From Dermacentor variabilis (taxonomy: Eukaryota > Arthropoda > Arachnida > Ixodida > Ixodidae): DNA of 64,000 bases. The translations under genes were made by a program, and so were the position numbers. The stretch is from positions 255,571,778 to 255,635,777 of the forward strand of contig NC_134568.1 of assembly GCF_050947875.1 (NCBI RefSeq), read 5' to 3'. Below are positions 1 to 64,000 of this stretch, piece after piece. The first letter of the stretch is position 1; every line of letters starts with the position of its first letter. A model generated the notes under the pieces. That model did not search any database, was not told where the DNA came from, and saw only the letters and a program-made list of their open reading frames with translations.

Positions 1-130
1 TGACATTATTTTTGCTTAAACAAGCCTTGAGTGCGCCAAACTTGATTCAACCCGCACATGTCAACGCTGGTAGCCTTAGAAGCGTTCACATGTGCCCCTA
101 GGTATAGGACATGATACGCTCTAAAAAAGG

Positions 131-405
131 TTTGCACCCTTTGGGGTGCACTCCTAGAAAAATTTACACCCTTTGGGGCGTATCTTGTCCCACAACAATA
201 ATCGCCATCTGTCTTGCCCGCGTTTCCTTTCTTTAACGCTGCGAGCCCGGTACTTCCCAGTCACGAACGGCATGCGCGTTATCAGTGTGACGCAGCATTC
301 TCGACAGGAAAGTAGCCAGAGCCGAGTTTTCAAGAAAGGAAACGCCAGCAAGGCAGATGACGATTATTGTTGTGGGACAAATACACACCCTAAAGGGTGC
401 AACCG
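131..405. mobile_element. Small inverted-repeat element (MITE-like)
   Basis: Imperfect terminal inverted repeats of about 50 bp: the left arm (about 169-217) and the right arm (about 355-405) both carry TTGTCCCACAACAATAATCG or its complement next to a palindromic CACCCTTTGGGGTG-type end. There is no transposase. A second palindromic terminus at 132-150 suggests a nested or partly duplicated end. Confidence 0.55.
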
Positions 406-699
406 TTTTAAGAGTGAATAGTGTAAGGTGTATTGGACGTAAAGTGCAGTCCAGGCGGCGCTGCGGAAACGTCGGCCAACAGAGCCCTCCATGCTGCGTT
501 AATCAGTTTCGGGTAGTACAAAACGCAAATCCCTGCTGGTGAATGCAAGGTGCCACGGAATATCTGCTCGTCTGAACTGCGCTACGGTGAGAATTCTGGA
601 GAAGTTCATTCATGGGAGGCATTTTAAGAAGCCTTCCTTCGCCAAGGAAGCAAAGCGCTATGCTGGCATTAGCACAGAACACCTATGTGTTAGTACCAC
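406..699. other. Unassigned non-coding
   Basis: No recognisable gene or repeat family; short overlapping ORFs only, without domains. Confidence 0.4.
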
Positions 700-1262
700 G
701 AAGCCCCACCCATGCCCTCATAACCGCCAGCCACTGTTCCTCTGCAAAGCTGCAAATAGTTTGTACTTCAAATTTTCCCTGTTTCATAAATAAGGCGGTA
801 ACCCCACACACAAAAAAATCGCGTAATTTTATACGTTTTACTCGTCAATTATAGTGGAATGGTGATAGCCTAATTCTTTAATTAACTGAAATAACATGCT
901 TGCTTCGCTGCAACTTTTTTCTGTCAAGTTTCACTTCAGTTGGCATTGAAGTTCCATGAGTGAAACAGACTCGGCAGTGAAATGAACTGTACCATGGACT
1001 TTTGAAGAATGAAATGCTCAGACTCCATACACTTTGTCCATGTCTGTTGCACACCTTATCAGCCTCCACATATGAAAAGACTCGTTAAGAACAGCAGACG
1101 CTCAGGAGCTCCGGAGGTGTCAAATATGACGCCATTTTGAAAACGTCACATGACGACGACTTCGTTTGCTTCTGTGATTGGTTAGCTGAGTAACACAACC
1201 CCGCATGGTCTGTGTACCTTGGTTGCCAACTGCTGTTTTTATAAGTTGTATCCTACTATAGC
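700..1262 (+). repeat. Dispersed repeat, copy 1
   Basis: Strongly similar over about 560 bp to 10562-11120, from GAAGCCCCACCCATGCCCTC to AAGTTGTATCCTACTAT. Copy 2 sits inside a pogo-like element; this copy lacks the pogo termini, so it is either a fragment of such an element or an independent repeat. Confidence 0.75.
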
Positions 1263-4200
1263 AAACAAATGAATAATGGCAACAAATGAAACAATATTGC
1301 TGCTACATATCGTTCTTTCTCCGTAATTGTCATTATTACTTTGTTTACAGCAACACATACATAATCTGACATTGTATGCTTAAACACCACTTTTTATGTA
1401 CAGTCCCCTAACTTCATGCTGTATCTGACTTGTCTTTACCACATCAGTCAATCAAAAATATGTTCTCTAACATGTAGAAGAAGGTAGAAGGTTCTGAAAT
1501 GGTTTGAACCACTGCATGTACTTTTGTTTAATTACGTGGGCCACTTCACCATCAGAAATCCCTTTATGTCCTATAATTTCCTAAGCATGGTAATTTTCTA
1601 ACTAAAAATAAAAATTTTAAAAACACCATCTGCGGTTTCAGAGTTTACTGCAATTCTGCATTTTTGCTTCAGCTTTTTGCAACTCTCGAAGAAATGATCC
1701 ACAGGCTACTTCCAATAAACAGATGTGCCTTTCTGGTAACTGAACACCAAAATAAAATAATGAAGCCTGAACACACAAAGAAAGCGAGGCCAGCTGTTCA
1801 GCGACTTGTGTACTACAAGACTTATGTACTACCCAGCCAATTTTGTCACTCACCCCCAAATCACAGCACAATATGTTCTAAAACTCCAGCCTGTCAGGTC
1901 CATGACCCACATGACAATTCACCATGCAACAATAATGGCGGCGACGACGCACAACATCGTATGGGCATTTCAAACACTTTTCAAGTGCATGAACTATGTA
2001 CAGAACACAAAACAACACACAAAACAAGCAAGACCTGTACATGTTGCTCTACAGGGTGGCGTCTTTTCTGTACAAGCTAGCCAACTTGGTTGCCCGCTAA
2101 CTAGTTCTGCCACAGTGCGTTCAAAACTCCAGCCCATCAGCCCAAGAGGGGTGAGGACATGCTGTGGTGCGATCTTCCGAGAGCCTGCTTCTGACGTGGT
2201 ATGAGGGATAACATGGTGCGCTCATCATAGTTTGGCTGCCGGTGCTGAAACAAAGCACTGCACGGACACCCTCCTAGGCGGTTGTATAAGGTGCCTTCAC
2301 ACAAGGGAATATGTCACTGCAACGTGACTGACCTTAGGGCACACTGCAAACACAGAACACAATACACACGCTGCATCTTCACAAGATACTATGCATGGCC
2401 ACTGGGTGCAGCTGTCGCAATGCAGTAAGCCAAGGCATTTTTTTTTCTTCATGCAAGAAAAATGTAAATCGAATAGAATTGTGCAGCACACTATAAAACA
2501 GGAGCCGTTGCCGTCTCATTGTAGCAACCACATGAATTCTCAACATGCGGTACGTGTATGTGTATGTTATCATGCAATATTTCAATTTGACTGTAAGTGG
2601 TACTGCCAGTGTGGCACATTTCCTTTTTCTTCTTTTTAGTTGGAATAGATTTTTACAAGATTGCCAGTAAAGGATAATGCACTTCGATCCGTAGAAGTGG
2701 ATTACATGAAGACGCAGACATTACTTGCAAATGACCATGTAGATAATTAAAATGATGCCCTAAAGAACTTTCTATATTATTCACTTGTTGAAATTGTGAA
2801 ATTAAAATCAAGATGTAGTGAAGGTCTTACTAGCCTAGCAAATTCCTTAGAATAGCATCACTTTCAAGATATCTGTCACCAAAGGTGCTAAATTATACAC
2901 TGGTGTTTCAGTTATTTTTCCAAACTACTCGAGGGAGGCTCTTCTCAAACTGTTAACAGGAACACCAATATATTTCGCACCACATTTTGCAGATGTAGGT
3001 CTCCGTACTGGCCTTAAGATTTCCGCTAAGCATGGCATGACTTCACAACTGCCAAATTTCAACATCTAACAAAGTGAACAATTAAAAAGGTAAATATTGA
3101 ATCTTTTCAATTATAGCTACCTGGTTGTTGCAATGTTTCATGGAAATAATGTCTGCCTCTTCTGATAACTAATCTGAAAAGGCTGAACTGCGCTTTCAAG
3201 GTGATCTTTAAAAAGATCTTCACTGTAACTAAAAACTAAATAAATAAATAAATCACCATATATCGTAAATGTGCCTGAATATAAGCATGGAATATGGCTT
3301 CATGCCTGAAAAGGGAGGAAAGCGATACAATAATGAGCGTACAGGACCAAGGTGGTATCCCATCCACCATAGTCTAGTTTTCCGCAGTGCCGTCTTTTTT
3401 TTCTCACCTCGAATGCAGTATACCCGTACCTAATGCACTTATTTGCACCGTGCCGTGAACTCTAGGGTGCAGCAAATGTGCATTTGACAAGACAAAAACA
3501 AATATTGTTGCGTGAATCCTTTCAAAGTCATTTGTAGATACTTGTAATTTACAGCTAAAGAATTTGGCACCTTTAAGGACATGTGATAGCTATTTGCAAT
3601 GATACAATCTTTTTTCATAATTCTGTTTGATGTCTCGTCATTTATCGTAAGTGAGCTGTAAACCACAGCACCACTGAGGCTTCCCTGGTGTTGCTTGAAC
3701 ATTGTTTCTCAGCACATACCTGTAGTTTCAGAGCAGGCAATGTGGCAGTGTGCTCATTTGATCCTTCATGCCATGTCGTGCTGACTGCAGCACCAGTTTT
3801 TCCAGTAGTGGAGCTCACACCCAATATTCCCAGTTAATACCTAAGTATAACATATGCATGATTCATACTTGAATATTGTCTACATAATTTTTTTTCAGCA
3901 TGTGTTGTATGAATCAAAGTAGTGTTTTGTGGCGTCTGTTCTTGTGTATTCAGCAATCCAATCATAGCTAGATGTGATTGTGGAGGCTGGCTAGTGTAAG
4001 TAGGTGGGAGTGTTCCACTTGAAAGGATGGACAAGTCCATGTAAATGGCAGACATCTGCTTCCATCACTGGAAAGGGACAAGTGGGACACGTTTCGTCCA
4101 GTGCAAAATGCTGCCAGTTTCAAGTACAGAAGACAGCCAGTGTATAGGCCACCCAGCCTGCATCCTCCCAAGTGCAACTTTCTACACCCTAGTAAGGCGA

Positions 4201-5807
4201 CGGGGAGGGAGCAGACACACAAAGCAGGTGTCCTACAGGAGAGAATTTTTATGGGCACAGATTAAAGATTAATCTAGGCAGTGGTAGAATTATATACAGT
4301 AGAACTTCATGGATCTGTTCCTGTTTGTTTTCTTGGTTCTTATGTTCTGTAGCACCAGTCCAATATAGTTTGCATAAGGTCAAGCTTATTGGCTTCCCGT
4401 TTGTTATGTTTCTCTTCCTAGTTATGCCCAAGAAGAAAACTGTGACAGCGCACCACCAATGCAGCATCGTCCACCAATGACACCCATGTTGATTGTCACA
4501 TGTCATTGTTGAAGACAGTCACTTCACTGAACCTGCCGTGCAGTGCAGAAGGACAACCATCACCCTGTACAGACCATCTCCAGTCGCCGAGCTCAACACA
4601 GCTCACAAAGTCAAAAGCTAAGACAAGGTGAATGAAGGCACAAAGGGCTGCCCCACACCTACATTTGCGGGTGCTGTCTTGTGATCGTTAATACGTTATG
4701 CATCTACTCCGATATACAAGGCTGCAGAAACTGAAAAAGGGCTGCATGTGCTCGGCAAGCTGTCAATATTGAAGATGCAATCCAAGTGCCATATGAAAAT
4801 CACAAGCTTCATTTAGTGCGACTCATGTCTAAAGCCACCCCACAAATGTGTTTAACTTTCAATCTAGCCACCAGGCAGCAATAACGAGCTGACCAAATGG
4901 GTTTTTGATAATTTGTTACCTTTCTATTCACCTTCAAATAATATTCTGTGTAGAAGTTTTCTTAGACCACTAGTGCTGCTGCTAATGTTATCAGATGTTA
5001 TATTTTCCCAGATTACAAGTTATTTTTCTGTAGTCCCCTAGTAAATGTATTGATGGGGTTCTACTGTAATTTGCCTTGACAGTTAAGACTGGCTTGATGC
5101 ATACCTCTCTAACAAAGAGAAGGAGATTTCCTCTTTGTAAAAATAAAAGTAATGAACAGTTGAAACAAATGAAACTTCTCAACTCCCTTGGAGTAAGAAC
5201 AGTTAACTTGCTTGCATATTTATAAAAGGCTAAAAATGATACCCCAGTCATACAGTGAACTTTCGATTGTGATAGAGTCCCTTTGTGATTGAGTTTCTCA
5301 ATCGCTATTGGCTCCTTTGAGCAATCTGCACAAGGAAGCCAATTGAGGTCATGAAATTGCACCATGTGACTGGGGTATAACATGTATCATCAGTAGAAAT
5401 TAAGAAAAAGCACAAGTACTACATATACAGCACGAGTATGCAAGTATTCAGACTTGTTAAATAATGAATAAAAATTTATACAATCAGTTCACTATTTGTA
5501 ATCTGAAACAAAGATGTATTACGCATATATTTTTAATACCACTAGAATATTTTGCACATATTTTTAGGCCAGGGCATTTCATCAAATAACCTTCTGATTA
5601 TTGATTAATGCTTTAATAACCATAATTTTGTTACTGTGGTTAACAGGCAGAGTTGACTAGAGTAATATGAGGCAAACATCGGCACCGCACTAACTGCTTC
5701 GCTTACTCAACAGCAAGGAAGAAAACCACAGACCTAGCCACAATGCTCCAACGCAAAACGGTACTTGTGCGTCTCTTGGGACAAACACCACCCATGAACA
5801 CTGGACT
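1263..5807. other. AT-rich intergenic stretch, no gene recognised
   Basis: Read on both strands. Only short ORFs without recognisable domains and simple AT-rich runs such as (AAAT) near 3236-3253. I see no conserved coding segment or RNA gene. Confidence 0.5.
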
Positions 5808-6541
5808 TTAAGAGGAAGCTTTAGCTCGGGCCCAACTCCAACGCGGCCTATTCAAACACATGTAAAATGCAAAAACGCTTTTCTGAGATAACCCCTGGAC
5901 CAATTTCGACGAAATTTGTTGTACTTGAAGGAGAAAGTTAAATTCTAGTGACTGTTGGAAGCGGAATTTCGATTTAAGGCCTGAATCTTGTTAAAAAGAT
6001 TTTCAAAAAATTCGAAAGTTTGAAAAAAATAGAAGCACGAAGTTTACAAGTTAATAGCTCTGCATCCAAAACAGATATTGCGGTTCTGTAAACGGCATCC
6101 GTTAGATCATTGAAAGCGGACAAATTCAACATGTCAACTTGCATCTTACGTGAATCCGTTACATTGTATACAAGGGTTCTGCAAAAGCTGTGTTTCCATA
6201 TTATTAAATTTTTTGAGATTCATTTGTGACATATCAATTTTGTCCGCTTTAGATGTACTATTAGATGCAATTCCCAGAATTGTTATATCATTTTTAATTG
6301 CTGAATTACAGAGTTGCAAACTTGATAGTTTCGTTTTTTGAAAATTTGCGATTTTTGCCAATTTTTAGTAAAAGATTGAGGATCTAAACCAAAAATTCGA
6401 AAACAAACAGTCACTAGATTTTAAGTTTTTCTTTTAAATGCAATAAATCTTGTCAAATTTGGTGCCGTGGTTGCCGAAAAAAATGAATTCTCCTTTTACA
6501 CGTATTTACATGGGAGCACCCGAGCTAAAGCTTCCTCTTAA
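5808..6541. mobile_element. Foldback element with TTAA ends
   Basis: Flanked by TTAA at 5808-5811 and 6538-6541. The termini are exact inverted repeats (TTAAGAGGAAGCTTTAGCTC and three further bases). The similarity continues inward: about 350 bp of the left half can be aligned with the reverse complement of the right half, sharing blocks such as TCTAGTGACTGTT and AAAGCGGACAAA. The whole element is therefore one long imperfect hairpin with no coding capacity. The TTAA target suggests mobilisation by a piggyBac-type transposase, which is inference. Confidence 0.8.
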
Positions 6542-8514
6542 GGCAGCAGGACAAGTTGGGCTTATGATGGCGTCTGAGTGAGTTTGATAGGCTTAACATA
6601 TGTCCACTCAAGTATATTGTCACTGATGCGATATTAAATGCAAACACCAATTCAAATAGCACGGTATATTTATTCTTTGATGGTTATGTAAAAAAGCTAT
6701 TGTTTTAAAGACATTTTAGCCCACATGTGTAAATTCAAGTAATTCATTTAATCGCTTGAATGCTCCAAATAATTGCGTTCAAATTCATGTCCAGCCCTAT
6801 TATATTTATATGGTACATTGCCGGGGAATCTGTCAACCAACAAGCATTACAGGGAGTCTATAGCTTGTTTGAGGAGCAAATGGAAGGAACTGAACAGCCA
6901 GCATCTTTACAGCTTGATCTCATCGTACATGATGGTGATAGTGGTCCTGCCCTTTATATCGGGTCGCCATAGTTGACCATGTCCAAACCAGCATGACAAA
7001 AAACATGGAAACCGTCTTTTTGTGAACTTCAAAAATGTTTGCATAGTCATTAGTGCTATGGCCCATGCTGCCATAAAAACTCGAGGCATTTTTTGGTCAC
7101 CTAGATGGCCCCAATCTCCGTCTTGAACCCAAGTGCAGTAGGCAGCGCCAATATGCGGGTTGGCTGAAACATGACACCGTACTCCAGTACTACGCGACTC
7201 AGTGTCTCATCCAGAGCACAACGAAGACTAGTGTTGCCTCTAATACAAAAATCCCAAACTCTCAGCAATTCCCAATTTTCGCCACAAGCAGACTGCTCAT
7301 CCAAATAGCAAATATTGGGTAGAAGAATCTGCGAGATCTTTTAATTATTGCATGAGAGTACATCTTAAAACCTGCAACCTAGATAGCAAGTGGAAGATTG
7401 ATAAGGTTGCGTAGCTTGTTACCTTGCTGTAGCCGAAGCTCTTCAAAGCAACTTACAGCAATGACAGATACAATGCAAATGCTGCAGGCAGGCATGCTTC
7501 TGTGCCAACATGTGTGAGAGATTTGTAGTTTCAATCTGGTGCCTCAATACAATTAGTAGAAAATAAAGAGAACATGCAGTTGTATTGTTTGTGCCAAAGA
7601 GTCTTGCAAGCTATGTTTATTTGTACTTCAGACATATGGTGTCATTGATTCTATTAACATTGTGCTGTAGTTCAGAACTGATGAATCACTTTTAGTTTTT
7701 TGCAATTTGCTCACTTTAATTTCTATGCTCTTAACTCTTTGTCTGGTAGGCCCAACCCTTACTTGCAGAGGCACAGCAAGCGTAAACAGGCATTGCAAAA
7801 GCTAATAAAATAACCTTACCCTAGAAGCTATCAAAATTAATGATTCAACTCTTGTGAAATGCACTTTAAGGAAACTACTGAAGAAAAATTGAAAACAGTT
7901 TTATTCACATCTGATTTGGTGCATTTGGCTTCAAGGCCACGATACTGCCTTCCTTCTACATTGATCTGACTGGTGCCTGTATCAGTAGTTGCTGAAGCAG
8001 TGCAATCATCTTGGACTCCAGCTATGTTACCTGCAGCCCAAAGTCACACCACACACACAATGCCACAATAAGCTTTGATTGAGGTAGCAATTAGCTATGT
8101 GTTGCCAGGCAAGTGAGATTGCCTAGTCAAAAGATGCGGTTAGCTTTTCTACAAGAAGTCCATGCAGCTAAGCTAAAAAAGTTGACAAACACTGTTTTCA
8201 ACTTCAGTAGCTCTGGTCTATTGGTATGGTGACGGGCCATAGAGTAAAAAACAACGGCTATATTAAACTGGTATTTTCAACTGCATAAAACGAAACAGCA
8301 AATGGCTCATACATGTAATACCACAGCAAAGCAGATGGAATAACAGGCAATTTCAGACCAAAAATAACTTGGACGTTTTCTCCTGTTCAAGTTACGCTTA
8401 TTGTTCTCAAAACAGTCCTTTTATTTTTTTTTGCTCACTTTACATTAAATAAAGATTATAACATGCGAACTGCACTAATTACAAAAGAAAAGCCAGGAAC
8501 AGACAGAGTATGTT
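6542..8514. other. Intergenic stretch downstream of IMPA1
   Basis: AT-rich with no recognisable gene. Short ORFs near 6760-7300 have no domain that I recognise. Confidence 0.45.
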
Positions 8515-9150
8515 TTGAAATAAGATAAGCTTTATTGAGATGCAAAGATCTTATTACTGAACAAAAATTGAAAGGAAGTGCTGCGAAGTTACACTAGGAC
8601 ATAGAGTGAAATGTAGGGCAGTACCAGTGAATATAGAGCCTGGCTAAAAATTACAGAAATTACTGCTAATTGAAAAAAAAAAAAATTTGATCCCCAAAGA
8701 ACGTAACTAATAGTCTACTTGGTCCCACAGAATGTTTTTATTATAATGTAAGAGGTGTCTTTATAATTATGCCTTCCCATTTTAAACCTGCGTAAAGGTA
8801 CAGAAGACTCCAGATTGTTTTTGACCACCTGAAGTCTTTTAATGACCTCAGAAATCACAGCACAAAGGAACTAAAGTGGTGCCTGCTCATCACAGACTGT
8901 ACATGCAGTATTCATTACACTGAAGAATTATTTCTCATAACATCACAATAACGAGGGCTTGCAATGTCTACACATACACAATAAAATATTAACGCATTCT
9001 ATGTTGCTTGAATCATGAAATAGTAGTATTATAGCTTACTATATAACAAATGTGCCTACATCAAGTTGCTATACAAGAACCGTAGAAACACTAATCCCTT
9101 TCTTGTGTCATTATGAATCACGCTATCATAAAAATATTGCGAAGCTAAAC
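8515..9150 (-). other. IMPA1 3' UTR with AATAAA signal
   Basis: Downstream of the stop codon the minus strand stays non-coding and AT-rich. A canonical AATAAA (plus-strand TTTATT, 8531-8536) would give a 3' UTR of about 620 nt; a second AATAAA at 8737-8742 could give a shorter form. The cleavage site is inferred. Confidence 0.5.
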
Positions 9151-9257
9151 CTAGTCACTCTCTAATTGGACATGTTCCAAAATTTGGCTGATTGTATTTG
9201 CCAGTGCATGAGAGCTTGCACAGAGGACTCTTCGGTGCATCAAATTCAAGGGTCCAC
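9151..9257 (-). CDS. IMPA1: IMPA1 exon 8 (C-terminus)
   Basis: Residues 241-275, starting [20 protein letters not shown], equivalent to GGPFDLMSRRVIAANNRILA in the human enzyme; ends at TAG 9151-9153. Acceptor TATCTTCCAG. Confidence 0.93.
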
Positions 9258-12200
9258 CTGGAAGATAAGCACATGAAACAAGTCTAGTTGGATTTTGCAG
9301 GCAGTGAGAGGAACTTCACTTGACTGGCTTTTCACAAAAGTAAATTTTGTACACAAATATGGTAAAAGACTAACAGATAAAATTAAGTGAGTGGTAGTTA
9401 CTTGATAGCTAAGCCATAAAGAGTGATACACCACACACATCTCTTGGTGCATCATTAAGTTTTGACAAGCTGAAGGGGTAGTTGAAGGGTGAAGATATAA
9501 TGTGAATGCGCAAGTCAACATTGAAACAAAAAGAATGCTACCCCTTAGACAATTGAGCAAATAAATTTTTCTGCAAGATTTAAGGAGTCAAAAGTGCTAG
9601 GAAATATCACATACCTTGAGTATCCATGACAACACCTCCGGCCTCAGTAACAATTAGTGCGGCTGCAGCCATGTCCCAAACATGCATTCCAAATTCATAA
9701 AAGGCATCGGCCCCACCACTTGCGACAAAGCACATGTTTACTGCCGTGGAGCCCAGGCAACGCAATCTGGAATGTTGGGAAAATTTTCATGTTACAGTCT
9801 ACACTCGTTACAATGGACCCGCGTACAACAGACTTTCGAATATAACGGACCATATTTCAACCTTAGTTTGGTCAGCCTATTTTATTAATGCAACGAAGTT
9901 GACTTTTAACGGACCGTGTTACAACGGACTATCAGCGACGGCGGACAAAATCAGCGGGAATGTTTGTCAAAATCGGGCGTATAAAACACTTTTGCCGTGT
10001 TGACACGGGCTGGCAACTGACTTGCGAGGGTCAGCCGATGATCGCGGCTCAACATCATGCACGCGAGGGAGGGAGGAAAGCGGGGCGGAAGCATGCCGTC
10101 TTTCGTGCATGAGTCACAGGGAAGGGGGGGGGGGGGGGTTCTACTCCGGTGGCTGCTGTTAATGGCACGGCCGCGCGGGCGCCGCATCTTGAAAGAAATC
10201 TGTAATGTGGAAAAGTGCGTGCCCCCACGGGCGCCGTATCTTGAACGTGATCTGTGATATAAACAAAGTGCGTGCTGGTGCTAGCCTCATCTTCACAGCG
10301 ATCTGCAATGTGGAAAAAGTACCCGGTAGTTTCATATGTGTCATGCTTTCGACGTTTAGTTCACGTCGAAGTGAGAGACAGCACTAAGATCAATTCACTC
10401 ACTGCTGCTGCCGCACTTATCTTGTTTAATTTGCTATCGCAATTGATGCTTTACCTTTCGGAGGAAACTGCGACTTTTTGTTTTTGTTTTTTTACTTTGG
10501 ATGTTTGTCACTCACTCTTTGCAATAAAGTTCTTATAGAAGAATACAACTTAAGCCTGCAGTGAAGCCCCACCCACGCCCTCATAACTGCCAGCCACTGT
10601 TCCTCCGTGAGGCTGCAAATAGTTAGTACTTCAAGCTTTCCCTGTTACCTAAATATGGCGGTAACCACAAAAATAAAATTATAAGCGCATCCTCTTATAC
10701 GTTTTCATTCATCTATTATAGTGCAATGGTTAAAGCCTAATTATTTACTGAACTGAAATAAACCACTTGCTTCACTGAAACTATTTATTGTCAAGTTTCA
10801 CTTCAGTTAGCAGTGAAGTTTCATGAGTAAAACGGGCTCAGCAATGAAATGAACTGTATTGCAGACTCTTGAAGAGTGAAATGCTCAGACTTGATACACT
10901 TTGTCCATGTCTGTTACATGCCTCATTGCTTCCGCCGATGAAAAGACTCTTCAAGAACAGCAGATGCTCTGGAGGTATCAAGTATGACGCCATTTTGGAA
11001 AGGTCGCATGACGATGATTTTGTTTGCTTCGGTGATTGACTGGCGGAGTAACACAAACCCATGCGGTCCATATGCCTTGGTTGCCAACTGCCGTTTCTTT
11101 AAGTTGTATCCTACTATATAGACATTGCGACAAAAGTTTCGGAAGTGAGGCGTCTTAGATATTACGGACTTTGGATAAAACGGACGTTTTTTGTTGGATT
11201 ATATCTGGGTCCGTTGTAACGAGTCTACTGTAGTACATATTCTGCAACAAAAAATTATCAGACCACTAGGAGAAAACGATTAGATGATTAGACACAGCCA
11301 GCACAGCATGTTTGTGCCAATATAAGTACCACTACACAAGCTGCCATTAGAAACAACCTCTCAATTGTAGATTTAGAACCGACTTTAAATGACACAAATG
11401 TATACTGGCCTACAATAATGAAAGTGCTTATTGCCATACACATCACTGCATTTGATAATCAAAAGTGGACGAGCCATAGCCTCGTCTATGAGCTGTGCTG
11501 AGTGGATTTTGTATACACATCATTAACAGCAGCTCTGGAAAACCGATAAGTAGACTAAAGGAAGTTGGCTTCCCCCGAAGGTTACTACTTAGCGTTATGC
11601 AAAAATTGCTCCGGGATAAAGAAGTGGTGAAATGTGCACAGTCAGTAAGTGCTCAAAAACTAGAACAGTGGCAATTCACCATGTGCATCAAGTCCCACAC
11701 AATGTGAAAAAAAAATCATTAGGAAAAACAGGAATAAGAGTAGTGTTCACAATCCCTAACAAGCCCATGTTAAGTAACTAAGTATAAAAAGGCATTGTAC
11801 AAAGCTGTGGCAGAAAGCATGCTCATAAAATGTAAACTAGAACAATCAAGTGGTTTATAGCATTCCTTTGAGCGGTGGGGCACCTAAATGTCACCTAACT
11901 CATGCTCGCTGAAAAGTATTTTGGGCAGCCACCTGGCTGCACATCACATACATAAGGTAGTTTTTCAGGCAATAAAATAAAACCGCTGTTAGCCAACATG
12001 TTGTCCTGTTACCCTTGCTGTGTCTCGTCATTGCACAAAATACCCACATGCAAGTCAAGCAGCAGCTAGCATTTTATTAGGAACCCTACTCCGCATACAA
12101 CACAGGAATTTACCCACTATCTCATTTCATGCTTCAAAATGCAGTGAGCTCAGCTAGCAGACAACTAAGTATTGTGGGAAAGCGAATTCTAGCTAACAGG

Positions 12201-15200
12201 GAATGAAGATCTGTAAATAGTGAGTACAATTACAGGCAATGAGGGAATGGCACCAAGACACCAACCAGCACTTAAAAATATATGTAATTCATGAGCTTTA
12301 GGTCAAATCACCTGATCCACCACAGCTATGCAGCGCAGCCTCACTGTACAAACACAGCTTCCACAGTGCAATTAGATATAGCCCCTTGATACAACATGCT
12401 ACACTCCTGTTGTAACATTTTAGTTGTTTTAGTGGTTTTAACAGAGCCTAATGGATGTTCTCTTACCACTATGAATTCCTGCACAGGCCCTCGGAAAAGC
12501 GCAAGGTGGTTCTGCATGAGCATATATCATGCTATTGGATAGCCTATAATGCCATGATAAAAGGCCCTATCCAGGGCCCATGGAAGCATCTGTCCTCTGT
12601 GTCATTCTGGTGTATGGTCGAGCCCACTTATATTGATACTGGTTTTAACAATACATTGGTTATAACAATGAGAAGCTGCTGCACCATCAACTTTTGTATG
12701 CTTTCCATAGTGAAATAACCCGCTTACTACAATGCCCTGATGCTGTATTATTGGTTATATTGATGAAGTCTGCCTGCTGGGTGTCTGAGGTGAAAGGTAG
12801 TGAAATGAGAAATCTTTGAAAAGAAAATGAGAAATTCGAGTCATTGCAGAATCAGTGCAGTGCAGCGCTGCTCCAACAGCCGTTGGGCGCTCATTTTCCA
12901 GCCTTCTCTGCGCGCGTCTCTCCCGTCACCCTTCCACCCCTCCAAACACGAATGGGCTGCGCCCGTTGCTCTACGCCGCACCACCCTCTGAAATACGAAT
13001 GGACCGTGCCAACTGCACTGCTCACATGTTGCTCGCTGGCTCTTCATTCAGTGCAGTTCTGCAAACAGCTTAATCGCTCGCGTTCATCTTTGTTGGTTGG
13101 GTTGAAATCGTTCCTGGCCATGTGGTTTTTCAGCCTTGTTTGACTTTCCACCGAAATGGAAGATGGATGATCCACCCGCTGATAGTCGACAATGCACGAT
13201 GTTGCAGGTGAAAAGAAAGCGCACAGCTATAGTTTGGAAACTTGAATGTATTGGAAAACTAAGCGCTTCTAACCGATGAAGCGATCGTTGCAACATACTT
13301 GCATCGGATAGCGACGGCGACGGCAGCAGCGATGACGCGGTAGAGCAGGCTGCCTCAACATTGTCCTCACAGGAGGCCTGGCATACGATTCAGTCCTTCG
13401 TTTTCGCAAGGAACCTTCCGCTGCACTACGTAGAGCACCTGGATGCCTTGGAGAACATGTCGGCAAGCTTTGCGTAAAGCATGCAAAACTGACGGATATA
13501 GGGTTTTTTCGTGCAAGCCAGTGAAAAGTACGTGGCGAGATGCTTGTGGCGATCTTGCCTCAGCATTTCTTCTGTATTTCTCAAGCTGACAGGTTGCTGC
13601 GGCAACCTCCTCGCCTATTTTAAAAGGGCCCTTTTGGGACCACCAAAGCGATGCCTCGGCAGTGCTCGCATATTGCTTGCCACCCGCGATCCCTCTTTGC
13701 AGTTGTTATAGGAGGGCGATCTTTTAACGCTGACAGCCGCAGTTTTGTTATACATGATCGGAGCGCCCAGGAAGTAGTTAAACGAGTGAACACAATCAGC
13801 AGCCAGATGGAGGACGGTGGTGGTGGGGAGGGGCACTGTCCTGCCTGCCATTACAGTTTTCTCACATCAGCTCTGCCATTCCTCCTACTTTGATTTTTTC
13901 ATGAAACTCAGTTATAACACTTATCGGTTATAACAATGGAATTTTAATGGCACTCGAATAATGTTACAAGTGTGTTTGATTGTGTATATATTTTTTCTCA
14001 AGTAGTCAAAAGCTCTCTTTTGCATAATATTTCAGCATATACCACTTGCTTTCCATGGCATTGTGTACGATTAGTTAAATGTAATCACAATTTCCTTTCG
14101 AGTCTTCAAATTCCCCATTAAAAAAAAAATCATGGGGTTTTACGCGCCAAAATCACGATCTGATTATGAGGCACGCTGTTGTGGGAGACTCTGAAAATTT
14201 GGACCACCTGGGGTTCTTTAACGTGCAGCTAAATCTAAATACACCGGTGTTTTCGCATTTCACCCCCATCAAAATGCGGCCGCCGTGGCCGGGATTGGAT
14301 CGCGTGACCTCATGCTTAGCAGCCCAACACCATAGCCACTGAGCAACCACAGCGGGTATCCCCATTTGTGTTATATTCACAAACACGGCGTGTTTCTCAC
14401 ATAACACTGCAAAGATAAAACATAGGTTGGGGAGACACATTACGAAACATGACAATTATAAAAAAAAGGGTCAAACACACAAGCAGGTATTTTAAAAAAA
14501 CAAGTGTTTCTCAGTCAGCAGCCGATATGTGAGCAAGCCATACATACCCCTGTGCTTTCTGCATAAGGTTATGCATGTTGCGGAAAACAAACTCCATACG
14601 GCCTGGGTCCCTACTGCTTCCTACTTCGCTTATTATCAAGGCTTTAGAGATTTCTGGAAAAAATATAAAGAACATAAGCAATATATCTGACATAACAATG
14701 CAACTTTTACTACAGTGAGCAGCAAATAAAATACAGTAAATCTAAATTTCGATGTGCTATTTTTTTATTTCTATAAGAATTTTACTTTTGCAAAGAAAAC
14801 TAAAAGTGGATGACCAGACCTTGCTTCAAATATACCAGTGTGAAATTTTGCTATTTTATGGCTGAAGCTGCAATAATTACAATGAAACTGCAAGCAACAT
14901 AATGCTGACTATGCGTAAACAAACACTGCAACATTGGTAGACATGGACACACGGGTTATCTGAACTAGGTTTGTTTATAGCCTGTCAGATCAAGGAAAGG
15001 CAATTGGCATTAGCTTTGAAATAATACATGCAACCAACAAACACCTGACAGCATCCCACAGACAATGACTTGAGGTTGCACAGACCTTTCAAATCCTTCC
15101 CTTTTTTTTTTATAAGCATCCCTTTGGGTGCCAGCAGGGCTCCTGTCTCTGCGCATGCACTCAAGAGTGTAGTGAGATTGGTCTACTGTGGTTATTGGAA

Positions 15201-18200
15201 CACACTTTCAATTTCCTGCCCAATGATGTTAGGTGTATGCTAGCACGTACAATTGGGAAAAATGCCAGAGCTGTGTTCTAATTTCCACCACACTCGGAGC
15301 GCATGCGCAGGAGCCCTACCTGTGCCATGATGACACCAGGGAAGTACTCTGTAAGAGTCCACTTAGTGGACTGTCCCTTTTGGCTGTTTCCGATTGGCTA
15401 ACCGTTATAGACATACGATAGGTGCCAGTGATACTAGCCCAAATTGTGAATACTGTGAGGTGCCAGAAACACTTAACATATATTTTGTGTGTGTCCCGCG
15501 TACGCGCAAGAACGACAGCAACTAATCTCTTCCATTGCAAAGATTCAGGAGAGACCGTTATCAGACGAGTTTCTTCTAGGTCCTTGGCCTAATGCAAACA
15601 GCGCAGCCCTGGTAACAAGAGCCGCTATAGCTTTTCTCCAGGCCACTGGGCTGGACGCACGGCTTTAGAGATGCCACAACTCTGAATTTGTATATACGCA
15701 TCTCTTCCTTATACCATCGTCATTCATCAGCCCTTTCCCTCCCCTTCCCTTTTCCCCAGTGCAGAGTAGCAGGCCAGAGCAAGTTATAGCTCAGGCCGAC
15801 CTCTCTGCCTTTCTGTAAATAAATTTTTCTCTCTCTCTCTGCTTTCTACTGTGAGACCACCATGTTGGCAATGAATGCTTTTCTTGCTTGGTCACATCAG
15901 CAGGCCTGCTGGCACTGGGGTCAAATACAAGGCATTTTGTTTCTGTTGCAATACTGCAGGCAACTCCACTGTGCTGTAGGGAAGGGCACACTCTACCATC
16001 ACAGTAGTGATGCCTCATTGGATAGGCACATGCAGACAATAAAACCTTGCAGGGTCAAATACTGATTGCCCACAAATGCTTGAGAAATCCTGGGACAGTC
16101 CTCGCAGAGTGGCATTTACACATAATTAAACATGACACATAGAAATTAGCTCGTAATTAATGTTCACAAAAGCACTACACAGGTGGATATACATATTTCT
16201 GTGTGTTATCATTTTCAGTGAGAACTTGAAATGCTGCGTACCATTAATAAAGAATAATAATAATAAATAAATAAATAAAATAAAAACCACCTAGTCTGCA
16301 AAAAAGAACTCCTGGAATCATTTCCAGCACACTGAAATTTCATTTCTATCTACACTGCTTTAGACATGGTGGCAGTAAGCAATAAAACTATGGAGGGATG
16401 ACAATAGTTCAACGAAACACAACAGAAGCAAACTAGAAATATTTATGTGTTGTTGGCCTCTTCAAGGCTCTGGGAAGGTGCCAGCATGTTAGCCCTACAG
16501 AATAAATGTAATTTAGCAGCCTGCAGCTCAACATGAAGGGAACTTCAAAAACAAAGTAGATGCTTACTTTCCTCAGCTCAATAATCAGTGTTGAGCATTT
16601 TTGCATGAAACTGTAAAAAATAAAAAGGAAATTCTAAGTACACCTCAGCACTTCCTATGAGTTGTGAATGCGAAAGCATTAATGTCCAATTGAATGCCAG
16701 TGAGCTGTCCTTTGAGTAATTAACTCCTCTGGGGCAAGCGAGAGCGTTGAGACGCTTGGTGCGCTTTGATTTGGCCTTGCGGGTGAGAGCTTGCGCAAAC
16801 AAGGAACACATGGATGACACAGGCTTCCGGCAGCGAGAGCAAGGGTGATTTGGTGTTGCAGCAATGCCCTCTCCCCTCAGAAAACCCCTGGTGCACTACA
16901 GCGACAGTAGCTGTGCCCTTTTGCCTGCTCTGCTCCGCTGAGATGCACTCATGACGTGGTGTCGCCCCAATGGGAATTTAGATGCCGTTTTGCTGCTACA
17001 GACGTGGGACGCCAACTTTTTCACTCAATGAGCCATTTTACGCTTTCAAATCAAAATATAAAACAGACAGATAATTGAATTGAAACCACATTTACTAGAG
17101 AGCTAAGATAGTGATTGGCTTGCACCTGCGAGCTTAAAGGGCCCCTCACCAGGTCTGGCCATTTTGAGCTGAAAAGCGCAGAGCATACAATGCGCACTAA
17201 CGATCGTGTTTGCAAACAATTACATCGCTACGCACAGCAGAAAGGTCTGAAATTTCAATCCAAACACAGTTTTCCCTTTCCCTCACGGCGACCATGCTTC
17301 AAGCCGGACGGTGACGTACTTGCATCCCTGCGACTACGTACTCGGGTCCGCAGTGTGGTGTCGCTCGTGGTGACACGTGACTTCGAGAATTATTCAAGGC
17401 AACAACTTTTATTTGTGTGATCTGTTGCTTGAATTGTCGAATTGAAGTTTAGAGAAATAATAAAACGCACAAACGGAATGTCTGCGTGTTTTTTGTTTTA
17501 CTTCGCACTGAAGCAAGAGAGATGTAGTTCCACTTCGTCTGCTTGTTCGCACGGTTGCGTAGTCATGTGCACAGATACCCAAACTATGCCCTTTTCTACC
17601 GTGTTCCAGCGCGTGATCATGCTATGCGATCTGCATGTTCTTTCTCAGTATTCGTGTAGCCCTGAATTATACTGCTAGTCAAGCGTCCTTATGCACAGCT
17701 TGCAAAATCATGCGCTGCGCGAAACTGGACAATTACAACAGCGCGTACGCAGCTATTTAAAAAAAAAAAAAAAACGAAGAAGGGAAAAAAATGAAGGCGG
17801 GGCCCAGGACGTTTACGTCACACGATCCTCGAGGTCTGGTATGGGAGAACACAGGGGAGGAATTTCACTTGTGGAGGCTAGACGGGGCGAGTGGAGAGAA
17901 TGTCTCACTATGCAGTGGAGCTTGCCTCCTGAAATCATGGGTTCGCGGCACTGAAATATTTCTATCTGGGCTACTAATGAGCCAATTTGAAACATTTTCG
18001 TGGCAGAACACTCCCTGAGGACACGTAACAACTTTCAGCGTATAACTAAAATTTGCTATGGGGCCTGGTGAGGGGCCCTTTAAAGCACTCCGATGCAAGA
18101 AGCATGGTGATGTTGAGGTTGTACTTCTGCTGCTGCCTAAGTAATCTTATCTTTTTTTTCTTAGTTGCTACTATTTTGCCTGTCTGAGAAATGAGAAATG

Positions 18201-21200
18201 GGGGAGGGAGTATGCTAAGGGGTTGGGAGAGCCCTGGCCCAGGTCTGCAGTCTTTGAGTTATGTCCACTGTGGTGGATGAACTGGGCAACTGGGTTCATT
18301 TGGGCTGGTTGGTACATCTATTCAAACAGAAGAATTTTGAACAGCATGACATAGGTCAAGGAAGAGCGCACAGGACAGTATTCCGTCTTGTGCCTCTTTT
18401 ATTTGTCCTGTGTCAAGCTGTTCAGAAATTCTGCTGTTTCAACTGGGCAACTTCACCAATTGTAACGTGGACTCCTATGCACCTTTTAATTTTTTCAATA
18501 TTATTGGTTGAAACTCTCTACCTCCATAATGTTGCAAATAGTGCCATTCTATCTGTGTTTGAATATCAAATTCACTCTCTTAATTACTGCACAGTCACAT
18601 AGCCGCATGGTATTTTGATTGCGATTACAGATAGCATCTCAAATACTTGGCTATTCTGTGCACTGGATGCAACTACAATGTTCAAGAGCAGTATGACAGT
18701 CAGACAGCATGATTTAGCATCAACAAAACTCCTGAACCAGGTATTCGCCAAGAAAAAAAAAAGATAGGTATGCTCGACCCGAAAATGTATCTATAGAAAA
18801 GAAAAAGACGTTGGATGTTCATCTAGAAAAATATGTTCACTGAAAAAAACCTGATTTTTAGGAGGGAAAAAAAGAAGGAAGCTGAATTTTGGGAACATAA
18901 AAACTGAAAACACTGAACCCTACTTATATAATATACTAATGAGAGTTAGGGACCCTCACTTTACCATTTTGTCCAGAGACTTTCAGCCTGGTGCCATTGC
19001 AGAAGGAGCCATGCCCTTTGACCGCAGTGTACAGCTGATCCAAAGCTGGATTGTACACAATGCCCACTACAATCTGTGAAGAGCACAACTTGTAGATATT
19101 CAGAAAAGACAAAAAGATTTCCCACCTAAGCATGCAGTTTATAGCAACAAAACAGCTGGTAGCTCGAAGACACATGCATACATGTAACAAACATGCAAAG
19201 CAACCTTACATGTATGGATAAAAGAAGCATTTTTATGGGTTCGATATATGTACCACAACTATAATATATATGATTTATAATGCAATAATGATGTAGTCGG
19301 AGGACACTAGAATAATTCTGAAAATGAAAGTAACATGAAAATATAAGCTCCACATATAGCTTCTCAATTTTGTAGTCATGCTACAAAAATGGAGCAATGT
19401 AATGGCTAAAATAGACTGCCACATACTTGCAGAAGAAAAAAAGTGGTCTGTATAAGTAGCGTCTTTCATTTTAACATACTATGTTTATCACAAGTCATGA
19501 AATGGCGTAACGTAACCTGACATCTGCTTTTCCAATTAACATTTAAGAAATTATATCGTTCTCAGTATTTACAAATTATTACACTTAACAATGAACTAGA
19601 TACTGTAATACATAAAATGTCTTATTTCCACAAATAAATATTATCAAAGAATGAACAGCAGCGCAGAAACGTGGCTTTAACTTGGACTGCTATATTTATG
19701 AGAAGTACTTGTTACTACACATGGTCATCTGATAATGTCTGTATCCACCTTGGACCTCTTTGGGCCTTATGCATGCATTCACAGACAGCATGTCATCTAA
19801 GCAGTAGTTCATATGTTCAGGCAGTGTAAAAAAACTTACAGTGCCTGAGCATGCGTACAATCAGCATTGTGCAAGTCACTGGACCACTGCCGTCATCAAA
19901 GTGGTTCTGGCAAGACAACTGATGTCCAGAACATTATGTTAGCTTGTAGTGCACATCTACATACAAAGTTGCAGTATGCAAGTTTGTAAGTATACCTTCA
20001 ACAAACGCCTTATAATAGTGATACCTCTATAATCTGTGCAAACTTAATTTTTAAACACTCGGGTGACTTTTTCTTTACGAGAAAAATTGAGTTTCACAAC
20101 ACCGCCCAAGTCAAGGGATGTTTCTTTATACACATGTTCCTTTAATTATTCTGACATAATAAAGAATAAGCTCAGCAGCTAGATGACTTCTATATGTTGA
20201 CCACAATTTCTTAGAAGAGTGCTTACAGGAAATGCCTAGCTTAGTGCGACCCGCAAAACTTGCTTGGACATTTGACCTAATAATTAGGAACTGTGAGTAA
20301 TAATGCTCTTAAGCTTAATTATGTTAACATACAGACACATTTTACTGACACGAAAGCATCTTGCTGCACACTACATCTGTACTTGCGTAAATTTCTGCCA
20401 AGTTTGTGTCATGCAAGTCTGCTTTCAGCTGATAAGCAATTACCTCAAACACAAATTATACATACAGATTAGGACATTAAGAGCATTGTGCAGTAAGCCC
20501 AAGTTTGTCCTCAAGTTGCCTAAGAGTTCAGAATATGCCACAGTATTAATCAGTGCAATTTTACCACATGTTTTGAGCCTATTTAGAATCTTTGAAAAGA
20601 AATGTAATGCATTTTTTTTACATTCTTGCTTCTGCTCATTAGGCTTCTTTTAACCATTGTCTTTTTATCCAGATGAAACAAATGTGAAACCTCAAGGGCC
20701 ATGGAATTGTACCCATACATGAGAATGATTATTTTTACATAGTGCAGCCATATTATAGGGCTATAGCAGGAGCGCGAAAAAGAGAACAGTAAACTGGCAT
20801 AAGCAAGGCAAACACAGGCAAGTAATTGAAACAGTTAACATAGACAAGCGAACATAAGCAAACGATTTTAAAAATACAGGCGAAGCAAAGTACCTATTTG
20901 AAAAGTACTCTCCTATGGCAACTAAAAACTAATTTAATTAATTAAACTAATTAAGACAATGAATTCCGATGCTCTATGGTGTGTGGAAAAAAATAAAAGA
21001 AATAAAGAAAGGAAGACAAAAAAGCTATATTTCAATGTCTTAGTATGAAGAAAAAAAAGACATTAGGTTTAAAGCGTGAAAACTACAACTGCAACTTTCT
21101 TCAGCAAGTATGACATGACTGCAGTCATGTCATACATACAGAAAGTTTACAGATTCAATGTGATAACGCAGCAAGAGTGGTTGGAGGTTCAGAGAGTGTG

Positions 21201-23084
21201 CAATGACTGTGCCGGTGAAAAATTGTGACAGTAATTATTGGAGATGGAACGCATAGATTTTCTTTGCACAGATTTAAGCAATCATATTCAAGCAAAGAAT
21301 ATGAATATAATAAATGTAATACAACATAACTACTTGTGCGTCACATGTATCTGGACAACAGTAATGTCATCCTAAAGCAAGAGTATGTTGCATCTTAAAC
21401 ATCACCTCTTTCTGAACAGCGAGTGCGACAGAAACAGCAACGACTGGAAACCTGCAGGATGAAAATGACACAGGTGTACCAAACGTGTGCAACGTGTGAT
21501 GCAAGTCCGCAAAATACCTTGATGTTTAGTTGAGACCTTTCATTACATACATGAGTGACCAAGGCCTTGGCTCAGCTTTAAAAACTAATGCAAGTAAACT
21601 ATACACATGCGAAGAAAGACCTATGTTACCCGTGCACAAAGTTCATGGTCCCGTCAATCGGGTCAATGATCCATGTGGGATCATTTGTAAGCTCGCTTTT
21701 GATACCCGCAGCAACTGATTCTTCTCCGATGAACCTAGCGCAAAAGAATGAAAGAAAAAAAAACAAGAAAAGGAATGTAGGTACACCACCAGGTCTCCAC
21801 AGAGCAGGAGTATGAGAAACACAGTCAGGCATCGGTGTCGTCCGAACAGCCCGATGAAATGCATCTTATTTTGTTGTAGCGCAAGCTGAACGACAAGGAC
21901 AACAGAAAGGCATATCTAACACACACAGCGCTAACTTTCAACAACAGATTTATTTCCAATTCTCGTCGCTATATATACACCCTCGAAACGTCATACAACA
22001 CGTCATCCCCTACATGCATAGGTTCTCCCACAGATGAAAAATGATTGCTGGAAGGAGCGGCATCAATGTTGTATTTTCGGCGCCTAATAAATTGGTTAGC
22101 CTGTGTAGAAACACAAGGCCAGAAAGAATCACACGTACCGCACGCGAAAAGGAACATAAAAACAAATTCATTCATTGCATCGCGGGTGTGGTATACCGCA
22201 TTCCTCTAGGGTGTGGACGATCCTACATTGGTCAAACAGGTAGATGCAGAAATGACCGGATACTAGAACTAGAACACAATAACAAAGTAAACAACGTGGC
22301 TGCCGACGGCCTTCATGCCATCCATTGCCAGAGATGCAAATGCAAACCCAGATTTAAAGAAACAGTCATCATGAGTAGAAGCAGGTGTGAGATGACGCGC
22401 TTGATAATAGAAACTAGACACATATCAACATTTGGTGACACCATGCGTCAGTAAGCCTTCCATTTCGTTATCCATAAAAGAGCTCGGTTATCTTTGCTCG
22501 GGTTGAACGTGTACATGTGTGTCAATATGTGTGGCAAAAAAGTGCTTGCGTGTGGTTCCCGGCTTTTTGTTTATGTTCACCGAAATTTTACACGTGTTGT
22601 ATGACGTTTCTAGGGTGCATATATAGCGACGAGAACTGAAAATAAATCTATTGTTGAAAGTTAGCGCTGTGTACGTCAGATGCGCCTTTCTGTTGTCCCC
22701 GTCGTTCAGCTCGCGCTACAACAAAATAAGATATGCCATACCAACAAGCTCCTATAGCTACCCTAATTGATGAAACGCGACGCGGTCACTCTTACTTGTG
22801 ATTTGGGTATTCCTCTCGGAGTTTCCCAATTAGCAGTTGTTCAACCTGCCTATCGTATTGTGTAACCAGATCAGTAAATTCTGACTTCGTTTCGAACTGT
22901 TTTCTTTCGCCGAACGCCCTTTGCACAATCTGCAAGAAAAAAAGAACTGATTTCACGCACTGACTATTTCGCTATCTCACACATTCTCACACACATGCAA
23001 AACGACACAGCTTACCGCTCCAGATTCCTTAACAAGTTCTAAGGCTTTACAATAAAATCGTTCAATGTCCTGATCGGTAATCAT
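9151..23084 (-). CDS. IMPA1: Inositol monophosphatase (IMPA1 family), 8 exons
   Basis: A Mg2+-dependent phosphatase that hydrolyses myo-inositol monophosphates to free inositol and feeds the cytosolic phosphoinositide cycle; the family is lithium-sensitive. CDS = complement of 23016-23084, 22796-22929, 21630-21734, 21406-21451, 18965-19073, 14548-14653, 9615-9766 and 9151-9257. The lengths sum to 828 nt (275 residues plus TAG), close to the 277 residues of the human enzyme. Every junction is GT-AG and keeps frame. Seen in the protein: metal ligands in GEES (E72/E73) and WIIDPIDGT (D92, D95), GSTAVNMC (195-202) and WDMA (D221). The usual DGTTN is DGTMN here. Start: the only Met in exon 1, giving an N-terminus of normal length. 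No frameshift or stop, so probably functional although five of its seven introns are long or transposon-bearing. Symbol is by homology; a close paralogue cannot be excluded. Confidence 0.95.
9615..9766 (-). CDS. IMPA1: IMPA1 exon 7 (catalytic Asp exon)
   Basis: Residues 190-240: [28 protein letters not shown] (D221 is the third metal ligand) and TEAGGVVMD. Acceptor CCAACATTCCAG, donor GTATGTG. Only 28 bp separate this exon from the end of a pogo-like transposon at 9795, so the branch site or part of the pyrimidine tract may be transposon-derived. Confidence 0.95.
9795..11230. mobile_element. pogo/Tigger-like non-autonomous DNA transposon
   Basis: Begins CAGTCTACACTCGTTACAAT and ends with the near complement (ACGAGTCTACTG). 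It is flanked by TA on both sides (9793-9794 and 11231-11232), the target duplication of Tc1/mariner-pogo elements. Sub-terminal repeats of the type TATAACGGACC and AACGGACC recur at both ends, as in pogo-like elements. The 1436-bp interior has no transposase; it contains a G run near 10127-10138 and copy 2 of the repeat at 700-1262. Lies in IMPA1 intron 6. Confidence 0.85.
10562..11120 (+). repeat. Dispersed repeat, copy 2 (inside pogo-like element)
   Basis: Matches 700-1262 over most of its length with small indels, in the same orientation. It forms the right half of the element at 9795-11230. Confidence 0.75.
11231..12613. other. Intron 6 sequence, nothing recognised
   Basis: AT-rich intronic DNA without coding segments or repeats that I can name. 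Confidence 0.4.
12614..13961 (+). mobile_element. Second pogo/Tigger-like element, decayed
   Basis: Left end TCGAGCCCACTTATATTG with GGTTATAACAATG at 12658-12670; right end the complement of TCGAGTGCCATTAAAATTCC with GGTTATAACAATG at 13926-13938. The repeated TATAAC units inside diverged inverted ends of about 50 bp resemble pogo-like termini. Exact ends and target duplication are blurred by mutation. It carries a transposase C-terminal remnant (13304-13477). Confidence 0.65.
13304..13477 (+). pseudogene. Tigger/pogo-like transposase C-terminal remnant
   Basis: 58 in-frame codons ending in TAA. An acidic Ser/Asp-rich stretch ([16 protein letters not shown]) is followed by [20 protein letters not shown] and HLDALENM, resembling the acidic C-terminal tail of Tigger/pogo-type DDE transposases. 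An in-frame TGA at 13277-13279 closes the frame upstream, and no DDE core is visible, so this is a fragment. Assignment rests on pattern similarity only. Confidence 0.5.
14120..14358 (-). mobile_element. tRNA-derived SINE (Ruka-type), copy 1
   Basis: Read on the minus strand it starts with a tRNA-like head (box A-like GCTCAGTGGCTATGG, box B-like GATCCAATCCC) followed by a body with ACGTTAAAGAACCCC and TGCCTCATAATCAGA, and a T-rich tail. Flanked by an 8-bp direct repeat TCCCCATT (14112-14119 and 14359-14366). Ruka is a SINE family known from ixodid ticks; assignment is by recognition. Confidence 0.85.
14548..14653 (-). CDS. IMPA1: IMPA1 exon 6
   Basis: Residues 155-189, including [13 protein letters not shown], equivalent to SLLVTELGSSRTP in human IMPA1. 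Acceptor TTTTTTCCAG, donor GTATGT. The following intron of 4.8 kb contains three transposable elements. Confidence 0.93.
15540..15842 (+). mobile_element. LINE 3' end (I-type), 5'-truncated
   Basis: A short coding tail includes [20 protein letters not shown] and ends near 15667. It is followed by a pyrimidine-rich 3' UTR (CCCTTTCCCTCCCCTTCCC, GCAGAGTAGCAGGCC) and a CT-repeat tail at 15827-15842. The UTR organisation matches that at 32600-32812. Lies in IMPA1 intron 5. Confidence 0.65.
15843..17133. other. Intron 5 sequence, nothing recognised
   Basis: Contains an AATAAATAAATAAA run near 16257-16279. No coding similarity seen. Confidence 0.4.
17134..18083. mobile_element. TTAA-flanked inverted-repeat DNA element
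   Basis: Starts TTAAAGGGCCCCTCACCAGG (17134) and ends with the exact complement, CCTGGTGAGGGGCCCTTTAA (to 18083). TTAA is present at both ends. The 950-bp interior contains a poly-A run (17758-17774) and no recognisable transposase. Probably a non-autonomous element of a TTAA-targeting (piggyBac-like) family; inferred from the ends only. Confidence 0.8.
18084..18964. other. Intron 5 sequence next to exon 5
   Basis: Nothing recognisable beyond A-rich runs. Confidence 0.4.
18965..19073 (-). CDS. IMPA1: IMPA1 exon 5
   Basis: Residues 119-154: [20 protein letters not shown] followed by [10 protein letters not shown], the conserved mid-domain of the family. Acceptor TTCACAG, donor GTAAAG, ends in phase 1. 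Confidence 0.94.
19074..21405. other. IMPA1 intron 4
   Basis: 2.3 kb of AT-rich intron. A perfect ATGACATGACTGCAGTCATGTCAT palindrome region lies near 21110-21133. No coding segment or element recognised. Confidence 0.5.
21406..21451 (-). CDS. IMPA1: IMPA1 exon 4 (46 bp)
   Basis: Short exon encoding [15 protein letters not shown] (residues 104-118), equivalent to FPFVAVSIGFAVNKK of the human enzyme. Acceptor ATCCTGCAG, donor GTGATG. Too small to find by ORF length; supported by homology and by phase continuity on both sides. Confidence 0.9.
21630..21734 (-). CDS. IMPA1: IMPA1 exon 3 (metal-binding exon)
   Basis: Completes codon 68 and carries GEESVAAG and WIIDPIDGT, which hold two of the three metal-ligand clusters of the family. 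Acceptor GCGCTAG, donor GTAACA (a less common +5 base). Ends inside the codon of G103. Confidence 0.95.
21863..22732 (+). mobile_element. Penelope-like element remnant with inverted terminal repeats
   Basis: Two 141-bp inverted arms (21863-22003 and 22592-22732) begin ATCTTATTTTGTTGTAGCGC and are about 90 percent alike. Between them is a GIY-YIG endonuclease frame (22041-22454). GIY-YIG plus terminal repeats that may be inverted is the hallmark of Penelope-like retroelements. The reverse transcriptase is missing apart from a short linker-like stretch reading into the left arm. It lies in IMPA1 intron 2, 63 bp from the exon 2 donor. Confidence 0.8.
22041..22454 (+). pseudogene. GIY-YIG endonuclease domain of a Penelope-like element
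   Basis: 137 codons. The domain core reads [20 protein letters not shown], containing the GIY-like VVY and an intact YIG. It continues to an R-rich helix and HCQRCKCKP, resembling the Cys/His cluster of Penelope endonucleases, and an E in RLIIETRHI. An in-frame TGA at 22035-22037 interrupts the frame; upstream of it [11 protein letters not shown] reads like the linker between reverse transcriptase and endonuclease. The reverse transcriptase itself is absent, so this copy cannot move on its own. Confidence 0.8.
22796..22929 (-). CDS. IMPA1: IMPA1 exon 2
   Basis: Residues 24-67 plus two bases of codon 68. Acceptor TTCTTGCAG, donor GTAAGAG. Contains the segment [18 protein letters not shown], equivalent to the human segment around DLVTATDQKVE. 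Confidence 0.93.
23016..23084 (-). CDS. IMPA1: IMPA1 exon 1 (coding part)
   Basis: Encodes residues 1-23, beginning [18 protein letters not shown]. Followed by a GTAAG donor at 23011-23015, phase 0. The following intron is only 86 bp. The 5' UTR and transcription start are not visible. Confidence 0.92.
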
Positions 23085-23096
23085 GACTATTGCAGA

Positions 23097-23540
23097 CCGC
23101 AGCGATTTCGAGCTCGAGTTTCTCACGCGAGACGTTCACTTGAGGGATCGCCAGCCGTTTGTGCGCAGGCGCGAGTAAGAGTGGACGCGAGAGAGAAAAT
23201 CTGGGGGCTTTTGCTCCTTGAATAGATGACTGTGCCAACGCCTCCTGACTGTGCCGAGGCACTACGGAGCCCGTGTTGTATGCGTTTGTTCCCTAGACAT
23301 GCCGACATTGCACAATGGGATCGAGTTTGTTTACGCTCTGACGCTGGCTGCCGACGCTGGCTGCTCGTGCGGCGAGGCAGTGGGCCCGGACGCATTTTTA
23401 CAGGTACAGCGGGGCGTGGCGTTTCTCGCGGCGCTCGACGTTTCTGCGCAGGCGCGAGTAAGAGCGCGAGTGCGGTCGAGTTTGTTTACGCTCCGCCGCT
23501 GGCTGCCCGCGCGGTGAGGCAGTGGGCACGGTCGCTCCAT
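23097..23540 (+). repeat. GC-rich dispersed repeat (copies A and D) upstream of IMPA1
   Basis: Copy A (about 23139-23400) contains GGGATCGCC, GCGCAGGCGCGAGTAAGAG, GAGAGAAAATCTGGG and TCGAGTTTGTTTACGC. A second partial unit (about 23420-23530) repeats TGCGCAGGCGCGAGTAAGAG and GTTTACGCTC. The same family occurs inverted at 33270-33593 and partly at 24045-24180. Copy A ends about 55 bp upstream of the IMPA1 ATG. Confidence 0.7.
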
Positions 23541-23882
23541 TTGGTGATCGCTGTGTCTGAAGGGGCGATGTTCTGACTAGTGTTGTATAAGTCGCGGGTT
23601 GCTTTTTTTTTTTTTTTCGTCGCGATGATAGATTGGATTTTTCACAAGCACTGCTCCAGGAGGGCACATGTAACCGGCGAACGGATGCATCAGGAGAGCA
23701 CCTGAAGCAGGTGGCGCAGAACCTACAGGGCACTCAAGGGGTAGCGGGGGGGATCAAAGCTGGAAGCAGGGCGGCCCGTGGGTTGTAGCACGCACAGGCC
23801 TCGGCGAGCCCAATCCATGGACCAGTCCGGGTTCTAGCTTTGGCGTCCCCGTTGCCGCTTTGGTGTCGTGGAGGTTGGTGTC

Positions 23883-23931
23883 CAACGTGTCATTATTTCG
23901 CCAATAATGCGAATTAAATAATGACACGTTG
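23883..23931. repeat. Perfect 16-bp hairpin
   Basis: CAACGTGTCATTATTT (23883-23898) and its exact complement (23916-23931) enclose a 17-nt loop. No terminator or RNA gene context is visible. Confidence 0.7.
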
Positions 23932-24044
23932 TTTCAATTAGTAAAAAACACGATTGAATAAATATAATTACGTCCAGCCGCTGACTTGTGACGCTAAGTT
24001 CAGCACTATGCCGCGCCCCGCGACTTCTGCTGGCACGTAGGGAC

Positions 24045-24180
24045 AAACGCATACAACGCGCGCTAAGGAACTCCTCCGTCGTGCCTAGGCAGAGTCATAT
24101 ACTCAAGTAGCAAAAGTCCCCACATTTCTTCTCTCGCACCCGCTCTTCGTCGGACAGACTTTCTCGAGCCTGCGGCGCTG
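24045..24180 (-). repeat. GC-rich dispersed repeat, copy C (partial)
   Basis: Shares GTGCCTAGGCAGAGTCATAT and TCTCTCGCACCCGCTCTT with the copy at 33270-33593, in the same orientation as that copy. Confidence 0.65.
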
Positions 24181-25658
24181 GCGCTGAGTCAGTCATGCTG
24201 GATTAAACCTTTCTTGCTTCTTACGGCACTCTACTTTCAAAAAAACATCACTGTTTTTTTTTTTTTTTTTGAGGGAGCAGTAGGGGCTGGTAGTAAAGGC
24301 CCGGCCTGCTCTCCTGGTGCAGTATCTTCTCTCTTGGCTCTGTGCGAGGTCTACGTTCTGCTCCGGAACAGCGCTTCCCGTTTAAGGCCTTAGCACTATA
24401 GTCCAGCGCCAAGACATCGATGTGGCAGAAGACTTCTATGCTATGATTGCGGGCCAGCCAACTTGCGCAGGTTCGCTTGCATTGAACCATATTCCAGATT
24501 CGCGAGATTCACGCATGGACATGCCTTTCACGACGCAAGAGCTTGACGCGGCGCTCGCCCTATGTAATCGGTCGTCGTCGCCTGGTCCGGATGACATATC
24601 TTACCGCATGCTATGTCACCTTAATGAACGGGCACGAAGTGCGCTCCTTAATATCTCTAATGAGTCCTGGCAGGTCGGCAAAGTTCCTCAAGATTGAAAG
24701 ATCAGCCGCCTGGTACCGCTTCTTAAGCCTGGCAAGTCTCCCTTAGAGATTACTTCATACCGACCAATTTCGCTGACAAGTTACGTTGGGAAGGTAATGG
24801 AGCGAATAATACTCGCCAGACTTGAGTGGTACCTCGAACCTTACGAAATCTACCCAGACACCATGGCTGCTTTCGACGACACCGATGTTCTATCGACAAC
24901 GTTATCAATCTGGCAACCTATGTTCAAAACCAAAGGACGTGTAAGAGATTATCTGTCGCAATGTTCTTAGATATGAAGGGAGCCTATGACAACGTTCTTC
25001 ATGACGCCACACTTTAAGCATTGGAATCAGTGGGCCTAGGCCGTCAATTATAACGTTGGACACGCAATTATTTACATAGGCGAACTCTATTTGTTAACAC
25101 TGAAGCTGGCCCAACCTCGCAATATTACACGTACCATGGAGTTCCACAAGGCGGTGTCTAGAGTCCCACGCTTTTCAACCTTGTACTCATTGGTCTCGTG
25201 CAGAAACTTCCGAACACAGTTAAAGTATCAATGCATGCCGGCGACATCTGCATCTGGGCATCTGGTGTGACACGTACGGCCGCAGGTACGCGCAAGGCTT
25301 CAAAAAGCTGCGGCGTTAACATCGACGTACCTGAATGAACAAGGCCTCAAGATATCATCAGAAAAATGCGTATTGGTCGCGTTTAGCTGAAAGCCAATGA
25401 GATCATACGATGTCTCTATCGAAGGTCGAAGCATACCTTATGTCAGGACGCATCGATTCTCAGGCGTAATCATTGATAGTCACCTCTACTGGAGTCCTCG
25501 TGTGGCATACCTAAAGAAGCGTCTGACGAATGTTTCTAATGTGTTCAAGTTTCTTGGAGGAAAAGCCTGGGGTACATCAGTACATGCAATGATGCAACTA
25601 TATAGGACGCTCTTTCTTGGGTATTTGCGATACAGCTTGCCTGTGCTGACCAACACCT

Positions 25659-26350
25659 TGTTATGATTGGGGGTTCAATCCCATCGCTCGTGATCCGTTG
25701 TCAAGATTGGAGTCGGGCATGAATTAGAAGGTAGCTGGCCCATGCCGTCGTCCAACTTATCCACGCTGAGGGCGTTGATGAAGGGAAGGACTGCTTCTCA
25801 TCGAGAGCGAGGAATATAGTTTTATTTACAGTATTTATATCAGTCTAACATGACTGTTTGAGAAAGTACATCAATCTAACAGGACTGCTTGAGAGAGAGT
25901 GTCCTGAGCAGCTGCACAACAGCGGTTTTTAAACACTCGGGCCTCTCCCGATACCCAGGTGACGGAAACGGCCGTCCAAGCACCGTAGGGAAGTTGACGA
26001 GGCACCGTAGGGGAGACGACCCGGCACCATAGGGGCATTTATTCCCCGAACTGCAGCGCGCCCGCCGGCCGCCCATTGTCTGGCGTCTTGGTCGGCGCTT
26101 GGGAAGGCGTGTCAGTAGACGTTCCCGCGGCTCAGTAACAATAGTTGGTCCGCCGAGCCCGTTTAGTTACAATGGCGACTTCGTCAAACTCGGCTCCAGC
26201 GACAGAGAGTCGAGGACGCACGTATTGTTGTTCACACACAGTCGATTTAGTCACGCCGTGGCTAGAGGTGTGCGGCGACGCTCCCGGAATGTCGCCTCCA
26301 CAGTCGCAACTGGTTGGCAAAACTTGTACTGCAGCTGGCCGTTCTTAACA
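25659..26350. mobile_element. Solo LTR, 692 bp
   Basis: Begins TGTTATGATTGGGGGTTC and ends CGTTCTTAACA (TG...CA), with a 4-bp target duplication ACCT at 25655-25658 and 26351-26354. Removing it restores the host LINE reading frame exactly. No internal coding region. The parent family is not present elsewhere in the window, and orientation is unknown. Confidence 0.85.
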
Positions 26351-26686
26351 ACCTGCAGAGCTAATATCCGCACACTCGAAAGCGTCGAGGCCCAGGCGCT
26401 TAGAGGGTGTCTTGGATTGCCGCGGTGCTCGTCAACAGCTGAAACAATTGCGATTGCACACGATTTCCCAGCCAAGACCCATATAGTCATGGAAATGCTC
26501 AGATCACACGTGAGACACCTTGCTCGAGCCCCTGCCCATCATCTAGCCTTACTGCCAGAGGATCGACCACGTGCCTCCTTTTGTCAGACAGCCCTACCCT
26601 ATCGTGCATACCTGCCATCAGGTTATACAGCTCCAGCGAGAGTTCCGTTTCCCCCATGGCGCTTGGCTTAAGCAAAATTTCGACTA

Positions 26687-27430
26687 ATGGTACGAGGAAT
26701 ACGAACAAAAGCCCAACTCTCGTCTCCAGCACTCAAGCAGATTTCACTGCCCTTACTGTATGAGACATATAACGAGCATCATCATCTATATACTGACGCT
26801 TCAACCATGGTGAATGGGTCTGCAGGATCAATTATCTTTTCTGCAAAAGCATCCTCCATAAAGATTCAACTATCTCACCAGTCTACATCGACTGCAGCGG
26901 AGCTCGCTGCTATTCGTTGCGCACTTCGTGCAATTTCTGATGAACTACCCAAGAAATGGAGCGTGTTCACTTACTCCAAGGCTGCTCTTCATTGTTTGGT
27001 TTCTGCCTTACGCCGCGGACACCACGAACGACTAGTTCTAGAAATCAGACTGCTGCTTCATCACCTGGTCGAGCAAGGCATGTGCAAGGCATGTCGTCGA
27101 GCAAGGCATGTGCCCTCCTCATGTGCAGATCGTGCAGCAGCACGATCTGCACATGAGGAGGGCTTGCAAGACTCCATTCCATTCTCAAGAACAGACGCAG
27201 CAATGAAAATTCGTGTGCTTGCAAATGAAGTCATAAGACTTTTATGGAACACACCAAACTTGAAGCACACACGTCTACACCGACTGGACCCATCCCTTCG
27301 ACTCCGACTCCCATCTGGACTCTCGACTCGAGATAGCAGTATACTTTGCCGACTGTGGCTTGGTGTCGTTTTCACAAGATCTTTCGCCTTCCGAGAGGGT
27401 ACGGACGAGAGCGCGGCTTGCAGTCACTGA
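26687..27430 (+). pseudogene. LINE RNase H domain and C-terminus
   Basis: 247-codon open stretch. LYTDAS carries the first acidic residue, STAAELAAIRCALRAI the conserved Glu, but the third site reads FTYSKAAL where TDSKAA is expected, so a catalytic Asp is lost. The C-terminal part (LRLPSGLSTRDSSILCRLWL) matches the tail that follows RNase H in I-type LINEs. A 24-bp inverted duplication (27112-27163) disrupts the middle. Confidence 0.8.
27112..27163. repeat. Perfect 24-bp palindrome with 4-nt loop
   Basis: GCCCTCCTCATGTGCAGATC plus four bases, then loop AGCA, then the exact complement. It lies inside the LINE RNase H region; the right arm is the original coding sequence (ARSAHEEG) and the left arm its inverted duplicate. 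A direct repeat GAGCAAGGCATGT (27071-27083 and 27099-27111) lies just before it. Confidence 0.85.
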
Positions 27431-27720
27431 GGCGGCGAGGAGACTATAGTGTAGTCTCCTCGCCGAAGAAATGGCGTATTTAAGTTACTCCTTTAGGGGA
27501 GGAATTGATCTGCCACAACGATTCCTCCCCTTAGGGGTTAAGTGCAAGGGGATAAACTGTTACTCCTCATGCGGTTACTCCTTCTAGGACTAACAGTTGC
27601 CCTTTTCCGATGCTCCTCAAGGGAGTAACGCTCATTCTTTTCGATGCTCCGCAAAGTAGGAATTAGTGAAATTAGGCATTTATACCGTGATAAAAAAAAT
27701 TACTGAGGTGAAAAGAAAGG
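27431..27720 (-). repeat. Degenerate GGAGTAAC repeat cluster
   Basis: On the minus strand GGAGTAAC-type units recur at least three times, with one inverted unit, plus an 11-bp inverted pair (AGGGGAGGAAT / ATTCCTCCCCT near 27494-27531). Function unknown. Confidence 0.4.
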
Positions 27721-27721
27721 G

Positions 27722-27795
27722 GCGTGAAAGTAGGATTCGAACTCACGTCCTCGCGCTCATAAGCCAGGCAGTCTAAACACTTCATCACGGCAGGT
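27722..27795 (-). other. tRNA-like sequence (pseudo-tRNA or SINE head)
   Basis: The minus strand has a good box B / T-loop (GAGTTCGAATCC) and a 5-bp potential acceptor pairing (CGTGA / TCACG), but the T-stem is imperfect and the D-arm is poor. Lies directly beyond the 3' end of the minus-strand LINE. More likely tRNA-derived repeat than a functional tRNA. Confidence 0.35.
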
Positions 27796-28191
27796 CTTTT
27801 TTTATTACATTGAAAAGAAAACTGAAGTACATTACAGAGCGGACACAACTACACACTCAAAACTCGGGCAAACACACACATTCGTCCAACAAGTGCATCC
27901 AGTCTGGCGGAGGTTCCTGCGCATCGTATACACTTCTCACATAAGCGGGACTTTCGCGAAAGAAGGATTTTGTAGATCGCGGGCTTCCGGCATGGCGATC
28001 ACACACTCTACATCTCCGTATAGGCTGTATAAGCCAACTACTATGAACATGTCATAGGGAAGACCACCCATAACCTGAAACGGTAGAAACCTAATTGAAT
28101 ATGGATTGATGTCAATGTCCTTTCTAAGCGTCCGTAGGAGAATGTCAAAAAACAAAAAATACAGCATCCCTACAATCTATGAAACAGTGAT

Positions 28192-28650
28192 CTATGTCTC
28201 GGTACGTGGAAACAGTTGACAGTTTATTGACCGCGGCACAAAGCAGTCCCTCGAATTCAACCAAGTTTTAACAAGGAGTGTTTCCGAATGTAATTTAAAG
28301 AAAAATGTTTTTACTCCAGGAGGTGCACATATTTTTTGGACGCGCTTAAGTACATCCTGATAAGGTCGGCTTAAATAAGGTGTACGATACAAAGGATCTG
28401 GGAAAATGGAGTCCACCAGTGCCGCAGAAATTGCTTTTCGACTCGCAGCGAACACGTACTCCATGTTGAATATAACTTTCAAGAAAAGAAATATGTCAAC
28501 AACCTCCTTGAGAAAGCCCCAAGGAGCCTGTGGGACATCTTTGGCATTTGAAGACATTAATATATTAGGAAGATAATGAGCTGAACGGAGTTGCAACCTT
28601 TTATGCAAAAACGGATGGTCACTGTCTCGAAAAAGAAAGGCGAGAAACAA
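28192..28650 (-). pseudogene. LINE ORF2 C-terminal region
   Basis: 152 codons, Trp/Phe-rich, with LLVKTWLNSRDCFVPRSINC, the type of segment that ends RT ORFs of this LINE; continued in 27937-28167 (FLPFQVMGGLPYDMFIVVGL). No catalytic residues here. Confidence 0.6.
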
Positions 28651-28914
28651 TTTGCCTGACTAAGAGATCGACTAATCCTAGACCACCACGTTCAAGGGGG
28701 AAGGACAGATTGTCGCACCGCATCTACTGGCAACTGGAACTCCAAATAAATGTTGCAAATAGGCGATGTAGTGCCGGAATGCTGCCGGAATGCGAAGTCG
28801 TGAGCCGTGCAGTACTTGCAGCACATACATAAAACGGGAAGCTAAGAACACGTTGCATACTTCAGCACGAATGAACATTGACAAATTCCGCCCTCGCCAT
28901 AAATTCACTTTACG

Positions 28915-29184
28915 TTGAATTTTGCCAACTTCTCCCGACCAATGAGCGTTGCTATTTCTACACTATGATAGAGGCAAACCTAAATAACGCAGATCTGTTT
29001 TCCATTGAATTCCTGCGTAATGTGATGGAGTGTCGATATATTTTTGAGAAATGGTGTGCAAATCTTGAATTCTGATTCATGATTTTTTTTTTTGCTCATT
29101 GCTCATTGAAGTGCTTATGAAATGTATATGTTCTTCTTCCCTCCCTGTAACGACCCTCATTGGAGGGTTAACAGTATGACCAAA

Positions 29185-29215
<31 letters not shown>

Positions 29216-29218
29216 ATA
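28915..29218 (+). mobile_element. 5'-truncated LINE 3' end with (AAAT) tail
   Basis: A short coding end (FLRNVMECRYIFEKW, stop near 29074) is followed by a 3' UTR (CCCTGTAACGACCCTCATTG) and an AAAT-repeat tail (29182-29218). Inserted in opposite orientation into the minus-strand LINE. Confidence 0.65.
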
Positions 29219-29434
29219 TTGTGGCCCGTAATCCAAACCAACAGCCCGAACTTTTTTCAATGTTAACGCTTGCACCAGAAGTCGCACAAAAATCTTGTGT
29301 AATTGCAAGAGTAATCTTGACACTCTTTTTATCAGTACAAAAAAAAGGCCACGTCGTCTGCATATGCAAGAACCCAAACCTCATTAGTCGGTAATTTAAA
29401 CCTTTGAAAATTTTGTTATTTCAGAATGCCCATA

Positions 29435-29676
29435 AAGAAATTAGAGGTTTAACGTGGCAAAGCCCCTTTCTGATTATGAGGCACGCCGTAGTGGAGCACT
29501 CCGGAAATTTCGACCAGCTGGGGTTCTTTAACGTACACCTAAATCTAAGTACACGGTTGTTTTCGCCCCCTTGTTTTCGCCCCCATCTAAATGCGGTCGC
29601 CGCGGCCGGGATCCGATCCCGCGACCTCGTGCTCAGCAGCCCAACATCATAGCCACTGAGCAACCACGGCGGGTTG
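29435..29676 (-). mobile_element. tRNA-derived SINE (Ruka-type), copy 2
   Basis: Same head and body as copy 1 (GTTGCTCAGTGGCTATG, GGGATCGGATCCCGG, ACGTTAAAGAACCCC), with a short duplicated CCCCCTTGTTTTCG segment inside. Flanked by near-identical 9-bp repeats ATGCCCATA (29426-29434) and ATGCTCATA (29677-29685). Inserted between RT motifs of the minus-strand LINE. Confidence 0.85.
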
Positions 29677-31324
29677 ATGCTCATACAAAGTGGCTCTAAA
29701 TACAAGCAGAACAGAAGCGGTGACAAAGGGCATCTTTGTCTTACTGATGATACAAGTCTAATCGGATCAGTTCACTATCAGCCTCGTTGCGCCATTAGCA
29801 TAACATATTCTGACACCTCTAAGGAGCAGGGATCCGATATTTATATGCTCTAGTACAGTAAACAGGAATTAGTGATTCACCCTGTCGAACGCCTTAGCCA
29901 GATCTAGCTGTACCATTGCTACCTGCCCAATCCCCTCAGCTACACACTCTAGTACCGATCTCGCGACATGGATGCTCGTCTGAATGGACCGGCCCTTGAT
30001 GCCACATGTTTGATGATCACCAACCACAGATCTTATTACGACTTACAAACGGTTAGCTAATACATTTGCAAAAATTTTATAATCCACATTGCATAAGGAG
30101 ATAGGCCGATATCCATTCACTTTTTGCAATTTAGTCTCATCATCGCTTTTGGCTATAAGGGCGGTGTGCCCTTCGTACATTGAGGCAGTTAGGTATATCC
30201 TATTTCCAAAGCCTCATGGTACACCTGAAGTAATAATGATGATAGGAGGGAACAAAAACACTGATAAAATTCGGCAGTAAGGCCATCCGGGCAGGGCGCC
30301 TTCCCCTTCGCTAACGAATCGATGCATGCAGTTACCTCATTAATATCAATGTTTTCATTTGTATAATCATAATCATACTGATTTACCTGGGGCAGCAGCG
30401 ATACAAATATTTTGGTAGCATCTGTATCCAATGGCTTATGGAATCGAAATAGTTGTTGATAATGTTCGGAAAACGCTTTAGTCATTAGAGCAGGCTCATT
30501 AACAACGATTCCACCATACTCTAAGCTAGTATTTGCTTCGACAGCGCGTGTCGGCGCTCGTCACCTAGGGACCTACTACAAGGCTGTTCTTCCAGGAAAC
30601 GCTGCTCTCGCGCACGCACTAGTGCACCTCTGTATTTTTCTGTGTACAAAGTTTGTAACTGTGCCTTAACCAGGATGTGGACATTCAAGCTCATGCAATT
30701 CACTCAGAAGTCTATACAATGTTTTGTAATTATTCTTTTTTTTCAAAGGCCAATGTTGATGATTCTTCGATAGGCATCATTTTAACTTCCTGTTTGAATA
30801 ATTCCAACGCAGCAAAAAGTGGCAAGTCCTTGCGGCATGACACATGAGCTATAAGCTCAGTAACATGCTTTAAGAAACACTCACGTGAAAGCAATCGGTT
30901 ATTAAACTTCCAAAACTCCCAGCACATACGCCGACTTTGGTGCCGACGGCTACCAAACGATGCTGCTGAGACTAGGCAATGGTCACTAAAGAATACAAGG
31001 TGCACAGTGTAGCCATAAATAAGAGATAGCGCGCTAAGTGGAATTCGATCAAGCTTTGCATACGAGGTACCTTGGAAATGCGTATAGCGACATCCCGCCT
31101 TTTCATTTTCTCCAATGTCCCCAAGCCGATAATCACATATCAGGCGTTGCAACGCATCACTACTTGGATCATGTCTCAGCTTAATGACGCACGATCTTGC
31201 GCGTTACATACACAATTGAAGTCTCCAAAGAGGACTAATGGACGATCCGTGCAGAAATGATGTTCTAGAGATAGCAAGAAGCATTCGCGTTCACGTACTT
31301 GTTCGGGGCATAAGCACACACAAA

Positions 31325-31660
31325 TCAGAAGCTCATACCGCTGTTATCAATATAGCACGATATTAAGCGCCCTTCCCTATCTGTAAATAAATGTAGCAGA
31401 TCACATTGTGAATGTTTTCTAACAAATAACATACAACCTGCGGAAACGCCTACTGCATGGCTTACACAAACATTATAGTCAGATAGGAATGGAGATAGAG
31501 CTACTTCTGTGCTTGCGTCGGATTCAATTTTTGTTTCTTGGACAACTGCAATATCTAATTTTCTATTGCGTAACAAATGAAGAAGCTGTACTTGCCATCG
31601 CTTACTGCGTAAGCCACGGACATTTAAACTGGCAAAATGGAAGGGAAGAGCGCCCGCCAT
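31325..31660 (-). pseudogene. LINE ORF2 endonuclease N-terminus
   Basis: 111 codons starting MAGALPFHFASLNVRGL. N of LNVRG and the E of VVQETK match the first two motifs of apurinic-endonuclease domains of LINEs. It is followed, after a break, by 30730-31152 carrying FFSDHCLVSA. The RT continues in other frames. Confidence 0.75.
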
Positions 31661-31816
31661 GATTACCTATGTAGGTGCAGCGTTTGAACGCTGCTCCAGA
31701 GGTGCACCACTCCTTTCCTGATAAGTTGATGAACTGGGGACCTTTTGGTGCACTTTAACACAAGAAATATCTCCAGGAGTAGGCTTTCCCCGGAGCGGTT
31801 TTGTCAACTTTGACAC

Positions 31817-32389
31817 TTAGGGAACGCGAGCCTCCTTTCCCGACGGCGATGGATTGACAGATGGCGCTGGACACTTCTTAGCGGCCTCGCACATCGATCC
31901 AGATTCCACTGACGGTGGGCGATGTTGAACTGGTGGCGATTCTGCCCATGACATAGTTGGTTCGTCGTCAGGCACCTCAGTCTCATCCTCGCTAGCAGGC
32001 TTCTGGCTAAGGCTGTTGTCAGCCGATGAAGGCTTAATCTGCTCTTGTCGATGAGTCTCAAGGAATGTTTCACCAGTTGCATCCACAACTTCACTCACGT
32101 CCATTAGATGGTCGGTGATAGTCTCCTCCTCAGCTGGTCTATTTCCATGAAGCTTGTCAGCGTAGGTTCCGATGCATGCATCTGCAGGGTGACCGTAGCG
32201 GTGACAGTTACTGCAGCGCGGTGTTACACATTGTCGCCGAATATGCCCGACTCTGTTGCACCGGAGGCAAAGTCGTGGTCGGCCAGGCACCAAGATGAGG
32301 CACTGGTGCCCGTATATGCTCAATAAATGTGGCAGATTACTGGCAGAAACTCCATCCTTCAATGTAAACGCCATGTCTCGATTAGTCAT
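31817..32389 (-). pseudogene. LINE ORF1 (gag-like, two zinc knuckles)
   Basis: 190 codons. CLRCNRVGHIRRQC and CSNCHRYGHPADAC are CCHC knuckles near residues 42-70, followed by an acidic, Pro/Ser-rich tail. Proteins of this kind bind LINE RNA. The frame continues upstream to about 32580 (LVTSGERGIEVSGKVRV) but is cut by a TGA just before the listed start, so the N-terminal RRM-like part is separated. Confidence 0.75.
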
Positions 32390-32594
32390 TTGCCAGCACT
32401 CCCATGCCGTTACACCACCACATTTCTCTCATGATATAACACGTACTTTGCCACTGACCTCGATACCACGCTCACCGGATGTCACTAGCGGCCGCGTTGG
32501 CATGCCTTGACGACAGGCCACTTTCAGAACAGAGACTTTTGAAATGCCGACATGAACTGTCGTCGCACCGAAAGTCGGTCAAGGCTTTGTTGAA

Positions 32595-32812
32595 CATTTT
32601 ACGTGGCAGTGGCCTATTAGAAATACTATAACAATCCCATCCCGTCTCCCTTTTTATATTTTTTTCACGCCTTTATTTTTTTCACCGCTCTTCTTTCCGT
32701 CTTTACATCCCCTTTCCCTTCCCCTATAGTGCAGGGTAGCGAACCGGAGGCTTTGACTCTGGTTAACCTCCCTGCCTTTCTCTCATTTGCATCTCTCTCT
32801 CTCTCTCTCTTG
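32595..32812 (+). mobile_element. LINE 3' UTR with CT-repeat tail
   Basis: Pyrimidine-rich UTR (CCCCTTTCCCTTCCCC, GTGCAGGGTAGCGAACCGG, AACCTCCCTGCCTTTCTCTC) followed by (TC)n at 32790-32810. Same organisation as the UTR ending at 15842. Confidence 0.65.
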
Positions 32813-33269
32813 GCAGGCTTTTCATGTGGTACTGTCCGCGACTTTTCAGGGGCATTTTTGAGTGGTCCCCTTTGAGTGAATTAAACGCACAGCGCCTTAG
32901 CAACCGCGGTTGCTGCCACTGCCTGATGTCACGCCGTGGGGATTATTGGCTTTGCGTCTCGCCCACATTAGGTTAGGTTAGCTTAGGTTTAGGTCACCTT
33001 ATGCTAGGTTACGTTAACGTAAAAGGCGTTAGGGTAGGGCGACGTATTCTCACAGCGGCTGCAGGGGCATCGAGGGTTACCGGTGGCCTTTCAGCCACTT
33101 GCACTCAAACCCGGTTGCTAAGGAGCTCTGACTTCTATATTTTCGGTATATATTCAATATATGCGGCCCGGCCTCTACTACGGTTCCTACTACTCCCACG
33201 GAAACATCTGCATTGTTATTTCGAAAGTACATCGCCGTAAGGCGCGAGAAAGCTGTGGTCCGGCACGGC
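32813..33269. other. Unassigned non-coding
   Basis: Contains a tandem TTAGGTTAGCTTAGGTT-like run at 32970-33012. No gene recognised. Confidence 0.4.
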
Positions 33270-33593
33270 TGACTTAGCACGAGCGCCGCAGGTGCGAGAC
33301 AGTCTGTCTGACCCAGCGGTCGCCAAATGGGGCGTCAGTGCCCGCTCCTTCACCTATTTCACCGCGCCGGCAGCCAGCGTCCGGGCGTAAACAAGCTCGA
33401 CCCCACTCCATGCCCACTCCGCAATGCCGGCACGCCTAGAAACAAACGCATGTAACGCACCAGCAAACCCCCTCTGTAGTGCCTAGGCAGAGTCATATAT
33501 TCAAGAAGCAAAATCACCCAGATTTTCTCTCTCGCACCCGCTCTTACTCGCGCCTGCGCACGAACGTCGGGCGATCCCTCAAATGAATGTGGT
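33270..33593 (-). repeat. GC-rich dispersed repeat, copy B
   Basis: Reverse complement matches 23139-23400: GAGGGATCGCC, GCGCAGGCGCGAGTAAGAG, GAGAGAAAATCTGGG and TTGTTTACGCCCG. Inverted relative to the IMPA1 upstream copy. Confidence 0.7.
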
Positions 33594-33675
33594 TTTTACC
33601 CACACATTTCACCTCGTGCAAAGTGCATTCCCCTTATCTGCAGACAAGAGACAAGAACGGCACCGTCGAGCGGCT

Positions 33676-36600
33676 GCATGGATGATGGATGCATGGATGA
33701 GCGTCCCCTTTCGAACGGAGCGGTGGGTTGCGCCACCAAGCTCTTGCTATTATACTGCCTAATGTCCTACCTATATGTTAAACAAGAAAAAAAAAACGCT
33801 ATGAACTCCCACAACCAAATTTTCTGATCCCCTATTGCGAACTTTGCTTTTGTACGTCTCCGTTTTTTGTCGTTTCCCTAGTTTTCTTCCACCAATCCTC
33901 CAATCGCCTCTTACTAATCCCTATTGCAGACATGTTTACTTTTCAACTGCTCTCGCTGAACCCAAGGGCTTCAAGGAGGCCAGTGGTGCCTAAATCGACC
34001 GCTGGGCAGACGTCTTCACATTCTAATAAAACATGCTCCATATAGTTTCCCTAGCTTTACCGAAGTAAGCACACACTTCTTCCTCTTTCTTATATCTCGC
34101 TTTATAGGTGCGTGTTCTAGGGTATCCCGATCTCGCTTCGAAAAGTAATGAGCTTCCCTTTGAGTTATCATAAATTGTTTCTTTCCTGATTTCGTTTTTT
34201 CCTCTTAAGTAGTTACTCATGGCAGGTTTCTTTTCCATTGTCGCCACCAATTAGGTTATTTCAGCCTCTCTGACTTTCCGCTTGACGTTCTTTGTTGCTG
34301 TGTTGCCCAGCTTGCAGGCCGCAATGGTAAGCTTCCTGGTTCTTTTCCTCCACTGTGAATCAATGTTTTTCCTGTACAGATACCTCAACACTCTCCCAGC
34401 CCATTTACTTTCTTCCATATTCCTCAATCGTTCTTCATACTCAATTTTACTGCGAGCTTCCCTCATTTCAAAACTAGACCAGCCCATATCCCCCTGCACA
34501 GCTTCATTTGTAGTCTTCCCGTGAGCGCACAATGCGAGGCGTCCCACTGACCTTCGGTTGCCATTGAGTCCTGATTGTATCCCTGATTTAAAGCAAACAA
34601 CCGCATTTCCAAAAGTAAGTGCTGGAACCATTACACCTTTCCACATACCTCGGAGCACCGCGTATACCTATCGTATCCAAATAGCGCTCTGTGCTTCATT
34701 GTGGCTGCATTTCTCTTCCCCTTCACTGTTATTGATTTTTCCTGTGTTTCCATATATCTATTGCCTTCGTGTATTCATATACCAAGGTATTTATATTCTG
34801 TTACCCAAGGTATTTCCTGGCCGTGTATTGCCACTGTCTGTTCACTGTTTTCATTGAATACCATAACACCTGATTTTCTAACACTAAATTTCAAACATAA
34901 ATTGTTGCCTTCCTGTCCACAGATGTTGCAGACGTTGCAAATCACTTTGCTTGTTTGCTAGCAACACAATGTCGTACACATATAATAAACCTGGAAGCTG
35001 CTGCTCTACTACTGTACCCGCCTGCTTGTATGATTGATTAAACCTATTATTACTTCCTTCTAGCGCCCTCTCCATCCTCACCATCTACATCATAAACAGC
35101 AGTGGGGATAAAGGGCACCCCTGCCTCAGTCCCTTGCTCATATCAACTTTCTCCTCGCTCCTCATCCCTTCCCATTCAGCGCAAACGGTATTTTCTAGGT
35201 AAATCTCTCTCAAAAGCTGTAGACAATCGTCACCCAAGCCTTTCCGTTCCAGAATATCCCACAAATTGTCGCGGTCTACGTTGTCATAGGCTCCTGTAAA
35301 GTCTAAAAAGGCCACATATAACGGTCTGATCTCTACTTTTGATATTTCAATACACTAAGTAACAATAAATAAGTTATCATCCAAACGCCTACCTATCCTG
35401 AAGCCATTCTGAAGTTCTCCCAAAATGCCATTATTCTCTGCCTATGCTTGCAGCTTTAATTTGATTGCCTGCATTGCTAGCCTGCATATTACCAAGATGG
35501 AATGGTCAATGGTCTGTACGAGTGAATTCTATATTTCTCCCCCTTACCTTTATAAATTAAATTCATCCTACTTTGTCGCCAACTGTCTGGTATTCTTCTA
35601 TCTTTTAAAGTTTGTTCCACTGCTTTCACAAGAACTTCCGCACTTTTTAGTCCTAATTCATTAATCAGCCTAATGGGAACCTCGTCTAGCCCTGTGGCTG
35701 TGCGCGCTTAGGAATTTTCTCTTCGGCTTTCTTCCAGTTGAAATTTGTCAGCGCCAGCTCCTTTTCTACCTGGGTCTCTTTCATGCTCTTTTTTTTTTCA
35801 TCTAGTACAACCTCGTCATTACCTTGGAAAGATTCGGCTGTTATTTTTCGGATGTAATTTATTGCCGCTTCTCTTTCCAGTCTGTTTCCATCTTCATGTA
35901 GGATATGTTGTTGTACTGTTGTTGACTTCCTGCTTAATTCCTTCCTTCCTACTTATGTGGTTCCACAATATTCTAGGTGCGACCTTCTTTTTCTCACGTA
36001 TTTCTGACAACCAACGTTCACTTTCACATTTTATCTTTGCTTGCACCAGTATTTGAACCATAGACTTTATCTCCCGGTATATTTCCCATTTACTGGCTAC
36101 TTCATCCTGCGGCAACTGCACCTTCTTTGCCTGCCTGTGCTCTCGGGATACTTTCTGTCGTTCAGCGATCGCTTCTCGTTTCTCCCTGTTCCACCAGCTT
36201 TTCAGTTTCTTTTTTCCTTTCCAACGAACACGTTGTTTCTCTTTCCGTATTTCTGTCGTTGTTACACTTAGAAGCTCACTATATTAGCACTCTTTATTTG
36301 GCCATTTGCCAAGTTCTTCCTCGACTCGAGTGACTATATTTGTTATTTGTTCAGCGTTCAAATTTGAACTGGCCATTTTGCACTCCTTGCTGTCTTTCCC
36401 AACTACATATTCCAGTTTCAAAATGATGCGTTTATGGTCACTCCCTATGCTGCTGTATACCCTTCTTCGTCAATGACCATTTCTCTCAACTTATCATGAA
36501 TTCCTTCTGTCATCAGACAGTACTCAATGGTTGACTGCCGGTTTCCCACTTCCCACGTGATCTGCCCTTCACACTTAGGCCCTGCATTTACAATAAGGAG

Positions 36601-37096
36601 GTTATGTTGTTCACAAAGGTCTAGCATTGACTTTCCGTTGTTGTTGGTATAGCCATCTAAATCCTGTATGTGGGCATTCATGTCACCTAATAGGATAATT
36701 TCAGCACCATTCCCGAAACCCTTAATATCAGCGCTTATGCATTCCACTAACTCTTTATTCTTCTATGTACAATTATTTCTGGTCCACAAATACGTAACGC
36801 CCAGCAAAGTTTTTTCCCCACTCATTGTACCTGATAACCAAAGATGCTCTTGACATTGTGAATTTACTCTTTTCCATTTGTCTCCCTGATGGATGAGCAT
36901 TCCGACTCCCCCTCCCTTTCTTTCCGACTTAGTTCTGTTGCACCCTTCCCAAACATAATTCTCAATAACTGGCGGCTCTTCTGAGTCTCTAAGGTGCGTT
37001 TCTGTAACCGCATGCACCCCTATTTGTTCTCTATGTAACTGCTCCTCAATCTCTGCCCACTTTTCCTTTCTTCTGCCGCCCTGCATGTTTATGTAG
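33676..37096 (-). mobile_element. LINE with SGNH ORF1: 3' part (endonuclease and RT)
   Basis: Read on the minus strand: endonuclease with VTETHLRD (near 36980), LLGDMNAHIQ (near 36680) and SDHKRIILKL (near 36430); RT with FLDFTGAYDNV (near 35300), GLRQGCPLSPLLF (near 35110) and a mutated catalytic box YVYDIVLLA (near 34975) in place of YADD. C-terminal segment to about 34020; 3' tail with CATCCAT repeats near 33676-33700. Multiple frameshifts. Upstream it continues beyond the LTR element at 43925. Confidence 0.85.
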
Positions 37097-37878
37097 TGTT
37101 GCGTTTCGCCTGCGACACGTGGTTTTGCCGGCGCGACGGCGGCGGGGCGGCGGACATTTTGGCCCGATCGTCGTCACCGCAACACTCATCGCCAGGTGTT
37201 TCCAGGCGCGTCTGCGGCGATGCGACCGCCTAGGGATTTCGTTCCAGTCATTGTGCCCGAAACAGGCGAGGCCAAAGCAGGGATCTCCTTCCAGTTATTG
37301 GGCCCGAAACAGGCGATGCCAAAGCAGGGATCTCGTTCCAGTCATTGTGCCCGAAACAGGCGATGCCAAAGCAGGGACCATCTTCTCGTTACAGTCATTG
37401 TGTCCGACCGGCAGCGCCACGACAGTGTGCTGCGCAGCGCCACGACCAGGTGCTACGAGATCGTGCGCAGCGCCACGACATGGTGCTACGGCATCGCTAC
37501 GACAGTGTGCGTCACCATTAGCCCATTGTACATTCACGTGCTCGTCTTTTGAGGGGTTCCTTCTTGCCCTCAACTGCGAGAGTATAAAAACAGCTGCCCC
37601 CGGACGCCAGAGGAGGGCTCCGATTTCTTCTGTTGAGTGAAGTGCTCTCCCGTCTCTCTACTTCGGTCAAAACCTGACCGCCAACTCTTTGCGATGTTAA
37701 AATAAACAAGTTGTTTCGTTGTTACCTGTCGACTCATGCTTTGCCGGGACCTTCGGATGCTTGCAGTTGTACCCCAGGCCGCCAGGCCAACGCTACCCTT
37801 GGGGCTTGCGACCCAGGTACAACCACGGGCGTCAGCGCCGAGTTCCCAACAGATCGTACCAGCAGTCAGGTCCAAACA
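37097..37878 (+). repeat. 5' LTR (782 bp)
   Basis: Begins TGTTGCGTTTCGCC and ends GTCCAAACA (TG...CA). TATA box TATAAAAA at 37583-37590 and AATAAA at 37701-37706 give a U3-R-U5 layout with transcription start probably near 37610-37620. The GCCCGAAACAGGCGA(G/T)GCCAAAGCAGGGA unit of about 50 bp repeats three times in U3 (37254-37380). Confidence 0.92.
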
Positions 37879-37880
37879 TC

Positions 37881-37898
37881 TGGTTGCCAGCGGTGAGA
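37881..37898 (+). promoter_or_regulatory. Candidate primer-binding site
   Basis: TGGTTGCCAGCGGTGAGA lies two bases after the 5' LTR and starts with TGG, as expected for pairing with the CCA end of a tRNA. The tRNA is not identified. Similar stretches recur downstream at 37921-37938 and 38038-38053, which makes the call uncertain. Confidence 0.4.
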
Positions 37899-38233
37899 TC
37901 GCCTCCGACTTCAAACAACTGTCTGCCTGCGGTGAGATCGCGACAACGGAGGCCAGCAGCGAAGAGATGCAGTTGACTGTATGCTGAGCAGCTCAACGAC
38001 GATCCGGGAGCAGTGCAACGAGCCCTGTGTGACGACTGGTTGCCTGCAGCGGAACGACTGCGCGGAATTCCTGCCTGCGAGGTTTGGTGAGTGCGGGACT
38101 TTCTTCTTCTGAGCTTTGCCAGGCTTTTTGTTAGTGTCAGAAACAGAGCTGGTAATTGTGGTTGTCGTTGCTGCCGGGTTAGTTTGCGGCAAGACAATAG
38201 TAAGCAGTAGAGAAAGCAGCATTCAGAGCAGCC

Positions 38234-41200
38234 ATGGATTTGAAGTCGTTGCGCAAACCGAAATTGTTGGAGCTTGCAAGAGAGTTGGGTCTGGATGTCT
38301 CAGACAAACTAAGAAAACCTGAACTGCTAAAGGCTATTCTTGAATTAGAGGCTGAGGATGACGAGCTGTCGGAATGCCTTGAGACTATTGAGGAGAGGTC
38401 AAAAAGACAGGAGCGCGAACTTAAAGAGCAGAAAGAAAAAGAAGAGCGCGAACACGCTTTGGAAATGAAGCGTCTCGAGGTAGAGATGGAACGCGCTCGT
38501 AATGGAAGTCAGGCACACGGTGCAGGAGAACGAGTATTGTTCAAAATGACTGACCTGATGCGGCCGTTTAAGCTTGGAGAGGACATTGGTTTGTTCCTGG
38601 TTAACTTTGAGCGAACGTGCGAGAAGCAGGGGTTCTCTCGGGAAACGTGGCCACAGCGCTTGCTCACTTTGTTACCCGGCGAGGCGGCCGACGTAGTCGC
38701 TCGCTTGGATAGAGAGGAAGCAGAGGATTTCGACAAAGTAAAATCGAGTCTGCTAAAAAAGTACCGGCTGTCTGCGGAAGCGTTCCGTCGGAAGTTTCGG
38801 GAAAATGAGAAAGGCAAAAGTGAGTCATATACAGAGTTTGCGTATAGGCTTATGTCGAACATGCAGGAGTGGCTCAAAGAAGAGAAAGCGTTTGGTGACC
38901 ACGATAAAGTTCTGCAGTGTTTCGGGCTAGAACAGTTTTATAGTCGGTTACCGGAGAACGTGCGATACTGGGTCTTGGATAGGCCAGACGTGAGTACGGT
39001 GGCTAGAGCCGCTGAGCTAGCCGAGGAGTTTGTGACGCGTCGAGCTCGCGGAGCTAAGGACGGTCAAAAGGGTGAATTTGGCTCCAAGTCTGAGAGGCCA
39101 AGGTTCACGCCCATGAGATTTAAGGGGGACACGCGTAGTGAGGATGCGAGTGAAAGCAATCCGACCAGACGTAAAGAGACGGCGGCAGCCAAACGCAGAA
39201 AGCGGTTCGAGATGAGGCGAGCGGGCGTTTGTTATACGTGCCAGAAGCCGGGTCACTTTTCGGCGCAGTGTCCGGAAACAACACCAAAAGTTGTGTTTTT
39301 TTCAATAGGCAGCACTGACGAGAACATGAAGCTTCTTGAGCCTTACATGCGAGACCTCCTCGTAAACGGGAAAGAGTGCCGAGTGCTTCGCGATTCCGCA
39401 GCTACGATGGATGTAGTTCACCCGTCTTACGTAGAACCCCATATGTTCACGGGCGAGTGCGCGTGGATCAAGCAAGCCGTGGAAGCTCATAGCGTGTGTC
39501 TGCCGGTAGCAAAAGTGCTTATTGAAGGACCTTTCGGAGCGCTTGAGACGGAGGCGGCAGTGTCATCTATGCTGCCACCCCAGTACCCGTACCTATTTTC
39601 AAACAGGTCCGATCACCTCCTGCGCGAGAAGGGGCTTTTGTTTGGTGAAGCTAGTGTTCAGGCCTTAACCAGATCGAAGGTTCGGGAGCTCGCTGCAAAG
39701 GCGGTAGTTGCGGGGCCGACGTTATCAAACAACGAAAAAGGGTCAGAGGCGCAGCAAGCTGATATTCAGAGCACGCCCGAACAGAATAGAATTGAGTCTG
39801 TAGCGTTGAAGGCGCCAGATACTGGAGAGGAAAATCCCGACGCGGGAAAGTTAGAAGAGCTATCTACTGATTTGCTCATCGCGCCTACGTCAGACGGACT
39901 TGATAGGTTGCTAAAAGTCAGCCGGACGGCTTTGATAGCCGAACAAAAAAAGGATGGCAGCCTGGAAAACGTGCGCTGCAATGTCAAAGAAGGTATCGCC
40001 AGGAAAACTGCGCGTTTTGTGGAAAGAGGTGGAGTCCTGTACCGGAAGTATCTAGACCGCCGAGGAGTGGAGTTCGATCAGCTGGTCGTGCCTCAATGCT
40101 ATCGTCAGGATCTGTTGCGCTTGTCACATGGGGGTTCGTGGTCCGGACACCTAGGAGTTAAGAAAACTAAGGACCGTCTCTTGCAAGAGTACTATTGGCC
40201 AGGGTGTTTTCGGGACGCAGACCATTTCGTGAGGACATGTGACACTTGTCAGCGGGTGGGCAAACCAGGGGACAAATCGAGGGCGCCGTTGAAATTGGTA
40301 CCTATCATTACGGAGCCTTTTAGACGGCTCGTTATTGATACTGTGGGACCTCTGCCGGTAACAGCCACGGGGTACAGACACATTTTGACTGTGATCTGCC
40401 CAGCGACAAAGTTCCCTGAAGCAGTGCCGCTTAAAGAACTCAGCTCAGTTGAGATAGTTAATGCACTACTGTCCATATTTGCGCGAGTTGGTTTTCCTGC
40501 AGAAATTCAATCAGATCAGGGCACAGTGTTTACTAGCGCTTTGACGACAACTTTTCTCGAAAGGTGTGGGGTAAAGCTGTTACACAGCTCAGTGTACCAC
40601 CCACAGTCGAATTCCGTTGAGAAGCTCCACTCCGTCATGAAGCGCGTGTTGAGAGCCTTGTGTTTTGAACATCAAACTGACTGGGAGCTGTGTCTGCCTG
40701 GGGTGATGTTTGCTTTAAGGACCGCGCCGCATGCGGCTACGGGGTTTTCGCCAGCTGAACTGGTGTACGGTCGCTCGCTTCGATCTCCGCTTCGCATGCT
40801 TCGAGAATCATGGGAAGGTAGGGGCGACGACCCAGTCGTGGTGGAGTACGTGCTTAAGCTCCTCGAACGCTTAAGAAGGGCACAGGAGTTGTCAGGTGAA
40901 GCAATGACAAAGGCCCAGCAGAGGGCCAAGGTTTATTATGATCGGACAGCCAGGGCCCGTCGTTTTGAGGTTGGCGATGAGGTCATGATATTGCGCACAT
41001 CGCTAAACAACAAACTAGACGTGCAGTGGGAGGGCCCAGCGCGAATTGTTCAGAAACTGTCGGACGTTAACTACGTGGTAAGTCTGCCAGGAAAGCGGAA
41101 AGCACAGCAAGTTTACCACTGTAATCTGCTCAAACCTTATAGACAAAGGGAAGCAGTGGTGTGCATGATGGTAAACGTTCCTGAAGAGCTTCCGGTCGAG

Positions 41201-42655
41201 CTTCCGGGACTAGGCTCAGTGACGAACAGGGAAGACACCGGTCAAGTCATTAGTGACCTTATCAGTAAAGCACCGCTGTCGCCTGAGCAGAAAACCGAAC
41301 TACACCAGCTATTACAAGAGTTTCAAGGTCTGTTCTCTGAGAGGCCTGGTAGGACTTCTGTACTTACTCATGATATAGAACTTACCTCCACAGAGCCAGT
41401 ACGATCCAAGGCGTATCGGGTGTCACCCCGCCAGAGCGATATTATGGAGGCTGAGGTAAAGAAAATGCTACAGCTCGGTGTTATTGAGGCAGGTGAGAGT
41501 GATTATACCTCCCCTTTGATTTTAGTTGAGGTACCGGGCAAGGAACCTCGTCCTTGCGTCGACTACCGCAGGCTTAATTCCATCACTAAGGATCAAATTT
41601 ATCCGATCCCTAACATCGAGGAGCGCCTTGAGAAAGTTAGTAGCGCTCAGTTTATTTCCACCCTAGATCTTGTCAGGGGTTATTGGCAGGTTCCCCTTAC
41701 AGAAGAGGCTAGTAGGTATGCGGCGTTCATTTCACCAATGGGAACATTCCGTCCTAAAGTGTTGAGTTTTGGTTTGAAGAACGCGCCATACTGTTTTTCA
41801 AGTCTCATGGATAAAGTGTTGCGGGGACAGCAAGAATTCGCTTTACCGTATCTAGACGACGTAGCGATATTCTCCGCATCCTGGTCTGAGCATATGACAC
41901 ACTTGCGGGCAGTGCTAACCCGCCTGCGCGAAGCAGGCTTGACAGTAAAGGCTCCTAAGTGCCAGTTAGCACAGGCCGAGGTTGTCTACCTCGGTCACGT
42001 GATTGGTCAGGGTCGTCGCCGCCCCTCTGAAATAAAAGTGGCCGCTGTGCGAGACTTTCCGCAACCGCGCACAAAGACCGATATTCGGTCGTTCTTAGGT
42101 GTCGCCGGCTACTATCAGAGGTACATCCCTAGGTACTCTGATATCGCGGCTCCCCTGACGGATGCTCTAAGAAAGACAGAGCCTCAAACAGTCGTCTGGG
42201 ACGAGACAAAGGAAAGAGCTTTTAGCGCCCTAAAGAGTGCCCTAACAAGCCAGCCTGTGCTACGATCGCCAGACTATACAAAAGGGTTCATTGTTCAGTG
42301 CGATGCTAGTGAGCGAGGCATGGGCGTTGTACTGTGCCAACGGGAAAATGGAGAAGTAGAACACCCCGTCCTGTATGCTAGTCGTAAGCTGACCAGTCGT
42401 GAGCAGGCGTATAGCGCCACCGAGAAAGAGTGTGCATGTCTCGTGTGGGCCGTTCAGAAATTGTCATGCTATCTAGCCGGCTCGAGGTTTATCATTGAGA
42501 CAGATCACTGCCCTCTCCAATGGCTGCAGACCATCTCTCCCAAAAATGGCCGCCTCCTGCGCTGGAGCCTCGCTTTACAACAATATTCCTTTGAGGTGCG
42601 TTACAAAAAGGGGAGTCTCAACGGTAACGCCGATGGCTTAAGTCGAAGCCCCTAA
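38234..42655 (+). CDS. Gag-pol polyprotein, 1473 aa, PR-IN-RT-RH order
   Basis: One frame with no stop or frameshift; start ATG in good context (GCAGCCATGG). Domains: SAP/HeH-like motif (about 1-40), Lys/Glu-rich coiled coil (40-95), capsid with a SCAN-like C-terminal part (about 190-275), CCHC zinc knuckle (333-346), retropepsin-like site DSAAT (D387), integrase with HHCC zinc site (H632, H639, C669, C672) and catalytic D702, D761, E796, GPY-like segment near 930, RT from about 1055 with YLDD at 1206-1209, RNase H with D1357, E1399, D1424, ending NADGLSRSP. Gag and pol are fused with no frameshift site. Integrase lies before RT, opposite to most Ty3/gypsy elements. D761-E796 spacing has 34 residues between rather than 35. 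Protease Gly of DT/SG is Ala here. Probably competent or very recently so. Confidence 0.95.
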   Translation: MDLKSLRKPKLLELARELGLDVSDKLRKPELLKAILELEAEDDELSECLETIEERSKRQERELKEQKEKEEREHALEMKRLEVEMERARNGSQAHGAGERVLFKMTDLMRPFKLGEDIGLFLVNFERTCEKQGFSRETWPQRLLTLLPGEAADVVARLDREEAEDFDKVKSSLLKKYRLSAEAFRRKFRENEKGKSESYTEFAYRLMSNMQEWLKEEKAFGDHDKVLQCFGLEQFYSRLPENVRYWVLDRPDVSTVARAAELAEEFVTRRARGAKDGQKGEFGSKSERPRFTPMRFKGDTRSEDASESNPTRRKETAAAKRRKRFEMRRAGVCYTCQKPGHFSAQCPETTPKVVFFSIGSTDENMKLLEPYMRDLLVNGKECRVLRDSAATMDVVHPSYVEPHMFTGECAWIKQAVEAHSVCLPVAKVLIEGPFGALETEAAVSSMLPPQYPYLFSNRSDHLLREKGLLFGEASVQALTRSKVRELAAKAVVAGPTLSNNEKGSEAQQADIQSTPEQNRIESVALKAPDTGEENPDAGKLEELSTDLLIAPTSDGLDRLLKVSRTALIAEQKKDGSLENVRCNVKEGIARKTARFVERGGVLYRKYLDRRGVEFDQLVVPQCYRQDLLRLSHGGSWSGHLGVKKTKDRLLQEYYWPGCFRDADHFVRTCDTCQRVGKPGDKSRAPLKLVPIITEPFRRLVIDTVGPLPVTATGYRHILTVICPATKFPEAVPLKELSSVEIVNALLSIFARVGFPAEIQSDQGTVFTSALTTTFLERCGVKLLHSSVYHPQSNSVEKLHSVMKRVLRALCFEHQTDWELCLPGVMFALRTAPHAATGFSPAELVYGRSLRSPLRMLRESWEGRGDDPVVVEYVLKLLERLRRAQELSGEAMTKAQQRAKVYYDRTARARRFEVGDEVMILRTSLNNKLDVQWEGPARIVQKLSDVNYVVSLPGKRKAQQVYHCNLLKPYRQREAVVCMMVNVPEELPVELPGLGSVTNREDTGQVISDLISKAPLSPEQKTELHQLLQEFQGLFSERPGRTSVLTHDIELTSTEPVRSKAYRVSPRQSDIMEAEVKKMLQLGVIEAGESDYTSPLILVEVPGKEPRPCVDYRRLNSITKDQIYPIPNIEERLEKVSSAQFISTLDLVRGYWQVPLTEEASRYAAFISPMGTFRPKVLSFGLKNAPYCFSSLMDKVLRGQQEFALPYLDDVAIFSASWSEHMTHLRAVLTRLREAGLTVKAPKCQLAQAEVVYLGHVIGQGRRRPSEIKVAAVRDFPQPRTKTDIRSFLGVAGYYQRYIPRYSDIAAPLTDALRKTEPQTVVWDETKERAFSALKSALTSQPVLRSPDYTKGFIVQCDASERGMGVVLCQRENGEVEHPVLYASRKLTSREQAYSATEKECACLVWAVQKLSCYLAGSRFIIETDHCPLQWLQTISPKNGRLLRWSLALQQYSFEVRYKKGSLNGNADGLSRSP

Positions 42656-43142
42656 CGTAGGAATCAGCCTCAAAATTGTTTGTTACTGATGTTTTTCTTC
42701 CTGAGGCAGGATTTTTTTTTAACATATTGCTTTTGTTTAGTGTTTCAAAGTGATGATATGCTTTCTAGTGCAATTTTTCAATTTGTGGACGCGTTCTGAG
42801 TGATGCTAGACTACTGTAAGGAACTAGGCAGTGGTATAAAAAGGGGAAAGAGCCTGGCAGGGCTTAGTGAGGGTTGTGCCGTGCTTGCTGACTGAGCGGT
42901 TGAGTTTTCAGCGTAGTTCTAACGCTTGCCGGGAACGAGAACAAAAATGTGAACTCTCCCGAAGTCACTTTGCAGTGTCCCGTGCGAACCTGAACGAGAG
43001 AACGAGGCCTTCTCTGTGCGCTGCGCTCAAGAAACGTCAAGGGACGCCCGACTTCGGTTATGAGCATCATCGAGCGACATCCCTCCGGACAGCGGATGCA
43101 GTCCCCTGTCCATCGGGATCTCCTTTCCCCGGCGGGGCGGTC
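42656..43142 (+). other. 3' untranslated leader of the LTR element
   Basis: 487 bp between the stop codon and the 3' LTR. It contains a second TATA-like box (TATAAAAA, 42835-42842) well upstream of the LTR. The segment before the LTR (GGCGGGGCGG) is only weakly purine-rich, so the polypurine tract is unclear. Confidence 0.6.
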
Positions 43143-43924
43143 TGTTGCGTTTCGCCTGCGACACGTGGTTTTGCCGGCGCGACGGCGGCGGGGCGGCGGA
43201 CATTTTGGCCCGATCGTCGTCACCGCAACACTCATCGCCAGGTGTTTCCAGGCGCGTCTGCGGCGATGCGACCGCCTAGGGATTTCGTTCCAGTCATTGT
43301 GCCCGAAACAGGCGAGGCCAAAGCAGGGATCTCCTTCCAGTTATTGGGCCCGAAACAGGCGATGCCAAAGCAGGGATCTCGTTCCAGTCATTGTGCCCGA
43401 AACAGGCGATGCCAAAGCAGGGACCATCTTCTCGTTACAGTCATTGTGTCCGACCGGCAGCGCCACGACAGTGTGCTGCGCAGCGCCACGACCAGGTGCT
43501 ACGAGATCGTGCGCAGCGCCACGACATGGTGCTACGGCATCGCTACGACAGTGTGCGTCACCATTAGCCCATTGTACATTCACGTGCTCGTCTTTTGAGG
43601 GGTTCCTTCTTGCCCTCAACTGCGAGAGTATAAAAACAGCTGCCCCCGGACGCCAGAGGAGGGCTCCGATTTCTTCTGTTGAGTGAAGTGCTCTCCCGTC
43701 TCTCTACTTCGGTCAAAACCTGACCGCCAACTCTTTGCGATGTTAAAATAAACAAGTTGTTTCGTTGTTACCTGTCGACTCATGCTTTGCCGGGACCTTC
43801 GGATGCTTGCAGTTGTACCCCAGGCCGCCAGGCCAACGCTACCCTTGGGGCTTGCGACCCAGGTACAACCACGGGCGTCAGCGCCGAGTTCCCAACAGAT
43901 CGTACCAGCAGTCCGATCCAAACA
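43143..43924 (+). repeat. 3' LTR (782 bp)
   Basis: Same length as the 5' LTR, offset 6046 bp. The visible differences are in AGTCCGATCC here against AGTCAGGTCC in the 5' LTR. TATA box at 43629-43636, AATAAA at 43747-43752. Confidence 0.92.
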
Positions 43925-44945
43925 GTAGCCTATTGCATGGCGAGCTCTCTTTCTTGCCTTCCTCCTTTTTCTGTTATTGACGGCGATGCTATACTGAGGT
44001 TCCCTTAGGGGATCTTCTTCATTACTACCTACTGTGGCCTCCTGAGCGCCCGTGGGCCCCCTAAAGAAGCAACAGTGAGACCAGCGAGTCGCCAGCCCAC
44101 TTCTCGTGCAAGCCTGTAATTGAAGTGGATCCCGTCTCGTTGAAAACCACCACACCTTCTCACTTCCCTGTTTACTTCGACAACCTCGAAGCCTTTCTCT
44201 CGGCTCATTTTCCATATCACCTCATTAGCAGCCACTACGGCTCTTTGTATGTGACTGTCACGTACAGGCACCTCCGGCATCGTGCACAAGCCAATCTGCA
44301 CCTGAGGGGATAGCTCGCGCAAGTCGTCCACCGCCTTCGCCAAGCGCTGGGCTAGTCCTGTTCCTTTCCTGTTTAGGACGTCATTTAGCCCACCTGCTAC
44401 TATGACAAGGTTGCGCACGTGGGCATTTTCCGCGAGCTTTTCTTTTGCTCGCTCCATGACAGAACCCAGTGTCCACCCTGGAAATGTCCCTACCGCCACT
44501 CTTTTATCGCCTTTCACCCTCGCCATAATTGCTCGTGAGCACCTACCCAGGTTTGAGTCACCGGCGATAATCACCATTTCACTCTCTCCTACCTCTCTCT
44601 GCTTCCCTTTGTCCTTTTCCGCATGATTCGGACTTGACAAGGGGCATTGACCCACGCGCTCCTGCTTTTTCCGCGGGGAGGCCTCAAGGTAGGTGCCGCT
44701 CTTTCCAGCTGCCCCCTCCCCCCATTGCACACATTCCACGTGCTTTGCTGACACTCCATCTCCTGTCACGTCGGGAGACTGCGTTCGATGGTCACGACCA
44801 TTGTCGTTCACAATGGTGGTCCTGTTCAGATTTTCCTCGGCTGCTTGAAGTCTTTTTTTCCACTACCTTCCGTGCATCACGCTCCATATTTAGCTCAGTT
44901 TTCAGCTCTTCAACCTGTTTGGCAAGCTCATACAAAGACATGCTC
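43925..44945 (-). mobile_element. LINE with SGNH ORF1: 5' part
   Basis: Continuation of the LINE at 33676-37096, separated from it by the 6.8-kb LTR element. Removing that element and one GTAG copy joins the ORF2 frame as AIGY then INMQGG. Contains ORF1 (44029-44941) and the start of ORF2. Confidence 0.85.
44029..44811 (-). CDS. LINE ORF1 with SGNH-hydrolase (esterase-like) domain
   Basis: 260 codons. SGNH blocks are visible: block I as GDSN (84-87) within VIIAGDSNLGR, block III as GGLND (140-144) within LVIVAGGLNDVL, block V as DGIH (226-229) within FQRDGIHFN. Ser86, Asn143 and the Asp226/His229 pair are thus all present. ORF1 esterases of this kind are known in CR1-type LINEs. A Lys/Glu-rich coiled segment (YELAKQVEELKTELNMERDA) starts at an ATG at 44941 in another frame, so one frameshift near 44811 probably separates an N-terminal coiled coil from the esterase. 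Confidence 0.75.
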   Translation of the reverse strand: MNDNGRDHRTQSPDVTGDGVSAKHVECVQWGEGAAGKSGTYLEASPRKKQERVGQCPLSSPNHAEKDKGKQREVGESEMVIIAGDSNLGRCSRAIMARVKGDKRVAVGTFPGWTLGSVMERAKEKLAENAHVRNLVIVAGGLNDVLNRKGTGLAQRLAKAVDDLRELSPQVQIGLCTMPEVPVRDSHIQRAVVAANEVIWKMSREKGFEVVEVNREVRRCGGFQRDGIHFNYRLAREVGWRLAGLTVASLGGPRALRRPQ

Positions 44946-45920
44946 ATCCATCAGAGATATCGGTTGCGAGTGCCGCGATGCGGAGAAGAGCCGGCCACGG
45001 CCCCCCACTGAACTTATGCTCTCTGGGTGCGAATGGGATGGCCAGAGCGAAACCTTCCAGCGCGCGCAATCTCGGAGGCCATGCACGGGCGGTGGAATGG
45101 GACTCACCGATCGCGCCCGCAATATCGTGGAAGTTTTGCCACTTTTGCCGCGGCGCGGTCATGCCTTGCATTTTCCTTGCATTTTCCATGTATTGCACGG
45201 CTTTTTCTAATGCAAATACTATAATGCTATAATAATGCAGAGCACGTGCCTTCTGGCAAAAACCGATACGCACAGGATTTAAATCCTTAAAATGTTGCAA
45301 AGTAATTCTCACCAAAGTTTTAAAAGCAATCAATGCCGCAGAGACTTAAGGTATGACACGTTTGCGCACGTGTTCAACCACGCGTCCACGCTCTCACTTT
45401 CGTACCAACACACACACAGTAAAACCACTACTAGCTATCAGTCTTGACACTTCCAAGCTACTATTTAAAGGCTATAAAGACTCGACGTCCCACCTGGTTG
45501 CACGTGCTGAAGCACGTGGCGCGAACGGGCGCTCTGACTTTCCTGCAAAACCAAATGTACACGAAACACGCCCGCGCGCACGAAATAACTAGAGATACAA
45601 AAAAGAAGAAAACTTCCCAATTATTATTTAAAGACTAAAAAAAATTAGCAAATCAAAAACAGAAGCAAGCTCAAAGCATGCACAAAAACTTATGATTTCG
45701 TCGCCGCCACGGAGCCCTATAAACAGCACGTCCATCCGCCACAAAATCTGAAGCCAACAACCCCGAGTCGCGCCAGCGTGAGAGCGCCGCACGCGGGGTA
45801 AAATTCAACTAGCCGGGTGTACATCTCTCCCCTCTCTCGTTAACACTACCTTGACTGAATCTTGCCCTGCGCGTGTTTGGGCATGTTTCGTACCGCGCGC
45901 GGTGTGTGCCTATGTGCCTA
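44946..45920. other. Unassigned, possibly LINE 5' UTR
   Basis: No gene recognised. The part next to 44945 may be the 5' UTR of the SGNH-ORF1 LINE. Confidence 0.35.
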
Positions 45921-45934
45921 TGTGCGTGTGTGTG

Positions 45935-45984
<50 letters not shown>

Positions 45985-46054
45985 TGCGCGTGTGCGTGTG
46001 CGTGCGCGTGTGCGTGTGCGTGCGTGTGCGTGCGTGTGTGCGTGCGTGCGTGTG
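45921..46054 (+). repeat. (GT)n / (GTGC)n microsatellite
   Basis: Alternating GT and GTGC/GCGT units over about 134 bp. Open frames across it are artefacts of the repeat. Confidence 0.95.
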
Positions 46055-46091
46055 TTTCCGGGGGTGGGGGCTGAGACCCCACCCCCGGAAA
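46055..46091. repeat. Perfect 15-bp G/C-rich hairpin
   Basis: TTTCCGGGGGTGGGG, loop GCTGAGA, then the exact complement. It directly abuts the GT microsatellite and is followed by C-rich sequence (46092-46133). Confidence 0.85.
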
Positions 46092-46184
46092 TTTTTCAGA
46101 GGGTGCTCGGGCCCCGGAGCCTCCCCCCCCCCTACAACGTCAGAAAACAATGTGGTGTGATTAAACTATAGAAACTTGCAGACA

Positions 46185-46290
46185 CAAGGAGGGAATAGCT
46201 GGCGCAAGACAGGGGTAATTGTACATCGCTGGGAGAGGCCCGTGTCCTGCAGTGGACATAATTAAAATGATGATTATGATGATGATATCG
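46185..46290 (+). mobile_element. LINE 3' terminus fragment
   Basis: CAAGACAGGGGTAATTG, CGCTGGGAGAGGCCCGTGTC and CTGCAGTGGACATAA followed by a (ATGATG)n-like tail. This matches the 3' end typical of an arthropod LINE family; about 100 bp remain. Recognised from memory of the family, so moderate confidence. Confidence 0.55.
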
Positions 46291-47145
46291 CTCTTATGTC
46301 ATATCTCACATCGCTCCCAATGGCAGACTTTTGGAGTCCGTAGTTATTTCCTTCCTTCATGGTGGCGTTCGTAATCCAGGACATGCGAAGATGCCATTAG
46401 TGCGCTATGCCCATTGAATGCTCCATCGCTCGGTGCTATTGTTATCCGCCTAGCACTTCTTCCTCTTCACTCAATTAGCTCGCATACTGTCGCGTTGGTG
46501 TATCATGCTGGCGGCGAAAGGTAGCAAAACGTAACAAGGCGAAACGACAAGGCATGACCAAGAAACTAGCAGGCATAGAGAACTTGTCCTTCCCTATACT
46601 GTCATGTCTTGTTGCGCTGCCAACTTTTGTCACCATATGAAACAGGCTACAGCCCATGCATAGTATACATGTATGCCGTGTTTGTATGAGAGCAGTTCGT
46701 TTCTGAGAACCCGCGCAATACCGGACGACGCAAGACGTGCGCGCACTAGGCTCGCGGCCGCTTTTATCTCCGCGTCGGCAGCTGCTGGAAACCCCTCGCG
46801 GGGCAGCGAAGCCGTACAGCTTAGCGCACGCAGAGGGTTTCGCCTCGGCAGGAGGCCACGCACCGCACGGTTTACGGAGCTTTCCGCCACGGGTGCCACG
46901 CCGCCGTTGCTCTCGTCTCCGGAGGCTCGGCGAATCCAGCACGAAGCGCGCACCAAGCCAATGTGACCCAATGTTGGCTGGTGTGCGTAAGATCTGGAAG
47001 ACGCGGTCCCACGGTCCTTTCCTAGACCTTGGGTGGGGGGTCCTTCCACTGACTGGCATCGGGTGAACTGAAGCACGAGCTGCTTAGTCGCATACACCGA
47101 TGCCCTATATAGGGAATCGCTGTATCCCGCCCAGTCTATATATAT
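46291..47145. other. Unassigned, GC-rich in part
   Basis: A GC-rich patch at 46680-46960 has overlapping ORFs on both strands but no domain I recognise. Confidence 0.35.
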
Positions 47146-47219
47146 TGCTACGAATGAAGAATGAGTCTATTTACAGTGAAAATGGTAGGGAAGACATGGG
47201 ACGATCCGAAACAGCCGAT
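47146..47219 (-). repeat. Terminal repeat (3' LTR end)
   Basis: Matches 52454-52527 with about ten differences. Only 74 bp are shared; sequence beyond it (47220 onward) does not continue in the other copy, so the LTR is either very short or truncated. Both ends abut TATATA-type sequence. Confidence 0.65.
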
Positions 47220-47316
47220 CACTCCGAAAACCTCGCGCCGCTTCTTCTTTCTCTTCCACGCTTCTCCGGTGCGGCGTTACACTTTCCTCCGGGGCAGACG
47301 AAGCTCACCGAGCGAG

Positions 47317-48708
47317 TCAGAGTGCGCGATGATGGTACGGTTTCAATCGTGCGACGTGCATACCTTGCGTCTTGCGTGAACGGCGGTTGTCAGCCGCCAC
47401 TTTAGCGATGACATAGGTCACTTCACTCAAGCATTTGAGAATGACGAACGGGCCCGAATACTTGGACAGAAGCTTTTGGCAAAGTCCCCTTTTCCGAACC
47501 GGTGTCACAGCCACACGAAGTCGCCGGTGGCGAATCTGAAGGGCAGATAATGTGCGTCGTAGCGAGCCTTAGCATGAACATGCGACGAGAGGGTTCTGAG
47601 CCGGGCAAGTCGACGAGCTCCTTCGGCACAACACAATATCTGCGTGACAGAAGCATCGTCGTTAGGTGAAAAAGGAAGTATGGTGTCGAGAAAACTTTGA
47701 GAATGGCGAGCGTAGAGGAGAAAGAAAGGTGCGTATCCTGTGACTTCATGCTTGGCTGTGTTGAAGGCTGACGTGATGAACGGTAATATGGCATCCCAGT
47801 TCTTATGATCCACTGAGACATACGCGTACATTGAAAGCATGTTGACGAGGCTACGATTGGTGCGCTCGGTTAGACCATTGGTTTGCGAATTTGTGAGGAG
47901 TGGAATGATGATATTGAGTTCCACAAAGGCGTAGCAACTCTTCCACGACGTCAGCGGTGAACTACCGGCCGCGATCATTTATCACCACACGAGGAGCTCC
48001 GTGGCGGAGGATAATCTAATGCAGAAGAAACCCCGAAACATCGGATGCTGTAGCCGAGACACGTGCCATTGTTTCAGTATAATGTGTTAAATAAGCCACG
48101 CACACGTTTATCCAGCGGCCGCCAATGGAAGACTTGGGGAGAGGACCGCGTAAATATACACCCACTTTCTCAAAAGATGAAGTCGGCGGTCGAACCGGTT
48201 GCAGTGTTCCTGAAGGAGCTGTAGTCGGTTGTTTGTGGCGTTGGCAGACGTCACAGCTGGCGACATACTGCTTGGTTGTCTTCCACGATTGAGGCCAATA
48301 GAAACGTAGTCGGAGGCGGTGGAGCGTTCGAGCGAATCCAAGGTGACCGGATGTAAGGTCGTCGTGCATGGTCCGAAGTACAGCAAGGCGCAGGCATTTT
48401 GGGACGACGAGCAGCAGTGGAGCACCGTTGTTTGAATAATTCTTGTGGTAAAGCAAACCGTCCTGAATCACAAATGGCGTAGCCCGTTCAGACCTGGGGG
48501 TCGCATCTATAATCGGCTTTAGTGAAGGGTCGCGCTTTTGTTCGTTCATGAAGACAGCAAAGTTCGATGAGATTGTAGTTAAGTAGTCATCGAAATCGTC
48601 ATCATCAGTACCCTCGCTCTGACAGGGAAGACGAGATGAGCAGTCGGCATCTGTGTGGCACCGAGCGCTCTTATAAGCAACAGAAAAGTGGTATTCTTGA
48701 AGACGCAA
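47317..48708 (-). pseudogene. gypsy integrase remnant
   Basis: Zinc-binding part with HDDLTSGHLGFARTLHRLR and CDVCQRHK near 48230-48360. The first catalytic position reads VYLRGPLP where a V-D-x-x-GPLP is expected, so Asp is replaced. After a break: TNSQTNGLTERTNRSL (Glu site, near 47860) and a C-terminal SGPFVILKCLSEVTY. At least three frame changes. Confidence 0.8.
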
Positions 48709-48753
48709 GGCCCACCCAGCTAACCGCCTGGCTGGGTCACGCAGTCCAACGAG

Positions 48754-49119
48754 CTAGCAGAGAGAATGATGGTCGTTGACAATCTTGAAATGGCGGCCAT
48801 ACAAATAATATCTGAACTTATGGATGGCGAAAACAACAGCAAGACATTGCAGTTCCGTGACTGTGTAATTGCTTTCTGCTTTCGTCAAAGTACGACTTGT
48901 GCACGGAACGACGTGTTGGCGTCCGTCATGAAACTGGACGAGCACAACACCAATGCCCATACAAGTTGCATCAGTATGCAGTTCGGTGAACGCCTCCGTA
49001 TCGAAATGGCGAAGCAGTGGCCCAGAGGTGAGCAAAACTTCAGCGGCTGGAAAGCAGTCTCGCACTGAGTGGACCATATGCAGGAAGTGTACTTGCGGAG
49101 CAGGTAAATCAGTGGACAA
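48754..49119 (-). pseudogene. gypsy RNase H remnant
   Basis: ELHTDATCMGIGVVLVQ carries the first Asp, VTELQCLAVVFAI the Glu, and IVNDHHSLC the position of the last Asp (VTDHHSLC expected). Open over 121 codons. Confidence 0.8.
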
Positions 49120-49508
49120 GCAAGCTGGGCGAACTCTTTAATAAACCTGCGAAAATAAGAACAAAGGCCCAGGAAACTTCTGAGGTCTTTCACTGTCTTC
49201 GGCTGCTTAAAGTAGCGAACAGCAGAAATCTTTTGGGTATCTGGCCGTATACCGTCCTTGTCGACGAGATATCCCAGCACAAGGGCTTGACGCTCACCGA
49301 AACGACACTTCTTAGAGTTTAATATGAGGCCAGCCTGTCGGATGTAGTCCAAAACAACGCCAAGCCGCTGGTTGTGCTCGTGGAAAGCTCGGCCGAAAAT
49401 AATCACGTCATCTAAATAATACATGCAAATCTCCCATTTGAGACCGAAGAAGATGGAGTCCATAAATCGCTCGAAGGTTGCTGGGGCATTACATAAGCCA
49501 AACGGCAT
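48885..49508 (-). pseudogene. gypsy RT, catalytic half
   Basis: MPFGLCNAPATFERFMD, then YYLDDVIIF with an intact YLDD, then LGYLVDKDGI and FLGLCSYFRRFI of the connection domain. 207 codons open. It is separated from the N-terminal RT half (49562-49954) by a frame change near 49530. Confidence 0.85.
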
Positions 49509-49561
49509 GACTCATGAACTCATAGAGTCCATCAGGCGTAACAAAAGTGGTCTTTTCTCTG

Positions 49562-49954
49562 TCAGACGGGTGCATCGGTATCTGCCATTACCATGGACCG
49601 GAGGTCAACTGATGAAAAGTATGAGGTGTAGTGAAGGCAGTCAACAGCATCGTCAATGCGTGGTAAGGGATGCACGCAGTTCTTTGTGACGGCATTCAGG
49701 CAGCGGTAGGCGACATAAAATCTCCACGAGTTGTCTTTCTTTTTCACTAGTACAACAGGAGCTGCCCAAGGACTGCAAGACTCCCGAATAACACCTCCCT
49801 GCAGCATGACATTGACCTGTTCGGCGATCACTTTTCTTTCCGTGGGTGATACGCGATAGGGTTTCTGGCGTATCGGAGTCGTACCCTGTGTTGATGCGGT
49901 GGTGCATGCGGGATTCCGGCAACATCCGAGAACGCTCGCGTTCAGTAAAATCAA
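49562..49954 (-). pseudogene. gypsy RT, N-terminal half
   Basis: PYRVSPTERKVIAEQVNVML, SPWAAPVVLVKKKD and HPLPRIDDAVDCL are the first RT motifs of Ty3/gypsy elements. The first catalytic Asp region reads FSSVDLRS, with sequence lost after it. Confidence 0.8.
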
Positions 49955-50423
49955 ATACTGACGTGTAGCAAGCGAGCACTTGTTGGAGTACGTTTTGCTC
50001 GGAAGACGACAACGACTTATTTATCATACGTCGCAAGTGACCCGTATAGTTGAGCAATGGTCGACTGATGTCTGAAGACACTGCAACTGTTCGTACATCA
50101 ATCGTGGCTTGCTCCTCAAATGTTGCCAGTTTAAGTCCGACTGGCAGGGTAACAGACTCCGTAGAAGCGTTCACTGTCCACAAGAAAGCGCGCCCGTCAA
50201 TGGCTTGAACAACAGATCGAGGGACCAACACATTAATCGCATCGTTATGATCTGGCTCGACAAGAGCGCTGCATGATCCCATCCGTACACGTGAACAACT
50301 CACGGGAACAAAGATAGATGTCCGACCAGGCAGTAACACATCTTGAGACAGTGAAAACACGTCGGCTTGATCGGTCTGCAAATCATCAAGTATGGCGATT
50401 GGCAATGTGCTCCTTAGTAAAAT

Positions 50424-50744
50424 CTATCCAGTCCCACAGTCAAGTGTAGCGCTGCATTCACGTAAGAAGTCTATGCCTAAAATAACATCATGAGTTGCGT
50501 GGACCAATACAGTGAACTCGGCTTTAAAGATCTGTCCTCCGAGCGCAACCAAAACCGAAGAAACACCAACAGGGCGCCAACTCCACGAAAATATTTTTCT
50601 TTGCGATCCCACGCGAACATAACTTTCTGTCCTAAGCAATTTTGGAAGCGAAGGCTCATAACAGAAATAGCGGCACCCTTTTCGACAAGAGCAGTAGTAT
50701 TTACACACACACACACACGCGCGCGCGCACGCACGCGCACGCAC

Positions 50745-50801
<57 letters not shown>

Positions 50802-50836
50802 TGCACGCACCGCACGCACGCCTTGTTCTTCAGCAT
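50424..50836 (-). pseudogene. gypsy protease region with microsatellite
   Basis: The protease core reads ALVEKGAAISVMS where ALVDTGA is expected, so the catalytic Asp-Thr is lost. Downstream HDVILGIDFLRECSATLDC matches the second half of retropepsins. The stretch just upstream is a GCAC microsatellite. Confidence 0.75.
50703..50820. repeat. (AC)n / (GCAC)n microsatellite in gypsy element
   Basis: 118 bp of CA then GCAC units, expanded between the zinc-knuckle and protease coding parts. Confidence 0.95.
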
Positions 50837-51467
50837 AACAGCAGACGGAGGAATTGGCGAGTCTGACCGTCCCGCGGCCGCACCTCCATCGGCCGCACCA
50901 GCTAGTGTTTCCCAGCTGCGGCGGGGAAGGCGAACGGCGCAGTCGGGTTGCTCGGAGACAGGGGATTAATCGCGCGATTGGTGCAACCATTGTTGCCGTA
51001 GAGGATGGACTCCAAATGGAGGGGCACGTCTTCGTGCACACAGCTGTGTACGCCGAAAGACGTGGCCCTCGCTGCGGGCAGTGGCGACAAAAGCGCCGGC
51101 GTAGCAGACGGGTAGGTCGCGGTTGAAACTAAATGGAGCAGGTACGCGTGGCGCCAGGTATGATTCCGCAGGAGCACGTCGTGGCATCAGGTATTCCGCA
51201 GGAACACGTCATGGTGTTGGGTAGTACTCTGTAGTATCCCGACGGACTGGTGAGGACTGGCAGCGACTGGGATTCGCTGGGTGAGACTGAAAGCTCGCGT
51301 TATCTGTATGGTTCTTCAGAAGGCGGTCGGCGCTCGATGCGATGTTCTCGCGACCAGGATAGTGGTTCGGGAATGCACTCGTCAAACGCGCACTGATAAC
51401 CATGGCGTATACTCCCTGAAGTCGTGCTAGCTCTTCTTGAACCATTAGACGCACGATACAGGCGACG

Positions 51468-52449
51468 TCATCGCAGGCAGCGACGTCCATACTTGCAACT
51501 GTGGTGACGTTGTCCAAGCGCCCGAACTTCGGTAAGATCCTTCAGGTCTTCAGAGCTTCGAACGCGCGACATTGCTGCCCGAATTCGGAAGGAGTGTTCA
51601 GGTTTTCTTTCGTTATTAAAAAAATTGTAGACGTCTTCAGCGCCGCCTTTTAATAGATGTCCAACATATTCGCGTTTACAATTCAGCATAGCTTCAATAT
51701 TTCAATATACGTTGTACACGTTTCACCAGGCAATTGGGCTCTGAGCGAAAGCTTGTGTTCCGCTTTCTTCTTGGAATTGGAGTCGCCAAAGCAGGCTTTC
51801 AATTCCTAGACAAAAGTTTCCCAAGTGGTTAGCACGCGTTCATGATTGTCAAGCCAAAGTAGAGCGGTACCGGCGAGAAAAAATGCAACGTTCACAAGCT
51901 GTGCTGACGTACTGTACTCCACTCGTTATGCCGGCTTACTCTGTCGTAGTGTCTCAGCCAGTCATCCACGTCTATCATCTGTTTTACCTGAGAATATACG
52001 TGGTTCCGGCGTCCAGTAGCTATAGGATGCCTTGGTCTCTGACTGGCTTGAACGATGCCTTCTTCGATTGTGTTCGTTGACAGGCTTGCTTGGGCGTCGG
52101 CCATAAATGTAAGCTCTGGTGGTAGTCCAGCCAGGCGTCTGCTTCTTCGAATGAATGAATTATAGGGTTTTACGTGCCAAAACCACTTTCTGATTATGAG
52201 GCACGCCGTAGTGGAGGACTCCGGAAATTTTGACCACGTGGGGTTCTTTAACGTGCACCTAAATCTAAGTACACGGGCGTTTTCGCATTTCGCCCCCATC
52301 GAAATGCAGCCGCCGTGGTCGGGATTCGATCCCGCGACCTCGTGCTCAGCAGCCCAACACCATAGCCACTGAGCAACCATGGCGGGTTGCTTCTTCGAAG
52401 ATGTTGTAGTACTGGTTTGTCCAGGACGACCAGTACGCAGCACTTCCAC
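51468..52449 (-). pseudogene. gypsy gag remnant
   Basis: After the SINE: RRLAGLPPELTFMADA (near 52120), then HYDRVSRHNEWSTV and, after a frame change, FFLAGTALLWLDNHE (near 51860), a typical Ty3/gypsy gag region. In-frame stops near 51808 and 51690. A SINE interrupts the N-terminus. Confidence 0.7.
52152..52387 (-). mobile_element. tRNA-derived SINE (Ruka-type), copy 3
   Basis: Flanked by a perfect 12-bp target duplication TGCTTCTTCGAA (52140-52151, 52388-52399). Box B-like GGGATCGAATCCC is intact; the body contains ACGTTAAAGAACCCC; the tail is ATTCATTCATTC on the minus strand. The best preserved copy in the window. Confidence 0.92.
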
Positions 52450-52453
52450 CCTT

Positions 52454-52527
52454 TGTTACGAATGAAGAATGGGTTTATTTACAGTGAAAATGGTAGAGAA
52501 GACATGAGACGGCCCGCAACAGCCGAT
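52454..52527 (-). repeat. Terminal repeat (5' LTR end)
   Basis: Counterpart of 47146-47219. The gag frame begins immediately inside it (minus strand, about 52449). Confidence 0.65.
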
Positions 52528-55141
<2,614 letters not shown>

Positions 55142-55652
55142 GAGCGGTGGGGGCGCATTCCTAAAGCAGAACGTGACAAATACAGACGAGCAGTAATTTT
55201 GCGAACAAGGGTACTTGTACTCGCATTGAAGTCAGTGAGTTGTGGGTCGGCCCGGAATCGCATTATTTTCGGGAACGGCCCACGTATTAAAAATGGTTGG
55301 TCTATGTCCATGGAGACGAGATCCGCGAGAACCTAGCCATAAACAGCTTGGCTGTAAAAAACTGGCACATCAATATATTTCGTTGCACACTTTGGGTACG
55401 CGTCTCTCGAAACTGGTGTCATCCTAAGAATTCGTTCAAAGTGGATTTGCCTTGCGAACTCACCGGCTACAATTTGTAAATTGCGCTATGTGCCCTAAAA
55501 TAATTAGGAGTTGGTTAGTAAAGGTTGGTTAATTCGTCAATCATGCATTTAGATTTCTTGTGAAAGTAACATCCACCTGTTCGAGCAATCCAGCTCAAGG
55601 ATTAGCATTGTTCTATCTGCCATAGGCATCAATTTTTAAAAATGATTTTGGT

Positions 55653-55774
55653 GTATGTATGTATGTATGTATGTATGTATGTATGTATGTATGTATGTAT
55701 GTATGTATGTATGTATGTATGTATGTATGTATGTATGTATGTATGTATGTATGTATGTATGTATGTATGTATGT
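55653..55774 (+). repeat. (GTAT)n microsatellite
   Basis: About 30 uninterrupted tetranucleotide units. Confidence 0.97.
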
Positions 55775-56739
55775 GCAAAGGATGTTGACAAACGGCATGG
55801 AAAAGTAATTTCGCCCCGGTAATGTGGAAGATCGCCGTTTCCGGGCTTCGCAGAAGGCTACACCAGCGATGCGCTTTGTTATTGAGTCAGGAGGAGCTCT
55901 TCAGCAGTGTCGCACGCGCGGTCTGGAGAACGCGTGGAAGCTGGTGGCGTTGGGAGCTGGCCCAGAAGAGCGGGCGGCGGCGCTCGCGCTCTGTCTAGGA
56001 CGGACCACGCGCGAAACATCACTAGGGCGTCAATGGGCATGCCTCGGCGGCAAAGGAGCGATTTCAGAGCAGGCGGGATCGTGCAACCCGATGCGCGGGC
56101 TCTTGAGCGACGGCGCCAGAGGCGCAGTCTGTCTTTGGACTGGCAGTTTTATGGGCCCGTCGGAGGCGAACCACGCGCAAGACGGCATTGTGCATCGGTG
56201 GGTGCGCTTCGGCGGGTATGCCCTTTACGGCATGCAGTGCGAGATTTTTAATTAAGGCGCGAGAGCGGGGCGACTCGGATGTTTCTTTCTCCGTAAGTGT
56301 TCTTGGAAACGCCGGGAGATTTTAACATGTCGCAGAGCAGAACGGTTTGTGGGTTATTGGTGTATTTGTTGTTTGGTGTTTTCTTTCTCTCCCCCTATTT
56401 CTCTTAATGTTCCGATAAACGCAGGGAGAGAGTGAGAGAAATAGTGACCAGTGAGTGACAGCCCAGTTGACCCAATATAAGGTCACTGGGGTGTCGTGAT
56501 TTGTCGTGAGGGTATTCGGGAGGAGCAACCGAAGGGTTATAACCTGGCTCCCGACCTCCCACGGGGGTTCCGGACGCAGGAAAGGTGCTCTGCACTTTCG
56601 TCTCTGTCGAGTGAAGGCGCCGGTCCCAGTGTAACCGAACGGTCTTGACGTGCGAGTGGTGTTATGCACTATCGGCTATGTCGATTTGTTAAGTCCGGCT
56701 AACAGTAAATAGCTGTCGATCTATATATTGCGTACATAA
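55775..56739. other. Unassigned, GC-rich then mixed
   Basis: Two overlapping ORFs on + (55824-56255) lack domains. No known repeat recognised. Confidence 0.4.
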
Positions 56740-58441
56740 AGTCCAATCTCCAAGTACAAACGTATATTCTTCGAAAAATGAAATTATTAAATCTATAAAG
56801 GTTCTTGGTGTTTACTTTTCTGAGACGTTAATATGGGAAGACCACGTAAATTATACTCCTGTCAAGCGGGCAAGTTGGGTGCACTTACAGGGAGTGCACT
56901 TCGGGGCCTTGAGTGACACTTTAGCCCAGGCGGTGCTAAACGGGATAGCAGGGCGCACTCGCACTAAAAAAGATGGCGACATACTAAAATCATGTTTTTT
57001 GAAGATGTAGAATAAAATAAAGAAAACCTTCTCGAAAGTGATTGCTGTAGTTGTACTATAAATAAAAACAATCTTAATTTATATTTAGTCAAGAAAAAAA
57101 CGAAAACATTCTTATCATAACAGTGTTGCAACTCAAGGCCGGCCACAACGAATGCCTATAGCCAATCCAGAACAAGATGGTGGTGTGCGACGAGGAGGTA
57201 TTTGATCCTGCTAGAACAAAATATCAGCGAGTTCTGTTTATTTTGTTAAAAGCTGTTCAACAGCTAGAATGAACTTCTGTGTCCTTTTTCTATGCATTAC
57301 ATTTTGTATCGTTGAAACCTCTGGCGGCGAGGCTACGCACTCGACCAGCAAAGTGCGTTCCGTGAACGCACTCCGACCGGAGTGCACGCTTCTGCGAGTG
57401 ACACTCCGCTTGGGACGTTTAGATTTAAGAAAGTGCACTTAGTGCACTCTCCGTAAGTGCACTAAACTTGCCCGCTTGACAGGGGTAGTAAATATTGCAA
57501 AAATTAGGCCATATTACAGGCATATTAAACAGAAATCGCTATTTGCTACCACAATCCGTGAAATTCTTAACGTACAAATCGCTCTTTCTTTCCTATTTAA
57601 ATTACTGTAACTGAGTATGGGGCACAACCACACGAGAGAAATGTTATGAGGCTCATAAAAGCTCAAAAAAGAATTTTGCGGGTTATTGCAAGCCTCGGCT
57701 ATTGTGAGCCTGCGTCGCAGTTGTTCAAGAGATACAAAATGTTAAAGCTTAGCCATCTATACCGGCATAGGCTAGCGCGAGCGTATTCTTTAGGTGTTAA
57801 GCAAAGGAATTTCTTGTTTACGAAGATTGCGTACTGCCTCCCATGACACTCGGAGGACCAAACTTTGGAAAGTTCCGACTGCCGTCCCACGTATGGCTTA
57901 ACTGAACTACTGAACTGAACGTATCACTGAACAATGATTTGCCCTGCTTATTAAATGAATTTTACATATTGGGCAGAGACATTTCGCCAGTTAACCAATC
58001 TGATTTGGCTGCACTATTCATTATATAAATTAATTACTTCTGTTTATACAAATGGTTCTTGCGTGCTTTTGTCCAAGTACTTCAATGCGACATACTGTTT
58101 TTTGTTATTACCATTGCTTTTTTGTTGACAAATTTTACAGCATACCTTATAGATTTCACGCATTTCTCGATGTACGCCTGCCAGCGGTGTTTTCTGTATG
58201 TGCTGACGAGCTGCACCAAATTTATGCCTTTACTGTCCTTTCTTTTCACTATACTAGTTTTCTTAATTGCGTGTTTTTCTGACCTGTCGCTGCCATGTGT
58301 CGTCAAGGAGTTGAGAGTTTTTTCAAGCCGTCCCTTTACGGCTTCTTTTTCTCACCCTGACCCATGTTCAATGGGAAATAAATATTCATTCATTCATTCA
58401 TTCATTCATTCATTCATTTCATTCATTCATTCATTCATTCA
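56740..58441 (+). mobile_element. LINE 3' part with (ATTC) tail, split by a DNA element
   Basis: RT C-terminal part: IKVLGVYFSETLIWEDHVNY before the insertion (56780-56855) and IKAQKRILRVIASL with LFKRYKMLKLSHLY after it (57650-57770). Then a long 3' UTR with GGGAAATAAATATTC and an ATTC-repeat tail (58383-58441). 5'-truncated. Confidence 0.75.
56858..57484. mobile_element. Inverted-repeat DNA element (627 bp)
   Basis: Ends CTGTCAAGCGGGCAAGTT in inverted orientation, with the similarity continuing for about 45 bp (GTGCACTTAC, GAGTGCACTT). No transposase. It splits the LINE at 56740-58441. No clear target duplication. Confidence 0.75.
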
Positions 58442-58570
58442 TGGCGTCTCATCTCTGATGGAAGAGAAGGGACGATGACGACGGCTGAAGAAAACTTTCC
58501 AAAGCAAGTAAGTTGGTTACGCCAGCTTGGAGCAATCTATGCTACGAGTAGGAAGAGAAAAACTTTAGTT

Positions 58571-58690
58571 TATGTATGTATGTATGTACGTATGTACGTA
58601 TGTATGTATGTATGTATGTATGTATGTATGTATGTATGTATGTATGTATGTATGTATGTATGTATGTATGTATGTATGTATGTATGTATT
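58571..58690 (+). repeat. (GTAT)n microsatellite
   Basis: About 30 units with two GTAC variants near the start. Confidence 0.97.
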
Positions 58691-59035
58691 CGCTCGAAGA
58701 TAGGTCGAAGTTGACTGAGATGGGCCGTCAGAGTTGACTTCACTAATGAAATGCATGAAACGATGTCTTTCTGCATTTGTATTTTTCCAGACTGTTCTGC
58801 GTATAGCTACATGTAGCGTATCTAGTTTATTGTACTTTGTATACACATGTTCTATGAAAAAATGCTGTGTCAACGCTTACATTGTAAAAATATGCCCACC
58901 TGCTATGGTCTCTATAAAGAGCCTGGCAGTATTGAAAATAAATAAAATAAATAAACCGAATACAGCCAGGTCGACCCATATCTTTTTAGAAAACGAAAAG
59001 CGTTGAGCATGACACACTATTATTTACTGTAAGCT

Positions 59036-59204
59036 GAAAAACTCCCGATACAGCTTTCTGCTGCTTAATACGTGCTACATAAAAGTGTTTTTCCGAGCGT
59101 GAAAGAAGCCGGCAAACGCACGCGAAATCGCCGCGTGACTGGCCGCTCGCGGAAGTTTATGTGCACACGTATTGGGCAACAGAAACCTGTATCGGGAGTT
59201 TTTC
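59036..59204. repeat. Imperfect hairpin, 48-bp arms
   Basis: GAAAAACTCCCGATACAG occurs at 59036-59053 and inverted at 59187-59204; pairing continues through ATACGTG and CATAAA, then again through TTCCGAGCG / CGCTCGCGGAA. Part of a longer repeat that ends at about 59423 with GGCTAAAGTTAGCTGGGACA, an end that looks like a transposon terminus. Confidence 0.7.
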
Positions 59205-59689
59205 ATGTTGCCCTACAATTTTCTCATGACACCTTTAATCTAATTATAATATTTGAGAAGTTGATTAATTAAGATTAATTATCCAATTAGGCGAAATGAA
59301 ATAAAATAACTTGACTACCTCCAAGCGATGGCAAACAACGTTACCTTGGTTCTGCCCAGCTACGTGGCAGTAGCATATTTTTACACCCTGGCTAAAGTTA
59401 GCTGGGACACCCTGTATACTATATACTACCCCTATAGAGATGTGCGGCTGCCGGCTCTGTTCTCTGCGGAATTACACAGTGAAGACCTAACGGTACCTAA
59501 GTATCCCCAGTGCAACAAATATGCGCCTTCTCTATAGCGCATAATTCCTCAATTAAAGCAAATCTTTCTATGCCTTCCTTTCCGAGGTTTGGCCCGTCTG
59601 CGCGGCCGTCTTCTTGCCGAGAAAGGTGGGCCGGTCCTGAAGATAGTGAAGTAGCAAACAAGGCTGATCTCGGAGATGGTGTGATGAAA

Positions 59690-59832
59690 AGTGTCCCCCT
59701 AGTGGACATGTCCATTACGTCTGTTGCTGAAGTTCTGATTGACTGGGCTGGGGTACGCGTCAGGAGAGAGACGCCCCAGTCAATCAGCACCTCAGCAGCA
59801 GACGAAATGGACAGGTCCACTAGGTGGACACT
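59690..59832. repeat. Imperfect hairpin, 59-bp arms
   Basis: Left arm 59690-59748 and right arm 59774-59832 are about 88 percent complementary, sharing CTAGTGGAC, CTGATTGACTGGG and GTCCATT, with a 25-nt loop. Overlapping ORFs on both strands are a consequence of this symmetry. Confidence 0.8.
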
Positions 59833-61080
59833 TACAGACTAGCCCCCTGGATAATTTTTTTTAACCTATCACATATCCCCTTGCTGCATAACAGTGTACG
59901 CGGCACACGCCAATGGGGCAGCAAGTGGAGTTGGGGCAGTTCTTTCTTTACCTGCGTCACCATCCTCGTCGTCATCACCATCGTCGCAGTCACTACTTGC
60001 TCATTCCCGGTTACTAACAAATCGTCAAAGTACTTGCAAGAAGGTAGTTGCTTCATAAGCTGAAGGATAAGCAGTGCCACTGTGGTATATGAATTTCAGT
60101 TATGCGTGCCGCAGATTTTCAGTTTAGCAATATCTATCAACAATGATGACTGAACCTGTCGCAGTGTGGAGCAGCTGAACCGTCCGCCAGGCACCGGTGA
60201 CTGTGGTGGCACCTAGCCGTGTTCTCCCGCCTCTACGTAAGAGGAAACCATGCCTCAAATACTGCACCTTCCCCTTCGACGCCGTTGAATGGCTGTCACT
60301 CGATAGCTGTTGTGACAACCAACCGATGGGGCGCCTGTCCGAGATTTTGCCTCCAGTGGTACAGTCTATCAAAAAGCTCCCACCGATTCAAAACGGCCTT
60401 TTCTGAAAATTATCAGTTCCATCGTAAAAGTACATCACGTATCAGGCAAACTGCGCATTTCAACGCCTGCATCTGTTCCGCTATTTATTTATTTATGCTT
60501 TATCCACAGCACAAAAATATGCATTACAGTTACATTACATCGAACGATCCTGAAGTGCTACAAGCCGTAAAGTGTTTCATACGAAAACTTTGGTAAAAAA
60601 TGAGAGCAGTAGCAAAGTGAGGAACAAATTAAGAACGATTAAAATTGACGCGTTTATTTTGTGCGGTCAATGGCGCTGCCCCAGCTTCATCCTCGTTGTT
60701 CCTTTCACTCATATAGTAGAGTCCGAGAACCGGGCGAAAGCTGGCAGAAGAGAGAGAGATAATCTCCCGACGAAAAATGCAAATCCTCTCGGCCATTTCT
60801 TCAATCGCAGTTTGACATCCTTGGCCATGGTATGCATCCTCCATAACATCCGTGCTCCATATGCAAACAGCCCCGACGTGTTCGCTGGTGCAAAGCTTCG
60901 GCGCTCGCCTCGCGGGGGTACGGCGGCGGGAGCAAGCGCAACAGCTAGGTACCATCTGGGGTCAGCCAGGGAGTTTCGGGCGTCTCCTTGGGGACAGCCT
61001 GGGGTCGTGGACACGCTGCTGCGTGGCGCGGGCGTTCGCGCCGCGTTGAACGCGGCCTTGAAACCACCGTATTCTCCAGA
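59833..61080. other. Unassigned non-coding
   Basis: No gene recognised. Short ORFs at 60197-60596 and 60572-61084 have no domains that I can name. Confidence 0.4.
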
Positions 61081-61156
61081 TTGACGTCAAGGGTTCCGTC
61101 TACAAACGCGATTTCCTGATGGAGACAAAAGTGCGCATTGGCCTCCCATGCGAAGG
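61081..61156 (+). other. Possible isolated exon
   Basis: Bounded by GTATTCTCCAG and GTAAGT; reads IDVKGSVYKRDFLMETKVRI then GLPCE. No protein family recognised and no neighbouring exon found. Confidence 0.2.
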
Positions 61157-61517
61157 TAAGTCGAGCTATTCCCTTCCGCTCTTTTCCTTCCACCGACAGT
61201 GTGCGCGGATATGCCGGTGCCGTACACAACACACACGCCTCTTGAGCACTGCGCAGGTGTCGACTGCTGTAAAAGGCTCCGGAGAAATTGGAAGCTAAAA
61301 AAATATTCGCTATGGAACAGCGCGAAACACAAAAAAGAGGGGGGAGGGAAATATATTCAGGTTAATGTTCGAACCAAGCAGTCAAGCTCGCATGTCTGGC
61401 GTGCGAGCTTTTTCATGTTCAAGAATCTTTCCGGGAGTGGGATTATCAAGGATTATCCAACAGGGGTGTATCGTATACATTTTAAACGAGAAGGAGTGTG
61501 TGTGTGTGGGGGGGGGG

Positions 61518-61745
61518 GCGCCGCGGTAGCTTAGTGGCTATGGCGTTGCGATGCTGAGCTCGAGGTTGCGGGCTCGATCCTGGCCGGGGCGGTCGCATTT
61601 CGATGGAAGAAATGCAAGAACGCGCGCGTACTTTGTTAGACTTAGGTCCCCAGGCGGTCGTAATTAATCCGGAGTCCCCCAAGTTCGCCGTGCCTCATAA
61701 TCAAATGTTGGTTTTGGCACGTAAAACCACATAATTTAATGAAAT
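61518..61745 (+). mobile_element. tRNA-derived SINE (Ruka-type), copy 4
   Basis: Box A-like GGTAGCTTAGTGGCTATGG and box B-like GGGCTCGATCC are well preserved. The body is partly deleted relative to the other copies (GGTCCCCAGGCGGTCG in place of the AAAGAACCCC segment) but ends with TGCCTCATAATCA and GGCACGTAAAACC. It follows a G run, with no clear target duplication. Confidence 0.85.
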
Positions 61746-62585
61746 TTAGGAAAAGGGGATTAGATTTAAAGTGGAATTGGTGATCGTAGGTGTTCTTCGA
61801 CAACTGTAATCGATGCATGAAATGTTATATAAATATAGCAGGATCATATTTAATTCACTAAATTATATTTTTCCAATGTGCGCTTTAAGCAATTTAAGGC
61901 GCGGTTTTTGCATTGACTACTTTCATCCTTTCCGTCGTTCTGTACGTGTGTGCTAACATTCTTGCAGAACAAATTTATGGTTTGATAATTAATAAAAAAA
62001 GTATTGTACGACTGCATTCCGGAATGTTTGAGCACGAAATCATTGACATCACTAGCAAGCTTATTTCCTTTAGTATGCATATAGTTAAAGATCACCAGGG
62101 TCATTTGAATGGGTGTGGCAGATTAAGTGTGAGTGTTCAGCTGCCACCATTGCAATTTCCCTGAATATTTCAGCAATTTTTTTTTTCGCCGAAGTCAGAT
62201 GATGATGTGTGGTGTTTTATGGCGCAAGGGCCATGTTTCGCCAAAGAGCGCCAGCCAAAGTCAGAAGCGCAGGCGGGAAGATATGGTGATTATATTTCTC
62301 TATGGCCTTTCCCCTTCTACTGGGTTGGAGAGACGTTAGGGGTGGCGGGGGCAGTGTACAGATCACTGATTCAAGGAGCTATTCCACGATCGACATTCCC
62401 AGAGGGCATTTTTAGTTCGCGGAACATCCGAAACTGCATTTTCCATCAAACATTTGGGTCATCCAAGGACATCCGTTTACCACGCGTGACATGTTCTAAC
62501 GGCGTCCACTGTCCCATCCATAGCAAGACCTGCGAACATAGCAAGGCAATCCTATGGTACATTCAGGGTGGACCATCATACGTTT

Positions 62586-62590
<5 letters not shown>
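61746..62590. other. Unassigned, possible further repeat near 62200
   Basis: GATGTGTGGTGTTTTATGGC followed by GCAAGGGCCATGTTTCG and AAAGAGCGCC resembles a common tick repeat, but I cannot fix its ends. Confidence 0.35.
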
Positions 62591-62625
<35 letters not shown>

Positions 62626-63548
62626 TAAACTTTTATTTTTTGAAACGGTAATCCGAGTAAAGACCCGGTTCACCCTAGGTGGGAGTATTCCTTATTCCAA
62701 GAACCCTCTGGCTTGGGATGCCTCCTTGTACCGGGCGACGAGACTGCGTAGGTCGTCCAGGTCATCAGAGGAAAGCTTGGCCTCCCACGTTTCAGTTGTG
62801 GTATATATCTGCGGTGAGTTCGGGCGCTCTTCTTGTGCTTCTATGGGGCGGCCTTCTTTGGAGCCGTCTTGTGGAACTTGTGAGGTCCATGAGGTCTGCG
62901 GATGTGTCACGCAGTGGGCAATCCTGGTCCATGTGTTGCAGGGTGTCTGGGACGTCGCAATGGGTGCATGTGTACGAGTATTACGTAGGATATAGTCTGT
63001 GAACGATTATTCCGTGTACGTAGGTGTTTGTCTGTAGTCGGCTAAGGATGACTTCTTCCTCTTTGCTCAGATCCTTGTGTGGTGAAGGGCACGTTCTTCT
63101 GCTGAGTCGGTGGTGTTGCAGAAGCTCGGAGTACTTTAGGGCGATATCATCAATGTTGGTGGCCGGCCTGGTGTGGGATAGCAGGAAAGCCCGGTTGGTA
63201 TGCTCGCGGGCAGCGGCGTATGCAGTCTCATTTCCTGTCATACCCTGATGGCCTGGAACCCAGTTGACGTGGGTGTCGGCGAGCGGGGCGCGTGCGATGG
63301 GATTTTAAGTATTTTGCGTGCGGTTTCTGATATGCGTCCTGTTTGATAGTTGCGAGCTGCTGCTTGGGAGTCTGTTAATATTACTGCTACTTCAAGGCAA
63401 GTTGTTATTACCATCAGAGCAATTGCTGCTTCCTCTGCAGTCTCGGCAGCTCTTGCTCGGAAGGTGACAGCTGCGAGTTCTTTGCCTTGGTGATCTGTGA
63501 CGCTTAGGGCAAAGGCGTTCCGTTTAGTGTACCGGGCAGCATCAGCGC
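62591..63548 (-). mobile_element. 5'-truncated LINE with RNase H (I-type)
   Basis: 11-bp target duplication ACGTTTCTCAG (62580-62590, 63549-63559). Minus strand: RNase H fragment with ILTDSQAA near 63360, then KYSELLQHHRLSRRTCPSPH, a Cys/His segment (CTHCDVPDTLQHMDQDCP near 62900) and LSSDDLDDLRSLVARYKEA; the 3' tail is a CT/GA microsatellite (62591-62623). Contains in-frame stops. Confidence 0.8.
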
Positions 63549-63559
63549 ACGTTTCTCAG

Positions 63560-64000
63560 GGAAAAAAATTAATAGTCAAGTAGAACAAAACTGACGCTAG
63601 TTTATTTGGTGGCGTTTAATAGACCCAGTTTGATTGTAATCATATATACACTTGCTAAATCAACGAACAGTTTTGTCGATATTGCTATACCGACACACAG
63701 CAATACTATGTTTGCCGCTGTCTGATAGGGGCAACGTCTAGAATGTGACGTCATTGCTGCGGGCACAGATACATCGATGCGCTATATCATGCGCTTTACA
63801 CACGCAAGTGCAGTCGGCAACTCCCATTATTTAAGACCCTCCGCCACGCACAGGTGGCATAATCGAAGTTTCTTTTTCTCTTTTGAATTAGGCAAACTAC
63901 GGCGTACCAGAGCTGGATACGCGATACCTCTAACTTATGATTTGAACAAATCAGAAGCATATTTATTTATTTATCACTATTGGCGGCGAGGAGTTACGGA
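63560..64000. other. Unassigned non-coding
   Basis: No gene, repeat or RNA recognised. Confidence 0.4.

What the first reader, a model, noticed from the sequence alone, without database searches (positions are those of the whole stretch)
37093..43928. Intact gypsy-like retrotransposon with integrase before reverse transcriptase (Gmr1-type order) in a tick
The 1473-codon ORF reads gag, CCHC, protease (D387), integrase (HHCC 632-672, D702/D761/E796), RT (YLDD 1206-1209), RNase H (D1357/E1399/D1424). Integrase upstream of RT is the copia order, but the RT and integrase look Ty3/gypsy-like (YLDD, GPY-like segment). This combination defines the Gmr1 group, first described from deuterostomes such as cod and sea urchin. 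A clean copy in an arthropod widens its range or is a separate origin of the order. A scrambled copy is unlikely because the frame is unbroken, target duplication and LTRs are intact, and the second gypsy element in the window has the usual order.
Basis: partly seen in the sequence, partly recalled or inferred. Interest (0 to 1): 0.88.

Follow-up and report, generated by a model that had tools for sequence, protein, structure and literature searches.

The report
Integrase-first gypsy retrotransposon in a tick
This is a complete, recently inserted copying "jumping gene" in a tick whose integrase sits before its copying enzyme, an unusual order already known in a group called Gmr1; it belongs to an arthropod branch with an altered integrase, and the tick genome holds many more copies like it.

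Summary
An LTR retrotransposon lies at 37093-43928: 782-bp LTRs with 2 differences, GTAG duplication, one 1473-codon ORF reading gag (SCAN-type capsid, CCHC), protease, integrase, RT, RNase H. It is a Gmr1-type element, not a chimera or copia: the RT tree puts integrase-first elements on one branch (100/100), 290 of 354 distinct listed homologs have integrase before RT, and 20 of 20 copies sampled from the host genome keep the order. An RT 33-mer occurs 5,291 times there. The range claim is mostly not new: Gmr1-like elements were reported in crustaceans (2013) and an annelid (2021). A separate origin of the order is not supported, though the integrase tree is less clear. Not found in print by my searches: an arthropod arm whose integrase loop is one residue shorter (DD34E; 77 of 77 scoreable against 0 of 195 in the deuterostome/sponge arm), a DSA protease motif, and the high copy number.

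The parts
37093..37096 (.). target-site duplication GTAG, left copy
37097..37878 (+). 5' LTR, 782 bp, TG..CA; TATAAA at 37583, AATAAA at 37701; internal 47-bp tandem repeat 37232-37377
37879..38233 (+). leader; TGG-starting candidate primer-binding site at 37881-37900 (primer tRNA not identified)
   Evidence: assignment inferred
38234..42655 (+). single gag-pol ORF, 1473 codons
38777..39043 (+). SCAN-type capsid domain (residues 182-270)
   Evidence: PF02023 E 3.4e-14, 52.8 bits, cut-off 27
39227..39277 (+). CCHC zinc knuckle (residues 332-348)
39323..39655 (+). retropepsin-like protease (residues 364-474 of the model match), active-site motif D387-S-A
40088..40603 (+). integrase H2C2 zinc domain (residues 619-676) and rve core (693-790); catalytic D702, D761
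40514..40621 (+). integrase D761 to E796, the DD34E stretch with the shortened HPQSN loop
41033..41137 (+). integrase C-terminal domain (Integrase_p58_C, GPY/F-like)
41540..42004 (+). reverse transcriptase, RVT_1, YLDD at 1206-1209
42272..42586 (+). RNase H
43131..43141 (+). G-rich polypurine-tract-like stretch before the 3' LTR
   Evidence: assignment inferred
43143..43924 (+). 3' LTR, 782 bp
43925..43928 (.). target-site duplication GTAG, right copy

Best explanation
A recently inserted, autonomous-looking LTR retrotransposon of the integrase-first (Gmr1-type) branch of Ty3/gypsy elements, in a tick close to Amblyomma americanum. Inferred mechanism: the LTR promoter makes a genomic RNA that is read as one gag-pol polyprotein; a SCAN-type capsid and CCHC nucleocapsid package it; a retropepsin with a DSA active site cuts the polyprotein, whose order is protease, integrase, RT-RNase H; RT-RNase H copies the RNA; the DD34E integrase inserts the DNA with a 4-bp staggered cut. 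The order was most likely gained once, before the arthropod and deuterostome/sponge arms split; loss of one residue in the integrase loop then marks the arthropod arm. Shown: anatomy, order, relatives, copies, duplications, LTR similarity, excess of synonymous change among copies. Inferred: enzyme activity, cleavage, current mobility, single gain.
For: Anatomy. RT and integrase both match Ty3 best among solved structures. Order: of 354 distinct listed homologs 290 have integrase before a single RT, 40 have several RTs, 24 have no integrase match, 0 have a single RT before integrase. RT-RNase H tree: 38 integrase-first rows one branch against 21 usual-order units, 100/100. The window's two nearest rows are Amblyomma americanum and Haemaphysalis longicornis in both RT and integrase trees. 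Integrase-to-RT spacing 423-437 residues in the 37 homologs compared. Own genome: 142 of 142 scored RT matches, the window's own included, are 100% identical over 270 residues, out of 64,882 candidates; 20 of 20 fetched copies in the same order, matching 4-bp duplications in 14 of the 17 with both LTRs resolved, 7 of 17 with identical LTRs; integrase 13 nonsynonymous to 69 synonymous differences, pN/pS 0.06; 5,291 exact RT 33-mers, control 0.
Against: In the full integrase tree two long usual-order rows fall beside the integrase-first rows; one clade is not rejected (AU p 0.406) and is recovered at 100/99 only after five long rows are left out. The named spider rows carry no SCAN match. Nine of the 290 rest on an integrase match under 100 residues. 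The cod Gmr1 was not available as a labelled sequence, so membership rests on the order and on fish, frog, echinoderm, lancelet and sponge integrase-first proteins. pN/pS uses non-independent copies taken from those with identical RT. Three of 17 copies show no matching duplication and 7 of 17 end in TA, one in AC, rather than CA. No expression or mobility data.
Confidence: 0.95

Rival explanations
1. A chimera or scrambled copy made from ordinary elements in this genome.
For: The window also holds a usual-order gypsy element.
Against: 20 of 20 fetched copies at other sites, and the three first-look loci that hold the integrase piece (L009, L010, L012), have the same order; homologs named from other ticks, spiders and a beetle share it; integrase and RT have the same nearest relatives.
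Confidence: 0.01
2. The order arose separately in arthropods.
For: The arthropod arm is long and distinct (100*, 100/97) with its own DD34E loop; usual-order sampling is only 21 units; the full integrase tree does not by itself give one clade; named spider rows lack a SCAN match.
Against: All 38 integrase-first rows are one side of a branch in the RT tree (100/100) and in the integrase tree without five long rows (100/99); integrase-to-RT spacing overlaps in both arms; SCAN matches in tick and beetle rows and in deuterostome and sponge rows.
Confidence: 0.05
3. A Ty1/copia element with misread domains.
For: Copia has the same domain order (recalled; also stated in PMC6238403).
Against: RVT_1 and not RVT_2 matches; the best solved relative of both RT and integrase is Ty3.
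Confidence: 0.005
4. The element reached ticks by horizontal transfer from vertebrate hosts.
For: Vertebrates carry integrase-first elements.
Against: The window lies in a tick-only group (96*, 93/93) inside an arthropod arm with spiders and a beetle; none of the vertebrate rows in the trees falls inside it.
Confidence: 0.03

Closest known systems
Gmr1 clade of Ty3/gypsy (Goodwin and Poulter, recalled; described in passages of PMC3587641, PMC6238403, PMC8220671)
   Same: integrase upstream of RT, Ty3/gypsy RT and integrase; SCAN in gag as reported for frog Gmr elements (PMC4131045, passages)
   Different: arthropod arm of the tree; integrase DD34E; protease motif DSA
Crustacean Gmr1-like elements GyRex4, Gychoro2, GyMaja1, GyLiva4, and the related integrase fragment GyRex5 (PMC3587641, passages)
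   Same: arthropod hosts, related to the Gmr1 clade
   Different: sequences not available here, so it is unknown which arm they join; GyRex5 is described with a DD35E signature and GyRex4/5 as similar to a fish element
Ty3 of yeast (4ol8, 7q5b)
   Same: closest solved RT-RNase H and integrase
   Different: integrase after RT-RNase H (positions in 7q5b); DD35E (alignment)
Mag, CsRn1, Squirrel and Toxo lineages of Ixodes scapularis (PMC4748124, passages)
   Same: tick Ty3/gypsy elements, TG..CA ends, 4-bp duplication
   Different: described with two ORFs; domain order not stated in the passages; whether Squirrel or Toxo is integrase-first could not be checked

Membership tests
Gmr1 clade | integrase domain upstream of RT in one pol | tested here: met
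   20 of 20 other copies
Gmr1 clade | RT of Ty3/gypsy type, not copia | tested here: met
   RVT_1 and no RVT_2; Ty3 best in PDB
Gmr1 clade | RT groups with other integrase-first elements, including deuterostome ones | tested here: met
   RT tree 100/100, 38 against 21 rows
Gmr1 clade | integrase groups with other integrase-first elements | tested here: inconclusive
   two long usual-order rows intrude, AU p 0.406 for one clade; 100/99 when five long rows are left out
Gmr1 clade | groups with the labelled type element Gmr1 of cod | not testable with these tools
   no listed hit carried that label
Gmr1 clade | SCAN-type capsid in gag (reported for over half of frog Gmr elements, PMC4131045) | tested here: met
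   PF02023 52.8 bits against cut-off 27
Ty3/gypsy integrases | DD35E spacing | tested here: not met
   34 residues between D761 and E796; 50 of 54 usual-order units have 35
retropepsins | D-T/S-G active site | tested here: not met
   D-S-A in the window and in 29 of 97 aligned rows of the list
retropepsins | retropepsin fold | tested here: met
Ty1/copia | RVT_2 reverse transcriptase | tested here: not met
   no match at E up to 1

The most novel reading that the evidence does not exclude
An arthropod-specific arm of integrase-first gypsy elements works with a non-standard integrase (DD34E, one residue missing beside the catalytic glutamate) and, in many tick members, a retropepsin with a DSA active site, and has nonetheless become a large recent retrotransposon family of a tick genome; the order itself, with its SCAN-type capsid, was gained once and is at least as old as its spread across sponges, deuterostomes and arthropods.
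Probability: 0.6. Interest if true: 0.62.

Novelty: new variant of a known kind. Interest (0 to 1): 0.52.

Why it matters
It shows that a rearranged gypsy lineage, reported so far mainly from vertebrates and marine animals, can be a large family in a tick genome, with many nearly identical natural copies in which the consequences of integrase-first processing can be studied. The DD34E loop and the DSA protease motif are natural variants of two textbook active sites that look conserved among copies. SCAN-type capsids in tick, lancelet and sponge elements bear on the origin of the vertebrate SCAN domain.

Tried and rejected
Chimera, copia and separate origin were tested and rejected or not supported (see rivals). 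The AU test with arthropod plus usual-order rows as one side (p 0.43) only asks whether deuterostome and sponge rows hold together, so I use it neither for nor against a separate origin. The candidate primer-binding site could not be tied to a tRNA; none was found in the window. Sequence search of the gag-protease piece against solved structures gave only 3 nucleocapsid or Gag hits. The VIA-align rows covered only the protease, so the capsid fold was not tested by structure. One search had too strict a cut-off and gave 0 hits; one search repeated it more loosely. Emerson and Thomas 2011 is not held. PMC2577118 holds none of the terms asked. Paper searches for Gmr1 with chelicerate words (6,112 papers with any 2 of 6 words, the 10 listed hold no Gmr1), with sponge (4 papers, of which I read other passages of two and nothing of the others) and for tick elements (5 papers) gave no tick Gmr1. 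Counting integrase copies by pattern and searching the integrase-RT junction in the genome did not complete. Rows dropped: the 40 multi-RT and 24 integrase-less proteins are outside the 290; of the 40, 39 begin with RT and 1 (P0241) with integrase; only 97 of the 120 rows and 3 of the rows had a protease match, and 5 of the 97 are gapped at the motif, 11 of 88 and 7 of 202 rows had no scoreable loop motif, 3 of 20 copies (L021, L027, L035) had no resolvable pair of full LTRs, and 3 of the other 17 (L019, L023, L026) had no matching duplication.
Full report
What is there. An LTR retrotransposon occupies 37093-43928. Its LTRs (37097-37878, 43143-43924) are 782 bp and differ at 2 positions, 772 and 774, with no gaps; they begin TG, end CA and are flanked by GTAG on both sides. 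The left LTR has a TATAAA and an AATAAA. One ORF of 1473 codons runs from 38234 to 42655. Pfam on three pieces of it gives, in order, a weak Rho_N-like N-terminus (below its cut-off), SCAN, CCHC, integrase H2C2, integrase core, integrase C-terminal domain, RVT_1 and RNase H; RVT_2 of copia does not match, and no protease family does. An AlphaFold model of the gag-protease piece (mean pLDDT 78.8, pTM 0.38) matches retropepsins at residues 364-474.

Host. The closest named RT relatives are from Amblyomma americanum (98% over the whole region, 97% over 84% of it); further named ticks are Haemaphysalis, Ixodes, Ornithodoros and Rhipicephalus (the list shows representatives of clusters at 90% identity). 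A tick near Amblyomma is the fair reading; the species is not shown.

Is the order real in the family? Three homology searches listed 354 distinct proteins (the best 120 each, capped). By domain positions 290 have integrase before a single RT, none has a single RT before integrase, 24 have no integrase match, and 40 have more than one RT. Nine of the 290 rest on an integrase match under 100 residues; of the 40, 39 begin with RT, mostly reading as fused gene models of usual-order elements, while P0123 and P0241 read as tandem integrase-first ones. In the host genome an RT search scored 142 of 64,882 candidates; all 142, the window's own included, are 100% identical over 270 residues, and 141 lie on contig C1, so this is a capped list and not a census; 127 of 142 lie in stop-to-stop frames of 1411 codons or more. 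I fetched 20 of these 142: all 20 read LTR, leader, gag-protease, integrase, linker, RT, RNase H, 3' untranslated stretch, LTR, one of them with split LTR matches. Seventeen have both LTRs resolved: 0 to 8 differences, none in 7 of 17; matching 4-bp duplications in 14 of 17; last two bases CA in 9, TA in 7, AC in 1. Two of the 20, and 4 of the 142, have a frame of 905 codons; the two sampled ones have identical LTRs, which suggests copies moved by proteins from others. Among first-look loci L009, L010 and L012 also show integrase before RT, and L011 shows no integrase piece. A 33-base RT stretch occurs 5,291 times exactly (2,678 and 2,613 by strand) and 0 times read backwards. If all of these were full length the family would make up about 1.5% of the genome; that is an upper-end inference.

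Selection. Against the window, the 20 copies show 13 nonsynonymous and 69 synonymous differences in integrase (pN/pS 0.06), 227 and 260 in gag-protease (0.25), 12 and 62 in RT-RNase H (0.06, but RT was chosen by identity). The copies are not independent, so these are descriptions, not tests.

Phylogeny. With 38 integrase-first rows and 21 usual-order units (Cordylochernes, fish, frog, plant, fungus, yeast Ty3), the careful RT-RNase H tree has the integrase-first rows on one side of a branch (100/100). The careful integrase tree places two long usual-order rows beside them; holding the 38 together costs 1.3 log-likelihood units (AU p 0.406), and without five long rows they are one branch at 100/99. 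Among integrase-first rows there is an arthropod arm of 21 rows (ticks, spiders, the beetle Onthophagus and unnamed rows; 100*, 100/97) apart from the deuterostome and sponge rows. The window's two nearest rows are the same in both trees. Integrase-to-RT spacing is 423-437 residues in the 37 homologs compared.

Two unusual active sites. First, the integrase has 34 residues between the second D and the E, one residue being absent beside the HPQSN loop. By best RT match the 290 integrase-first proteins split into 88 arthropod-arm and 202 other-arm rows, each with at least 30 bits of margin; the short loop is in 77 of 77 scoreable arthropod-arm rows (88 in all) and in 0 of 195 scoreable others (202 in all). 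Of 54 usual-order units 50 have 35 residues. The loop is found in 19 of 20 host copies, not in L021. Second, the protease motif is D-S-A: in the list 97 rows had a protease match, with 35 DTG, 29 DSA, 25 DSG, 5 gapped and 3 other. DSA rows include A. americanum, H. longicornis, one of two R. microplus and the beetle; named Ornithodoros rows, one Ixodes row and most named spiders have DSG, and Oedothorax has DTG. All 20 host copies have DSA.

What is known. [quoted passage not shown] passages of PMC8220671 place an annelid family in Gmr1; a passage of PMC8556966 lists Gmr1 among clades present in several phyla. Passages of PMC4131045 report SCAN in over half of frog Gmr elements, and a passage of PMC3424704 says the vertebrate SCAN domain derives from Gmr1-like gag. 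Passages of the Ixodes genome paper PMC4748124 name Mag, CsRn1, Squirrel and Toxo, not Gmr1. No held paper has the whole words tick, Gmr1 and retrotransposon together; two hold DD34E, integrase and reverse transcriptase, one titled on Anopheles transposable elements and one on a Tc1/mariner family (listing only). The library leaves out most subscription papers, so print elsewhere is possible.

Verdict. A real, intact, recently inserted member of a known kind of element, with two active-site variants and a copy number that my searches did not find in print.

Noticed in passing
own genome G000, contig C1, 11791960-11822467 (L037-L039): Six RT matches spaced exactly 6095 bp in one orientation: the stretches fetched show head-to-tail units that share LTRs, with 100% identity at that lag over 3.8 kb of L038. 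Real tandem growth or assembly effect not settled.
   Followed up: partly
L025, L032; 4 of the 142 rows: A recurring frame length of 905 codons; both sampled copies have identical LTRs, which suggests a defective subfamily multiplied in trans.
   Followed up: partly
P0004; P0111 and P0115-P0122; L011: Proteins from A. americanum and sea turtles with gag, protease and RT but no integrase match, and a host copy without the integrase piece; deletion or gene-model introns not separated.
   Followed up: no
38237-38359: Gag starts with a Rho_N-like match (21.1 bits, below cut-off 24.9) followed by a long predicted helix; a sea-urchin relative carries a SAP match (PF02037).
   Followed up: no
P0223, P0229: Sponge proteins (Halichondria, Amphimedon) with the same order and a SCAN match, placed among deuterostome rows; transfer or contamination not excluded.
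   Followed up: partly
37093-43928 family in G000: Seven of 17 sampled copies end their LTR in TA rather than CA.
   Followed up: no
44029-44811, minus strand: ORF with a GDSL-like lipase match just beyond the element; possibly part of a LINE (inference).
   Followed up: no
46000-53000, minus strand: Broken usual-order gypsy element, RT before integrase.
   Followed up: partly
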